Of a stretch of 50,610 bases of DNA, positions 1 through 50,610 are shown in pieces. Below the pieces are notes generated by a model that did no database searches, was not told the origin of the DNA, and saw only the letters and a list, made by a program, of their open reading frames with translations. The stretch is from an uncultured Collinsella sp. (GTDB lineage Bacteria > Actinomycetota > Coriobacteriia > Coriobacteriales > Coriobacteriaceae), in the NCBI GenBank assembly GCA_934630735.1, contig CAKTWK010000015.1, positions 1 through 50,610 on the forward strand, read 5' to 3'. The position numbers were made by a program, and so were the translations under genes. Position 1 is the first letter of the stretch. Each line of letters opens with the position of its first letter.

Positions 1-26
1 CAGATCAAGAAACAGGAGGAAGCACG

Positions 27-722
27 ATGAGCATCCGCGACAACCTTGATATCTCGGCCTATCTGGTACTCGGCCCCGAAAACACGCTCGGGCGCCCCGT
101 GGGCGATGTAGTGGCCCAGGCACTCGACGCCGGCTTTACCTGCATCCAGGTGCGCTCCAAGGTGGCAAGTGCCCGCGAGATCATCGCGCTGACCGACGAC
201 GCCGCGCAGGCTATCGCTCAAGCCGGCAAGACCGGTCAGGTCGCCTTGCTGATCGACGACCGCCTTGACTGCGTGCTCGCCGCGCGCGAGCAGGGCATCG
301 CTGTCGACGGCGTGCACGTGGGTCAGAGCGACATCCCCGTCGAGGTCTGTCGCAAGCTGCTGGGCCCCGATGCCATCGTGGGTCTTTCGGCCCGTTGCGA
401 GGAGATGCTCGAGTACGTCAAGACCGCCGACATGAGCCTGGTCGACTACCTGGGCATAGGCCCGCTCCACGAGACCGAGACCAAGCGCGATTGCGGACGC
501 GCGGCCGACGGTTCCATCATCACCAAGAGCTTTGAGGACCTGGCAGCCCTCCATGCGGCAAGCCCCGTACCCATCGTGGTGGGCGGCGGCGTCAAGACGG
601 CCGATCTGCCGCAGCTCAAGGCCACCGGCGTCGACGGCTTCTTTGTGGTGAGCGCCGTCTGCGGTGCCGACGACCCCCACGCCGCAGCCAAGGAGCTCGT
701 CGACACCTGGCAGCAGGCATAA
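27..722 (+). CDS. thiE: Thiamine phosphate synthase
   Basis: The 231-residue product matches the TIM-barrel enzyme that joins HMP pyrophosphate and thiazole phosphate to make thiamine phosphate in the cytoplasm. Family landmarks are in order: QVRSK near residue 42 (substrate phosphate region), LLIDDRLD near 74, GVHVGQSD near 95, GIGPLHETETK near 143 (pyrophosphate/Mg loop) and VVGGGV near 186. Length is normal for ThiE. The ATG follows AGGAGG with 6 bases between. Other thi genes may lie just upstream, outside the window. A strong hairpin follows the stop. Confidence 0.93.
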   Translation: MSIRDNLDISAYLVLGPENTLGRPVGDVVAQALDAGFTCIQVRSKVASAREIIALTDDAAQAIAQAGKTGQVALLIDDRLDCVLAAREQGIAVDGVHVGQSDIPVEVCRKLLGPDAIVGLSARCEEMLEYVKTADMSLVDYLGIGPLHETETKRDCGRAADGSIITKSFEDLAALHAASPVPIVVGGGVKTADLPQLKATGVDGFFVVSAVCGADDPHAAAKELVDTWQQA

Positions 723-766
723 GCATAAGCCGTGCAGCCGATTCGCAGCTTCATATCTTCAGCAAT

Positions 767-812
767 GGAAAGCGCATCCCAGTTTGGACCTCCATTCCGG
801 GATGCGCTTTCC
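767..812. terminator. Hairpin between convergent genes
   Basis: A perfect 14-bp stem (767-780 with 799-812) with an 18-base loop lies between the stop of thiE and the stop of the convergent patatin gene. There is no clear T-run on either side. It may be a bidirectional terminator or an mRNA 3'-end stabiliser. Confidence 0.6.
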
Positions 813-821
813 ATCGCCGCT

Positions 822-1691
822 CTACCCCGCCAGGTAGGTCTCCAGCGCGGACAACGTCGCCTCCGCATCGTGGCGGCCGATCTGGTAGATGCGCTCGAGC
901 TCATCGGGCTCGCGGCACAGCGACGGCACCTTCACCGATTCGCTCGGCCGCACCACAAAGATCTCGCCGGCAGCCTCGCGACGTGCCAGGTCATCGAGCG
1001 TAGCATTGTAGACCTCATGCCGATGCTCAAGCGCTGCGACAAACTCCGGGTAGTGACGGAACACACGACGCAGCATGGGCATCACGCTGTTGGGCTGCTT
1101 TACAAAGCCCGCCGGCTGCGTCAGCACCACCACGTTGCGGTCATACCCCTGCGCAAACAGCCAAGCACTGGGAATGGAATCGGCCACGCCGCCATCCAGA
1201 TATTTATGCCCGTCAATAGCGACAGGACGCGTTGCCACGGGAATAGCAGACGACGCCCGGATCCACTCGATATCGCGCTCGTCACCATACGGCAAATCGT
1301 GATAGACCGCCTCGCCCGTCTCGATATCGGTACACACGCACGTAAACCGCATGGGGCAGGCGCGGTATGTCTCCAGGTCGATGGGATCGCGCTCGACGGG
1401 CACCTCGTGATAGGCAAAATCGGCATTGAACATGTCCCCTGTTCGCAACCAGCTCGTTACACTCGCATAGCGCTTGTCGGCGCAATAGGCCTTGTTGTAG
1501 CGAATGGCGCGCCCAATCTGGTGCGATTTAAAGTTGTAGCCAAATGCCGCGCCCGCCGAGACACCCACCATATGGTCGCAAGTTAAGCCGCACTCCATCC
1601 ATACGTCGAGCACGCCCGCCGTATACATACCGCGGTAGCCGCCTCCCTCGAGCGCGAGCCCCACCGTGCGCGTCGTATCTGGCTGCGTCAT
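822..1691 (-). CDS. Patatin-like phospholipase/acyl hydrolase
   Basis: A 289-residue protein with the patatin fold. It has the oxyanion-hole stretch LEGGGYRGMYTAG near residue 14, the nucleophile elbow GVSAG near 43 and the Asp of LDGGVADSIP near 165, so the Ser-Asp dyad is present. No signal peptide is visible. The family cleaves acyl chains from phospholipids or related lipids; the substrate here is unknown. It resembles the YjjU-type bacterial patatins. It converges on thiE and diverges from the c-di-GMP gene at 2016. Confidence 0.88.
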   Translation of the reverse strand: MTQPDTTRTVGLALEGGGYRGMYTAGVLDVWMECGLTCDHMVGVSAGAAFGYNFKSHQIGRAIRYNKAYCADKRYASVTSWLRTGDMFNADFAYHEVPVERDPIDLETYRACPMRFTCVCTDIETGEAVYHDLPYGDERDIEWIRASSAIPVATRPVAIDGHKYLDGGVADSIPSAWLFAQGYDRNVVVLTQPAGFVKQPNSVMPMLRRVFRHYPEFVAALEHRHEVYNATLDDLARREAAGEIFVVRPSESVKVPSLCREPDELERIYQIGRHDAEATLSALETYLAG

Positions 1692-2015
1692 GCGATCATC
1701 CCCGTTTCTGCGTTTTTAAACGGGACAAGTATACCCGTCAACATATATCGTCTCAGTCGCATTTTCATCGAACATCGCATCGTCGTGTTACCGCTTGGCA
1801 AATAATTGTCACCCATAGTATTGGCACCCCTATATAATTTTGTACTGTTGTTTATACTACTCAGCAGTTATCAACAGCGAACATTAGCCGGCAAAGTAAC
1901 CCAACAACGCTGCAAGGCGGAGGCCTGGATACACGCAATACGCTGAGCAACGACGCGTGTACACAACGAGCTCGCCCGACGCAATCCGCCCCGACCTCAG
2001 AAAGCCGCTTAGAAC
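1692..2015. promoter_or_regulatory. Divergent promoter region
   Basis: A 324-base gap between divergent genes. Its middle part (about 1735-1870) is clearly A+T-rich in a G+C-rich setting and contains a perfect TATAAT at 1833-1838 and TATACT at 1853-1858, with TTGTCA at 1806 and TTGGCA at 1821. No pair has ideal 17-bp spacing, so exact promoters cannot be assigned. No ORF with a ribosome site was seen. Confidence 0.4.
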
Positions 2016-4733
2016 ATGGATACCGTCAGCAATTACACCGAAACGCTCGAAAAGACCATCCGTGACCTTCTCGAGCGTCAGGATGATCTGATTAGGACCG
2101 CCTTTACCGACCAGCTTACCGGACTTGGCAACCGCGGCGGCTTTGCCCGTTCCCTCGAGGAGCTCTGGGAGCAGGACATCCCCGTTACCATGGCGTTCAT
2201 CGATATCGACAATCTCAAGCACTGCAACGACGTCTTTGGGCATGACGAGGGCAACCGCTACATCTTGCAGGTAAGCCTTTATCTCAAACTGTATATGAAA
2301 GTGGACGAGGCGGCGTTTCGCATAGGCGGCGACGAGTTTGCCATCCTATCTACAATTGCGACCGAGGACGACCTCGCCGAACGTCTGGAACACTGCCGAA
2401 CGGTCCTGCTCAAGAACAACGATTCCGAGATGCCTCATTCGTTTAGCTACGGAGTGGCACACGCCGACCCCGCCCTGGGCGAAGCCTCCAATCGCATGAC
2501 ACTCGATGCCGACCATCGCATGTACGACTACAAGCTGCGCCATGCCATGCACCTCGATCGACGCAATATCGCGCAAGTCCACGCCGACGACTTCGAAATA
2601 AGCGACCGCGTTTTCGATGCCTTTTCGATGCTCAACGAAGGCCGTTATTGCTTTATCGAGAACTTGGACAAGCATCGCACCCTTTGGTCACAAGGCGCCT
2701 TGCGCGATCTCGGTCTTCCTTCCGAGCATATCGACAACTGCCACGATTACTGGAAAACGCGTGTCCATCCCGATGACCTTGAGGCCTATACCAGCGATAT
2801 CGACCAAATCTACAACGGCTCCAAACACCGCCGCGTCATGCAGTACCGCATGCGCAATGCCGCGGGCGACTACGTCCTTTGCCGCGCTCGCGGGTTTCGT
2901 ATCGACGGCGACGGAAATACCCCCTCGCTCTATGTCGGCGAGCTCGTCAACCATTCGCTTGCCGAAACCGTCGACGCCGCTACGGGCCTCGGAACGCAGC
3001 GTATGCTGATCAACGCTATCGATGCCTGCCGTCGCGACCGTTGCGAGACGGGGCTTATAGCGGTCCGCGTTCGCGGCACGGCAAAGCTCAACGAGCTCTA
3101 TGGGGCCGAGGCTGTCGACAACATGCTCGCCGAATACGCAGGCCGCATGTTGTCGATCACCCGCGGCAGGAGTCGCGTCTTCCGCTCACGAAACGCCCAG
3201 TTCGTCGTGCTTAGCAACGAGTTGGGCCACGAGGCATTCGAGCAACTGACCCATCATCTTAAAGAAGCCGTTTTCGCTCCTGTTCAAATCGCGGGCGATA
3301 CCATTACCCCCGTCTGCCTCGTCGTTCCGGCCTTTTACGAGCGCTTAATCAATCAAGCGACCGCCGTTTTAGGCGAGCTCGACCGTCGTCTTCGTGCGGC
3401 CGGCGGGCTTGTTCCCAACGACAGCCTCCCCATACCTGAGATTGAGCGCAAAAGCGCCGTCGCCGAACGCATCGATACGCTCACGGGCCTCTATCGACCC
3501 AGCGAGTTTATGCGGCGTGCCAACGCATTTCTGAGGACAGGGCGCGACGGCGCTTGGTGTATCACTACCGTCGACATGGGACACATGCGGCTGTTCAACG
3601 AATGGCACGGACAGGCCGAGGGCGACCGCATGCTCGCCGATGTGGGCACGGTCCTCAAGGACATCGAGAATGCCGACATGGGCGTCGCAGGGTACTGGGG
3701 CCAAGATGACTTTTGCGTACTCATCCCCTTTGAGCACGACACCGTCCATAAAATCTATAACCGCGTTCGCGAGGCCGTGGCCAAGCATGATAACGGCGTA
3801 GGTTTCTGGCCGTCCATGGGTGTCTACCCCATCGACTCCAACGAGGAAATCACCATCGATGCACAGGCCAAGGCCATGTTTACCAATCGGCGCGCGAAAA
3901 ACGACTTTAAGGATCGCATTGCCGTCTTTCGCCCCGAGGAATACAAGCGCGAGGTTGCGTTTCACCGCACCCTCACCGAGTTCCAGTATGCGCTCTCAAA
4001 CGACCGCATCACCTACTACCTGCAGCCACTGGTTGATATGGAAACCGGCGAGATCATTGGCGCCGAGGCGCTCACACGCTGGATCGACAAAGATGGATCG
4101 TTAATTCCGCCCGCGTCCTTTATCCCGGCGCTCGAGGAAAGCGGCTTTGTGGTGACGCTCGACAAGTACATTTGGCAGGGTGTCGCCTCGTGGCTGCGCA
4201 AGCGCATCGATCGAGGACTTCGCGTGGTTCCGGTCTCGCTTAATGTGTCGCGCGTGGATATCCTTGCCTGCGACGTTGCCGAACATATGGGGGCGCTCGC
4301 CGCCCAATACAACCTACCGCCCGAGCTCATGCGTATCGAGATCACCGAGACGGCTTATACGGGGGAGTCCGAAGCCGTGGACAAACTGACAGCCGACCTG
4401 CACACCCGCGGCTTCTCGACCTATATGGACGATTTTGGCACCGGCCAGTCCACGCTCGCGATGCTCAAGAACGTCAACGTCGATGTTATCAAGCTCGACC
4501 GCACCTTTTTGCCTGATGGGAAAACCGACAACCGGAGCTCCCAGATCGTGTCGTCTATGCTCGAGATGGCGCAATCGTTGCACCTGCCCGTTGTGGTCGA
4601 AGGCATCGAGACAAATGAGCAGGCACAGCTGCTGCGCCAGATGGGCGCCCGCTACGCACAAGGGTTCCTCTACCACCGTCCCATGCCGGTGGAGGATTTT
4701 GAGGCATTGTTCGATGGTGGCAAAAACAACTGA
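2016..4733 (+). CDS. GGDEF-PAS-(GGDEF)2-EAL cyclic-di-GMP protein
   Basis: A 905-residue cytoplasmic protein with no membrane segments. Residues 30-170 form a complete GGDEF domain (RIGGDEF at 102-108). About 205-310 is a PAS_3-like fold (HPDDLEAY). About 316-450 and 480-620 look like two GGDEF folds with decayed signatures (SRNAQF and WGQDDF). Residues 640-900 are an EAL domain with EALTRW, LNVSR, EITET, DDFGTG, IKLDR and VEGIE, so phosphodiesterase activity is expected. The autoinhibitory RxxD site before GGDEF is absent (K-V-D-E). The ATG directly follows an in-frame stop and has no good Shine-Dalgarno. It is followed by a smaller relative at 4861. It could act as a cyclase or phosphodiesterase; the intact EAL makes degradation likely. 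Confidence 0.9.
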   Translation: MDTVSNYTETLEKTIRDLLERQDDLIRTAFTDQLTGLGNRGGFARSLEELWEQDIPVTMAFIDIDNLKHCNDVFGHDEGNRYILQVSLYLKLYMKVDEAAFRIGGDEFAILSTIATEDDLAERLEHCRTVLLKNNDSEMPHSFSYGVAHADPALGEASNRMTLDADHRMYDYKLRHAMHLDRRNIAQVHADDFEISDRVFDAFSMLNEGRYCFIENLDKHRTLWSQGALRDLGLPSEHIDNCHDYWKTRVHPDDLEAYTSDIDQIYNGSKHRRVMQYRMRNAAGDYVLCRARGFRIDGDGNTPSLYVGELVNHSLAETVDAATGLGTQRMLINAIDACRRDRCETGLIAVRVRGTAKLNELYGAEAVDNMLAEYAGRMLSITRGRSRVFRSRNAQFVVLSNELGHEAFEQLTHHLKEAVFAPVQIAGDTITPVCLVVPAFYERLINQATAVLGELDRRLRAAGGLVPNDSLPIPEIERKSAVAERIDTLTGLYRPSEFMRRANAFLRTGRDGAWCITTVDMGHMRLFNEWHGQAEGDRMLADVGTVLKDIENADMGVAGYWGQDDFCVLIPFEHDTVHKIYNRVREAVAKHDNGVGFWPSMGVYPIDSNEEITIDAQAKAMFTNRRAKNDFKDRIAVFRPEEYKREVAFHRTLTEFQYALSNDRITYYLQPLVDMETGEIIGAEALTRWIDKDGSLIPPASFIPALEESGFVVTLDKYIWQGVASWLRKRIDRGLRVVPVSLNVSRVDILACDVAEHMGALAAQYNLPPELMRIEITETAYTGESEAVDKLTADLHTRGFSTYMDDFGTGQSTLAMLKNVNVDVIKLDRTFLPDGKTDNRSSQIVSSMLEMAQSLHLPVVVEGIETNEQAQLLRQMGARYAQGFLYHRPMPVEDFEALFDGGKNN

Positions 4734-4790
4734 TACGCTCGTGCGCAAAACACCACCGTCTAGGGGAGCATTTGTCCCCATTGGCTAACT

Positions 4791-4823
4791 CATATCCCCA
4801 ATTCAAACCGAATTGGGGATATG
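4791..4823. terminator. 14-bp hairpin between two GGDEF genes
   Basis: A perfect 14-bp inverted repeat (4791-4804 with 4810-4823, 5-base loop) sits 57 bases after the first GGDEF gene and 22 bases before the ribosome site of the second. There is no T-run. It could end transcription of the first gene, act as an operator, or control translation of the second. A shorter GGGGA/TCCCC inverted repeat lies at about 4763-4779. Confidence 0.5.
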
Positions 4824-4860
4824 ATACGGAGCATCCTGTCACCCAAGGAGGTTATCCATC

Positions 4861-6390
4861 ATGAACGAGTCGTATCGCATGGGCGAGCAGTCAATCATTG
4901 CCCATCTTCAGCGGCTTGCGAACGGGGCCTCAACCGCCGAGCTCGACGTTGACGCGCTGCCCACGGAGTTGCGCGCCGTCGGCGAGCAACTGCAGAAAAC
5001 GCTCGCCGTCTTGCAACAAGAACGCCAGCTGCTCGAACGTAGCGCCTATATCGATTCGCTCACCAATCTTGGCAACCGCAGTGGACTCGACCGCCATGTC
5101 AATCAGCTCTGGCGCAAAGGCGCCCCCTTCACCTGCGCCTATATTGACATCGATCACCTCAAGCACTGCAACGATAAGTTTGGCCACGCCGAGGGCAACC
5201 GCTATATTCTGGGCATCTGTCGTGCGCTCACCGAGGCAATGGAGCACGATGAAATGCTGTTCCGTATCGGTGGAGATGAATTTGTACTCGTGTCCCCCAC
5301 GACAGGTGAAGCCGAGCTCGAGCAGCGCTTGGAGCGGACACGCACCGATCTTGTCGAGGCAACATCGGACGGTAAGGCGCCCATGATCGCCAGTTTTAGT
5401 TTTGGTTGTTCGCACGTCGACCCGCTTGCAGGCGATACACGTCGCCAGATGACGATGGATGCCGATCGCAAAATGTATCGCTATAAGCTTATGCATCGTG
5501 TGCAGCAACCGAAAGACAATGACGTGCCACAACACCCAATCGTCGATCAACTTCCTTGCAACGACCGCGTGTTCCAGGCGATCTCCATGAGCTCCGAGAC
5601 GCGCTATCCGTTTATCCTTAACCTCGATACCGGCGAATCGCAATGGTCGATTAATGCCGTGCGCGATTTCGACCTACCCTCCCAGCATCCCTACAACTCA
5701 CTCGATATGTGGCTTGCTCGCGTCCACCCCGAGGACCGCGACAACGTACGCGCCGAGCTCGACATGGTGATAAACGGCACATGGCACTTCCACTACATGC
5801 AGTACCGCGTTATGGATGCTACCGGAGCGTACGCGCTTTGCGACTGCACGGGCTACCGCTTGGACGGCACCGATACCGAGCCTAACATGTACGTGGGCAT
5901 TATCATCAACCGAAGCCTGGCAGATACGACCGATTCCGTGACCGGCCTGGGCGATATTCACGCCCTGGTCAACGCCATTGGCGAAATGCGTCGCGTGGCG
6001 CGCAAGGCGAGCATGGTCGCCATTAAAATCGACGATATCGCTCAGGTCAATGCCCGCTTTGGCTTTGATGCAGGCGATCGCGTTTTGGCGGAGAGCGCCG
6101 CCTGCCTCATGGATTGTTCGCGCGGCAAGGGTCGTCTGTTCCGTTCGACGGGACCGATGTTCGTGGCGCTTTTCGACGAATTCGATCCCGAAGAGATCGA
6201 CGCGATCGCAGAGGAAATCGAGCGGTTCCTGGGCTCTCCCGTGCTCATCGGCTCGCTTGAATATCAGCCTCCCATTCGCGTGGCCACGCTCCATCTAGAC
6301 GCTGTCGATCGACAGCCCGTCTCCATTTTGAACGAGCTCAAAGCGTTGCTTAAAGAGGCGCCGCAGATACCGGGCACCAAGCTGGACTAG
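4861..6390 (+). CDS. Diguanylate cyclase with PAS and degenerate GGDEF
   Basis: A 509-residue soluble protein. Residues 40-62 look like a coiled linker; 63-205 are an intact GGDEF domain (DIDHLKHCND near 96, GGDEF at 137-141) expected to make c-di-GMP from two GTP. About 235-345 is a PAS_3-like fold (VHPEDRDN), and 352-490 a GGDEF-like fold whose signature has become FRSTGPMF. The RxxD inhibitory site is absent. The protein is a shorter paralogue of its upstream neighbour, lacking the EAL domain. A very strong ribosome site, AAGGAGG, lies 10 bases before the ATG. Confidence 0.9.
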   Translation: MNESYRMGEQSIIAHLQRLANGASTAELDVDALPTELRAVGEQLQKTLAVLQQERQLLERSAYIDSLTNLGNRSGLDRHVNQLWRKGAPFTCAYIDIDHLKHCNDKFGHAEGNRYILGICRALTEAMEHDEMLFRIGGDEFVLVSPTTGEAELEQRLERTRTDLVEATSDGKAPMIASFSFGCSHVDPLAGDTRRQMTMDADRKMYRYKLMHRVQQPKDNDVPQHPIVDQLPCNDRVFQAISMSSETRYPFILNLDTGESQWSINAVRDFDLPSQHPYNSLDMWLARVHPEDRDNVRAELDMVINGTWHFHYMQYRVMDATGAYALCDCTGYRLDGTDTEPNMYVGIIINRSLADTTDSVTGLGDIHALVNAIGEMRRVARKASMVAIKIDDIAQVNARFGFDAGDRVLAESAACLMDCSRGKGRLFRSTGPMFVALFDEFDPEEIDAIAEEIERFLGSPVLIGSLEYQPPIRVATLHLDAVDRQPVSILNELKALLKEAPQIPGTKLD

Positions 6391-6790
6391 CGTCGTGGGG
6401 CGCATGATAGTTAATTTCCGATCTCAGGCGAACATATTGGGCAAATAGGTCGTACCCGCAGTTAGCCGAACGCCCCCCCGCAGTCTCTCCAGAGCCCGGG
6501 GGCACCGTTTTCCCAGTTGAAAGAATGGCGGAGATACGGTTCGATGAGTCCGGTGGCCATACTCCGCCCACCGCCCGACATCTTTTCCCAGGCAAAGTCG
6601 AACGGTCGGTCCGTCTATTCCGTTTCCCCTAGGCCAGGACAGCGGGGGTTCCGGAGCCGCCCATTACATTCATTCGGGAGGCGCTAAATTCATATGGAAC
6701 GAGAAAGAGTTGATCACCCGATTATTATGCCCGCCTTAAAAAGCAACCAAATATACGTCCCAATATCATTCCAGCACAACCAGGAATCCA
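6391..6790. other. Intergenic gap with unidentified coding remnant
   Basis: No convincing gene. From 6391 to about 6690 the sequence is G+C-rich like the chromosome. On the minus strand (about 6605 to 6468) one frame reads 45 codons between stops, including FAWEKMSGGGRSMATG and LRHSFNWENGAPG. This looks like real protein but has no start, and I cannot identify it. From about 6690 the base composition drops sharply, marking the left edge of the A+T-rich island. Confidence 0.35.
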
Positions 6791-8449
6791 TTATTTGGCT
6801 AATTCAATAGCCCCCTCACCGCTCATTACCAAAATATGATCGGCGACATCGAGCAATCTAGAATCATGCGAAACGATCAAAAAGGCCTGACCTCGCTTAT
6901 TTTGTTTAATGTACTCTATCAGGCAGCCACATGCCGATCCGTCAAGATCATTGGTCGGCTCATCGAGAATTACAAAATCCGCTTTTCGGCATAACGCCAT
7001 AGCCAAGCGCAACCTTTGCAGCTCTCCTCCAGATAGATTAGAACATTTTTCCCATCTTATTTTATCAATTGGTTCGAAACCGCATTCCTTGAGAAACGAC
7101 GCCATTAACTCATAGCTGATGCCGTATTCATGCAAATAGTCTTCAACTGTGTCACCGGGGACGAAAGCCGTTTGCTGCATAGCAGAGAAACACTCCGACC
7201 GAACTCGGTCAAGATTGATAGCGGTCAACTTTGTGCAATCGTACTCGATATTGTCATTTGCGTGCTCGTAAAAACCCAGGAGCAGCTTTAATAGTGTGCT
7301 TTTTCCAACACCATTAGGGCCTGTAATTACATACGTTTTGCCCACGTCAAATTGAAGATTCACCCCGCAAGTTATATCAACCAGCTCTTCGTCGCGAATT
7401 AAACTGAAGTCTAAATCTAGGACCTGTATGCGGCCCACATTATTAACCGCAAGGCAATTTCGGTAATCCCGTTTTCGCGCCTTTATTTCATTCAGCCTAG
7501 CTATTGATGCCCTCGTTTCCTGCAAAGACTGAAAGACGCCGATATAGTACTTGCCACAGCTCATCAATAGGGAATAATAAGAATTTATCATGGTAAATTC
7601 CCCAATTGTCATAGCTCCTGTGGCTATTCTTGCTCCCGAAACCAGCAACAAAACAGCTTGAAATCCTGCCGCCGCCATACGATCGCTAGAACTTACTATA
7701 CTTTGTACTTTCGCGAGTGCGAGAACTGAAGGATAGTACGCAACATCAAACTGTTTTTCTACATGTTCGAAGCTGCTGTCATAACCGGCTAGCAGCTTAA
7801 TCTCGAACGTCCGTGCGATACGTGATGCTATGGAGCTGAACAGGAACCCATCTTCCTCTTTCTTTTGAAATGAAGCGGCAAGCAGTGAGGGTTGAAGCAG
7901 AAGCACCATAATGCAATACGCCCCAAGAAGCGTTATGCCGACGGTGCATATCGATAAATCGAGAGAAGCGATTAGCAGAAAAACCGCAATCATTGTAATC
8001 GCATTCATGAACAATGGAATCATGTTTATGACAACAAACGATGTTATTGAAGAGGTGTCCGAGTTTATTTTCTGAGCAGAGTACAACGGGGAAGTCGACT
8101 CTATGTCCGTAAGTGGCAAATGTTGAAAGTCTGACACGATTTCTTTTAAAAAACTGAAATACGAGAGGTTCAGGACTGACGTCTGGAGCATCTTTGCAAA
8201 GTAAGAGAAGACCGCCGAAATAATCCCCAATAATGCTATAGCAAAGGCTAAAATATAAATCGAATGCATGTCCTGACCGTAAACGAGCATATCAACAAAC
8301 TGTCCGTTCAAATACGGTGACAGCGATGTCAGAGCATAGCTCACCAGAACCATGACCATCAGCATCTTTGCACCGTGGCATGACATCGTTGTTTTGACCA
8401 CATGCCAGAACAACGCGCACTCGTCTCTCCGCCATTTGAAATGCATCAT
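6791..8449 (-). CDS. ABC exporter, fused permease-ATPase (RiPP cluster)
   Basis: A 552-residue half-transporter. The first ~320 residues hold about six membrane segments; the ATPase follows with Walker A GPNGVGKST, signature LSGGE, Walker B FVILDEPT and the H-loop SHD. There is no N-terminal C39 peptidase domain, so leader removal would need another protease. The ATG overlaps the methyltransferase stop as TAATG, which implies translational coupling; a GTG four codons earlier is less likely. It is the last gene of the A+T-rich operon and is best explained as exporter of (or self-protection against) the peptide at 9955-10155. An ABC type with this fold could instead import or flip lipids, but the context argues against that. 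Confidence 0.85.
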   Translation of the reverse strand: MMHFKWRRDECALFWHVVKTTMSCHGAKMLMVMVLVSYALTSLSPYLNGQFVDMLVYGQDMHSIYILAFAIALLGIISAVFSYFAKMLQTSVLNLSYFSFLKEIVSDFQHLPLTDIESTSPLYSAQKINSDTSSITSFVVINMIPLFMNAITMIAVFLLIASLDLSICTVGITLLGAYCIMVLLLQPSLLAASFQKKEEDGFLFSSIASRIARTFEIKLLAGYDSSFEHVEKQFDVAYYPSVLALAKVQSIVSSSDRMAAAGFQAVLLLVSGARIATGAMTIGEFTMINSYYSLLMSCGKYYIGVFQSLQETRASIARLNEIKARKRDYRNCLAVNNVGRIQVLDLDFSLIRDEELVDITCGVNLQFDVGKTYVITGPNGVGKSTLLKLLLGFYEHANDNIEYDCTKLTAINLDRVRSECFSAMQQTAFVPGDTVEDYLHEYGISYELMASFLKECGFEPIDKIRWEKCSNLSGGELQRLRLAMALCRKADFVILDEPTNDLDGSACGCLIEYIKQNKRGQAFLIVSHDSRLLDVADHILVMSGEGAIELAK

Positions 8450-9558
8450 TATATTAACCACGCCTCTGAACAGGGCCTTTTATTTGAGTTGTCAATTATA
8501 TTCAACCCTCTATCCAAAGAACTGTCCTTTCGCAGCCGTAACACATAGTAATAAACGCCTGCAGTGTGGTCATTTCGATAGAGTTCGTAAACATCATCAA
8601 TTGCCTCATCTACTGATGTCCACCTTGTTGGATTAGCCAAATACGCACTCCATGCAACACCCTCAACAAACGAAGAGCATGGATAGACCTCGTCATATCC
8701 CAGCAAAGACATCGTTCCCGACAACTCGCTGCTCATTATGTCTTGCACTATTGAGACTGCATCCAGACTGTCCTTATCAGCACAAGCCATCATTCCCACC
8801 ATCAACGCGGTACCATCATCGCTTAAATAATCTGGGAGCTTTTCGATAATCTCGTTGCTAACTCGGCATCCATCAAATCCCCCATCTCCGACAAAAGGAT
8901 ATTCAAGTCCATTGGGAATGGGGACCAGCGGAGGATTTGCAACAATATAGTCGTATTTACTATCAGGTTCGAGCTTCTCATACAAATTCCCTTGAACCGT
9001 TTTTATCGCACCGTCCAGCCCATTCAACTTGGAATTAAGCATGTTAGTTGCACAAGTTTCGGCGTTTATCTCCACCGATGTAACCGTCATGCCACCCGCT
9101 GCCATGATCAGCGACTGAATCCCAGAGCCCGCACACAAATCAAGCCCCTTCTTCCCGAGCTGAGGAGACAGCCGCCTGGCAAGTCCTAATGAATCTGGGC
9201 CGAAATATCTTTTAGGGTTTGGCCGTGGAGCATCCGCGACAATCCAGACACCTCTATATCGATTTAAAACCAGACCCGTTGAGTGGACAATCCCGTCCTC
9301 TAAAACAACGATGCCAGCGTCCACTAATAGTTTAATCAGCTCAATAAATGGCTTAATTTCAGCTTGCGCCACAGACTCTCCAAGATACAGAAGCCTCACT
9401 AGTCCTCGGTATTCTTGGTTTACTTTACCCGATGCAAATAAGTGCTCAACAACATAAAACCTATCCCCCGCCACGGATATGCCCTCGAGTAAGTCTGTTA
9501 AGCCAACCCTATCAAATTCTTTTGACAATTGACTGTATTGGTCCATTTTTTCGTCCAT
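8449..9558 (-). CDS. Class I SAM methyltransferase with NPPL motif
   Basis: A 369-residue protein. Residues 1-125 resemble the N-terminal part of actinobacterial HemK-like methyltransferases; the Rossmann domain has motif I DLCAGSGIQ at 140-148, an acidic VEIN at 162-165, and ANPPL at 207-211. An (N/D)PP(Y/F/L) motif marks enzymes that methylate amide or amine nitrogen, such as HemK/PrmC (Gln amide) and RsmC (guanine N2). In this peptide operon a side-chain amide of Asn or Gln in the precursor is a reasonable target, but this is inference. The ATG at 9558 has GGAAG four bases upstream. The stop overlaps the exporter start. Confidence 0.82.
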   Translation of the reverse strand: MDEKMDQYSQLSKEFDRVGLTDLLEGISVAGDRFYVVEHLFASGKVNQEYRGLVRLLYLGESVAQAEIKPFIELIKLLVDAGIVVLEDGIVHSTGLVLNRYRGVWIVADAPRPNPKRYFGPDSLGLARRLSPQLGKKGLDLCAGSGIQSLIMAAGGMTVTSVEINAETCATNMLNSKLNGLDGAIKTVQGNLYEKLEPDSKYDYIVANPPLVPIPNGLEYPFVGDGGFDGCRVSNEIIEKLPDYLSDDGTALMVGMMACADKDSLDAVSIVQDIMSSELSGTMSLLGYDEVYPCSSFVEGVAWSAYLANPTRWTSVDEAIDDVYELYRNDHTAGVYYYVLRLRKDSSLDRGLNIIDNSNKRPCSEAWLI

Positions 9559-9572
9559 CCCGCTTCCGCTGG

Positions 9573-9893
9573 CTATCGTCTCATAAACACAAACCTAACT
9601 AGCCGCACGAACGACAAAGAAGCCAAGCTGAACAGAAGTAGAACCAAAACTTCAAAAACACTGGTATTCCAATCGCGTACCCAGCCCTCTACCGCCAACA
9701 AAAAAAACAGCAGCCCCATCCATAACGTCACAGAAGAAATCAACTTTGCGTAAGGGCGTATATCAATCCCGCTCTCCCTTTTTGTGACATCATATCCAGC
9801 AATTGAGCAGAGCCATCTTCCTCTTCTGTATTGGATTGAAAGGATAATCAGGGCAATCGAAGTCATCAAGCAGACAGCATCCCCTGTTTCCAT
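9573..9893 (-). CDS. Small membrane protein, DUF3784-like; possible immunity
   Basis: A 106-residue protein with three predicted membrane helices (about 6-22, 50-68 and 78-97). The stretch LCSIAGYDVTKRE between helices 1 and 2 resembles the G-Y-N/D motif of DUF3784 family membrane proteins. AAAGGAAG lies six bases before the ATG. It sits directly after the precursor peptide, the usual place for an immunity protein, so that role is suggested by position only. No enzymatic motif is present. Confidence 0.6.
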   Translation of the reverse strand: METGDAVCLMTSIALIILSIQYRRGRWLCSIAGYDVTKRESGIDIRPYAKLISSVTLWMGLLFFLLAVEGWVRDWNTSVFEVLVLLLFSLASLSFVRLVRFVFMRR

Positions 9894-9925
9894 AGAACTT
9901 CCTTTGCTTTCCGTCCTAGTTGCGC

Positions 9926-9955
9926 ATTCACAATCGAATCAAACCAAGTGTGAAT
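9926..9955 (-). promoter_or_regulatory. Stem-loop after precursor peptide gene
   Basis: A 7-bp inverted repeat (ATTCACA at 9926-9932 with TGTGAAT at 9949-9955, 16-base loop) touches the stop codon of the precursor gene. In RiPP operons such a weak hairpin often lowers transcription or protects the mRNA so that peptide exceeds enzymes. Here this is only suggested by position. Confidence 0.3.
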
Positions 9956-10155
9956 TACTCGATAGCAACCGCCTTCGTATAAACCATAGCCGCTGCAGCA
10001 GCATTAACGACTGCGCCGTAGTTAACACCAACTACGATGTCATAAACTGCAACTGCCCAAACTGCAGCCGGGAATATAGCAACTCCCACCGCTGGCTCCG
10101 GATCTTGACTGCCACCATTTAAGTTAACTGGACCAACCCGCGGATCAAAATCCAT
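9955..10155 (-). CDS. Putative RiPP precursor peptide
   Basis: A 66-residue peptide of striking composition. Residues 1-21 are polar and rich in Asp, Pro and Gly, with a Gly-Gly at 14-15, and could serve as leader. Residues 22-66 are almost wholly Ala, Val, Ile, Gly and aromatic residues, with AAAAA at 52-56, Trp33, Tyr38/46/59, Asn45/51 and only Asp39, Lys61 and Glu66 charged. There is no Cys, so lanthionine and Cys-derived thioether crosslinks are excluded. An X-Tyr-Gly motif (Asn45-Tyr46-Gly47) is present. GAAGG lies six bases before the ATG. It is fourth in an operon with radical SAM, PqqD-like, methyltransferase and ABC genes. The composition recalls the mature bacteriocin propionicin F, whose locus also has a radical SAM gene. 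Without that context it would be called hypothetical. Confidence 0.72.
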   Translation of the reverse strand: MDFDPRVGPVNLNGGSQDPEPAVGVAIFPAAVWAVAVYDIVVGVNYGAVVNAAAAAMVYTKAVAIE

Positions 10156-10193
10156 TTTTTACCTTCTTTCTAACTTGGCAATAGTCTCCAAAA

Positions 10194-10994
10194 CTACAGA
10201 TCAATCTGCAATTCTCTAATCTCCATATCACCTTCCATTAACTCATTAGGTATCACTCCCTTCAAGAGAGTGGGCGGCAAAAGACACCGATCTGTTTCGC
10301 TCACCGAATAGATCAGGTAATTCAGATCTCGCATTCCATCACTTTTCAAATCCTCTTGAGTCGTTTCGCTCTTAAAAACAAGCTCAAAGACCGACATGTA
10401 GTCACGAATTCCCTGCCATTGCTGCAAGTTTGGAATTACGCCAAATATTGAATATAGGAAGTAGGCATCTTCAACAATCGTTCTTACAAAAGCAATTTGC
10501 GTCATACACTCTTGCTGGTTGTCCTGAAGCTCCAATACGACTGATGATGAGCCGAAGTTATCCGAGATGTCATTGACCGTTTGAACTATAGACCCATCAA
10601 CAATCGGAGACAGATATGAACATCTCAGTGAAGCGGCTTTCGCGTAGTAGGGAATATACATGATATTGTTACGCTGATACAGAAATCTAGGTGCAAGATC
10701 GTCTAAATCGCCCTCGAGAAATAAGCCTGTTTTCCATATTTTCAAAATTGTATTTAGAACTTTATCGGCAACGATTGACCTATCGCTGCCGGACAACTTC
10801 TTATTGGCGCAAATTTCGTTAGCGATATCTTTAATGCACCGCCCTCCATCTATCAAATTAACGATAGCGAGCGCATCTTCATTGAGACGAATATAGTAGC
10901 TGTTCGCGGTCAAAACGCTACCGGTCTGAGTGTGCCTTACGCGTACGGCATACCGCATTCTCGGAACAGCACCCAGTATCTCTCTTTTCTCCAT
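10194..10994 (-). CDS. PqqD-like (RRE) protein of RiPP cluster
   Basis: A 266-residue protein. The N-terminal ~95 residues look like a PqqD/RiPP-recognition-element winged helix: a short beta region with YYIRLNEDALAIVNLIDGG, then IKDIANEI and a helical stretch to about 92. This fold binds leader peptides and presents them to modifying enzymes. Residues 100-266 match nothing I recognise; they contain several Tyr/Phe-rich segments and no clear catalytic motif. It starts after the GNAT-like stop with AAGGA between. Probable role: partner of the radical SAM enzyme. The C-terminal half could be an additional enzyme. Confidence 0.65.
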   Translation of the reverse strand: MEKREILGAVPRMRYAVRVRHTQTGSVLTANSYYIRLNEDALAIVNLIDGGRCIKDIANEICANKKLSGSDRSIVADKVLNTILKIWKTGLFLEGDLDDLAPRFLYQRNNIMYIPYYAKAASLRCSYLSPIVDGSIVQTVNDISDNFGSSSVVLELQDNQQECMTQIAFVRTIVEDAYFLYSIFGVIPNLQQWQGIRDYMSVFELVFKSETTQEDLKSDGMRDLNYLIYSVSETDRCLLPPTLLKGVIPNELMEGDMEIRELQIDL

Positions 10995-11000
10995 ATTTCC

Positions 11001-11474
11001 TTACCCTACCTCTAGGAAATAGTAATTCATGCTTCCGTGCGCAAGTTCTACCGCCACCGACCATTTAAACCCAAACTGCTCGAGCCCAGATTCGCAGCCA
11101 TCCTTAGTGATAGCGGCTACTCGACATGGCGTTTCCGAACCTTCCCAGCGCAACTCCGCAATTTGAATCCCCCTTTCCAATATAAATAAAACCAAACTGC
11201 TAGACCTGCCTCTTAGTGCAGCGCCCTTAGCCGTAATCAGCATTCCGCAAGGTTCGATGGAATCAGCCCTGATCAGGCAAACCTGATAACGCCCATCAAA
11301 TAGAGTCTGCCTAATTAGACGTCCTCTCATCTTTCCATTTTGTATAGTTGAGAATGGGTCAAGCACGACATATTGATCCATGCTTTCATTGGCTCTATAA
11401 ACAAAAGACAAAACCTCTTTGCAGTCGCTCTCTTTAGCCCTAACTGCTTTTACGCAACTTACCCCCGTGCACAC
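11001..11474 (-). CDS. GNAT-like protein in RiPP cluster
   Basis: About 157 residues. The N-terminus (VRAKESDCKEVLSFVYRANE) and the C-terminus (GCESGLEQFGFKWSVAVELAHG) follow the first helix and last strand-turn of GNAT N-acetyltransferases. The acetyl-CoA pyrophosphate loop (R/Q-x-x-G-x-G/A) is not clear, so activity is uncertain. An ATG exists at 11483 but touches the GGAGG site; the GTG at 11474, nine bases after GGAGG, is the better start. It overlaps the end of the radical SAM gene by 35 bases, indicating co-translation. It may acetylate the peptide or have lost catalysis and act as a binding partner. Confidence 0.6.
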   Translation of the reverse strand: MCTGVSCVKAVRAKESDCKEVLSFVYRANESMDQYVVLDPFSTIQNGKMRGRLIRQTLFDGRYQVCLIRADSIEPCGMLITAKGAALRGRSSSLVLFILERGIQIAELRWEGSETPCRVAAITKDGCESGLEQFGFKWSVAVELAHGSMNYYFLEVG

Positions 11475-12447
11475 GTGCAGCATCCTCCAATTCTTGAGAT
11501 ATATCTATGTTCCGCTCTTTGAAAAGAACAGGAAGCCCCTGTTGGATACTTGTGAAGTCCGAAAGCTCCTCTATACGAGCTAGGCACTTCTCGACAATTG
11601 GGTGCCGTAACGCATATCTATCTATTTCGAGATCAATATAGTCCTGCAGAGTATTTCGATTTAGATTCCAAATGGTAATCGGCAGGTAAGGAGACACCGA
11701 GAGCTCCCCATACGCATTGACGCATATTTGCGGAATTCTCCCTGTCTCCCTATACATATACAAATGATCTACGGGGTCACCCCAGGTAATCTGCATTTGA
11801 GAAACAGCATTGCGCGCGCTCAAATATGCAGCAAGCGCATCATTTTGCTCGGGCGTTAGGCACAGATCCTTATAATTCAGCTCACCTCGTCCGAGCGGCA
11901 TCAAAGGCTGTGCTCTAAAATCACTTACACCTTCTTTTTCACAAAAACTTATTATTGAAGGGTATTCCCTTATATTCCTAGCATGGGGAAGAGAAGCAAC
12001 TGCAACCCTTATTCCGTGTCTTCGTGCGATCTTAATCGCATCCAGTACTCGATGGAGCTTACCGTTACTCAACCTCACATGGTCATAAGACGCATCTGAA
12101 AGCCCATCGAGGCTAAACTGCACTAAATCCAGTCCATCTCTTTTTAGGGCGTCAGCAATTTCTTCTGTCCAAAGAATGCCATTGCTGACCATTGACACGA
12201 GAGTGCCTCGATTAAGCTCCTTAACTAACCTCACGGCGCGACGAATCAAATCAAACCTAAGAATGGGCTCTCCGCCACAAATGCAAATCGACGAAAGATC
12301 AATCAAGGCAAGCTGTCGAAAAACGCTGATCAGTTCGTCATCATTCATTTCCTCATAGGCACATTCCCCGCCGAAATCAAAACAATGCCGACATCGCAAA
12401 TTGCATCGATAGGTCACATCAACTGAGGCCGAGCTAAGATAATTCAT
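11440..12447 (-). CDS. Radical SAM peptide-modifying enzyme
   Basis: A 335-residue enzyme. C-x3-C-x2-C at residues 15, 19 and 22 binds the [4Fe-4S] cluster; GGEP at 58-61 binds the SAM amino group. The region near residues 240-265 (ICVNAYGELSVSP, WNLNRN) follows the shape of a SPASM/twitch domain but keeps only the first Cys; the Cys expected after the turn is Ser-Pro. Auxiliary clusters are therefore reduced or absent. It is first in the operon and is followed by a PqqD-like gene and a peptide gene, so it probably epimerises, crosslinks or splices that peptide. The ATG at 12447 is preferred; a TTG two codons upstream also has a GAGAG-type site. Confidence 0.88.
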   Translation of the reverse strand: MNYLSSASVDVTYRCNLRCRHCFDFGGECAYEEMNDDELISVFRQLALIDLSSICICGGEPILRFDLIRRAVRLVKELNRGTLVSMVSNGILWTEEIADALKRDGLDLVQFSLDGLSDASYDHVRLSNGKLHRVLDAIKIARRHGIRVAVASLPHARNIREYPSIISFCEKEGVSDFRAQPLMPLGRGELNYKDLCLTPEQNDALAAYLSARNAVSQMQITWGDPVDHLYMYRETGRIPQICVNAYGELSVSPYLPITIWNLNRNTLQDYIDLEIDRYALRHPIVEKCLARIEELSDFTSIQQGLPVLFKERNIDISQELEDAARVHGGKLRKSS

Positions 12448-12733
12448 ATACAATCCGCTCTCTTTAGTGCTTACGAAATACTTAATTGCAATTAACGACC
12501 TAGTAATTCTCGTTTATTTCTAATTATCTGTAATGAGTATGTAATGGATTCAAAAGCTGTAAGTTTGAGTCCTACATATTAAAGACATTGGCGGCTTCCT
12601 CGGACCTAAAGTGGATGGCAGATTCCCCAATCATGAAAACCGTTATATAAGCCCATACTAAAACTCAATTTGATGTTTTTATAATAGGACAATCTTTCGC
12701 CTCATCTTTGTCTGTTTAAAGAAAAAGGACGAT
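12448..12733. promoter_or_regulatory. A+T-rich promoter region of RiPP operon
   Basis: An A+T-rich stretch between the radical SAM gene and a possible divergent small ORF. Read on the minus strand, several TTGCAAT- and TAATTA-like segments lie at about 12480-12540 and could hold the operon promoter, but no pair is convincing. On the plus strand a perfect TATAAT is at 12680-12685 without a good -35. A minus-strand frame at about 12629-12567 reads 20 codons (MIGESAIHFRSEEAANVFNM); it has no ribosome site and may be an old remnant. Confidence 0.4.
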
Positions 12734-12802
12734 ATGAAAGAAATAGGAGAATTTGTACCCTTTGGCTTGCTCTTTTACAAACGTATTCCCAATACGTTTT
12801 AA
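12734..12802 (+). CDS. Possible 22-codon small ORF
   Basis: ATG to TAA encodes 22 residues beginning MKEIGEFVPFGLLF and ending KRIPNTF. AAAAAGGAC is five bases before the ATG and a perfect TATAAT lies 48 bases upstream. It is divergent from the RiPP operon and ends exactly where base composition returns to the chromosomal level. It could be a signal or regulatory peptide, or the cut-off N-terminus of a lost gene. No homologue is recognised. Confidence 0.35.
   Translation: MKEIGEFVPFGLLFYKRIPNTF
12779..12799. terminator. 9-bp hairpin inside end of small ORF
   Basis: AAACGTATT and AATACGTTT form a perfect 9-bp stem with a CCC loop, followed by TAA. The hairpin occupies the last seven codons of the small ORF. 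With its short loop and T-containing 3' arm it resembles a weak terminator and would end a transcript from the TATAAT at 12680. Confidence 0.4.
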
Positions 12803-13330
12803 ACATGCGGCACTCGCCTTAAGGTCGAAATATAAACGGGGCGAGGCCGGACTACGTCACATACCGCAGGACGGGGGCACAGATCAGATTCACCTATCAT
12901 GAATTCATCTGCGCGATAAAACTGCGCATGCAAATTTACCGCACTATGAACTACATCGTGCGGGACATGCAGGGACCGACGACCCGCTAGCGCCACCCGC
13001 CTGAAAACACCCGCAAACGACGGCAGCGGGAAAAGCAAACTGGCCTCCTGCGGAGTTCTCAGCCTCCGTATTTGTCGAACTGCCAGTTCTGCCTCGCTCA
13101 CTACTTCCCGTCCGCCGAGGTCGTTGGCTCAAGCCGCACAGCAGCCCGCCTTCCAAGACCTCAAAGCTCGCCATCGAGGGCGACCCGCCCAGACCCCTTA
13201 CAATCTGCTCGCACGAGGCCCCGCACTCCAACATCCTCTGGACCGTATCCCGCTCGTACCTGGTGAGCGAGCCTGCCGTGGGCCCTCGGGGCCGGCATCG
13301 CGCCCCACGCTATCTGCCCGCTCGTGAGAT
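12803..13330 (-). pseudogene. Degraded remnant, possible transposase N-terminus
   Basis: No intact gene. On the minus strand, about 13270 to 13170, one frame reads LTRYERDTVQRMLECGASC followed by EQIVRGLGGSPS, a good match in style to the helix-turn-helix start of IS30-type transposases. The frame then loses sense, and later codons (13101-12799, another frame) form 100 open codons of low-complexity Arg-rich sequence. I infer a decayed insertion sequence at the right edge of the A+T-rich island. The family is uncertain and no terminal repeats were found. Confidence 0.35.
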
Positions 13331-13370
13331 AATCCTCTACAGAAGTCACCGACAGCAGAGGGAGTTTGTG

Positions 13371-13994
13371 ATGAAGGTTCTTTTGGTCAATGGCAGCCCC
13401 AAGGCAAACGGCAACACCGCCCGCGCACTCGCCGAGATTGCCGAGCAACTTAAGACCGAGGGCATTGATACCGAGGTGTTTCAGCTGGGCGCCAAGCCTA
13501 TTCGCGATTGCATCGGGTGCGGTCAGTGCGGCAAACTCGATTGCCGTTGCACCTTTGACGACGACGTGGTCAACGAGCTGATTGCCGCCGCCGAGCAGGC
13601 CGACGGCTTTGTCTTTGGCTCACCCGTCTACTACGCGCATCCCAGCGGCCGCATCCTCGCGGCCCTCGACCGCGCCTTCTATGCTGGCAGCAAGGCCTTT
13701 GCTCACAAGCCGGGCGCCGCGGTCGCCGTTGCCCGCCGCGGCGGCACGTCGACCACCTTCGATGTACTCAATAAATACTTCACCATCAACCAGATGCCCG
13801 TGGTCGCCTCCACGTACTGGAACAACGTCTTTGGTGCCATGCCGGGCGAGGCCGCCCAGGACGCCGAGGGCCTTGCTACCATGCGAAACATCGGCAAAAA
13901 CATGGCCTGGTTGCTGCGTTGCATCGAGGCGGGAAAAGCCGCCGGCATCGAAGCCCCCCAGGCCGATCGCGAGCGCACCAACTTTATCAGGTAG
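13371..13994 (+). CDS. NADPH-dependent FMN reductase family flavoprotein
   Basis: A 207-residue flavodoxin-fold protein. The phosphate-binding loop NGSPKANGNT (residues 7-16) and GSPVYYAHPSG near 83-93 bind FMN. CIGCGQCGKLDC near 46-57 is the Cys-rich loop common in iron-sulfur flavoprotein-like (Isf) and multimeric reductases; it may bind a cluster or serve redox chemistry. The start used is the ATG at 13371 with GAGGGAG upstream; the reading frame stays open for 36 codons before this, within the degraded region. The next gene begins 11 bases after the stop, so the two are probably co-transcribed. Confidence 0.87.
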   Translation: MKVLLVNGSPKANGNTARALAEIAEQLKTEGIDTEVFQLGAKPIRDCIGCGQCGKLDCRCTFDDDVVNELIAAAEQADGFVFGSPVYYAHPSGRILAALDRAFYAGSKAFAHKPGAAVAVARRGGTSTTFDVLNKYFTINQMPVVASTYWNNVFGAMPGEAAQDAEGLATMRNIGKNMAWLLRCIEAGKAAGIEAPQADRERTNFIR

Positions 13995-14005
13995 AACGGC
14001 GGAAC

Positions 14006-14347
14006 ATGAATATCCAGATTTTTGGCACCAAAAAATCCTTCGATACCAAGAAAGCCCAGCGCTATTTTAAGGAGCGCCGCATTAAGGTGCAGTTTATTGA
14101 CCTTAAGGAAAAGGAGATGAGCAAAGGCGAGCTCACGAGCGTGATGCAGGCGGTCGGCGGCATCGACAAGCTGCTCAACCCCAAGGCCAAGGACGAGGAG
14201 ACGCTCGCGCTCATCCAGCACCTTACCCCCAGTCAGCGCTTCGACAAGCTGCTCGAGAACCAGCAGGTTCTAGCCGAGCCCATCGTGCGCAATGGCAAAA
14301 AGGCCACCGTCGGTTATTGCCCCGATGTATGGGGAGCCTGGGAGTAG
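14006..14347 (+). CDS. ArsC/Spx-family protein lacking redox Cys
   Basis: A 113-residue thioredoxin-fold protein of the arsenate reductase-like family. The N-terminus IQIFGTKKSFDTKKAQRYF aligns with the family loop where a Cys normally follows the first strand; here codon 11 is TCC (Ser). No other Cys exists near it (the only Cys is near residue 107 in GYCPDVWG). Arsenate reduction by the usual mechanism is therefore unlikely. It could be a binding or regulatory protein like Spx/MgsR. The gene is 11 bases downstream of the FMN reductase; GGCGG precedes the ATG at a short distance. Confidence 0.82.
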   Translation: MNIQIFGTKKSFDTKKAQRYFKERRIKVQFIDLKEKEMSKGELTSVMQAVGGIDKLLNPKAKDEETLALIQHLTPSQRFDKLLENQQVLAEPIVRNGKKATVGYCPDVWGAWE

Positions 14348-14433
14348 CCTGTGTTATTTGCCAGCGCGTGGGTATAAGAGCAGGCGTTTGGCATAAGATT
14401 CAACTGTAAGCCATGTCTAACAAAGGAGGGCAC

Positions 14434-15564
14434 ATGCCCAACAAACCCGTAAAGATCATCATGCTTACCGGATACCTCGGTGCCGGCAAGACCACGCTGC
14501 TCAACCACATCCTCGCTAACGACGGCGGCATCCGCGCCGCCGTGATCGTCAACGATATCGGCGAGATCAACGTCGACGCCAGCCTCATCGCCGACGGCGG
14601 CCTTTCCGAGACCGACGACCTCATCCCGCTCACCAACGGCTGCATCTGCTGCACGCTTTCGGATGACCTGGCCAACCAGCTGCAGGGCATCGCAGATTCG
14701 GGCAACTTCGACTACATCATCATCGAGGCCTCGGGTATCTGCGAGCCTATCCCCATCGCCTACACCATCTCGAGCTTCTGCGACGAGGCCAAGGTGGGCG
14801 GCGAGCCCAAGCTCGCGCTCGACAACATCGTGGCCGTGGTCGACTGCGCCCGCATGTACGACGAGTTCAACGGCGGTCGCGACCTGCTGGCCGAGGACAT
14901 CGACGAGGACGACATCGAAAGCCTGCTCATCCAGCAGATCGAGTTCTGCTCCACGCTGATCCTCAACAAGACCGACACCGTGAGCCCCGAGCAGATCGCC
15001 GAGCTCAAGGCCATCGTGCGCAGCCTGCAGAAGGACGCCGTGATCGTCGAGGCGCAAAACGGCGAGGTTCCCATGGAGGAGCTGCTCGACACCGACCGCT
15101 TCGACTTTATGCGCGCCTACAACTCCGCCGCTTGGATCGAGGCCATGGAGCATCCCGAGGAGCACGACGACCCCGAGGTGCTCGAGTACGACATCGAGAC
15201 CTTTGTGTACTCACGCCGCAAGCCGTTTGACCTGCAGAAGTTCACCGATTTTGTTGAGCAGGAGTGGCCCGACGAGGTCATCCGCGTCAAGGGTCCGCTG
15301 TGGCAGGCCAGCAATCCGGACATGTGCTACATGTTTGAGCAGGCCGGCCACCAGATGCGCCTGATGGAGAACGGCCTGTTTGTCGACTCGGCGCCCGAGG
15401 GCGAGAAGCAGAAGATCATCGACGAGAACCCCGAGATCATGCAGATTTGGGACGACGAGACGGGCGACCGCATGACGAGCCTGTGCATCATCGGCCGTCA
15501 CATGGACAAGGATGCGCTCATCGCCTCCCTCGATGCCTGCCTGACTGACTGGCACCGCGCCTAG
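14434..15564 (+). CDS. CobW/G3E-family GTPase metallochaperone
   Basis: A 376-residue P-loop GTPase. Walker A GYLGAGKTT lies at 13-21, the G3E-type NDIGEIN near 46, the metal-binding NGCICC near 72-77, and NKTD near 177 for guanine recognition. The C-terminal half carries a CobW_C-like fold with Asp/Glu- and His-bearing segments. Such proteins use GTP to deliver Zn, Co or Ni to client enzymes. AAAGGAGGG fixes the ATG at 14434; an ATG seven codons earlier lies before this site. The metal cannot be told from sequence, and no clear Zur-type operator was seen. A strong terminator follows. Confidence 0.88.
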   Translation: MPNKPVKIIMLTGYLGAGKTTLLNHILANDGGIRAAVIVNDIGEINVDASLIADGGLSETDDLIPLTNGCICCTLSDDLANQLQGIADSGNFDYIIIEASGICEPIPIAYTISSFCDEAKVGGEPKLALDNIVAVVDCARMYDEFNGGRDLLAEDIDEDDIESLLIQQIEFCSTLILNKTDTVSPEQIAELKAIVRSLQKDAVIVEAQNGEVPMEELLDTDRFDFMRAYNSAAWIEAMEHPEEHDDPEVLEYDIETFVYSRRKPFDLQKFTDFVEQEWPDEVIRVKGPLWQASNPDMCYMFEQAGHQMRLMENGLFVDSAPEGEKQKIIDENPEIMQIWDDETGDRMTSLCIIGRHMDKDALIASLDACLTDWHRA

Positions 15565-15602
15565 GTTTATCCAAGCGGGCATTTTTCCGCTACGTAACCG
15601 CC

Positions 15603-15645
15603 AAACCACCACGAAGGTGCCCGTCCCCTTCGTGGTGGTTTTTCG
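15603..15645 (+). terminator. Rho-independent terminator after G3E GTPase
   Basis: A perfect 15-bp stem (15603-15617 with 15627-15641) and a 9-base loop end in a TTTTT run. It lies 38 bases after the GTPase stop and just before the trmL ribosome site. Confidence 0.9.
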
Positions 15646-15664
15646 TTCTGAGCCAAGGAGATTC

Positions 15665-16264
15665 ATGTTCAACATTGTGCTGTATGCGCCCGAGATTCCG
15701 GCCAATACGGGCAATATCGGCCGTACTTGCGTGGTTACCGGTGCCCGCCTGCATCTGGTGGAGCCGCTGGGGTTTTCGCTCGACGACAAGACGGTGCGTC
15801 GCGCCGGCCTGGGCTACTGGCAAAACTTGGATGTGACGACCTATGCCGGCTGGGAGGATTTCCTTGCGCGCAACGGCCTCTCCCCCGCCGACGAGCGCCT
15901 ACATCTGCTGACCAAAAAGGCACGCCGCACCTATGCGCAAAGCACCTACCGCGACGGCGACTACTTGGTCTTTGGCAGCGAGAGCTCGGGCATTCCCGAG
16001 CCACTGCTCGCCGCGGCGCCCGAGCGCTGCGAGCGCATCCCGATGCTGCGCGATTGCGACTCGCTCGACAACGCCGAGGCCTGGGAAGCCCACGAGGAAT
16101 CGCTCGGGCATACCGAGGACGGCCATGAGGCCATCCTTCGGCAGGATATCTGCGGCAACTTCGTCAATCCGGACGACTACCGCATCAGCGCACTCAACCT
16201 CTCCAACAGCGCCGCCATCGTCCTCTACGAAGCCCTGCGCCAAACAGGCTTTCCGGGAATGTGA
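15665..16264 (+). CDS. trmL: tRNA (cytidine/uridine-34-2'-O)-methyltransferase
   Basis: A 199-residue SPOUT (trefoil-knot) methyltransferase. The start NIVLYAPEIPANTGNIGRTC is diagnostic of TrmL. Knot motifs are LVFGSESSGIPEPLL near 101-115 and ISALNLSNSAAIVLYEAL near 175-192. The enzyme methylates the ribose of the wobble base of tRNA-Leu isoacceptors. The insert of about 20 residues around EEDGHEAILR-like sequence (EESLGHTEDGHEAILRQ) is longer than in E. coli TrmL. CAAGGAG precedes the ATG. The TGA stop lies inside the left arm of a 15-bp palindrome. Confidence 0.92.
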   Translation: MFNIVLYAPEIPANTGNIGRTCVVTGARLHLVEPLGFSLDDKTVRRAGLGYWQNLDVTTYAGWEDFLARNGLSPADERLHLLTKKARRTYAQSTYRDGDYLVFGSESSGIPEPLLAAAPERCERIPMLRDCDSLDNAEAWEAHEESLGHTEDGHEAILRQDICGNFVNPDDYRISALNLSNSAAIVLYEALRQTGFPGM

Positions 16265-16291
16265 CAAAGGGATTGTCCCTTTGTCACATTC
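16257..16291. repeat. TGTGACAAAGGG palindrome, copy 1
   Basis: A perfect 15-bp inverted repeat (16257-16271 with 16277-16291) and a 5-base loop. It contains the trmL stop codon. Nearly the same palindrome recurs at 17513 and 21244. Without a following T-run it may act as a terminator or a REP-like mobile palindrome. Confidence 0.85.
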
Positions 16292-16408
16292 AAGCGCCAT
16301 GTCGATGACACACACGCCTAATTGATGCTCTAAATAACGGACCATCGCTTTTAATCAGAATTAACTAGAATAAAATGAAGTTAAACGGAGGTGTGAAAGG
16401 AGAGCCTT

Positions 16409-17509
16409 GTGGAATATCTCGAGAACCCGTTTACCCCCAGTTTTGGTGAGGTTCCTGCTCATCTCGCTGGCAGACAACAGATTATTCGGGATTTGGACCG
16501 TGCCTTCTTGAGTCAGCGCAGGCGCCCGGAATTGACCTCGATCTTCTCAGGCGCGCGTGGAACCGGCAAAACCGCTCTCATGTCGTCGCTTGCGACAAGG
16601 GCAGAATCCCACGGCTGGATTGCCGTAAAGACGACCGCGCTCCCGGGAATGCTTGAGGAAATCGAGTTCGGGGCGAAACGTGCTGCAGGCCATCTCATCG
16701 ACCCGTCTAACGACTTCGAAGTAACCGGTCTCGGAATTGCACCATTCGGCAGCATCGAGGTCAATCGCGTTCATGATGTCTCAACCTGGCGCTATCGCAT
16801 GAGCGACATCATCGACCAGCTCAACGAGGCGGGCACCGGACTGCTCGTCACGGTTGATGAGGTCGATCCGACGCTCGACGAGATGATTCAGCTCGCGGCC
16901 ACGTATCAGCACTTTGTGACCGATGGAAAACGCGTCGCCCTGCTCATGGCGGGACTTCCCAACAACGTCTCGACGTTGCTGAACCACAAGACGGTCTCGT
17001 TCCTTCGCCGCGCTCAACAATATCATCTGGGTCGCATTGCCGACTATGACGTGCGCGAGGCCCTAATTCGCACAATCCAGGAAAACGACCGCTTGGCAGA
17101 TGCCGAGGGAATCGATAAGGCCGTTCGCTCGATTTCGGGCTTTCCCTTCCTTTTGCAGCTTGTGGGTTACCGCGCCTGGGATCTCACGAGCAACTCGAGG
17201 GAAATATCATCTCGCGACTTTGATCAGGGAATCAAAATCGCACGCGATGAAATGGACGACCGGATCCTCGCGGCAACCTATCGGGAACTCACTGCAGAGG
17301 ACAAGCGATTCCTCATCGCCATGCTCGATGACGAGGAAGAGTCAACCACCGCCGACCTTGTCGAGCGCCTTAAGCGTTCGCCACAACAGGTCTCCCGCTA
17401 CCGACGCCGCATGATAGACGCAGGCATTATTGGGGAACGCGGGCGCGGTCTCGTTGCTTTTGAATTACCGTTCTTCCGTGACTATCTCGCCGCTCAATGC
17501 GTGAAATAG
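16409..17509 (+). CDS. AAA ATPase with C-terminal winged helix
   Basis: A 366-residue protein of the Orc1/Cdc6-like STAND/AAA group. It has the start NPFTPSFGEVPAHLAGR, Walker A GARGTGKTAL near 51-60, Walker B LLVTVDEVD near 149-157, and FLRRAQQYHLG near 197. Residues 295-360 form a winged helix (QVSRYRRRMIDAGIIGERG). It starts at GTG with AAAGGAGA upstream. It is paralogous to the gene at 20058-21176 (shared NPF-P start, VSFLRRAQQ, FLLQLVGYRAW). Palindromes bound it on both sides. Family members are often associated with mobile or defence loci, but the function here is unknown. Confidence 0.82.
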   Translation: MEYLENPFTPSFGEVPAHLAGRQQIIRDLDRAFLSQRRRPELTSIFSGARGTGKTALMSSLATRAESHGWIAVKTTALPGMLEEIEFGAKRAAGHLIDPSNDFEVTGLGIAPFGSIEVNRVHDVSTWRYRMSDIIDQLNEAGTGLLVTVDEVDPTLDEMIQLAATYQHFVTDGKRVALLMAGLPNNVSTLLNHKTVSFLRRAQQYHLGRIADYDVREALIRTIQENDRLADAEGIDKAVRSISGFPFLLQLVGYRAWDLTSNSREISSRDFDQGIKIARDEMDDRILAATYRELTAEDKRFLIAMLDDEEESTTADLVERLKRSPQQVSRYRRRMIDAGIIGERGRGLVAFELPFFRDYLAAQCVK

Positions 17510-17512
17510 GTA

Positions 17513-17550
17513 CCAATGTGACAAAGGAAACTGTCCCTTTGTCACATTCG
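17513..17550. repeat. TGTGACAAAGGG palindrome, copy 2
   Basis: A 13-bp perfect core stem (17515-17527 with 17536-17548), extended by CC/GG at the ends. It lies between the convergent AAA ATPase and UvrA-like genes, where it could end both transcripts. It shares arms with copies at 16257 and 21244. Confidence 0.82.
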
Positions 17551-17551
17551 G

Positions 17552-20065
17552 TTAGAGGTAGCGACCGGTGATGCTTGCGGAGCAGGCTGCAATGTCGCCC
17601 GGCGTACCGGCGCAGACGATTTGCCCGCCGGCGTCGCCACCGCCCGGGCCCATGTCGATCACGTAATCGGCGTTACGGATAAGGTCGAGGTCGTGCTCGA
17701 TCACGACGACTGTGGCGCCCTTGGCAACGAGGCCGTCGAACACACTCAGCAACACCTGAACATCGAGCGGGTGCAGGCCAATCGTGGGCTCGTCGAATAC
17801 GAATACGGCATCGTCCTGCACGCGGCCCATCTCGCTCGCGAGTTTAAGACGCTGCGCCTCGCCGCCCGAAAGCGCCGGTGTGGGCTCACCGAGTGTGAGA
17901 TAACCCAGGCCCAGGTCATGCAAGATCTGCAAGCGCGCCTGAACTTTCTTGAGTCCCAGTGTGGCGTCGAGGGCCTCGTCCGCACTCATATCCATGAGCT
18001 GCGGCAACGTAAGCAGGCTCCCGTCCTTGCCCTCGCGATGGATATGCGAAGCCGCGTCTGCATAGCGAGAGCCGCGGCATGCGGGACAGACGATCTCGAC
18101 ATCGGGCAAAAACTGCACGTCGAGCGGTATCGAGCCCGTGCCATCGCACGTAGAGCAGCGCAAGGCACCGGTGTTGTAGCTAAAGGCACCCGCCTTATAT
18201 CCCGCCGCCTTGGCCTCGGACGTACGGGCGAAGGCGCGGCGCAGCTCGTCGTGGATATCGGCATAGGTCGCTACCGTCGAGCGCACGTTGGCGCCGATGG
18301 GCGTGGCATCAATCAGGTTGGCGCGTGCGATGCCCTCGGCATCGACCCAGCGCACGTGGGCAGGCAGGCGCTCGCTGGCCGCCCGCGCCTTGAGTGCGGG
18401 AATGAGCGTCTCGAGCACCAACGTCGTCTTGCCCGAACCCGATACGCCCGTCACCGCAACCAAGCGACCGCGCGGGATATCGACTTCGAGCGGCTTGACG
18501 GTATGGATGGCATCGGTCGCCATGCGGATATGGCCCTGGTCGAACATTTCGTCGTCAGCCACCTGCGGCCGCAAGCGCTTGGGCTCCGAGCGCAAAAACG
18601 GAGCGATGCGGCTGCCCTGCGATTGCTCGACCTCAGCCACCGTACCGGCGGCGATCACATTACCGCCTCCTGCTCCGGCAACGGGGCCCATCTCGACCAG
18701 ATAATCGGCTTCCGCCAATACGCGCGTGTCGTGATCGACAACGACCACGGTGTTGCCGTCATCCACCAAATCGCGCATCACGCCTACCAGGCCGTCGACA
18801 TTGGCAGGATGCAGACCGATCGAGGGCTCGTCGAGCACATACAGCACGCCCGTCGATCGGTTGCGCACCACGCGGGCGAGCTGCACACGCTGGCGCTCAC
18901 CCGTGGAGAGCGTAGCACCGGCGCGGTCGAGCGAGAGGTAATCGAGCCCCAGGTCGACCAGGCGACGAGCCGTGCTCAAAAACGAATCGCAGATATCCGC
19001 TGCCATGGGCTGCATCTCGTCCGGCAAGGATGCGGGCACCCCACGCACCCACTCAATCGCCTCACCCAACGTCATGGCCGCGGCCTGCGCCAGATTGATA
19101 CCGCGCACCTGGGGCTGGCGCGCAACCTCGGAGAGACGCGTGCCGCCGCAGTCACGGCACGGGCCCTCGCGCAAAAAGCGAGCCACGCGCTTTAGTCCCT
19201 TATCGTCCTTAACCTTGGCGAGCGCGTTCTCGACGGTATAGACGGCGTTGTAATAGGTAAAGTCGAGCGGCGTGGCGCCCTCGCCGTTTTTGGGAACGTA
19301 GAGAATATGCTTCTTAACCGCCGGACCATGGAACACGATGTCGCGCTCTTGAGGTGTGAGCTGGTTAAACGGCACATCGGTACGCACACCCATCTCGCCG
19401 GCTACCTGCTTCATCAAGTCCCACATGAGCGTGCCCCAGGGAAGCACCGCGCCTTCGTTGATGGTCTTGGACTCGTCGGGCACCAGGCTCGCTTCGTCCA
19501 CCTCGCGCATGACACCGGTACCGCCACAGGTGGGGCATGCACCGCCGCTATTGAAAGCCAAATCCTCGGCACTCGGCGCGTAGAACTCGCGGCCGCATGT
19601 CGAACACGTGAGCGACAGGCCTGCGGCCACGTTAAGGCTCGGCTCCACACGCGCCCCGCAATGTGGGCACACGTGATGGGCACAGCGGCTAAAGAGCAAA
19701 CGCAGACTGTTGTTGAGCTCGGTCATGGTGCCAAAGGTCGAGCGTACGCCCGGCACACTAGGGCGCTGATGCAACGCGAGCGCCGCCGGCACGTGCAGCA
19801 CTTCATCCACCTGAGCGTGCTCGGCCTGGGTGAGCCGTCGGCGGGTATAGGTGCTGAGCGCCTCCAGGTAACGGCGCGAGCCCTCGGCATAAAGAACTCC
19901 CAGCGCCAGCGAGCTCTTGCCCGACCCCGACACGCCGGCAATACCCACGAGCTTTCCCAGCGGAATATCGATATTGATGTCCTTAAGGTTGTGTACGCGC
20001 GCACCACGCACCTCGATAGCTTGCGGGCTCATCTTCTGTTCCGTCACCTTTATCACCCTACTCAT
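17552..20065 (-). CDS. UvrA-like ATP-binding protein (class II)
   Basis: About 837 residues with two ABC cassettes. Cassette 1: GVSGSGKSSL, signature LSTGERQRVQLARVV, Walker B VLYVLDEPSIGLH. Cassette 2: GVSGSGKTTL, LSGGEAQRLKLASE, VFVFDEPTIGLH. Zinc motifs are CPHCG...CSTCG, CPTCGG, CRDCGG and CSTCDG...CPACRG. It is about 100 residues shorter than housekeeping UvrA (~940), as in UvrA2/DrrC-type paralogues linked to tolerance of DNA-binding drugs. The ATG at 20065 overlaps the upstream AAA ATPase stop by eight bases, so the two are coupled; an ATG at 20032 is an alternative. The chromosomal uvrA is presumably elsewhere. Confidence 0.86.
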   Translation of the reverse strand: MSRVIKVTEQKMSPQAIEVRGARVHNLKDINIDIPLGKLVGIAGVSGSGKSSLALGVLYAEGSRRYLEALSTYTRRRLTQAEHAQVDEVLHVPAALALHQRPSVPGVRSTFGTMTELNNSLRLLFSRCAHHVCPHCGARVEPSLNVAAGLSLTCSTCGREFYAPSAEDLAFNSGGACPTCGGTGVMREVDEASLVPDESKTINEGAVLPWGTLMWDLMKQVAGEMGVRTDVPFNQLTPQERDIVFHGPAVKKHILYVPKNGEGATPLDFTYYNAVYTVENALAKVKDDKGLKRVARFLREGPCRDCGGTRLSEVARQPQVRGINLAQAAAMTLGEAIEWVRGVPASLPDEMQPMAADICDSFLSTARRLVDLGLDYLSLDRAGATLSTGERQRVQLARVVRNRSTGVLYVLDEPSIGLHPANVDGLVGVMRDLVDDGNTVVVVDHDTRVLAEADYLVEMGPVAGAGGGNVIAAGTVAEVEQSQGSRIAPFLRSEPKRLRPQVADDEMFDQGHIRMATDAIHTVKPLEVDIPRGRLVAVTGVSGSGKTTLVLETLIPALKARAASERLPAHVRWVDAEGIARANLIDATPIGANVRSTVATYADIHDELRRAFARTSEAKAAGYKAGAFSYNTGALRCSTCDGTGSIPLDVQFLPDVEIVCPACRGSRYADAASHIHREGKDGSLLTLPQLMDMSADEALDATLGLKKVQARLQILHDLGLGYLTLGEPTPALSGGEAQRLKLASEMGRVQDDAVFVFDEPTIGLHPLDVQVLLSVFDGLVAKGATVVVIEHDLDLIRNADYVIDMGPGGGDAGGQIVCAGTPGDIAACSASITGRYL

Positions 20066-21176
20066 GCCATAAAATACGGTCGCGGATGTACTCGCCCAGC
20101 ATGGGCACGGTAAACCGCACAAGGCCGTATCCGGCGGCCTCGATGACGCGCTCGCGAATCAGGCTTGCGCGATATTTACTCGCCCAGCTCTGAGTGCGAT
20201 CGCAGCGCTCAATGATATCCGCCATGCGCGTCGGCTTACCCTCGTCAGTAGCCATGGCCTCGATAAAAAGGCGCTGTGGACTGCGCAGCCCGTAATACAG
20301 GGGCGCATCGACCGCTTCGTAGAACTCGGAGACGGCATCCGCATGGCCATCCTCGACATCGCGTCTTTCAATGACTCGCGAGTTGCGCCGGACAGCAGAG
20401 CGCCACATGTAATATCCCACCAGCTGAACCATATAGGGATGCCCCATGCTCTTGTGTGCCGCAAGGTCCGCCGTCTCCGCGTCAACGCAAAGGCCAGCGT
20501 CTTTAACCGTCTGGATATATGAATCGCGCACCTTGGGCAAAGATATCGCCCCCAGCGTACGCTGCTGGGCACGCCGCAAAAACGTCACGCTCGGCTCTTC
20601 GAGCAGATCGTCAACCATACTGGGTAAGCCGGCGAACACCAGCGCAAGACCGCGCTGGTCGCTATCGGACAAGCCCGTGGCATCCTGATCTCCGAGCACC
20701 TGCTGATAGAGAACGGCAAGAGCCGCCAGTTCCTCGATAGACGCAGATTGTGCCTCGTCAATCGCAAACAGGATGCCCTTGCCTGGACCGAGCTTCTTGA
20801 GGCGCTCGTTGACCAGCCCCCGCAACGTCTCGCCCTTTGCCCGAGCCGCCTCGACCGACATCCGGCCAAACGACGGCCCAAACTCCATTGACGTCACAAC
20901 GGGTTTATTCAAGCGAAGCGCGTCGGCCAGGCGATCGCACAAGCCAAGCGAAGCGGAATCGGAGACAACCGCCCATCCGCGCTCGCTGGCTAGACGTTGC
21001 AGCTCCCGCAGGAGAACCGTTTTACCGCAGCCGCGGTTTCCCGTAATGAGCATGAGCCTGCCCGGCGCTCCGGCGCCGTTATCGAGCCCTTCCTCGAAAT
21101 CTTCGACGACCGACTCGCGACCGATGAGCATCGGGGGCCGCTTGCCTGCCGTCGGCTTAAAGGGATTTGGATTCAT
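20058..21176 (-). CDS. AAA ATPase, paralogue, coupled to UvrA-like gene
   Basis: A 372-residue protein with the start NPNPFKPTAGKRPPMLIGRE, Walker A GNRGCGKTVLL near 46, Walker B GILFAIDEAQ near 135, and TFLRRAQQRTLG near 198. The C-terminal winged helix spans about 305-365. It is related to the ATPase at 16409 but diverged. GAGGAGG precedes the ATG. Upstream are three exact 10-bp direct repeats, suggesting controlled expression. Overlap with the UvrA-like start suggests the pair works together, perhaps in DNA binding or drug tolerance. This is an inference from layout. Confidence 0.83.
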   Translation of the reverse strand: MNPNPFKPTAGKRPPMLIGRESVVEDFEEGLDNGAGAPGRLMLITGNRGCGKTVLLRELQRLASERGWAVVSDSASLGLCDRLADALRLNKPVVTSMEFGPSFGRMSVEAARAKGETLRGLVNERLKKLGPGKGILFAIDEAQSASIEELAALAVLYQQVLGDQDATGLSDSDQRGLALVFAGLPSMVDDLLEEPSVTFLRRAQQRTLGAISLPKVRDSYIQTVKDAGLCVDAETADLAAHKSMGHPYMVQLVGYYMWRSAVRRNSRVIERRDVEDGHADAVSEFYEAVDAPLYYGLRSPQRLFIEAMATDEGKPTRMADIIERCDRTQSWASKYRASLIRERVIEAAGYGLVRFTVPMLGEYIRDRILWHE

Positions 21177-21210
21177 GCCGGCCTCCTCGGATTGGCAAAC
21201 CCTGATAATA

Positions 21211-21240
21211 GTTATACCAACTTATACCAAGTTATACCAA
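21211..21240 (-). promoter_or_regulatory. Three tandem 10-bp iterons (TTGGTATAAs)
   Basis: Three consecutive decamers, GTTATACCAA, CTTATACCAA and GTTATACCAA on the plus strand, differ only at the first base. A 10-bp period places each on the same DNA face, as expected of an operator. Read on the minus strand, TTGGTA of the first copy and TATAAC of the third are 18 bp apart and may form the promoter of the AAA ATPase gene at 21176. Confidence 0.6.
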
Positions 21241-21243
21241 TAG

Positions 21244-21276
21244 CATGTGACAAAGGGGCTGTCCCTTTGTCATATG
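21244..21276. repeat. TGTGACAAAGGG palindrome, copy 3
   Basis: A 14-bp stem (21244-21257 with 21263-21276) with one G-T pair. It includes the TGA stop of the TetM-like gene (21270-21272). Arms match the palindromes at 16257 and 17513. Confidence 0.82.
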
Positions 21277-23273
21277 TGGCCGAAAAACTCGGCGTCTGCT
21301 GCTCGCCAGGGGCGGAAGGTGGCGGGATCGACCTTTACGTGCGCCGCGGCGGGTACGTCGTACCATTTGACCGTGTAACCGGCGCCGTGGGCGCAAAAGA
21401 CCGAGTCGGGCGTGTTGGGCAGATCGGCCTCGGGCTCGTAGGCGGCAGCCTCGATTACGTGCTCGCCATCATGACAGGCCGCATAACCGGCGAACTCCAG
21501 GTACAGATGCCCGCGACCGCTCGTGTAGGCAGCCACCTCCAGCGCATAATCCTGCACCTCGGATGCCGGCACGCGACCCACAAGCTTCGCCCGGTCGCCC
21601 GCCATCGTCGGCGGCTCGTACTCGGCACCCATGCGCGTGGCGTCTGAGAGCGCCCGGCCCACGCACTCCCCCGGCACCTCGAGCTCAAAGTGGTACCACG
21701 GCTCCAGCAGCACCACCGCGCCCGCCTCACGCGCCCGCATCAAACCCTGGCGAATCGCGCGATACGTGGCCTGGCGAAAATCGCCGCCCTCGGCGTGTTT
21801 GGCATGCGCGCGGCCGCCCGTGAGCGTAATGCGCACATCGGTGATGGGCGAGCCGGTCAGCACGCCCAGGTGGTCGCGCTCCATGGCGTTGGTGAGTGCC
21901 AGACGCTGCCAGTTAAGATCGAGCTCGTCGGTCGAGGTCACGGTGCCAAACTGCACGCCCGAACCTGCTGGCAACGGCTCCAGGCGCAAATGCACCTCGG
22001 CATAGTGGCGCAGCGGCTCAAAGTGGCCCACGCCCTCGACCGGCTGCGAGATCGTCTCCTTATAGAGAATGCCGCCAGACTCAAACTCGACCGAAAGGCC
22101 AAAACGATCGGCCAGCACGCGCTGCACGACCTCGAGTTGCACGGCGCCCATCAACTGCAAATGGATCTGCTCAAGATGCGTATTCCAGCTTACGCCGAGC
22201 ATGGGATCTTCGTCCGCCAACTCACTCAGCGCTTTAAACACCGCATGAACGTCGTGTTCGCCCGGCAGCACCGTATAGGTGAGGACCGGAGCGATGACGG
22301 GCGCATCGCCCGCGGGCTCCGTGCCCAGGGCGTCCCCTGGGCGAACGTGCGCAAGACCCGTCACGGCGCAAATACCGCCAGCAGCAACTTCTTGGGCAAG
22401 CTCATACTTCTCGCCGTTATAGATGCGTACCTGATCGACCTTCTGTTCCCACGCCTCGGCACTGGAATGCCCGCTGATCATCTGTTTTGCGCGCAGCGTG
22501 CCGCCGGTCACTTTAACCCAAGCCAAGCGCTCGCCACGATCCCCGCGGCTGACACGATAGACGCGCGCGGCAAACTCCGGGAGCCACGCCTGCTCACGAA
22601 TCAGCGCGCATATACCATCCAGCAGCTCGTCAACGCCTTGGTCCTTGAGCGCCGAGCCGGCAAAGCAGGGAAAGAGCTTGCGCTCGGCAACCATGCGCGA
22701 CAGCGTTGCGACAGAAAGCTCACCCGCTTCAAGAAACTCCTCGAGCGCCGCTTCGTCCAACGCAGCAGCGTCCTCCTGAACGGCGCCGCCCGCCAGCAGT
22801 TCGTTGACATCCAGGCAGCCCTCGGAAAGACGCTGCCCCAGCTGTGCCAGCAAAACATCGCGACCGGGATTCTCCAAATCGATTTTGTTGATAAAGATGA
22901 ACGTCGGGATGTCATAGCGTGCAAGCAGGCGCCACAGGGTTTCGGTGTGCCCCTGCACGCCATCGTTGGCACCCACAACCAAAATCGCATAGTCGAGCGC
23001 GCGCAGCGTGCGCTCCGCCTCGGCAGAAAAATCGACGTGGCCGGGTGCATCCACGAGCATGACGTGGGCATCGCCGTGGTCGAGCACGGCCTGCGACGAG
23101 AAGATCGTAATGCCGCGCTCGCGCTCGATCGCGTTCGTGTCCAGGTGCGAATCGCCATCGTCCACACGGCCGCGTTTGCGAATGCGGCCCGCGTTGAACA
23201 GCATAGCCTCGGCCAGCGTGGTCTTGCCGGCATCGACATGTGCCAAGATTCCAACGACCGCTTGCTTCGACAT
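21270..23273 (-). CDS. TetM/EF-G-like ribosomal GTPase
   Basis: A 667-residue translational GTPase. G1 is AHVDAGKT near 11-18, G2 RERGIT near 53, G3 DAPGH near 77-81, G4 NKID near 131. Domain order follows EF-G and Tet(M): G domain, beta-barrel, then domains III-V with the tail TPDSVFCAHGAGYTVKWYDV. The size (about 640-670) and short G domain fit the tetracycline ribosomal-protection family rather than housekeeping EF-G (~700). Codon use is that of the chromosome, unlike imported tet genes. AGAGGAGAG fixes the ATG at 23273. It may protect ribosomes or be an uncharacterised chromosomal paralogue; resistance is not proven. Confidence 0.83.
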   Translation of the reverse strand: MSKQAVVGILAHVDAGKTTLAEAMLFNAGRIRKRGRVDDGDSHLDTNAIERERGITIFSSQAVLDHGDAHVMLVDAPGHVDFSAEAERTLRALDYAILVVGANDGVQGHTETLWRLLARYDIPTFIFINKIDLENPGRDVLLAQLGQRLSEGCLDVNELLAGGAVQEDAAALDEAALEEFLEAGELSVATLSRMVAERKLFPCFAGSALKDQGVDELLDGICALIREQAWLPEFAARVYRVSRGDRGERLAWVKVTGGTLRAKQMISGHSSAEAWEQKVDQVRIYNGEKYELAQEVAAGGICAVTGLAHVRPGDALGTEPAGDAPVIAPVLTYTVLPGEHDVHAVFKALSELADEDPMLGVSWNTHLEQIHLQLMGAVQLEVVQRVLADRFGLSVEFESGGILYKETISQPVEGVGHFEPLRHYAEVHLRLEPLPAGSGVQFGTVTSTDELDLNWQRLALTNAMERDHLGVLTGSPITDVRITLTGGRAHAKHAEGGDFRQATYRAIRQGLMRAREAGAVVLLEPWYHFELEVPGECVGRALSDATRMGAEYEPPTMAGDRAKLVGRVPASEVQDYALEVAAYTSGRGHLYLEFAGYAACHDGEHVIEAAAYEPEADLPNTPDSVFCAHGAGYTVKWYDVPAAAHVKVDPATFRPWRAADAEFFGHI

Positions 23274-23516
23274 GGCTCTCCTCTTATTACAAGCCCATCG
23301 CACGCGGCAACGGGCATCCTCGTTCCACACTGGATGATACAATTTACGGGCCGGCGGGCGAAGCGGGCCCTATCCCCCGACCGAGCTCATCGCCCTGCGT
23401 TGCCGCGCGGCGATTTTCGTAGGTTCGCGCCTTGCGAAAGCCGGCACCTCCCCTTTTTGTCCGCCCGGACTCATCTGGGCGGTAACAACGCGAGCCCCAC
23501 AACGACGCGTTTTAAC
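23274..23516. other. Intergenic leader upstream of TetM-like gene
   Basis: No ORF with a ribosome site. The stretch is G+C-rich and can form short stems, such as CCGCCC (23461-23466) with GGGCGG (23477-23482). A possible minus-strand -10 (TATCAT) lies near 23332-23337. A regulated leader for the GTPase gene is possible, but no known RNA family was recognised. Confidence 0.3.
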
Positions 23517-23545
23517 AAAAATGGCCCCACTCGAGGCCATTTTTT
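23517..23545 (-). terminator. Terminator after GNAT gene
   Basis: A 10-bp stem (23517-23526 with 23535-23544), an 8-base loop and A/T runs on both sides, so it can work in either direction. It follows the minus-strand GNAT gene by 34 bases. Confidence 0.8.
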
Positions 23546-23578
23546 ATTTGAGCTGGGTGATGATACGTGCCTTGGCTC

Positions 23579-24070
23579 CTACGCCTCGCGCAGCCAATCA
23601 AACGCGACGCGCGGCGTACCGTCCGACACATATACGATACCGGCGCGCTTAAACCCGGCCTTGGCGATGGCGCCCTGCATGGGCAAGTTGTCCTCGTGCG
23701 TGTCGATACGCAGATGGTCAGCGCGTTCCTTGGCAAAGGCAAACATCGCAGCCGCGATACCGTGCACGGTGCCGTCGGACGCCACTCGGTGCAGTACGGC
23801 ATACGGAGTGTCGCTACGCCATTGCCCGTCCTCAATGACGTCATAGCACTCGTCCGGCCCCGGCAAAAGGGCAAACGTCGCCACCACGCGACCGTCGACT
23901 TCGCACACGTAACTGCCATCAGCGGCAATATCGGCAGCCAGCTGCTCGGCCGAAGGCGTGCCCTCGGGCCACTGCGTGGCGTTGCCATGTGCGCGCATAA
24001 AGGCGCGGGCCGCGTCATAGATAGCCATGACGGCGGGAATGTCGGTATCGAGGGTTTTTCTGATCATCAC
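23579..24070 (-). CDS. GNAT-family acetyltransferase
   Basis: 163 residues. It has the N-terminal IRKTLDTDIPAVMAIYDAA, a central strand with VVATFALLPG, a motif A region where HRVASDGTVHGIAAAMFAFA replaces R-x-x-G-x-G/A (VASDGTVHGI), and a C-terminal NLPMQGAIAKAGFKRAGIVY typical of GNATs. The acceptor is unknown. Two adjacent ATGs (24070 and 24067) follow GAGGT. An inverted repeat lies in the promoter region it shares with the divergent gene at 24145. Confidence 0.83.
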   Translation of the reverse strand: MMIRKTLDTDIPAVMAIYDAARAFMRAHGNATQWPEGTPSAEQLAADIAADGSYVCEVDGRVVATFALLPGPDECYDVIEDGQWRSDTPYAVLHRVASDGTVHGIAAAMFAFAKERADHLRIDTHEDNLPMQGAIAKAGFKRAGIVYVSDGTPRVAFDWLREA

Positions 24071-24088
24071 GCGGCGACCTCACGTTTA

Positions 24089-24120
24089 TTGGTATCACTT
24101 TGATTGAGCAATGATACCAA
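24089..24120. promoter_or_regulatory. TTGGTATCA inverted repeat in divergent promoter
   Basis: TTGGTATCA (24089-24097) and TGATACCAA (24112-24120) form a perfect 9-bp inverted repeat 14 bases apart, between divergent starts at 24070 and 24145. It is likely an operator. The half-site TTGGTAT is also the core of the iterons at 21211-21240. Confidence 0.5.
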
Positions 24121-24144
24121 CGTTTGGAGAGGAGCGCGAAGCAG

Positions 24145-24441
24145 ATGGGGAGCAAAAAGCGAGCCGCCTGGTCAAAAGCCAAAAGCGAGTTTTTGGGCGC
24201 TGCCACCGGCGGCGATATGGGCGACCTGTTTGCGCGCGAGGACGAGCGCCGCGACGCACTAGACGCCGAGCGCGATGAAGCCTGGCGCTACAAGTCGTGC
24301 GAACGCAAAAACCGTTACGACACACGCGCCGAAGCCGAGGCCGTTATGGCCGACTGCGAAAACCGCGGACGGCGTGGTTTGGCCTGCTACAAATGCGAAT
24401 ACTGCGGCGGCTGGCACCTGACGTCGCACCCTTGGAAATAG
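24145..24441 (+). CDS. Small hypothetical protein with CxxC zinc motif
   Basis: 98 residues, basic and helical at the start (MGSKKRAAWSKAKSEF), acidic in the middle, and ending with YKSCERKNRYDTRAEAEAVM and then CYKCEYCGGWHLTSHP. The terminal C-x2-C-x2-C and H-x3-H pattern suggests a zinc ribbon or knuckle, so nucleic-acid binding is plausible. The ATG at 24145 follows GAGGAG at long spacing; a TTG at 24124 is possible but less likely. I do not know its function. Confidence 0.7.
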   Translation: MGSKKRAAWSKAKSEFLGAATGGDMGDLFAREDERRDALDAERDEAWRYKSCERKNRYDTRAEAEAVMADCENRGRRGLACYKCEYCGGWHLTSHPWK

Positions 24442-24489
24442 ACCCCGCATCGGCACGGCGCTGGCGAAGCGCCAGCCATCGTGCACAAG

Positions 24490-25194
24490 CTACGGGCGCG
24501 GCGGCACCAAAACATCGTAACGAACGGCCTTGCCCACAAGCTGATAGCTCGGCTTAACGCCGGCAAGCAGCGGCCCCTTCACCGGTCGCTTGATAACGAC
24601 CTTGCGCGGGTGCACCGCAAGCGCAGCTTCGACCAGCGTCTCCTCGTCGGCGCACGGCTGCTCCAGATGGTGCAAAAGTTGAAACTTCTTTTTCACCGCC
24701 GCGCTCTTGGTGCGCTCGGGAAACATGGGGTCCAGATACACCACGTCGGGAGCGGTGAGCTCGCCCTGCCCGATCAGCTCGGCTGTATGGCGAAGGCCGG
24801 CAATGCTATCCTCGCCCGCATGTAAGCGCATGCGCGCCACGGCAGCCGCAAGCGCCGGATCATCTGCCGCGCGATCCAAAGCATCCTTGAGGAGCGCCGC
24901 GATCACGCAATCCTGTTCATACAGATCGACGGTAAAGCCCGCGGCCGCCAGCAGCAGCGAATCCTCGCCAAAACCTGCCGTGGCATCGACTGCCCACGGA
25001 TGCTCAACGCCTTTCGCGCGCGCGGCCTTCACCAGCAGCTCCTGCTGCAGACGACCCTGCTTGAGCCGCGGAAGCATGCGGCCAAAATCGGCACGCAGCT
25101 CCATCGTGCCGTCGGTGAGCGTGAGGCCCTCGGACTTCCCGGTCAGCTCAAGCCCCGCGGCCCGAGCAACAGAAAAGGGATCGACGACGCCCAT
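24490..25194 (-). CDS. rsmJ: 16S rRNA (guanine-1516-N2)-methyltransferase
   Basis: About 234 residues. Motifs match RsmJ: VDATAGFGEDSLLLAAAG (SAM loop), YEQDCVIAALL (acidic end of strand 2), and YLDPMFPERTKSAAVKKK (catalytic DPMFP). It methylates G1516 of 16S rRNA. AAGGAG is five bases before the ATG at 25194; an upstream GTG (25200) is too close to it. The N-terminal domain (LTLTDGTMELRADF) is conserved. A 47-residue membrane peptide gene is just upstream on the same strand. Confidence 0.88.
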   Translation of the reverse strand: MGVVDPFSVARAAGLELTGKSEGLTLTDGTMELRADFGRMLPRLKQGRLQQELLVKAARAKGVEHPWAVDATAGFGEDSLLLAAAGFTVDLYEQDCVIAALLKDALDRAADDPALAAAVARMRLHAGEDSIAGLRHTAELIGQGELTAPDVVYLDPMFPERTKSAAVKKKFQLLHHLEQPCADEETLVEAALAVHPRKVVIKRPVKGPLLAGVKPSYQLVGKAVRYDVLVPPRP

Positions 25195-25257
25195 GGACAC
25201 TCCTTAACAAGCAAAACGAATACGTGAGCGCCGTTTATGCCAGCACCCAACCGTCCG

Positions 25258-25401
25258 TTATTGTCCCACATGCGACATGGTCCACAGCATCCCAATGCAA
25301 AGCACCGCCATCAATCCCGTGCACACGGCAGCGATCACGGAATCGCCCATACGCCTTCCTAACGAACGCGGCTCGCGCACTTGCTTGGCCCCGTACATCA
25401 T
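25258..25401 (-). CDS. Small single-span membrane protein (47 aa)
   Basis: A short ORF of 47 residues with AAGGAGG five bases before two adjacent ATGs. A basic N-terminus (GAKQVREPRSLGRRMGD) precedes one hydrophobic helix at about 21-40 (VIAAVCTGLMAVLCIGMLW) and a short tail. The strong ribosome site and textbook topology argue that it is real. The function is unknown. It is divergent from the membrane protein at 25629 and upstream of rsmJ. Confidence 0.65.
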   Translation of the reverse strand: MMYGAKQVREPRSLGRRMGDSVIAAVCTGLMAVLCIGMLWTMSHVGQ

Positions 25402-25628
25402 GGCCCCTCCTTCGGTCCAGCTCTTGCCATGGCCCCATCATCGCAGCGCCGCGCATACGCTGCCATCGATTTTGCTTACGCCCAGCTTTCCTTTTTGAAA
25501 GGTTGGGCCGCACAGGCAAGAGTCGCTTTCAGGCGCATGCATCGCCGCGTTGAACTACAATGTGCTTCACCATATGTGCAGCACAAAGGGTGCGCCAGGT
25601 TGGCGTACTCGTATCGAAAGGACCAGCC

Positions 25629-26030
25629 ATGAGCTTCACTCGCAAGACTCTCAAAATCCTTGCCCTGATTTATTTTGTTCTGGGCATCGCCAGTCTCGTC
25701 ATTGGAATCGCCGGCATCGCGACCGGCAAGCTCGAGTCCACCTACGGATCGAACGCCATGCTCGCCGCGGCCGTGATTATCGCCAAGGGCCTCATCGATC
25801 TCGCCGCAGGCGTTGCGGGCATCAAGGGTGCCAACAAGCCTTCGCAGGTTGACGGCGCGTTTAAGCTCGGTATCGTTGCTGCAGTCGCCACGCTTGCCCA
25901 GGCGGTGCTCACGCTTCCCGCGTTTGGCGGCGACGCCATAAACTATGGCGCCTTTGTCATCGTGGTGTACGACCTGTTCTTTGTTCAGCAGGCACACGAC
26001 GTTAAGGCCGAGAACAAGGATCGTCTGTAG
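25629..26030 (+). CDS. Four-helix membrane protein, unknown function
   Basis: 133 residues with four predicted membrane helices (about 9-31, 45-67, 78-100 and 103-122) and short polar ends. The sequence is rich in Ala, Gly, Ile and Val and has no catalytic motif; it resembles small membrane proteins of the DUF4064 or MFS-fragment size without clear identity. AAAGGA is upstream of the ATG at 25629; the frame is open earlier but without a start site. A strong terminator follows, so it is probably monocistronic. Confidence 0.72.
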   Translation: MSFTRKTLKILALIYFVLGIASLVIGIAGIATGKLESTYGSNAMLAAAVIIAKGLIDLAAGVAGIKGANKPSQVDGAFKLGIVAAVATLAQAVLTLPAFGGDAINYGAFVIVVYDLFFVQQAHDVKAENKDRL

Positions 26031-26068
26031 GCACCTGCCCCCACAGTTCCCTGCAGCCAAGCAACTAA

Positions 26069-26104
26069 AAAGGGCCGATCGCGCATCTCCGCGGTCGGCC
26101 CTTT
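26069..26104 (+). terminator. Rho-independent terminator
   Basis: A 15-bp stem (26069-26083 with 26090-26104, one G-T pair), a 6-base loop, and flanking A and T runs. It ends the membrane protein gene at 25629-26030. Confidence 0.88.
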
Positions 26105-26120
26105 ACGTTTGCCCAGATAA

Positions 26121-26157
26121 AACCTGCCAAAATAAACCTGTCCCTTTTTGGTAGGTT
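26121..26157 (-). terminator. Terminator overlapping rlmA stop
   Basis: AACCTGCCAAAA (26121-26132) pairs with TTTTGGTAGGTT (26146-26157), with one G-T pair. Read on the minus strand it is followed by TTTTATC. The rlmA stop codon lies in the stem. The loop carries the TGTCCC word seen in other palindromes of this window. Confidence 0.75.
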
Positions 26158-26968
26158 AGTGGCGGTACTCGGCGATGATAAAGTCGATATCGGTCTGAAG
26201 GGTATCGAGGTTTGCCAGGCGCTCTTTGTCGGCGGGGCGCGTGCGGTAGTAGTAGGGCGTCATCTGGAACACCGCCTCGATGTCAACCTGGGTCTGGAGG
26301 GTGATGGAAGCTGTCACCCGCTGCGTTCCGACCAGTTTAAGCTCGGTGGTCTGTGGCAGCTTTTCGTCGTTGAGATATGGCGTGTCGTAGAGCACCTCCT
26401 TGAGGCCAAACAGATGCCGAGCACCCGGCACCACGGTGTAGAGCGAGCCCTCGGGCGCCAGCACGCGGGCAAACTCACGCTCGTTAAAGGGAGCGAAGAG
26501 CTCGGTCACCATATCGAAGGCGCCGTCCGCCACGGGGATGTCCTTCATGTTGGCCACGAAGTAGGTCGCATCGCCGCGCTTGGCAGCCAGGCGCACCATC
26601 TCCTTGCCCAAGTCGAACCCGTAAGCATCTACGCCCGATACCGCGCCCATGGCGCTGGTGTAGTAGCCCTCGCCACAGCAAATGTCGAGCAAGGTCATAG
26701 GACCGTTCGCAGACGCAGCACGCCCAGTCGCCCGCTCGCGCACCAGCTCGACCATTGCGTCGCGCAACGGCGCGTAGTATCCACGGTTCAGAAAGTCACG
26801 ACGGCTGCGCGCTTGCGACTTGGGATCGCCCATGGAGTCGCCGCTCTTGGACGAGCGCAGCAGATATAGATAGCCCTCGCGCGCACGGTCAAAACGGTGT
26901 CCGCCCGTGCATGCAGCACCGCGCTCGTCGTCCACCAACGGTTCATGGCAAACGGGACACAACAACAT
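26156..26968 (-). CDS. rlmA: 23S rRNA (guanine-N1)-methyltransferase RlmA-type
   Basis: 270 residues. The N-terminal zinc finger is CPVCHEPL...C..GHRFDRAREGYL (Cys4, Cys7, Cys20, His24), followed by the class I methyltransferase motif LDICCGEGYYTSAM near 94-107 and FDLGKEM near 116. This is the layout of RlmA/RrmA, which methylates N1 of G745 or G748 in 23S rRNA; TlrB-type relatives affect macrolide binding. AAGGAG precedes the ATG. Confidence 0.87.
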   Translation of the reverse strand: MLLCPVCHEPLVDDERGAACTGGHRFDRAREGYLYLLRSSKSGDSMGDPKSQARSRRDFLNRGYYAPLRDAMVELVRERATGRAASANGPMTLLDICCGEGYYTSAMGAVSGVDAYGFDLGKEMVRLAAKRGDATYFVANMKDIPVADGAFDMVTELFAPFNEREFARVLAPEGSLYTVVPGARHLFGLKEVLYDTPYLNDEKLPQTTELKLVGTQRVTASITLQTQVDIEAVFQMTPYYYRTRPADKERLANLDTLQTDIDFIIAEYRH

Positions 26969-27159
26969 GGCAACTCCTTAGCGCGAACAACACAACGCCC
27001 ACCATTGTCGCACGCCTTCCCCACCTAGTCATAGAAGAGACAAGGAGTGTCCCCAGCTGCCGACAGAAAAGGAACGTCCCTAAGCGCCGGCTGGCTGCAT
27101 TAGGAGTATCATCGTCTGCGCAAATAAGCACGAAAGAGCATATTAGAGATTGAGAGCGT

Positions 27160-28542
27160 ATGGCAGACACCGCATCTAAGCACATTGACATGACCACCGG
27201 CTCGCTGTGGCGCAATATTCCCCTGTTCGCCTTCCCCGTAGCCGCCACGAGCATCTTGGAGCAGCTGTCGAACCTCATCGCCACCGTCATCATCGGTAAC
27301 TTCTCGGGCGACCAGGGAACCCTCGCCATGGCAGCGGTCGGCTCCAACGTTCCGCTTACCAGTCTTATGCTCAACCTGTTTATCGGCATGTCGCTTGGCT
27401 CCAACGTGGTCATCGCCAACGCTATCGGCCGCAACGATCAGAACATGGTCAACCGCGCCGTCCACACCTCGATTCTCATGGCGCTTGTGGGCTTTGTCGT
27501 CATCGCGCTGGGCGAGATCTTTGCCGAGCCCATGCTCGCCGCGCTCAACGTTCCCGCCGAAACCATGCCGCTCGCATCGCTCTACCTGCGCGTCTTTTTG
27601 CTCAGCATGCCCTCGATCTTGCTCTACAACTTTGAGGCCGCAATCTTCCGTTCCGTCGGCATCACCCGTATGCCGCTACAGGCGCTTGCCGTGTCCACCG
27701 TCCTCAACATTGGCCTGGACCTCATCTTTGTCCCCGTGCTCCACTGGGGCGTCGCGGGCGTCGCCATCGCCACCGCCATCGCCTACACCGTCAGCGCCGC
27801 CACACTCTTTGTCCACTTGCTCAAGACCGATTCCGTCGTCCGCGTCACCCCGCGCGACCTGGCAATCGATCCTGTCGCCCTCAAGCGCATCGTCAAGATC
27901 GGCCTGCCCGCCGGCATCCAAAGCGCCGTCTTTACCGTCGCCAACATCATCATCCAGTCCGCCATCAACAGCCTGGGCACCGAGGTCATGGCGGCATCGA
28001 GCGCCGCCATGAGCCTGGAGTATGTGTGCTACAACCTGCTCAACAGCTTTAGCCAGGCCTGCACCACCTTTGTGGGACAAAACCACGGCGCTCGCCAGAT
28101 CGACCGCTGCACCAAGACGCTCAAGGTCTGCCTGGTCGAAGGCGGCATCGTCGCGCTCACCACCATCGTCATCATCGTCGGTCTGGGGCGCGAGATCCTG
28201 GCGCTCTTTAACAGCGATCCCAACATCGTCTCGATCGGCTATATCCGCGTGTGCTCGATCTTCCCGGCATACGCCTTTAGCATGTTCTACGAAAACATGT
28301 CCGGTTACCTGCGCGGCTTTGGCATCTCGCTCATGCCCGCCCTCATCACCATGATCTGCGTCTGCGGCATTCGCTTCTATTGGGTATTCTGCGTGTTCCC
28401 GCACTTCCGCACCTTTGCGAACATCATGATGGTCTACCCCATCAGCCTGGGTACCACGGCGTTCTTTATGGTCGTGGCGGTATTGCTCTGCCACCCGGCA
28501 CGCACCTACCGTCTGGCGCAGGCCAAAGCGACAGCCCGCTAA
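27160..28542 (+). CDS. MATE-family multidrug/Na+ antiporter
   Basis: 460 residues with twelve membrane helices in two related halves, each starting with an NIPLFAFPVAATSILEQLSN / KIGLPAGIQSAVFTVANI segment typical of MATE proteins (DinF/NorM-like branch). It would expel cationic drugs or metabolites in exchange for Na+ or H+. The gene converges on a LysR regulator at its 3' end. The ATG at 27160 has only a weak GAGAG site. Upstream (27040-27082) lies another TGTCCC/GTCCC-containing palindrome fragment. Confidence 0.9.
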   Translation: MADTASKHIDMTTGSLWRNIPLFAFPVAATSILEQLSNLIATVIIGNFSGDQGTLAMAAVGSNVPLTSLMLNLFIGMSLGSNVVIANAIGRNDQNMVNRAVHTSILMALVGFVVIALGEIFAEPMLAALNVPAETMPLASLYLRVFLLSMPSILLYNFEAAIFRSVGITRMPLQALAVSTVLNIGLDLIFVPVLHWGVAGVAIATAIAYTVSAATLFVHLLKTDSVVRVTPRDLAIDPVALKRIVKIGLPAGIQSAVFTVANIIIQSAINSLGTEVMAASSAAMSLEYVCYNLLNSFSQACTTFVGQNHGARQIDRCTKTLKVCLVEGGIVALTTIVIIVGLGREILALFNSDPNIVSIGYIRVCSIFPAYAFSMFYENMSGYLRGFGISLMPALITMICVCGIRFYWVFCVFPHFRTFANIMMVYPISLGTTAFFMVVAVLLCHPARTYRLAQAKATAR

Positions 28543-28569
28543 TCACCACGCTCAACGTCACGCCAGTCA

Positions 28570-29436
28570 TTAATTGACAATATGCGAGCTCATATAGTCG
28601 ATAAAGTGCCTCGTAGCGATGGGCATGGTGTCCCAACTGCGCCAAGCCGCCACTACGTCGCGCGAGGGGGCATGCACGATGGGACGTACGCGAATATCGG
28701 CCCGCATGCCCTCAACGGTACGGCGATACAGCATACTCACGCCTAGGCCCTCCTCCACCATCGCCATAATGGTGTAGTCGTCGGTCACCTCGCTCGTCAC
28801 GTGCGGCGACAGGCCATGCGCCGCGAATGCATCGAGCACCAGGCTCTGTTCGCCCTCATCCAGCAGCACAAACGGCTCGGACGCCAGGTCGGCGAGCGTC
28901 ACCTTTTCCTTTGCTGCCAGCGGATGCGCAGTCGGCAACAGTGCCACCAACTCGTCGTGATAGACCACGCGCTTCTCGAGGCCAGCGGTAAATCCGCGTG
29001 CCGTAAAACAAAAATCAACCACGCCATCGTGCACCCACTGGGCGTTGCGTGTGTAATCGCCCTGCTTGAGGGTAAAGTGCACCCCCGGGTGCAGGGCCCC
29101 AAAGTCGCGGATCACTCGCGGCAGCACGGTACGACTCACGTTGGTAAACGTCGCAATACGAATATCGGTCGAGGAGAGCCCCAGCAGCTCCTGACGCTTG
29201 CCCTCGAGCTCGGCCTCGGCAGTTACGATCTGGCGCAGATACGGCAGATACTGTTTGCCGTCGCGCGTAAGCGAGACGCCTTGTTTGCCGCGCTCGATAA
29301 GCGTGGTACCCAGCTCGCGCTCGAGCGCCTTGACGGCCTGGCTCACCGCGCTTTGTGTATAGCCCAGCTCATCGGCCGCGCCCTTAAGACTGCCGCGATC
29401 GACCACCATACAAACAATCTGGTACCGCGATGCCAT
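28570..29436 (-). CDS. LysR-family transcriptional regulator
   Basis: 288 residues. Residues 1-60 form the winged helix with GSLKGAADELGYTQSAVSQAVKAL; 90-285 form the periplasmic-binding-like effector domain. GGAGG lies before the ATG. It diverges from the EamA transporter at 29595 with 158 bases between, including an ATTA-N8-TAAT palindrome near 29493-29508, so it likely controls that transporter and itself. The effector is unknown. Confidence 0.9.
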   Translation of the reverse strand: MASRYQIVCMVVDRGSLKGAADELGYTQSAVSQAVKALERELGTTLIERGKQGVSLTRDGKQYLPYLRQIVTAEAELEGKRQELLGLSSTDIRIATFTNVSRTVLPRVIRDFGALHPGVHFTLKQGDYTRNAQWVHDGVVDFCFTARGFTAGLEKRVVYHDELVALLPTAHPLAAKEKVTLADLASEPFVLLDEGEQSLVLDAFAAHGLSPHVTSEVTDDYTIMAMVEEGLGVSMLYRRTVEGMRADIRVRPIVHAPSRDVVAAWRSWDTMPIATRHFIDYMSSHIVN

Positions 29437-29594
29437 CGTGCCTCCATCTCGATGTGGACGTAAAACGTTTTGCCAGGGCTTTTTCTACTAGCATTAGCAT
29501 TTCTTAATCATACTGAAGATACATTCGCTTTACTACATCCACATCTGGGAGCAGAATCCTTTTTGCGAAACCGTTCTGTAACAAAAGGAGTCCC

Positions 29595-30497
29595 ATGGAT
29601 CGCAAAAAAGCAATCGCGCTCTCATTTTCCGTTCCCGTTGCATGGGGCTTTTCGTACCCCCTTATGAAGATCGGCATGGACAGCATGAACGCCACGAGCA
29701 TCGTTGCGCTGCGCTGCATCATCGCCTTTGCAGCTTGCCTGCTGCTCTTCCACAAGCACGCGCTGCGTATCAACCGTGACGTGATGATTCGCTCCGCCAT
29801 CATCGGCGCCATCATGGCAACCGAGCTCACCTGCATGTGCCTGGGCTCCAGCCTCACCTCCGCCTCAACCGCCGGCTTCTTGCAGAGCCTGACGGTCGTA
29901 ATCGTGCCGTTTGCCAACGCGGCTCTGCTACGTCGCGCCCCCGAGCGCAAGGTGCTCATCGGGACCGCCATCGTCACCTGCGGTATGCTGCTGCTCTCGG
30001 GTGCCGACTTTACCAGCCTGAATCCCGGCGCGATTATCATGTTGCTCTCGGCCTTTATCTATGCCAGCCACATTATCGTAGCCAAGCGCTTTGTCGAAGA
30101 AGTCGACCCACTGGCCCTGGGTGTTTGGCAGCTGGGCTTTGGCGGTCTGTTCTCGGGCATCGCCGCGTGCACCTTTGGCGGCTTCACGCTTCCCAGCACA
30201 CCCAACGAGATCGTCGTTGTCGTCGCACTCGCACTCATCTGCTCTGCCTACGGCTTTATCACCCAGACGCTCGTGCAGCCCCACGTACCTGCCGAAACCA
30301 CTGGCTTCGCCTTCTCGCTCGAGCCGGTCTGCTCCGCCGTCTTCTCGTTTTTCCTGGTCGGCGAGGTCCTGAGCCCCATCGCCTTCCTTGGCGCTGCCCT
30401 CATCCTCACCGGCGTCATGGTGGCAACTGTCGAGCTTCCGCGCCTTCGCGCACATGGGCATGCTCATATGGCGGCAGCGCCCGAGCACGTCTCGTAA
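29595..30497 (+). CDS. EamA/DMT-family transporter
   Basis: 300 residues with ten membrane helices in two EamA repeats (first starting FSVPVAWGFSYPLMKIG, second LSAFIYASHIIVAKRF). The conserved family end PVCSAVFSFFLVGEVLSPIAFLGAALILTG is present in pieces near 243-276. It probably exports amino acids or metabolites. AAAGGAG precedes the ATG. The divergent LysR gene is its likely regulator. Confidence 0.88.
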   Translation: MDRKKAIALSFSVPVAWGFSYPLMKIGMDSMNATSIVALRCIIAFAACLLLFHKHALRINRDVMIRSAIIGAIMATELTCMCLGSSLTSASTAGFLQSLTVVIVPFANAALLRRAPERKVLIGTAIVTCGMLLLSGADFTSLNPGAIIMLLSAFIYASHIIVAKRFVEEVDPLALGVWQLGFGGLFSGIAACTFGGFTLPSTPNEIVVVVALALICSAYGFITQTLVQPHVPAETTGFAFSLEPVCSAVFSFFLVGEVLSPIAFLGAALILTGVMVATVELPRLRAHGHAHMAAAPEHVS

Positions 30498-30585
30498 ACC
30501 CCACTTCCCCTGCAGCCGCGGCATAAAGGTAACCGGTGCGCCTTTACAATAGATGCCAACAGAGCATCTGCCATAAAGGAGTTCC

Positions 30586-31314
30586 ATGGACGCTGTAACT
30601 CGCGACCGCAACATAGCAACTTGGTTGGGCGATGCGCCGCAGCCGGTACGTGACACGACGAACCAGCTGCTCGAGCGCATCGCCCTTTTGCGTGCCGAGC
30701 AGACTATCTACCCGGCACAAGACGACATCCTCAATGCCCTCGCCTACACGCCGGCCGACCAGGTCAAGGTTGTCATCTTGGGGCAAGACCCTTATCACGG
30801 ACCCAACCAGGCCATGGGGCTGTCGTTCTCGGTCCCCGCGACGCAAGCCAAGCTGCCGCCGAGCCTGCGCAACATCTATAAGGAACTCAACGCCGATCTG
30901 GGCTGCCCCATCCCCGCCACGGGAGACCTAACCCCCTGGGCACAACAGGGCGCCCTGCTCCTCAACACCACGCTCACCGTACGCGAGCATGCCGCCAACT
31001 CGCACGCCAAACTGGGCTGGAGCACGCTCACCGACTATGTTATCGAACGCTGCTGCCTGCTGCCCCAACCGGTCGTCTTTTTGGCATGGGGCCGCTTTGC
31101 CCAGCAGATGGTCGAGGGCAAGCTCGCCGCGACTGGCGCGGGCAAGGCAACCGGCAAGTACTGCTTAGCCTCCACGCACCCCTCGCCACTTTCGGCAAAC
31201 CGTGCCACGGCAGAACTCCCCGCTTTTATGGGGTCGCGCCCCTTCTCTGCTGCCAATGAGCTGCTCGAGCAAAACGGCGGCAGCCCCATCGACTGGGGCT
31301 GCCTCACCTTATAA
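30586..31314 (+). CDS. ung: Uracil-DNA glycosylase, family 1
   Basis: 242 residues. The water-activating motif GQDPYHGPNQAMGLSFSV (Asp near 67), LLLNTTLTV near 127 and HPSPLSANR near 199 (catalytic His) are all intact. It removes uracil from DNA to begin base-excision repair. AAAGGAG precedes the ATG. The gene converges on the LRR protein gene with only five bases between stops. Confidence 0.95.
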   Translation: MDAVTRDRNIATWLGDAPQPVRDTTNQLLERIALLRAEQTIYPAQDDILNALAYTPADQVKVVILGQDPYHGPNQAMGLSFSVPATQAKLPPSLRNIYKELNADLGCPIPATGDLTPWAQQGALLLNTTLTVREHAANSHAKLGWSTLTDYVIERCCLLPQPVVFLAWGRFAQQMVEGKLAATGAGKATGKYCLASTHPSPLSANRATAELPAFMGSRPFSAANELLEQNGGSPIDWGCLTL

Positions 31315-31319
31315 CCTGT

Positions 31320-34300
31320 CTAGCCGGCAATCCAATAATCCGGGTACTTATTGATATCGATGGGCGCGGTAAGCTCGCTGATATCGCCGATGGCCTCCAT
31401 GCGCATCAGCGAGCGCAGGTGATTCTCGCTCTCCATGATCGGCTCATTTACGGCCCTATTAAGCACATCGAACGTCGGCGATTCAAACGTATCCATGTCG
31501 ACATTGCCGAACCACTTGCTCACGACGTAGTCGGCCTCCTCGTCATCTGTGGTAACCCCCACCATCTGATGGGACCACGTCTTGAGCGCCGCCTCGCGAT
31601 CGGCCTCGGCAATATCGAGTTCCACGTTGCTGCCAAACGAGAACGGCATGCTCTCCGTCCCACCCAGCAACTCCGGCAGCGGGCAGCCAGAGGGCAGCGT
31701 TACCGTCACACCGCTACAGCCCATAAACGCACCGCTCTGGATGCCGGTCACCTTATCGCACAGCTCAATCTCCGTGAGGTTCGAGCAGCGCGAGAAGGCG
31801 TTCGAGGCGATTACGGTCGGTCCCGTCAACACGCTCGCCAGATCGGCCCGCTCGACATCGGACGGTGCCGAGACCAGCGTGGCGGTCCCGTCACCGTTGT
31901 CCTCGATCTTCCATTCATCGCTCTCGGGCGCATCGCCACCCGCCGGGATAACCGTAGAAGACTCGACCAGCGGCAGCCCCATCATGGTTCGCAAGCGATT
32001 CTCGGGCTCCAATAGGTTCTGAGCCATCTGCGCCCTAACCGCATCGGCCGTCGGCTCCGGACCCTCACCCATAAACCAATCGGAGAGCATGCCAAATTCC
32101 ACAACGCCATAATACGTGTCGTAGTCGTCGTAGTCAATGAGTCCGTAGACCCATGCATTGAGATAGTCCTGCTCCATGCCACTGGGCACCGACAGGCGAA
32201 TGCGGCTGGCCTCTTCTTGGACATCGGTTGCGCCGTCCAAGAAGAAGCCCACACCTGGCGACGGATAGCCCAGCGTCGCGATACCGGCGCCGACCGTCAA
32301 GTTCGTAAAGTTGGCATCGTTGCCAAACACCGATGATGCCAAATAGTTCTTAGAACCCGTACCTGCGGCTGCGTCGTAGTCGCCATTGGCATCCGCAACA
32401 AACGATGCACTCGCGAGCCTCGGGCAGTCCATGAATGCCTGATCGCTGATTTCGATCGTTGCCGCATGCACAGACGTCGAGACAAGATTCGTACAGCCTT
32501 CGAACGCCGACGCACCGACGTAGATATCGTTATCGGGAAGGTCGATGTTCAGGTCGCCGGCGATACCAGAATTCCTAAAGGCATTACGATCGATATATGC
32601 CAGATTGGGAGCCGAAGCCCAATCAATATCCCACACACCTCCGGTCCCCTCAAAGGCACCAGGCAGGTCCTTGGCGCCAGACAAGGAATAGCCGCCAAAG
32701 ATCTCAATCGTACTCGGCAGCAGGTCAATCGTACCGTTGAGCACCGAAGGCGCACCGAGCAGGATGCTTGGCTTGCCCTCCTCATCGTCATCGCAATAAC
32801 CGTAGAGAAGGACCGTGTCGTCGCTCGGGGCATCGCAGGCAAAATCGTAAATGCCGTCGATGGTGACAAAGCGGCTGTCGTAGCCCTCCAGCTCGCCATC
32901 GGGCGCATACCAGGTGCAGCCGGCCGGATTGGGATTCTCGGTCGTGGCAAAGACGGCCTTTTTAGCACGCGACGCCACAAATCCCAGGCCCGTGCAGCCC
33001 TTAAAGGCATCGGCACCCACCTCAATGCTATCGGGCGTGCCGATAAACACACCCTGAAGGTTCTGGCAGTTCTCAAACGAGTTGCGGCCGACGGCACTCG
33101 TCTTCTCGCCCAGATTGACAAACCTGAGCTCCGCATCGCCCGAGAAAGCATACGGTGCGATGGAATCTACTTCGAGCTGCTTGCCGCTGTCCGTAAGCAA
33201 GGTGCCGTCAAAGGTCGCAGGCAGCTTGCCGTCCTCATCGCCTGCAGCGGACAGCAAAATCGTCTTGTCGGCGTTGGCGTAATACAAGTACCCATCTTGA
33301 GACAGGCTCATCTTGATCACGCGCGCATCGGGTGCACCGGCGGCAGCCTTGCGCTGTTCGACATACGCGACCTGCTCATCGGTTGCGCACACGATGGTCC
33401 GCACGGAACCGCCCTCAAGACTGCCGTCCTCGAGCGTCACCTTATCGTCAAACCACGGCATGAGTACCAGCGTGTCCACCGAAGTGTTGCCCGCAAAGGC
33501 ACCCTTCTTGATGGTGTTGGAAATCTGCACCAGGGCAATATTGGAACCCGTATCGAGCACATAGCACAGGTCGCTTTCGAGCTGCGAATTAATGTTGTAC
33601 ACCAGCCCCTGTGAGTACGTGAGCTGGACACTGGGGTTGGTCGCGGGCGACACGTATACGCCGTAGGCATTCTCTAGTTCGTCCGCGTGCTCGGTAATAA
33701 AATCGAGCAGCGCGGCATCGTCAACGACCAGGGTACAGTCCTGCAGCTTACTCACGTCAATCTGGGGCAACTCGCCCTCTTTGGACGCGTGCAGAACAAT
33801 ACGATCGAGCTTATTGTGATCGGGAATGACGACATGGGTAATATCGGCGGGAACATCGAGCTCGCGCGTATGGTAGGGAACGCCCAGATACTCCTTGCCA
33901 TCGCGAGAGGTCAAGATGCCCTCATCCGTTGCGGCATAGACGGGGTTATCCGATGCGACACGGTAGGCATCGAGCACCTGAAAACCTGCATTGACGTTGA
34001 CGTAGTACACCGAGGACGGCAGCTCCAGATAGTTGATCCGCCACGCAAAGCCCTCGCGCTGACGACTATCGGTATAGGCGTCGACCGCCTGCACGCCCTG
34101 CGGAACGCTGAGCGTCTCGCCCCCGCCATCGACAGACACGACCGACTCGTCCACATCGACGAGCGTCTGCAGGCGTGAGTTATTGAGGCTGGTCGGGTCG
34201 TCGTCAAAGCGATAGTTTTCGTCGAGAGCATAACCCTGAAAGCGAACCTTGTAGGCGGGGTCGATGGACACGACATCGCCGGGAACCACCACATGGCGAC

Positions 34301-35555
34301 CGGGTGTCAGCGTGTAGAAATATGGGACGGCCGCCTCGTTCTCGCGCCACCCCAGCAGCAGGGCATTGAGATAGCCCTCAGAATCGACGTGACCCGTCTG
34401 TTCCATAAAGGCTTCTTGCGTGTTGACATTCAGCAGGTTCACCTTGGAGCTCAGCGTGCTCCAAATCACGCTACGCTGGCCCATCGAATCGGGCTGACCG
34501 ACCACAAACAGGCACGACTGCGCCGGCTGGATGGTAACGCTGCGCGTCGTCCACGCCGCATCCTGCGACAAGCGCAGCGAGACGCTTACCGTGAGCGGCT
34601 GGCTCGAGCACAGTACCGGATTCTGCTCGCCCGCGGCATTGGTCCACGAGTTGATGCGCAGATACGGAAACGTGGCGAACTCATCCTTGGTGCAGGCAAG
34701 ATAGTACATGCCGATGTCGTCACTCCAGTGGACATCCATGGCACAGAACAGCGTCCAAGCATCGAGCATCTGTCCATCGTAGATTGCATCCTCCATGGGT
34801 GAAATCTGCACCTTATTGGGATCGATCAATCCAGCCGCACCGTTAAACTGCGTAAAGAACGTTGTGTCTCCCATGGGAGCACCCTTTTGGGGCGTGGGGT
34901 CCTGAAAGAGATACTTATAGGAATTGACCGTCGAGTTGGCCGAGCCGCCGGAACCGCCACTACCGCCAGAACCGGCACCACCCGCGCTGCCGGCATTGCC
35001 GCCAGACGCTCCGCCCGCATTGATAACGGGAGCGTTCTGCCCGCCTCCCGAGCCGCCCGTACCGCTGCCCGAGCCACCCGCAACGCTCACGCCCGTACCA
35101 TCGGCGCTGCCGGTGACGTTGTAGACGGTCGTGCCGCTTTGCCCCGTCAGATTTGCCTGTCCCTGCGCGGTATCGAGCGGCGCCTGCTGCTCGCGTGCGC
35201 TCGTTTCCCGATTGTCGCTTTGCTCGTCGTGACGATTTGCCTCGGCATCCGTCGAAAGCGGACTGATCTGGTACGCCTCGCCGGACTCCGTGTCACCGTG
35301 GCTGTATGCAGCGATAAACCCCGAAGGATCGAAGCTCAAATTACTCTGGGCCAGCTCAAAGGCCACCGTGCCAAATACGCCGACCGCAGCAACCGAAGCC
35401 GCCACCACCACGACGCGCGTCGCAGCCAAAGGCTTGGCACGATACATATTTTTAGCGGCATGCTGAACACGCGCGGATGCACTCTGCGGCCCTCTTAACT
35501 TGGCCGATGCCGCATTTTTATGCGGAGCCATATGTTGAGGATGCTTCAGAAACAC
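31320..35555 (-). CDS. Large BspA-type leucine-rich-repeat surface protein
   Basis: About 1411 residues. A positively charged N-terminus is followed by one hydrophobic segment (RVVVVAASVAAVGVFGTVAF, about 46-66), so it is a type II membrane protein or has an uncleaved signal. A Gly/Ser-rich flexible stretch lies at about 150-205, then a long beta-rich region. LRR_5-type repeats occur mainly in the second half (SGDAELRFVNL...NSFENCQNLQGVFIG; ASAFEGCTNL; NAFSRCSNLTEIEL; GAFMGCSGVTVTLP). No LPXTG or C-terminal anchor is present. The GTG at 35555 follows AAGGGAG; an ATG at 35531 is the alternative. It is last in the histidine kinase-MoxR-DUF58-transglutaminase operon, suggesting the module assembles or acts on it. 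Confidence 0.8.
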   Translation of the reverse strand: MFLKHPQHMAPHKNAASAKLRGPQSASARVQHAAKNMYRAKPLAATRVVVVAASVAAVGVFGTVAFELAQSNLSFDPSGFIAAYSHGDTESGEAYQISPLSTDAEANRHDEQSDNRETSAREQQAPLDTAQGQANLTGQSGTTVYNVTGSADGTGVSVAGGSGSGTGGSGGGQNAPVINAGGASGGNAGSAGGAGSGGSGGSGGSANSTVNSYKYLFQDPTPQKGAPMGDTTFFTQFNGAAGLIDPNKVQISPMEDAIYDGQMLDAWTLFCAMDVHWSDDIGMYYLACTKDEFATFPYLRINSWTNAAGEQNPVLCSSQPLTVSVSLRLSQDAAWTTRSVTIQPAQSCLFVVGQPDSMGQRSVIWSTLSSKVNLLNVNTQEAFMEQTGHVDSEGYLNALLLGWRENEAAVPYFYTLTPGRHVVVPGDVVSIDPAYKVRFQGYALDENYRFDDDPTSLNNSRLQTLVDVDESVVSVDGGGETLSVPQGVQAVDAYTDSRQREGFAWRINYLELPSSVYYVNVNAGFQVLDAYRVASDNPVYAATDEGILTSRDGKEYLGVPYHTRELDVPADITHVVIPDHNKLDRIVLHASKEGELPQIDVSKLQDCTLVVDDAALLDFITEHADELENAYGVYVSPATNPSVQLTYSQGLVYNINSQLESDLCYVLDTGSNIALVQISNTIKKGAFAGNTSVDTLVLMPWFDDKVTLEDGSLEGGSVRTIVCATDEQVAYVEQRKAAAGAPDARVIKMSLSQDGYLYYANADKTILLSAAGDEDGKLPATFDGTLLTDSGKQLEVDSIAPYAFSGDAELRFVNLGEKTSAVGRNSFENCQNLQGVFIGTPDSIEVGADAFKGCTGLGFVASRAKKAVFATTENPNPAGCTWYAPDGELEGYDSRFVTIDGIYDFACDAPSDDTVLLYGYCDDDEEGKPSILLGAPSVLNGTIDLLPSTIEIFGGYSLSGAKDLPGAFEGTGGVWDIDWASAPNLAYIDRNAFRNSGIAGDLNIDLPDNDIYVGASAFEGCTNLVSTSVHAATIEISDQAFMDCPRLASASFVADANGDYDAAAGTGSKNYLASSVFGNDANFTNLTVGAGIATLGYPSPGVGFFLDGATDVQEEASRIRLSVPSGMEQDYLNAWVYGLIDYDDYDTYYGVVEFGMLSDWFMGEGPEPTADAVRAQMAQNLLEPENRLRTMMGLPLVESSTVIPAGGDAPESDEWKIEDNGDGTATLVSAPSDVERADLASVLTGPTVIASNAFSRCSNLTEIELCDKVTGIQSGAFMGCSGVTVTLPSGCPLPELLGGTESMPFSFGSNVELDIAEADREAALKTWSHQMVGVTTDDEEADYVVSKWFGNVDMDTFESPTFDVLNRAVNEPIMESENHLRSLMRMEAIGDISELTAPIDINKYPDYWIAG

Positions 35556-35571
35556 GTAAGATCTACTCCCT

Positions 35572-37884
35572 TTACAACGCGTACAGCATGTAGCGGCGGA
35601 AGCGTTCAATAACATTTTGAGGCGCTGGCATGCTTCGATGCAGGCGCTCGGTAAGACGGCGGAGCGTACGCAACTCGTTCGGTTTAAGCTGACGGCCGCC
35701 AAACGCATAGGCCTGATGGAGCTGAATCGCTCGGCGGTATTCCCACGGGTCAATCTCGGGGAACGCCGTGGCAAAGGCATCCAGGCAATCGAGCGGCTTG
35801 GTCTCGTCGAAGGCGTCCACGCCGCTTTGCTTCATCACCAGGGCAAGATAGCCGTAGAGTGCCGGCACACATATATCCTGCTCATCGTTCTCGATGGCTC
35901 GCGTGCGCAAAACGCGCAAGACGAACCTGCGAACGAACAGGGCGAGCAGGACGGCAATCACCGCGCTGGTCAAACCGACTCCGACTTTGGCCGCAACAGG
36001 GATGCTACGCGATACTGGCGCGTCCTCGCGATGCTTATCCTCGGCCCGACCGGCAACCGAACCCACATCGAGCGTCTTGTCGTCGGCACCGCTGCTCCAC
36101 GCCTCGCCCACGTCGATAATTTTATCGGCATCGAGCGTCTGGCTATAGTACCCAGGGGTGACCTCCACGGGCGTCCATCCCTGTCCGTCAAGGTAGATCT
36201 CGGTCCACGCGTGTGCATCGGCAGCCGTCAAGTCCAGCGGCACGCCCGCGTCGACGGCAGCGGCAAGCCGATTGCCAGCCGCCCGATAGCCCTCGACATA
36301 GCGCGCGGGGATTCCCTGAGATCGAAACGCGAGCGTTGCCGCCGTGGCAAAGTAGGCAGAGTTGCCCTCGTGCGCCGAGCCTAAGAACCACGCGACAAAC
36401 GACGTCGCCCCGGTATAGGCTGGCGGGTTATCCGTCTGCCCCGCAAGCGAAGCCATCATCGTGCGAACGCGACTGATCACGGCTGCATCCGAAACATTCG
36501 CCTGAGCATCCCAGCTGTCGCTCGAGAACAGGTATGCATCGACTGCATCCCGCTCCTCCTCGCGAACGTCCAGGTATTTATCGCGGACAAAGGCGGCGTA
36601 CACTCGCTCGCTTTTTGCGTAATCGCTCTCGGAGGATGCCAACCAGCTCGAATCTGCAATGACGTCGTCCATCGACACGTTATCGACGACCAGGCTATAT
36701 GCCTTAGACGGCAACAGGTCCGTGCTGAGCATCGTCGAGCTCGTCAACATCGCAGCGGTACCGCTCAGCGAGCGCAGCGTATAGGGAGCATAGGCGTATC
36801 GGCGGTTGGCGCCCGAGGCGTAGACCGCAATCTCAGCCGTCTCGACAGACTCGCCGCCCTCACGCTCGGCCTCGGCATCAAACGCGGCGCGTTGCTCGGC
36901 TACCGTCAAACCGTTCTGGTGCAGCCACGCACGCATGCCGGACCATTTGCCCTCGTAGGACATCCAGTCGCCACGCCCCCACGACACGCCGTCAAACGTC
37001 GTACCCACAAAACCCTTCATGAGCAGATCGTCATCAAGCGTCTTGTTGGCAGTAAGCGACAGCGTTGTGGAGTCTCCTTCGTTCATGTCCGCCGCTTGCG
37101 AAAGGTCGCCCTCGGGCAGCGTATCGCCCCCAAATCGGAAGCTCTGGACTGCCTTGACGGCAGACGCCGACATGGCGGACAACTCGGGAAGAGGCTGCAC
37201 AAGGGAGCCAGTCAGCACAAAGAGAGCGCCACATGCGGCACAGAGACCGCCAAGGCCGACAAGGACCTGGGATAAACCTACCGTAGAACCCCGCAACTCG
37301 CGAGCACGGCACTGGACAAGCCAGCCCGCAACGCCCAGCGCCATAGACGCCGCGCAATCACCGAGCTGCAACACCATGGAATCAGCGCCGCAAATAACGA
37401 CGATTAAGAGCGTGGGCCACGAGACGCTCAAGTTGGCAAAAAGCCAGCCAAATGAGCCGGCAAACACACCGGCGAGCACTGCCAGCGGCACAGCTGCACA
37501 CAGCGTGCCAGCATCTGCCACCAAAGGAATATACAGCTCACAGATTGAATTGATACGAGCGATTACGGCATTGACGCAGGCATAGAAGCCCCAGCGCGCC
37601 GAAGGAACCAAGAGTGCGCATGCAAGCGCCACGAACGCCGCGGCCAAGGCGATCCAGAAGGGAGTCTTTTTCGAAGTCATTGAGGTGCCCAAAGCGCCCA
37701 GTACAACAGCCACGCCAGCGGCGACGGTAAGCATGACCCCCATGCACGTTGCACTCAGGCACCCGGCAATCGCGCAGGAGAAGCTTGCAGACAGTAAAAC
37801 CGCGGGAGCCACCGACAGGAACACGGCGACAACGCGGCCGTTCGAAGCGACGCGCTCCGTCGAGGTAAGAGTCACAAAGTCCAT
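35572..37884 (-). CDS. Membrane transglutaminase-fold protein, Cys replaced by Ser
   Basis: 770 residues. Roughly 15-260 contain about seven membrane helices (TgpA-like N-terminus), followed by an extracellular transglutaminase core at about 470-600 and another helix near 655-675 with a cytoplasmic tail. The core has GIPARYVEGY and AHAWTEIYLDGQGWTPVEVTP, including His558, but the position of the catalytic Cys is Ser509 (EGNSAYFATAA, TCT codon). Classic Cys-His-Asp catalysis is therefore not possible. It may be a binding protein or use Ser. The ATG follows the DUF58 stop (TAGCATG) with GGAGC upstream. It is part of the MoxR-DUF58 module. Confidence 0.85.
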   Translation of the reverse strand: MDFVTLTSTERVASNGRVVAVFLSVAPAVLLSASFSCAIAGCLSATCMGVMLTVAAGVAVVLGALGTSMTSKKTPFWIALAAAFVALACALLVPSARWGFYACVNAVIARINSICELYIPLVADAGTLCAAVPLAVLAGVFAGSFGWLFANLSVSWPTLLIVVICGADSMVLQLGDCAASMALGVAGWLVQCRARELRGSTVGLSQVLVGLGGLCAACGALFVLTGSLVQPLPELSAMSASAVKAVQSFRFGGDTLPEGDLSQAADMNEGDSTTLSLTANKTLDDDLLMKGFVGTTFDGVSWGRGDWMSYEGKWSGMRAWLHQNGLTVAEQRAAFDAEAEREGGESVETAEIAVYASGANRRYAYAPYTLRSLSGTAAMLTSSTMLSTDLLPSKAYSLVVDNVSMDDVIADSSWLASSESDYAKSERVYAAFVRDKYLDVREEERDAVDAYLFSSDSWDAQANVSDAAVISRVRTMMASLAGQTDNPPAYTGATSFVAWFLGSAHEGNSAYFATAATLAFRSQGIPARYVEGYRAAGNRLAAAVDAGVPLDLTAADAHAWTEIYLDGQGWTPVEVTPGYYSQTLDADKIIDVGEAWSSGADDKTLDVGSVAGRAEDKHREDAPVSRSIPVAAKVGVGLTSAVIAVLLALFVRRFVLRVLRTRAIENDEQDICVPALYGYLALVMKQSGVDAFDETKPLDCLDAFATAFPEIDPWEYRRAIQLHQAYAFGGRQLKPNELRTLRRLTERLHRSMPAPQNVIERFRRYMLYAL

Positions 37885-37885
37885 G

Positions 37886-39058
37886 CTAGAGCTCCAGACT
37901 CTTGATACGAGCCGAATCGCTCGATACCGGGCAATGGGTGATGGAGTAGTTGGCGCCGCGCTCGATGCCATACGACTCGACTGAATCCGACACATGGAGC
38001 ACCGACAGATCGGTCAGACGGCCCAAATCGATATAGACCTGCTCGTCGACACCCAACGTCACCAGCACCGTTTTACTAATGCCCCGTGCCGCCATAAGCT
38101 TGGCATACTGCTCGTTTGATGTTGGATGGGCAGGGCCAAGCGGCGTTGCCGTCAAAGCATCGAGCATCTTATTAAAACCACGTCGGTCATCGACGGGATA
38201 GGCGGCCAGGGAGCCTTCGGGGACAGCTACGACCATATGATGGTATCCCTGACGCATAAGCGCCAGCGATATCGACGCGGTAAAGCTCAGTACCGCAGAA
38301 AGAAGCTCGGGGCGGCTTGAGTGCTCAAAATCGCACGCAAACGCACCGAACAAGACGGCGATCGTGTGGTCTTGGGGGCGCGAGGCCTCGCGCACCAGCA
38401 CGTCGTCAAAGCGCGTCGACAGCTTCCAGTGGATCGACTTAACCGCATCGCCCTCGTGATAGGGCCTCACGTCAAAGACCTCGGAGGCGTCCTGGCCGCT
38501 TCGATGGGGATCATAGCTCGTGCCCTCAAGACCGGCAGAAGCACTTTGGCGAGGATCGACCTGGATGTCGAGCACTTCGGGATAGACCGTAAACAACCCG
38601 TGAAAGTCGGCGTCCTCCAGAGCAAGCGACGTAAAGCCCATCTCATCGACCAGGCGCGCGGTATCAAGAGTAATGGTGTGCGCGCCACAAACGGTCGAAT
38701 CGAGCTCTAGCTCAAAGGTGGCGGGCCTACCCATCGCGGGGGCAAGGCTTACGGAACGGACCGTCCGCGTTCCCGTCAGCTGGTTGTACACCGAAAACGA
38801 CAGCTCCACGCGACCGCGAAACATAAGCGGGCGGTCGAGCGTGATGTGCAATGCAAGCGGTGCGTTTACGACACACGACCGGGAAAGCTCAAAGCCAAGC
38901 TTGAGCAAGGCAACGCTCGAGCGGCACGCCGCCACCGTGACCACGGGCATGGCGATCAACGCCGCGGCAGCAGCAAGCGCAGCCGCATTGGCGGTAAACA
39001 CGAACGTGGCAAGCAGGAGCGCCACGGACACGATATAGGTAATCTTGTTGGCAATCAT
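37886..39058 (-). CDS. DUF58-domain protein
   Basis: 390 residues. Two membrane helices near 5-45 are followed by a beta-rich region and the DUF58 signature DPHRSGQDASEVFDVRPY, YHEGDAVKSIHWKLSTR near 195-230. The C-terminal part resembles a von Willebrand A-like fold. DUF58 proteins accompany MoxR ATPases and transglutaminase proteins and are thought to help assemble cell-surface complexes. No clear Shine-Dalgarno is seen before the ATG, so expression may depend on the upstream moxR gene. Confidence 0.87.
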   Translation of the reverse strand: MIANKITYIVSVALLLATFVFTANAAALAAAAALIAMPVVTVAACRSSVALLKLGFELSRSCVVNAPLALHITLDRPLMFRGRVELSFSVYNQLTGTRTVRSVSLAPAMGRPATFELELDSTVCGAHTITLDTARLVDEMGFTSLALEDADFHGLFTVYPEVLDIQVDPRQSASAGLEGTSYDPHRSGQDASEVFDVRPYHEGDAVKSIHWKLSTRFDDVLVREASRPQDHTIAVLFGAFACDFEHSSRPELLSAVLSFTASISLALMRQGYHHMVVAVPEGSLAAYPVDDRRGFNKMLDALTATPLGPAHPTSNEQYAKLMAARGISKTVLVTLGVDEQVYIDLGRLTDLSVLHVSDSVESYGIERGANYSITHCPVSSDSARIKSLEL

Positions 39059-39093
39059 GGGCGTACCGTAGGACGCGCAGGGCGAACGAGCCG

Positions 39094-40047
39094 CTACGAG
39101 CGGCCGCGAACCTGGCCCATAGACGGGGCGGGAACGGTGGCGAGGATGCGATCGAGAACGTCCTCGGCGGTAATCGATTCGATACGGGCCTGGGGGCGCA
39201 AAACGAGACGGTGGATGCAGACGACCTTAAACACCTCGCGCACGTCCTCGGGCACCACATAGTCGCACTCGCGAATCAATGCGCAGGCGCGCGCCATGCG
39301 AGTGAGCGCGATAATGCCACGGGGACTCACGCCCAGCTCAACAAGGTCGTCATTGCGGGTCTCCTCGCACAGGCGCACGATATAATCCAGCACCGTGTCG
39401 GCAACCTGTACATTGCCCAGGTAGTTTTGGATATCGAGCAGGTCATCGCAGGCAACCATGGGCTTGATGTCGTCGAGCGGGTTGGCATAGCGACGGGCCT
39501 TGAGGATATCGATCTGGTCCTGGCGCGACGGATAGCCAACGGACAGGCGAACCATAAAGCGGTCGAGCTGGCTATCGGGCAGCGGCTGAGTGCCCGCCGA
39601 GCCCACCGGGTTTTCGGTTGCGATACACACGAAGGGACGCGGGACCTGATGCGTCTGCCCATCAATCGTCACCGCGCGTTCTTCCATAACCTCGAGCAGG
39701 GCCGACTGCGTCTTTGCGCTGGTACGGTTGATCTCGTCGCCCAGCAGCATGTTGCAGTTGACGGCGCCCCACACAAAGCGAAACACGCCGGCGTCGCGGT
39801 CGAACATCGTAAAGCCCGTAATGTCCGAGGGCAGCGTATCGGGCGTAAATTGCACGCGCTTAAAGTCCAGACCCAGTGCACGCGAAAGAGCCAGAGCCAG
39901 CGTCGTCTTGCCGGTACCGGGCACATCCTCCAGCAGGATGTGGCCGCCGGCATAGATGGCCATGAGGGCCTTCTCAATCACCTCGCGCTTACCCAGCAGG
40001 GCGCGGCTCACTTCGTTAATGATACTGTTGGACTGTTCGACGATCAC
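39094..40047 (-). CDS. MoxR-type AAA+ ATPase
   Basis: 317 residues. Walker A is EDVPGTGKTTLA near 40-51, Walker B NMLLGDEINRTSAKTQSALLE near 102-122 (given here in family form), with sensor 1 ATENP and arginine finger region QLDRFM. MoxR ATPases act as chaperones for metal insertion or complex assembly, commonly beside DUF58 genes. It starts at GTG, two bases after the histidine kinase stop, with GAGGAAATGAG upstream; so it belongs to the same transcript. Confidence 0.9.
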   Translation of the reverse strand: MIVEQSNSIINEVSRALLGKREVIEKALMAIYAGGHILLEDVPGTGKTTLALALSRALGLDFKRVQFTPDTLPSDITGFTMFDRDAGVFRFVWGAVNCNMLLGDEINRTSAKTQSALLEVMEERAVTIDGQTHQVPRPFVCIATENPVGSAGTQPLPDSQLDRFMVRLSVGYPSRQDQIDILKARRYANPLDDIKPMVACDDLLDIQNYLGNVQVADTVLDYIVRLCEETRNDDLVELGVSPRGIIALTRMARACALIRECDYVVPEDVREVFKVVCIHRLVLRPQARIESITAEDVLDRILATVPAPSMGQVRGRS

Positions 40048-40049
40048 GG

Positions 40050-41693
40050 TTACTCATTTCCTCGATAAGCTGCCTCGGCCGTCGCAGCCGCCAGCTGTGC
40101 TTTCAAAACGTTCAGATCGATGGGCTTGCCCACATGTCCGTTCATGCCCACACTGCGCGAGCGCTCAACGTCCTCGGTGTAGTCATTGGCAGAAAGCGCA
40201 ATGATGGGAATGGCGCCGGCGTCCTCACGATCGAGCCCTCGAATCCGTTCCGCCGCTTCCCAGCCGTTCAGCACGGGCATCTGAATATCCATGAGGATCG
40301 CATCGTACGTGCCCACGGGCATGCTCCGGAATCGCTCAACGACCGCTTGACCGTTCTCGGCGCGGTCGACCGCCGCGCCTCGTCTTGCCAGCAACTCAAT
40401 CACGATCATGGCATTGATTTCGTTATCCTCCGCCAGCAGGAATCGCTTGCCCTCAAACTGGTAGGTAAACGACGACCCCATGGAATCGGACGCCGTCTCG
40501 AGCGTCTGCTCTTTAATCTTGAGCTCCTCGACCTGCTCCGGCGTGGCAAGTCGCAGCGGGATGTAGGCCGAAAACGTCGAACCGCGACCAGGCTCGGTAT
40601 CGACGACGATCTCGCCGCCCATCAGGTCGACGAGCGCGCTCGTGATGGCCATACCCAAGCCCGTTCCGCCGTAGCGGCGCGCAATGGTGCGGTCCTCCTG
40701 CTCAAACGGCTTAAAGATCTTGCTGATGTAGCGCGGGTCCATGCCCTTGCCCGTGTCGCGCACGCGCAGCATATAACTCACGCCGTCGTCTGTCCGGTAC
40801 ATCTCGCGCAGGGTTACGGTAACGCTGCCGCCCCGCTCGGTAAACTTGACCGCATTGGAGATAAAGTTGATGACGACCTGTGACAGGCGCATGCGATCGC
40901 CCACGACAAAGACGTTTTCGCAGTCCTCCAGATTGACCGAGTACGTAAGCCCCTTGTCGGCTGCCTGCGAAGTAAACATGCGTTCAATCTCGTCGGCAAA
41001 CAGACGCATATCAAACGGCGCATCGTCAATGCGCACGCGCCCGCTGTTGAGACGGCTCATGTCGAGCATGTCGTTGATAAGCGAAAGCAGATAGGCCGAA
41101 AGCTGCGAGGCGCGAGACAGGTCATCCATCAGGCGAGACTCATCTGCATGATGCTCACGGGCAAGCGAAATCATGCCCTCGATGCCATTGAGCGGCGTGC
41201 GGATCTCGTGGCTCATCTGGTTCATATAGTCCGTGCGCGCGTTGGCGGTCTCGACGGCGCGGTCGCGCTCGGCCTCCGCCTTGGCGATGCGCTCGCTTTC
41301 GGTCGTCACGTCGACTGCAGAAACCAGGTACTGGGTGCCGTTCTGTATGAGCGAAATCGTAAACCTTATGCTGAGCTGCGATTTTGCTCCATGGGGCGCA
41401 TGGTAGGAGCACAGGAGGTTCAGCGGGGTCACATGGTCCCATTCCCTCACCTGTCGCTGCATGCGAACACGGTCGCTATTGGGGATAAAGCGGTACAGCG
41501 TCTCGATGTCGTCGCCGATACGCTCGGGCGACACGCCAAATACGCGTTCGAAATTTGGGGTGATATAGAGCGGAAGGCAGTCGCTGGCGCGCAAAACCAG
41601 CGCAACGTTGGGCCCTTGCTGCGCAAGTGCCTCTTCAAACAGTCGAAGCGCTCGGTCCGCGTCGCGCTTCTCGTGTGAACCGAACAGCCCCAA
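40050..41693 (-). CDS. Soluble hybrid histidine kinase with receiver domain
   Basis: About 547 residues with no membrane segment. A PAS-like domain spans ~25-130, followed by HisKA with [11 protein letters not shown] (His162), HATPase_c ([31 protein letters not shown]) and a receiver domain with [10 protein letters not shown] and [12 protein letters not shown] (Asp469). The start is uncertain: a TTG at 41693 has AAAAGGGGG just upstream, while a TTG at 41714 extends the frame by seven codons with no site. It is the first gene of the operon that continues with moxR, an unusual position for a hybrid kinase. Output is not obvious since no DNA-binding partner is adjacent. Confidence 0.86.
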
Positions 41694-41785
41694 TATGCCC
41701 CCTTTTTTATTCAAAGGCTCATTCTACCAGCTCAAAGGTGCGTTACAGAGATGATGCTCCGCAAAAGTTACCTATGAGTGACATA

Positions 41786-41825
41786 AAGACGCGCCCGACG
41801 GCAATCTTGCCATCGGGCGCGTCTT
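41786..41825 (-). terminator. Terminator after SDR gene
   Basis: An 18-base arm pair (41786-41803 with 41808-41825, one G-T pair) with a 4-base loop lies directly after the SDR stop. On the minus strand the last arm ends in TT followed by TATG, so the T-run is short; the stem strength still makes termination likely. Confidence 0.82.
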
Positions 41826-41826
41826 G

Positions 41827-42507
41827 TTACTCGGGCCAGATAAACTGTGTGCGGCCGGCCTCGCCGCCATCGATCAGCAGGCTCTGCCCGGTCATAAACC
41901 GGTTGGTCACGCCCACAAAGTAGATCCACTCGGCGATCTCTTGGGCGGTGGCCCAGCGTTTAAGCGGTGTGAGCTCCATAATCTGGTTCCACAGGTGTTC
42001 GTCTTCCATCACGCAACGGTTGAGCGGCGTGATAACGCCGCCCGGGTCCACGCTGTTGGCGATGGCCCGCGGCGCCAGGCGGTTTGCAAGGTTCTTGGTG
42101 TAGGCGATAATGCCGCCTTTGCTGGCAGCATAGGCGGGAAACTCCGATCCCGTATGTCCGCTCGCCGACCCCACATTGACCACGGATTTGATAGCCGGCG
42201 TCGGCTTGGCGGCAAGCCCCTCCCCCACAAAGGCGTAGCGCTCGGTCACGTTGATGGTGCCACGCAGGTTGGCGGCGATGTCATCGGCCGAATCCTGCGC
42301 ACCGGCAACGTTCACGATTACCTGAGGCTCAAGGTTGCCCGGAAACGAGTCCGGCTCGCGGACATCAACGATCAGATGGCGGTAGCGCTCGTGTTCGATC
42401 GCCGCCGGCAGCAGATCAAAGCCCACGACCTCGTGACCCTCGTCCAAAAAGCGCTGCACGCACGCGGCTCCGATACCGCCCGAAGCGCCCGTGATCAAAA
42501 CCCGCAT
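41827..42507 (-). CDS. Short-chain dehydrogenase/reductase
   Basis: 226 residues with the SDR fold. TGASGGIG at 6-13 binds NAD(P), VNVAG lies near 85, and the catalytic set is Ser of NVGSASG with Y-A-A-S-K near 128-132 (Tyr-x3-Lys). Family members reduce or oxidise many alcohols; the substrate is unknown. AAGGAG is five bases before the ATG. It starts nine bases after the transporter gene, so the two form an operon. Confidence 0.87.
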   Translation of the reverse strand: MRVLITGASGGIGAACVQRFLDEGHEVVGFDLLPAAIEHERYRHLIVDVREPDSFPGNLEPQVIVNVAGAQDSADDIAANLRGTINVTERYAFVGEGLAAKPTPAIKSVVNVGSASGHTGSEFPAYAASKGGIIAYTKNLANRLAPRAIANSVDPGGVITPLNRCVMEDEHLWNQIMELTPLKRWATAQEIAEWIYFVGVTNRFMTGQSLLIDGGEAGRTQFIWPE

Positions 42508-42516
42508 ACTTGCTCC

Positions 42517-43239
42517 TTAGGCGGTTGCGTGGCGCTCGAGGTACTCGGCGCCCACGTTCTCGCGCTCCCAGCCACGCACAACCTTGTAGCCCACGGGGCT
42601 CAGGAAGACCTCGCACAGCAGCTCGGCGACGGCGCCCGTCAGCGAGCACATAATGACCTGCACCCAGGTCCAACCAAAGAACGTGTGGCTCACCACAATG
42701 GCAAAGACCAGGTTGTCGACAAACTGACCGATGCCCGTAGACACATAGGAGCGGAAGGCAAAGCTCGCAAAGTTATTCTTTTTGAGCATGCGGCCGAGCG
42801 ACTGGTTGAGCGTGGAGTTAACCACGGCAGAAACGAGCATTGCCAGCGAAGAGCCCAGCACCACGTACCAGGTGCCGCCGATGGTGGCGTTAAGGGCGGC
42901 GTTGACCTCGATCATACCCGTGTCGTAGTAGGCACCCCACATGCCGGGCGTGAGCGAGCACGCCCAAAAGCACAGGCTCACGGCCAGGTTGACCAGCAGC
43001 GCGAGGATAGAGATTTTGATGGATGCCTTGGCGCCAAAGCGCTTGCAGATCATGTCCTGGCACAAAAACGAAACCCAGCTCACCACAAAGCCGCAGTCGA
43101 GCGCCAGATACGGCAGGCTGATAAGCTCTTTGTTGGCCAGCAGGTTCATCATGATGACGCTCACGAAAAACAGCGAAACCGTTGCCGCGGGAATGCTCCG
43201 CAACAGGACCTTGTAGTCCTCCATGACCTTCTTGATCAT
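42517..43239 (-). CDS. VUT/YhhQ-like queuosine precursor transporter
   Basis: 240 residues with about six membrane helices. Features such as LLANKELISLPYLALDCGF, CQDMICKRFG and the C-terminal VGYKVVRGWERENVG match the DUF165 (YhhQ/VUT) family, whose members take up preQ0, preQ1 or queuine for tRNA modification. The motif GQFVDNLVFAIVVSHTF near 175-191 is strongly conserved in the family. AAAGGAG precedes the ATG. A short leader that can fold like a preQ1-I riboswitch lies just upstream, which would fit this substrate. Confidence 0.83.
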   Translation of the reverse strand: MIKKVMEDYKVLLRSIPAATVSLFFVSVIMMNLLANKELISLPYLALDCGFVVSWVSFLCQDMICKRFGAKASIKISILALLVNLAVSLCFWACSLTPGMWGAYYDTGMIEVNAALNATIGGTWYVVLGSSLAMLVSAVVNSTLNQSLGRMLKKNNFASFAFRSYVSTGIGQFVDNLVFAIVVSHTFFGWTWVQVIMCSLTGAVAELLCEVFLSPVGYKVVRGWERENVGAEYLERHATA

Positions 43240-43245
43240 TATGTA

Positions 43246-43294
43246 CTCCTTTGGTTTTAGGTTTAACGAGCAGGATATCGGACCCGAACTGCTC
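43246..43294 (-). promoter_or_regulatory. Possible preQ1-I-like riboswitch
   Basis: Read on the minus strand: GAGCAG (43294-43289) and CTGCTC (43273-43268) form a 6-bp stem around a 15-base loop starting TTCGGGTCC. Then comes an A-rich tail, GTTAAACCTAAAACC, followed directly by AAAGGAG. The GGGU in the loop can pair with ACC in the tail, giving an H-type pseudoknot that ends at the ribosome site. This is the build of preQ1-I riboswitches (stem, TTC-containing loop, A-rich tail). The loop is a few bases longer than the consensus, so confidence is limited. The downstream gene, a queuosine-precursor transporter, supports it. Confidence 0.42.
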
Positions 43295-43395
43295 GGCCGC
43301 CCCGGTCTTGAGGCAACGGTGGGTATGATAGCCGCTCACGCAGCCGCAGGCAAGCAAACGGCGCGGCAGCCCCGCAAGGCCACCGCACCGACGCG

Positions 43396-45009
<1,614 letters not shown>

Positions 45010-45147
45010 GCGGATCCTTTCTTGCATTGAGTGCATTACGTCGTTGTAACCGTACTATTGTAGCCGCGAAATCTCGCTCTAGGGCGCCTATCAGGACAAA
45101 TTCATCAGCCGAGCTCGCCGTGCACCGGGCAGCCGCCTCAAGGATCG

Positions 45148-45366
45148 TCTCAATCTGTAACAGTAAGACGGGTTTTGAGCCCCTACCTGTTACAGATCAA
45201 GACAAACTGGCAGGCCCGCCGGCACAATCTCAATCTGTAACATCTAGCCGCGCAAATCGACTCTTACCGTTACAGATCAAGACAAATAGGCAGGCGGGCA
45301 AATAACATCTCAATCTGTAACAGCAAGCAACCCAAAACGGACCTAGGTGTTACAGATTGAGATTGT
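45148..45366. repeat. Three hairpin units at exact 80-bp period
   Basis: Left arm TCTCAATCTGTAACA begins at 45148, 45228 and 45308, exactly 80 bp apart. Matching right arms (TGTTACAGATCAAGA in units 1-2 with small changes; a perfect TGTTACAGATTGAGA at 45348-45362 in unit 3) follow after 24-25 bases that differ between units. Each unit is thus a 13-15 bp hairpin with a variable loop. Between units lies a shared GGCAGGC stretch. It lies between prfC and the GntR gene, closer to the latter. The function is unknown. Confidence 0.85.
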
Positions 45367-45410
45367 TTTGGAGCAAGCGCGGCGCCGGCGGTCTATTCCA
45401 CATTTAGCTC

Positions 45411-45461
45411 TTGCGTAACTGTGCATAGTGTATATATACTGTGCTTACCGGTTATATACAC
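45411..45461 (+). promoter_or_regulatory. Promoter and likely GntR operator
   Basis: TTGCGT (45411-45416) and TATACT (45435-45440), 18 bp apart, form a promoter. The inverted repeat GTGTATATA (45428-45436) and TATATACAC (45453-45461) covers the -10 and start region. This is the expected shape of a YtrA-type GntR operator, so the operon probably represses itself. Confidence 0.65.
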
Positions 45462-45488
45462 GTGTAGCCCAACAGCTAAGGAGCCGCT

Positions 45489-45869
45489 GTGGACATCATC
45501 CTATCCAATTCGAGCGACAAGCCCATCTACGAACAGATATCCTCGCAGGTCAAAGCTCAGATCCTTTCGGGCGCGCTCGCTGCGGGAGCCAAACTCCCCA
45601 GCATCCGTGCACTCGCGAGCGATCTTGGCGTGAGCGTCATCACCACCAAGCGCGCCTACGCCGACCTGGAGCAGCTCGGGTTTATCTGCACCGTGCAGGG
45701 CAAGGGCTGCTTTGTCGCCGAGGGCAACCAAGAACTCTTGCGCGAAAACCAGCTCTGCCATATCGAAGAGCTGCTCGCACAGGCAGCAACGCAAGCCGAA
45801 ACCCTGGGCGTCACGCGCGACAAGCTGCACGAGATGCTCGACCTGGTAGCCCCCGAAACCATGCAGTAG
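45489..45869 (+). CDS. GntR-family regulator, YtrA subfamily
   Basis: 126 residues. Residues 9-75 are the winged helix (KPIYEQISSQVKAQILSG, LPSIRALASDLGVSVITTKRAY); the short C-terminal part (76-126) is the YtrA dimerisation helix pair rather than a FadR/HutC effector domain. It starts at GTG with AAGGAG six bases before. An ABC transporter follows 23 bases downstream, as usual for this subfamily, which responds to cell-wall or peptide stress. The palindrome at 45428-45461 is its likely binding site. Confidence 0.9.
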   Translation: MDIILSNSSDKPIYEQISSQVKAQILSGALAAGAKLPSIRALASDLGVSVITTKRAYADLEQLGFICTVQGKGCFVAEGNQELLRENQLCHIEELLAQAATQAETLGVTRDKLHEMLDLVAPETMQ

Positions 45870-45892
45870 CCATCTGCAAGAAAGGCTATACC

Positions 45893-46774
45893 ATGCAATA
45901 TTTGCTAGAACTCAAAGGTGTATCGCGCCGCGTGAGCGACCGCTTTTCCCTCCACGACGTCACGCTTGCCGTGGAGCCCGGCCAGATCGTTGGCTTTGTG
46001 GGCGCAAACGGCGCCGGCAAGACAACGACCATTCGCGCCGCGCTTGGGCTTATAAAGCTCGATGCCGGAGAGGTGCACCTGTTTGGGCAGCACCGCGACG
46101 CTAACGCACCCGACGAGACGCAGTGCCACCTGCGCTCCCGCATCGGGCTTGTCCTGGACACGTGTCCCTTCCCCTCCACGCTCAAGGTGGGCGAGGTCGA
46201 GGCGCTCGTAGGCTCGGCATACCCCACGTGGGACCGCGAAACGTTCGCCAGTCTCATCGACCGATTTGGCCTCGATCCCAAAACGAAAGTCAAGGACCTC
46301 TCCCGCGGCATGGGCATGAAGCTGCAGCTCGCCTGCGCACTCAGCCACAATGCCAAGCTGCTCGTTTTGGACGAAGCCACTGCGGGCCTCGACCCCATGG
46401 CGCGCGAGGAACTGCTTGACGAGCTGCTCGCCTTTGTTTCCGACGGCCAGCGCAGCGTGCTGCTCTCGAGTCATATTACGTCCGACCTCGATCGCGCTGC
46501 CGACCGCGTCATCTGCATCGATAACGGCTCGATTGTGTTTGACCTGCCGCGCGAGGACATTACCGACCGAGCCGGCATCGCCCACTGCACCCAAGCACAA
46601 GCGTCCGAGCTCATGGCTTGCGTCGAAGGCGCCCGTGCCGCCCACCACGCCTATAGCGTTGACGTGCTCGTGCCCAACCGTCGCGAGGCGCTCGAAGCCT
46701 TCCCCGAGATTCCCTGCGACCGGGCAACCATTGATGACTATCTTCGCCTCATGCTGAAAGGGGCTTCGAAATGA
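45893..46774 (+). CDS. ABC transporter ATP-binding protein
   Basis: 293 residues. Walker A is GANGAGKTT near 39-47, signature LSRGMGMKLQLA near 139-150 (a variant of LSGGQ), Walker B LLVLDEATAGLDP near 158-170 and the H-loop SSHI. The C-terminal ~75 residues are an extra domain typical of YtrB/BcrA-like ATPases. AAAGG precedes the ATG at 45893. The gene lies between the GntR regulator and the membrane subunit, with which it overlaps by four bases (ATGA). Confidence 0.9.
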   Translation: MQYLLELKGVSRRVSDRFSLHDVTLAVEPGQIVGFVGANGAGKTTTIRAALGLIKLDAGEVHLFGQHRDANAPDETQCHLRSRIGLVLDTCPFPSTLKVGEVEALVGSAYPTWDRETFASLIDRFGLDPKTKVKDLSRGMGMKLQLACALSHNAKLLVLDEATAGLDPMAREELLDELLAFVSDGQRSVLLSSHITSDLDRAADRVICIDNGSIVFDLPREDITDRAGIAHCTQAQASELMACVEGARAAHHAYSVDVLVPNRREALEAFPEIPCDRATIDDYLRLMLKGASK

Positions 46775-47469
46775 AACGCGCCTTTATGTCTGAGCTCGCC
46801 ATCGTCCGCACGCTTATCCCGAGCATCGCGGGCGTCGGCCTGTTCATCTTCGTCGTACTGACCCTCGCCAACGCATCGGATGGCGATGCCAGTATGAGCG
46901 CCGGCGCCTGCGCGGTCAGTGCCATGTCGCCCATCGTGGTCATGAACTCGCTGGCCGGCTACGACAATCAAAACGGATGGGAGCGCTATCGGGCAACGCT
47001 GCCCCTCTCGCGCAAAGACATCATCTGCGCACGTTACCTCTGCATTGTTGCCTTCTCGGCCATCATGGCGTGCGCGACCGTGCTTTTGAGCACCATCACT
47101 CTTCCGTTCTTCGATCACACGGGCATGCCCTCGACGGGACAGATCGTCTTTGAGACCACAATAGCCTCCGCCGCATCGATGCTCATCTCCCTCATGATGG
47201 TGTTTCTGGCACAGCCGCTGTTCTTTCGATTTGGACACATGGAGGCGCTGCGCCTATCCCTTGGCCTGTTTGCCCTGTTTGGCTGCGGCACCATGGCAAT
47301 GCTGAGTTCCTCCAACCCCATCAGCAACTGGCTCATGTCGATTGCCGGAGCGAATCCCGATCCCGCCGTTCTTGGCTGTCTGTGTGCAGGAATTGCCGTA
47401 CTGGCGCTCGCGCTATGTGCAATCAGCTGCACCGTCAGCACCAAGGTTTATCGAGTACGCGATTTGTAG
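46771..47469 (+). CDS. ABC-2 type permease subunit
   Basis: 232 residues with six predicted membrane helices (about 13-35, 49-66, 95-120, 130-155, 165-190 and 198-222) and the N-terminal LPLSRKDIICARYL loop (near 76-89) common in ABC-2 permeases of the YtrC/BcrB type. It overlaps the ATPase stop as ATGA, so the two are made together. The transported substrate is unknown; the GntR control suggests a stress-induced exporter. Confidence 0.87.
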   Translation: MKRAFMSELAIVRTLIPSIAGVGLFIFVVLTLANASDGDASMSAGACAVSAMSPIVVMNSLAGYDNQNGWERYRATLPLSRKDIICARYLCIVAFSAIMACATVLLSTITLPFFDHTGMPSTGQIVFETTIASAASMLISLMMVFLAQPLFFRFGHMEALRLSLGLFALFGCGTMAMLSSSNPISNWLMSIAGANPDPAVLGCLCAGIAVLALALCAISCTVSTKVYRVRDL

Positions 47470-47564
47470 CCATACGAAACTTGACCCACGTAGGCCACAA
47501 TCGGTCGCAATCGCCCATCCGCAAATCCATGGCAAACGGCATGTCCTCGGCGTGCGCCACCGTA

Positions 47565-48863
47565 CTACTTGCGCAGCGGTTTGGGCAGCGGAATGCCTGC
47601 CGCAATGACGGCGGCGATGATCATGCAGACGATACCCTTGAGCGGGAAGCACATGAGCAGCAGGCCCACGACCATGACGGGCTGACGCATGACGGCGCCC
47701 ATCGTCGAGGCGGTGCAGACGGCGACGCAAAAGACCGGATCTGCGCCGGTGAGGATGGCAAGGCCATAGCCCAGGCTCACACCCGAGAAGATAACCGGGA
47801 AGAAGTGGCCGCCGCGCCAACCAAGGTTGATGAGGGCGGGTGTCAGCATGGCCTTAACAAGACCGGTCGCGATAAGCACGCCAGCGGGAATGGTCAGATA
47901 GGTTTCCATGAGCACATCGGCCTGGGTCTCGCCGGCAAACATGGTGTAGGGCAGGACCGTGCCACAGATGGCGAGTGCCAGGCCGGCCAGCATGGCCTTG
48001 ACGACCGGGCGCTCCCCTATTGCATGGGACAGTGCCTCGCTTGCATGCTCAGAGACAAAGTACAGCCAACCGCATACGGTGCCGACCAACGCCAGCGGAA
48101 TGAGCCAGACAAGTTCCAGGTTACCCACCTGGGCGGCCTCGAACCTGGGCATGCCCATGCCGCCGCCCATAAGCTGGCCGAGCAGCAGATAGGTGCCCAG
48201 ACCGCCGGCAATCGCGATGCCGTAGACCACGGTCTTTTGCGCCTTGGGCAGCTTGATGGTGATCTCATCGGACGCGGAGTCCTCGCCAGCGCCCTGGCCG
48301 TCGGCGCTACCGGCGAGCGGCGCCACAAAGCCAAACACGGGCGCGGTAAAGAGCGCCGTCAACGCGGCCTGGGTACCCAGCAGCGTAAGCTCCCTAAACT
48401 CGGCGCCGAAGCGACGCATGCGGTCGCCGACCCAGCTGCACAGGCCCGCGATAACGCCGGTCAGGCCGGCCTCCGGTCCAATACTTCCACCAAACAGCAG
48501 CGGCAGCAATGCCGCGAGCGAAAGCTTGCCCAGGTTGTCGTACGGGTAGCGACCGTCTTGTTTAACCTTGGCCATCACCTGGTTGAGGTCGTCGGTCTTG
48601 GTGCCCGTCATCTTTTCGTACAGACCGATCAGCAGGCCGCCCAGCAAGCAGACAAAAAACGGGTACGGCAAAAACCCGAACGGACCACTTGCGAGCTCAG
48701 GCGAAGCGACGCCCAGCATATGCGGAATCTCGGTCCATAAATAGTCGATACCGTGCTCCATCGCAAAGAAGAACAGCCAGACCGCGGCGCCCGCAAACGC
48801 ACCGGTCACAGCCACGCTCACTAAAAACAGCGCACGGTTTTTGGGTTTTGCAAGGTTGTCCAT
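47565..48863 (-). CDS. ClC-family chloride channel/antiporter
   Basis: 432 residues, about ten membrane helices. The selectivity region GGSIGPEAGLTG near 124-135 corresponds to the family G-(K/R)-E-G-P motif with Glu retained, and GWRGGHFFPVIFSG near 349-362 to the GGxFxP motif. An Asp/Glu-rich insert near 190-208 (GSADGQGAGEDSASDE) is unlike most ClC proteins. It would exchange Cl- or F- with H+, or conduct passively. GGGAGG precedes the ATG. It converges on the ABC permease. Confidence 0.87.
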   Translation of the reverse strand: MDNLAKPKNRALFLVSVAVTGAFAGAAVWLFFFAMEHGIDYLWTEIPHMLGVASPELASGPFGFLPYPFFVCLLGGLLIGLYEKMTGTKTDDLNQVMAKVKQDGRYPYDNLGKLSLAALLPLLFGGSIGPEAGLTGVIAGLCSWVGDRMRRFGAEFRELTLLGTQAALTALFTAPVFGFVAPLAGSADGQGAGEDSASDEITIKLPKAQKTVVYGIAIAGGLGTYLLLGQLMGGGMGMPRFEAAQVGNLELVWLIPLALVGTVCGWLYFVSEHASEALSHAIGERPVVKAMLAGLALAICGTVLPYTMFAGETQADVLMETYLTIPAGVLIATGLVKAMLTPALINLGWRGGHFFPVIFSGVSLGYGLAILTGADPVFCVAVCTASTMGAVMRQPVMVVGLLLMCFPLKGIVCMIIAAVIAAGIPLPKPLRK

Positions 48864-48988
48864 CGGGACCTCCCGTGGTCAAAATCGACAAAGATACGTT
48901 TTATTGTAGAGCGAGCGTTGCCCGAACGAGCCAACCGTCTGCGCCGCAAACGGCACCATTGGGAGTCATAGCGGGGCAGGCTCAAGAC

Positions 48989-49522
48989 TTATCCGTTAAT
49001 AATCGAGGCAATCTCGCGCAAATCGTCGGCAAAGTAAATGCCTTGCTGGCGCCTCGGACTCGAAAGCCCCTTATCAATCATGTGCTCGAGCAGCGCCTTA
49101 AGATCGTTGTAGTAGCCCCCGAGGTTGTACAGGATGCACGGCGCATCGAGATGCCCCAACGACACGGCGGACATGACCTCGGCAATCTCCTCAAGCGTGC
49201 CCGTCCCACCGGGAAAGGCGATGAAAGCATCGCCGAGCTCGATCATCTTGGCTTTGCGCTCGGCCATGTCACTCGTCACGATGAGGTCGTCGATACCGTC
49301 ATGTTGAAACTCGGCCTCGATAAAAAAGCTCGGTTCAACACCCGTCACGTGTCCACCTGCCTCGAGTACGCTATCGGCGAGCGCACCCATCAGACCCGAC
49401 TTGGACCCGCCGTATACCAGCGCGTGTCCGTTGGCGCCAATCCAGTTGCCCATCTCTTGCACTGCAGGCAGAAACGCTGGGTCGTTACCGACACTGGCGC
49501 CCAGGTATACCGTGATATTCAT
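48989..49522 (-). CDS. LOG-family protein (Lonely Guy-like phosphoribohydrolase)
   Basis: 177 residues, Rossmann-like. The nucleotide site has VYGGSKSGLMGALAD near 37-51 and the signature PGGTGTLEEI near 99-108, with Arg and Glu residues of the LOG group. Plant LOG releases cytokinin bases; bacterial members (TIGR00730) cleave nucleoside 5'-monophosphates. It is often misannotated as lysine decarboxylase. GAGGGGG lies before the ATG. Confidence 0.88.
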   Translation of the reverse strand: MNITVYLGASVGNDPAFLPAVQEMGNWIGANGHALVYGGSKSGLMGALADSVLEAGGHVTGVEPSFFIEAEFQHDGIDDLIVTSDMAERKAKMIELGDAFIAFPGGTGTLEEIAEVMSAVSLGHLDAPCILYNLGGYYNDLKALLEHMIDKGLSSPRRQQGIYFADDLREIASIING

Positions 49523-49558
49523 ATTCAGTCCCCCTCGTCGTGACGCGCGGCGCCCCCT

Positions 49559-49984
49559 CTAGCGCTGGCGTCGGCGATACTCGCGCACGCGACGCGAAAG
49601 ATCGGCGAGCTCGTCACGATCGAGCTCTTCCAAATGCTCAAGATCGTCCATAAAGCGCGCCATGGTGTCCTTTTGGCGCATCTTGATGAGCGTATTGCAG
49701 TAGTTCACTGCCACGCCCGTGAGCATGGCGATATAGAAGATGCTGATAACGCTCAAAATGACGGTAATGCCGCGGGCAACCGGTGTTTCGGCCGGAATGT
49801 CGCCAAAGCCGATGGTCGAGACCGTCTCAAAGCTAAACCAAAGCCCATCGCCCAAGGTGAGGGTCGTGGGCTCGGACAACCAGACGGCCGTCGAGCACAG
49901 CAGATAGAAGACGAGAAACAGGCCCGTGATGCGTGCAAAGCCAGCCTGGCGCAACACGTCGGCAAGCGTCCTCAACTTGTTCAT
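49559..49984 (-). CDS. Small two-helix potassium channel-like protein
   Basis: 141 residues. Helix 1 spans about 19-37 and the pore loop carries the filter TIGFGD near 60-65 (usual TVGYGD), followed by helix 2 (about 73-97). The C-terminus is charged and helical (DLEHLEELDRDELADLS) and likely coiled. This is an Ion_trans_2 (KcsA-type) architecture without a RCK domain. The ATG at 49984 has AAAGGGG upstream; the open frame before it is non-coding palindrome DNA. Confidence 0.83.
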   Translation of the reverse strand: MNKLRTLADVLRQAGFARITGLFLVFYLLCSTAVWLSEPTTLTLGDGLWFSFETVSTIGFGDIPAETPVARGITVILSVISIFYIAMLTGVAVNYCNTLIKMRQKDTMARFMDDLEHLEELDRDELADLSRRVREYRRRQR

Positions 49985-50070
49985 CGCGACCCCTTTTCCC
50001 AGACGCCCAATCACATTCGAACGGTATTGTCCCACGCCTCCCCCGCAAACGGAACTAGTCATTGGGTAAC

Positions 50071-50126
50071 TAGTCATTGGGGACGTTCTTGTTTGACTAG
50101 TCGTTTAAGAACGTCCCCAATGACTA
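50071..50126. repeat. Long palindrome of the GTCATTGGGGAC type
   Basis: A perfect 20-bp inverted repeat (50071-50090 with 50107-50126) and a 16-base loop that itself includes ACTAGTC. An extra partial copy of the left arm (ACTAGTCATTGGG) lies at 50054-50066. A further TGTCCCCAAGTGCC fragment is at 50165-50178. These look like members of a dispersed palindromic family. Confidence 0.8.
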
Positions 50127-50267
50127 CCCAACCGGCAGTTACTTTTGCGCCGGCAGAATGGGACTGTCCCCAAGTGCCGGGCGGGACCGTTTGGCGGCTC
50201 AACTGCCGACTAAGCATGCTGAGCTGGTATCCTTATGCGGTATTGTCTCGAGTCGTTAGGATTGCAT

Positions 50268-50610
50268 GTGAGAGCCGCCGCTGTCCTTCGTTCAGTTATA
50301 TATCGCACCCTAGCCGTCGCGGTTGCCGCACTCGCCGTACTGAGCGCCACCGTGCCCGCGCCCGCCTTTGCCGCTGACTCAGACCAGCAGGTCAAGACAG
50401 TCCGCGTTGGCTGGCTCGTCAACAATGCAGGCTTCCAGGAAGGCACGCCGGGCGAGCGCCTCTCGGGATGGGGCTACGAGTACCTCCAGACCCTCTCGTA
50501 TTACACGAAGGGCTGGCAATACGAATACGTCTCCGGCACCTTCACCGAGCTTATGGACATGCTCGAGGCGGGCGAAATCGACCTCATGCCCAACATCTCC
50601 TACTCCGAGG
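50268..50610 (+). CDS. Secreted solute-binding protein, N-terminal part
   Basis: The gene runs off the window edge; 114 codons are visible. GTG start at 50268 with TAGGA six bases upstream. A signal peptide (VIYRTLAVAVAALAVLSATV, cleavage near AFA-AD at about 35-37) is followed by VKTVRVGWLVNNAGFQEG, the first strand of a family 3 solute-binding domain, then WGYEYLQTLSYYTKGWQYEY and ELMDMLEAGEIDLMPNISYS. In Coriobacteria this domain often fronts a GGDEF or histidine kinase sensor rather than an ABC importer, but the C-terminus is not seen. Confidence 0.75.
   Translation, partial: MRAAAVLRSVIYRTLAVAVAALAVLSATVPAPAFAADSDQQVKTVRVGWLVNNAGFQEGTPGERLSGWGYEYLQTLSYYTKGWQYEYVSGTFTELMDMLEAGEIDLMPNISYSE

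What the first reader, a model, noticed from the sequence alone, without database searches (positions are those of the whole stretch)
6791..12447. Seven-gene RiPP-like operon of unrecognised class
One strand encodes a radical SAM enzyme, a GNAT-like protein, a PqqD-like (RRE) protein, a 66-residue peptide, a small membrane protein, an NPPL methyltransferase and an ABC exporter, with overlaps (35 bases between the first two, TAATG between the last two) showing coordinated expression. Each part has a clear RiPP role from family knowledge; the combination with a Cys-free, Ala/Val-rich peptide is not one I know. Propionicin F is the nearest analogue by peptide composition and presence of a radical SAM gene, but its precursor is much larger.
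Basis: partly seen in the sequence, partly recalled or inferred. Interest (0 to 1): 0.92.

Follow-up and report, generated by a model that had tools for sequence, protein, structure and literature searches.

The report
Collinsella operon for modified hydrophobic peptide
A gut Collinsella carries a horizontally acquired seven-gene operon that looks set to make, chemically modify and export a short greasy peptide, with a membrane protein that is probably its immunity protein and a methyltransferase related to those of giant channel-forming peptides.

Summary
In detail: seven packed or overlapping genes on the minus strand (6791-12447) form a low-GC island (45% against 60%). A 98.6% identical operon lies in a Collinsella aerofaciens genome, and the 66-residue peptide is conserved in leader and core. 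The PqqD-like protein and its eight aligned relatives all match PF05402 (the window's own below the cut-off). Two labels change. The methyltransferase's best solved match is a series I recall as AerE, the asparagine N-methyltransferase of aeronamide; four relatives in Collinsella, Thermus, Klebsiella and Rhizobium lie near precursors with asparagine arrays and YydG-like radical SAM genes. The 'GNAT' matched nothing searched. The membrane protein is probably immunity: three Collinsella genomes keep it intact at the same site with nearly all else deleted. The radical SAM enzyme belongs to an unnamed family with an invariant CxCGGE and no conserved auxiliary-cluster cysteines. Best reading: a membrane-active bacteriocin-type RiPP, methylated on Asn and, less surely, epimerised. 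The chemistry is inferred, not shown. New variant of a known kind; interest 0.62.

The parts
11440..12447 (-). radical SAM enzyme (335 aa from ATG 12447), unnamed family: CxxxCxxC, CxCGGEP, WGDPxDH, no conserved C-terminal cluster cysteines
   Evidence: no match in Pfam, NCBIfam, PHROGs; PDB rows unrelated; pairwise E 7e-4
10194..10994 (-). RRE (PqqD-like) protein, 266 aa, with an extra C-terminal half of unknown fold
   Evidence: PF05402 in 9 of 9 aligned proteins at E up to 0.5; a PqqC/D chain is the best PDB match of the profile, E 0.015; AlphaFold model unreliable, pLDDT 42
9955..10155 (-). precursor peptide, 66 aa; leader consensus FDPRVGPVNxNGG and hydrophobic core with invariant YD, VNYGAVVN, KAVAIE
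   Evidence: 16 listed relatives, alignment A2 of 10 rows; AAAGAAGG upstream
9573..9893 (-). small membrane protein, weak DUF3784 match, probable immunity protein
   Evidence: PF12650 23.5 bits, cut-off 28.1; kept intact as an orphan in 3 genomes
8449..9558 (-). SAM-dependent methyltransferase (NPPL, YPFVGxGGxDG) related to the enzyme of PDB 7rc2-7rc6 (AerE by recall)
   Evidence: best PDB match E 2.7e-13; alignment and tree of 11 rows
6791..8461 (-). ABC exporter, membrane plus ATPase domains fused, no leader peptidase domain found (start GTG 8461 or ATG 8449)
   Evidence: PF00005 2.5e-26, PF00664 1.6e-8, no peptidase family among its 23 Pfam rows

Best explanation
The operon makes a bacteriocin-type RiPP. 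The RRE protein binds the short leader (about residues 1-22) and presents the hydrophobic core (about 23-66) to the radical SAM enzyme, which most likely abstracts an alpha-hydrogen from core residues; with no auxiliary-cluster motif and no Cys in the substrate, I think epimerisation to D residues the likeliest outcome. The methyltransferase N-methylates Asn side-chain amides, most likely Asn45 and Asn51 (six apart, both invariant). The exporter carries the product out and the small membrane protein protects the producer. The mature peptide acts on membranes of related bacteria. Step by step: RiPP operon 0.9; membrane protein is immunity 0.75; Asn N-methylation 0.5; radical SAM epimerisation 0.35; membrane pore or channel 0.4. 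Shown here: gene content, conservation, foreign base composition, orphan retention of the membrane gene. Inferred: all chemistry and the target.
For: Peptide conserved in leader and core. RRE family match in 9 of 9. The methyltransferase's best solved relative is well ahead of the rest: 7rc2 E 2.7e-13, gentamicin methyltransferase 1.9e-7, a PrmC-type enzyme 7.9e-3. That 7rc2-7rc6 are AerE is my recall; the PDB text says only 'Methyltransferase family protein'. A review says PoyE and AerE methylate Asn side-chain amides (PMC11285071, passages); the held text has lost its D/L signs, and that AerE needs D-Asn is my reading from recall. YPFVGxGGxDG is in the window enzyme and four others (L012, L069, L070, L109), 5 of 11 aligned rows; in all four an Asn-array precursor and a radical SAM gene like L012's second one lie within 5 kb; that one matches TIGR04078 (YydG) at 2e-27, below its cut-off. 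G012 shows no match to it, so if D-Asn is needed, the operon's own radical SAM enzyme is the candidate. C57 and C59 are invariant in 17 of 17 aligned sequences, and 4 of 4 further loci read CFCGGE, where SkfB has TLTGGE, PqqE HLSGGE and MoaA RITGGE. A review says proteusin epimerases hold only the radical SAM cluster and use a critical Cys (PMC8326336, passages). Membrane gene: 5 of 43 genus genomes carry it: 1 whole operon, 1 broken remnant, 3 intact orphans at the same site; dN/dS against the window 0.11-0.14.
Confidence: 0.5

Rival explanations
1. Same operon, but the radical SAM enzyme forms a carbon-carbon or carbon-oxygen crosslink or a desaturation at the conserved aromatic residues (YD, NY, VY) rather than epimerising; the methyltransferase still modifies Asn or a carboxylate.
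For: Nearest folds are the crosslinking enzymes SkfB and SuiB; Tyr38-Asp39, Tyr46 and Tyr59 are invariant in 10 of 10 aligned peptides (the dropped P0007 has Cys at 46); a YD pair also occurs in the L012 and L080 peptides.
Against: No set of C-terminal cysteines is shared after residue 200 in 21 sequences, whereas many RiPP radical SAM enzymes carry a SPASM or twitch cluster domain (PMC8326336, passages). The L074 peptide has no YD.
Confidence: 0.3
2. The product is an ordinary alpha-helical pore-forming bacteriocin whose modification is minor; the radical SAM enzyme and methyltransferase only trim or cap it.
For: Ala/Val-rich hydrophobic core, small membrane protein of immunity type, dedicated exporter.
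Against: Unmodified pore-forming bacteriocins do not need an RRE, a radical SAM enzyme and a methyltransferase (general knowledge); all are intact in both full copies, window and G012.
Confidence: 0.15
3. The peptide is not secreted but is a signalling or cofactor precursor (PQQ or mycofactocin style).
For: A radical SAM enzyme with a PqqD-like partner resembles those systems.
Against: No cofactor family's cut-off is reached among the 25 best rows; exporter and orphan-kept membrane protein fit a secreted antagonist better; patchy presence: RRE protein in 1 of 396 class genomes.
Confidence: 0.05

Closest known systems
L012-type cluster of C. aerofaciens TSDC17.2-1.1 (NZ_OY725717.1), unnamed as far as my searches showed
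   Same: RRE protein, radical SAM enzyme (31% identical), short hydrophobic Cys-free peptide, weakly DUF3784-like protein, ABC exporter (32%) and a methyltransferase (34%)
   Different: It adds an Asn-array DUF5969 precursor and a YydG-like radical SAM gene, both absent from the window; gene order differs; peptides barely alike (29 of 1000 shuffles reach the score); its RRE protein has a C-terminal part faintly like the window's separate small protein
Aeronamide / polytheonamide (proteusins; AerE, PoyE)
   Same: Methyltransferase homology (AerE structure by recall); two invariant core Asn six residues apart
   Different: Leader of about 22 residues, no Asn array, precursor only 66 aa; no further radical SAM gene in the operon
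Epipeptides (EpeX/YydF with EpeE/YydG)
   Same: Short precursor, hydrophobic Val/Ile-containing core, radical SAM enzyme, exporter
   Different: The radical SAM enzyme is far below TIGR04078's cut-off and lacks conserved cysteines for EpeE's second cluster; epipeptide loci have no RRE protein or methyltransferase by my recall
Sactipeptides (SkfB)
   Different: No Cys in the peptide, so no thioether

Membership tests
RiPP pathway in general | small precursor gene conserved beside modifying enzymes | tested here: met
   10 full-length peptides align, 81% mean column identity; same operon in G012
RiPP pathway in general | RRE or other leader-binding domain | tested here: met
   PF05402 in 9 of 9 aligned proteins at E up to 0.5, best 1.2e-8; window protein itself 19.5 bits, below the 23.4 cut-off
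RiPP pathway in general | modified mature peptide | not testable with these tools
   needs mass spectrometry
Sactipeptide | Cys in the precursor core | tested here: not met
   no Cys in the 10 aligned peptides; the dropped variant P0007 has one
Proteusin (polytheonamide/aeronamide) | long nitrile-hydratase-like or Nif11-like leader | tested here: not met
   whole precursor 66 aa; no Pfam or NCBIfam match at E up to 1
Proteusin (polytheonamide/aeronamide) | PoyE/AerE-type Asn N-methyltransferase | tested here: inconclusive
   best PDB match is 7rc2-7rc6, E 2.7e-13, AerE by recall; homology shown, activity not
Proteusin (polytheonamide/aeronamide) | Asn array with period six in the precursor | tested here: not met
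   one N-x5-N pair in the core; no array by two patterns in six frames of the window
Epipeptide | TIGR04078 epimerase above its cut-off of 300 bits | tested here: not met
   not among the 25 best rows, which end near 53 bits at E 2e-14, so it must score less
Radical SAM epimerase by function | conserved H-donor Cys outside the cluster, no need of SPASM clusters | tested here: inconclusive
   C57 and C59 invariant in 17 of 17; position relative to the active site not measured
DUF3784 (PF12650) | score above the curated cut-off | tested here: not met
   23.5 of 28.1 bits
GNAT acetyltransferase (second gene) | match to an acetyltransferase profile or structure | tested here: not met
   no family at E up to 1; three unrelated PDB rows

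The most novel reading that the evidence does not exclude
The operon makes a compact, non-proteusin relative of the polytheonamides: an RRE-guided single-cluster radical SAM enzyme of a new family (CxCGGE) epimerises a short Ala/Val core, including Asn45 and Asn51, and the AerE-like enzyme then N-methylates the D-Asn, giving a beta-helical membrane peptide of about 42 residues made by human gut Collinsella.
Probability: 0.2. Interest if true: 0.87.

Novelty: new variant of a known kind. Interest (0 to 1): 0.62.

Why it matters
If right, chemistry known from giant cytotoxic sponge-symbiont peptides occurs in a 66-residue precursor with a short leader in a common human gut genus, with an immunity gene that relatives keep after losing the operon. 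That gives a small, tractable system to study peptide epimerisation and Asn N-methylation and a route to narrow-spectrum gut antibacterials. In passing it suggests that the unexplained family DUF5969 marks some Asn-array precursors (2 of the 4 found match it).

Tried and rejected
GNAT reading: no family match, unrelated PDB rows; the profile of the sister RRE proteins also listed no acetyltransferase. Structure of the RRE protein: model too poor to use (pLDDT 42). Viral contigs: RRE protein none; radical SAM only distant, best segments 20-39% identical in 46 loci, not followed. Peptide likeness between window and L012, L074, L080 is weak: 29, 161 and 25 of 1000 shuffles reach the score. hhalign of the two RRE profiles: probability 13%, E 0.002, so the link rests on both matching PF05402. 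Promoter- and terminator-like sites were fewer than in shuffles. Repeats: only short ones. Rfam and tRNA scans of the window: nothing. The fold search's silence on other families proves nothing.

Papers: 10 searches of open-licence papers only. DUF5969: 0 papers. No paper holds both DUF3784 and immunity (the five listed have no DUF3784). Searches listed 15 of 31 and 10 of 103 papers, all with 0 uses of Collinsella; one search found none. I saw listings, plus passages of PMC11285071 (one search found none of its terms), PMC8326336 and PMC12710340 (no GNAT, acetyltransferase or Collinsella). So no description of this operon was seen, which is not proof that none exists.
Full report
What is there. 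Seven genes on the minus strand, 12447 down to 6791: radical SAM enzyme, a small protein without a family, a PqqD-like protein, a 66-residue peptide, a small membrane protein, a methyltransferase and an ABC exporter. Genes one and two overlap by 35 bases if the second starts at GTG 11474, shortly after GGAGG; TAATG joins the last two. The island has 45.0% GC; the rest of the window 59.8%. The neighbours are, by my reading of the frames, a GGDEF gene (4861-6390) and a flavodoxin-type gene (13263 on).

Who has it. The window's assembly is not held. G012 carries the locus at 98.6%; its 31158-base contig has the length of the C. aerofaciens 1001099B_141217_A1 contig found by name. That the window itself is Collinsella is inferred from these. 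The RRE protein occurs in 1 of 43 genus genomes and, as a profile, in 1 of 396 class genomes. The peptide occurs in 4 of 396 class genomes: G012 whole; G029 the C-terminal 31 residues in a broken remnant; G084 and G094 (another family of the order) residues 2-48, with no other operon gene in the 20 kb held except unrelated-looking ABC transporters at 23-30%. In the large protein set 16 proteins match the peptide, one perhaps the window's own and one named from a Collinsella stercoris MAG.

The peptide. Of 17 rows (window plus 16) I aligned 10 as A2; seven were dropped, two with extensions and five fragments or variants. In the leader F3, D4, G15 are invariant and P5, P9, V10, N13, G14 nearly so; in the core P29, A34, Y38, D39, VNYGAVVN, A53, A56, V58, Y59 and KAVAIE are invariant and W33 nearly so. 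Both parts are conserved, as expected for a leader bound by an RRE and a core under selection.

The methyltransferase. Best solved relatives 7rc2-7rc6, E 2.7e-13, over residues 118-347; a PrmC-type enzyme scores only 7.9e-3. I recall 7rc2-7rc6 as AerE. A review (passages) says PoyE and AerE methylate Asn side chains in polytheonamide and aeronamide; the held text has lost its D/L signs, so the preference for D-Asn is from recall. On plasmid records 31 had a match; I opened nine of these records (H16 through H1, H17-H23, H27). Four show precursors with asparagine arrays: L012 (C. aerofaciens, 11600-12325, DUF5969 32.8 bits), L069 (Thermus aquaticus pTA14), L070 (Klebsiella sp. PL-2018 pmk4) and L109 (Rhizobium leguminosarum Vaf10, DUF5969 82.5 bits; about 4 kb upstream of the methyltransferase with other frames between); the L069 and L070 precursors have no DUF5969 match. 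Each has a second kind of radical SAM gene: L012's scores 96.5 bits with TIGR04078 (YydG; cut-off 300), the others are 27-37% identical to it. L069 and L070 also have an SdpI-family protein. Of the other five, H23 is beside annotated phosphonate genes, H19 beside frames I read as such, H21 and H22 showed no array and H27 was not scanned. The window enzyme and the four array-linked ones share YPFVGxGGxDG; the other six rows of the alignment do not. L109's is 51.6% identical to the window's over 161 residues; in the tree the window groups with L012 at 85/91. In 246 class genomes, 14 had a match at E up to 1e-15, many of them fragments. The window has no array by the two patterns tried in six frames, and G012 no match to the YydG-like protein (copies 97-100% identical are in loci of G001, G004, G005 and G007).

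The membrane protein. In G003, G031 and G035 the same chromosomal site keeps this gene intact (95-96% identical), about 51 codons of the methyltransferase and the last codons of the peptide; window 6511-9405 and about 10003-13131 are missing. Five of 43 genus genomes have the gene: one whole operon, one frame-broken remnant, three orphans. dN/dS, window against orphans, is 0.11-0.14, which includes the time before the loss. The shared breakpoints mean perhaps one event. Keeping this one gene is what an immunity gene would show.

Related clusters. L012-type loci (L073, L075, L076, L077, L081), L074-type (L078, L079) and L080 have a radical SAM enzyme 31-33% identical to the window's; in L012, L074 and L080 a hydrophobic Cys-free frame follows it at once. 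L012- and L074-type loci have an ABC exporter and a small membrane protein with a weak DUF3784 match (24.5 bits in L012; 13.9 bits in L074; cut-off 28.1). L080 had no exporter hit and its small frame no Pfam hit. So the core unit seems to be radical SAM + RRE + hydrophobic peptide, usually with membrane protein and exporter, and the methyltransferase is an added part.

Mechanism and rivals are in their own sections. What is shown is gene content and homology; every chemical step is inferred. The strongest result against my reading is that sister loci without the methyltransferase also hold Asn in a G-x-N position, so the two invariant Asn may be structural.

Verdict. Real, not chance, foreign in base composition and patchy in distribution, most likely a bacteriocin-type RiPP of no named class.

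Noticed in passing
L012:11600-14536 (NZ_OY725717.1); near-identical copies in L073, L075, L076 (cut) and L107: C. aerofaciens cassette: DUF5969 precursor with asparagine hexads (LNANAV TNANII LNANGM ANANAN), YydG-like radical SAM gene and AerE-like methyltransferase; looks like a polytheonamide-type system in a gut bacterium.
   Followed up: partly
L069:2599-6074 (Thermus aquaticus pTA14), L070:4768-7987 (Klebsiella sp. PL-2018 pmk4), L109:920-6807 (Rhizobium leguminosarum Vaf10): The same trio of Asn-array precursor, radical SAM gene like the YydG-like one of L012, and methyltransferase in Deinococcota, Gammaproteobacteria and Alphaproteobacteria; the first two with SdpI-family proteins. DUF5969 (PF19394) matches the L109 precursor at 82.5 bits but not those of L069 and L070.
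   Followed up: partly
L105:9069-11808, L106:6987-9725 and loci L088-L092, L096, L097: A second, decayed methyltransferase of this family with an exporter gene behind it recurs in several Collinsella genomes.
   Followed up: no
L007:9700-9966 and L008 (G094, G084): A lone relative of the peptide's leader and first half of the core in another family of the order, without operon genes near; followed by a small membrane-type reading frame.
   Followed up: partly
P0045 (Enterococcus devriesei), P0032: Radical SAM relatives at 40% and 52% identity; their surroundings could not be fetched.
   Followed up: no
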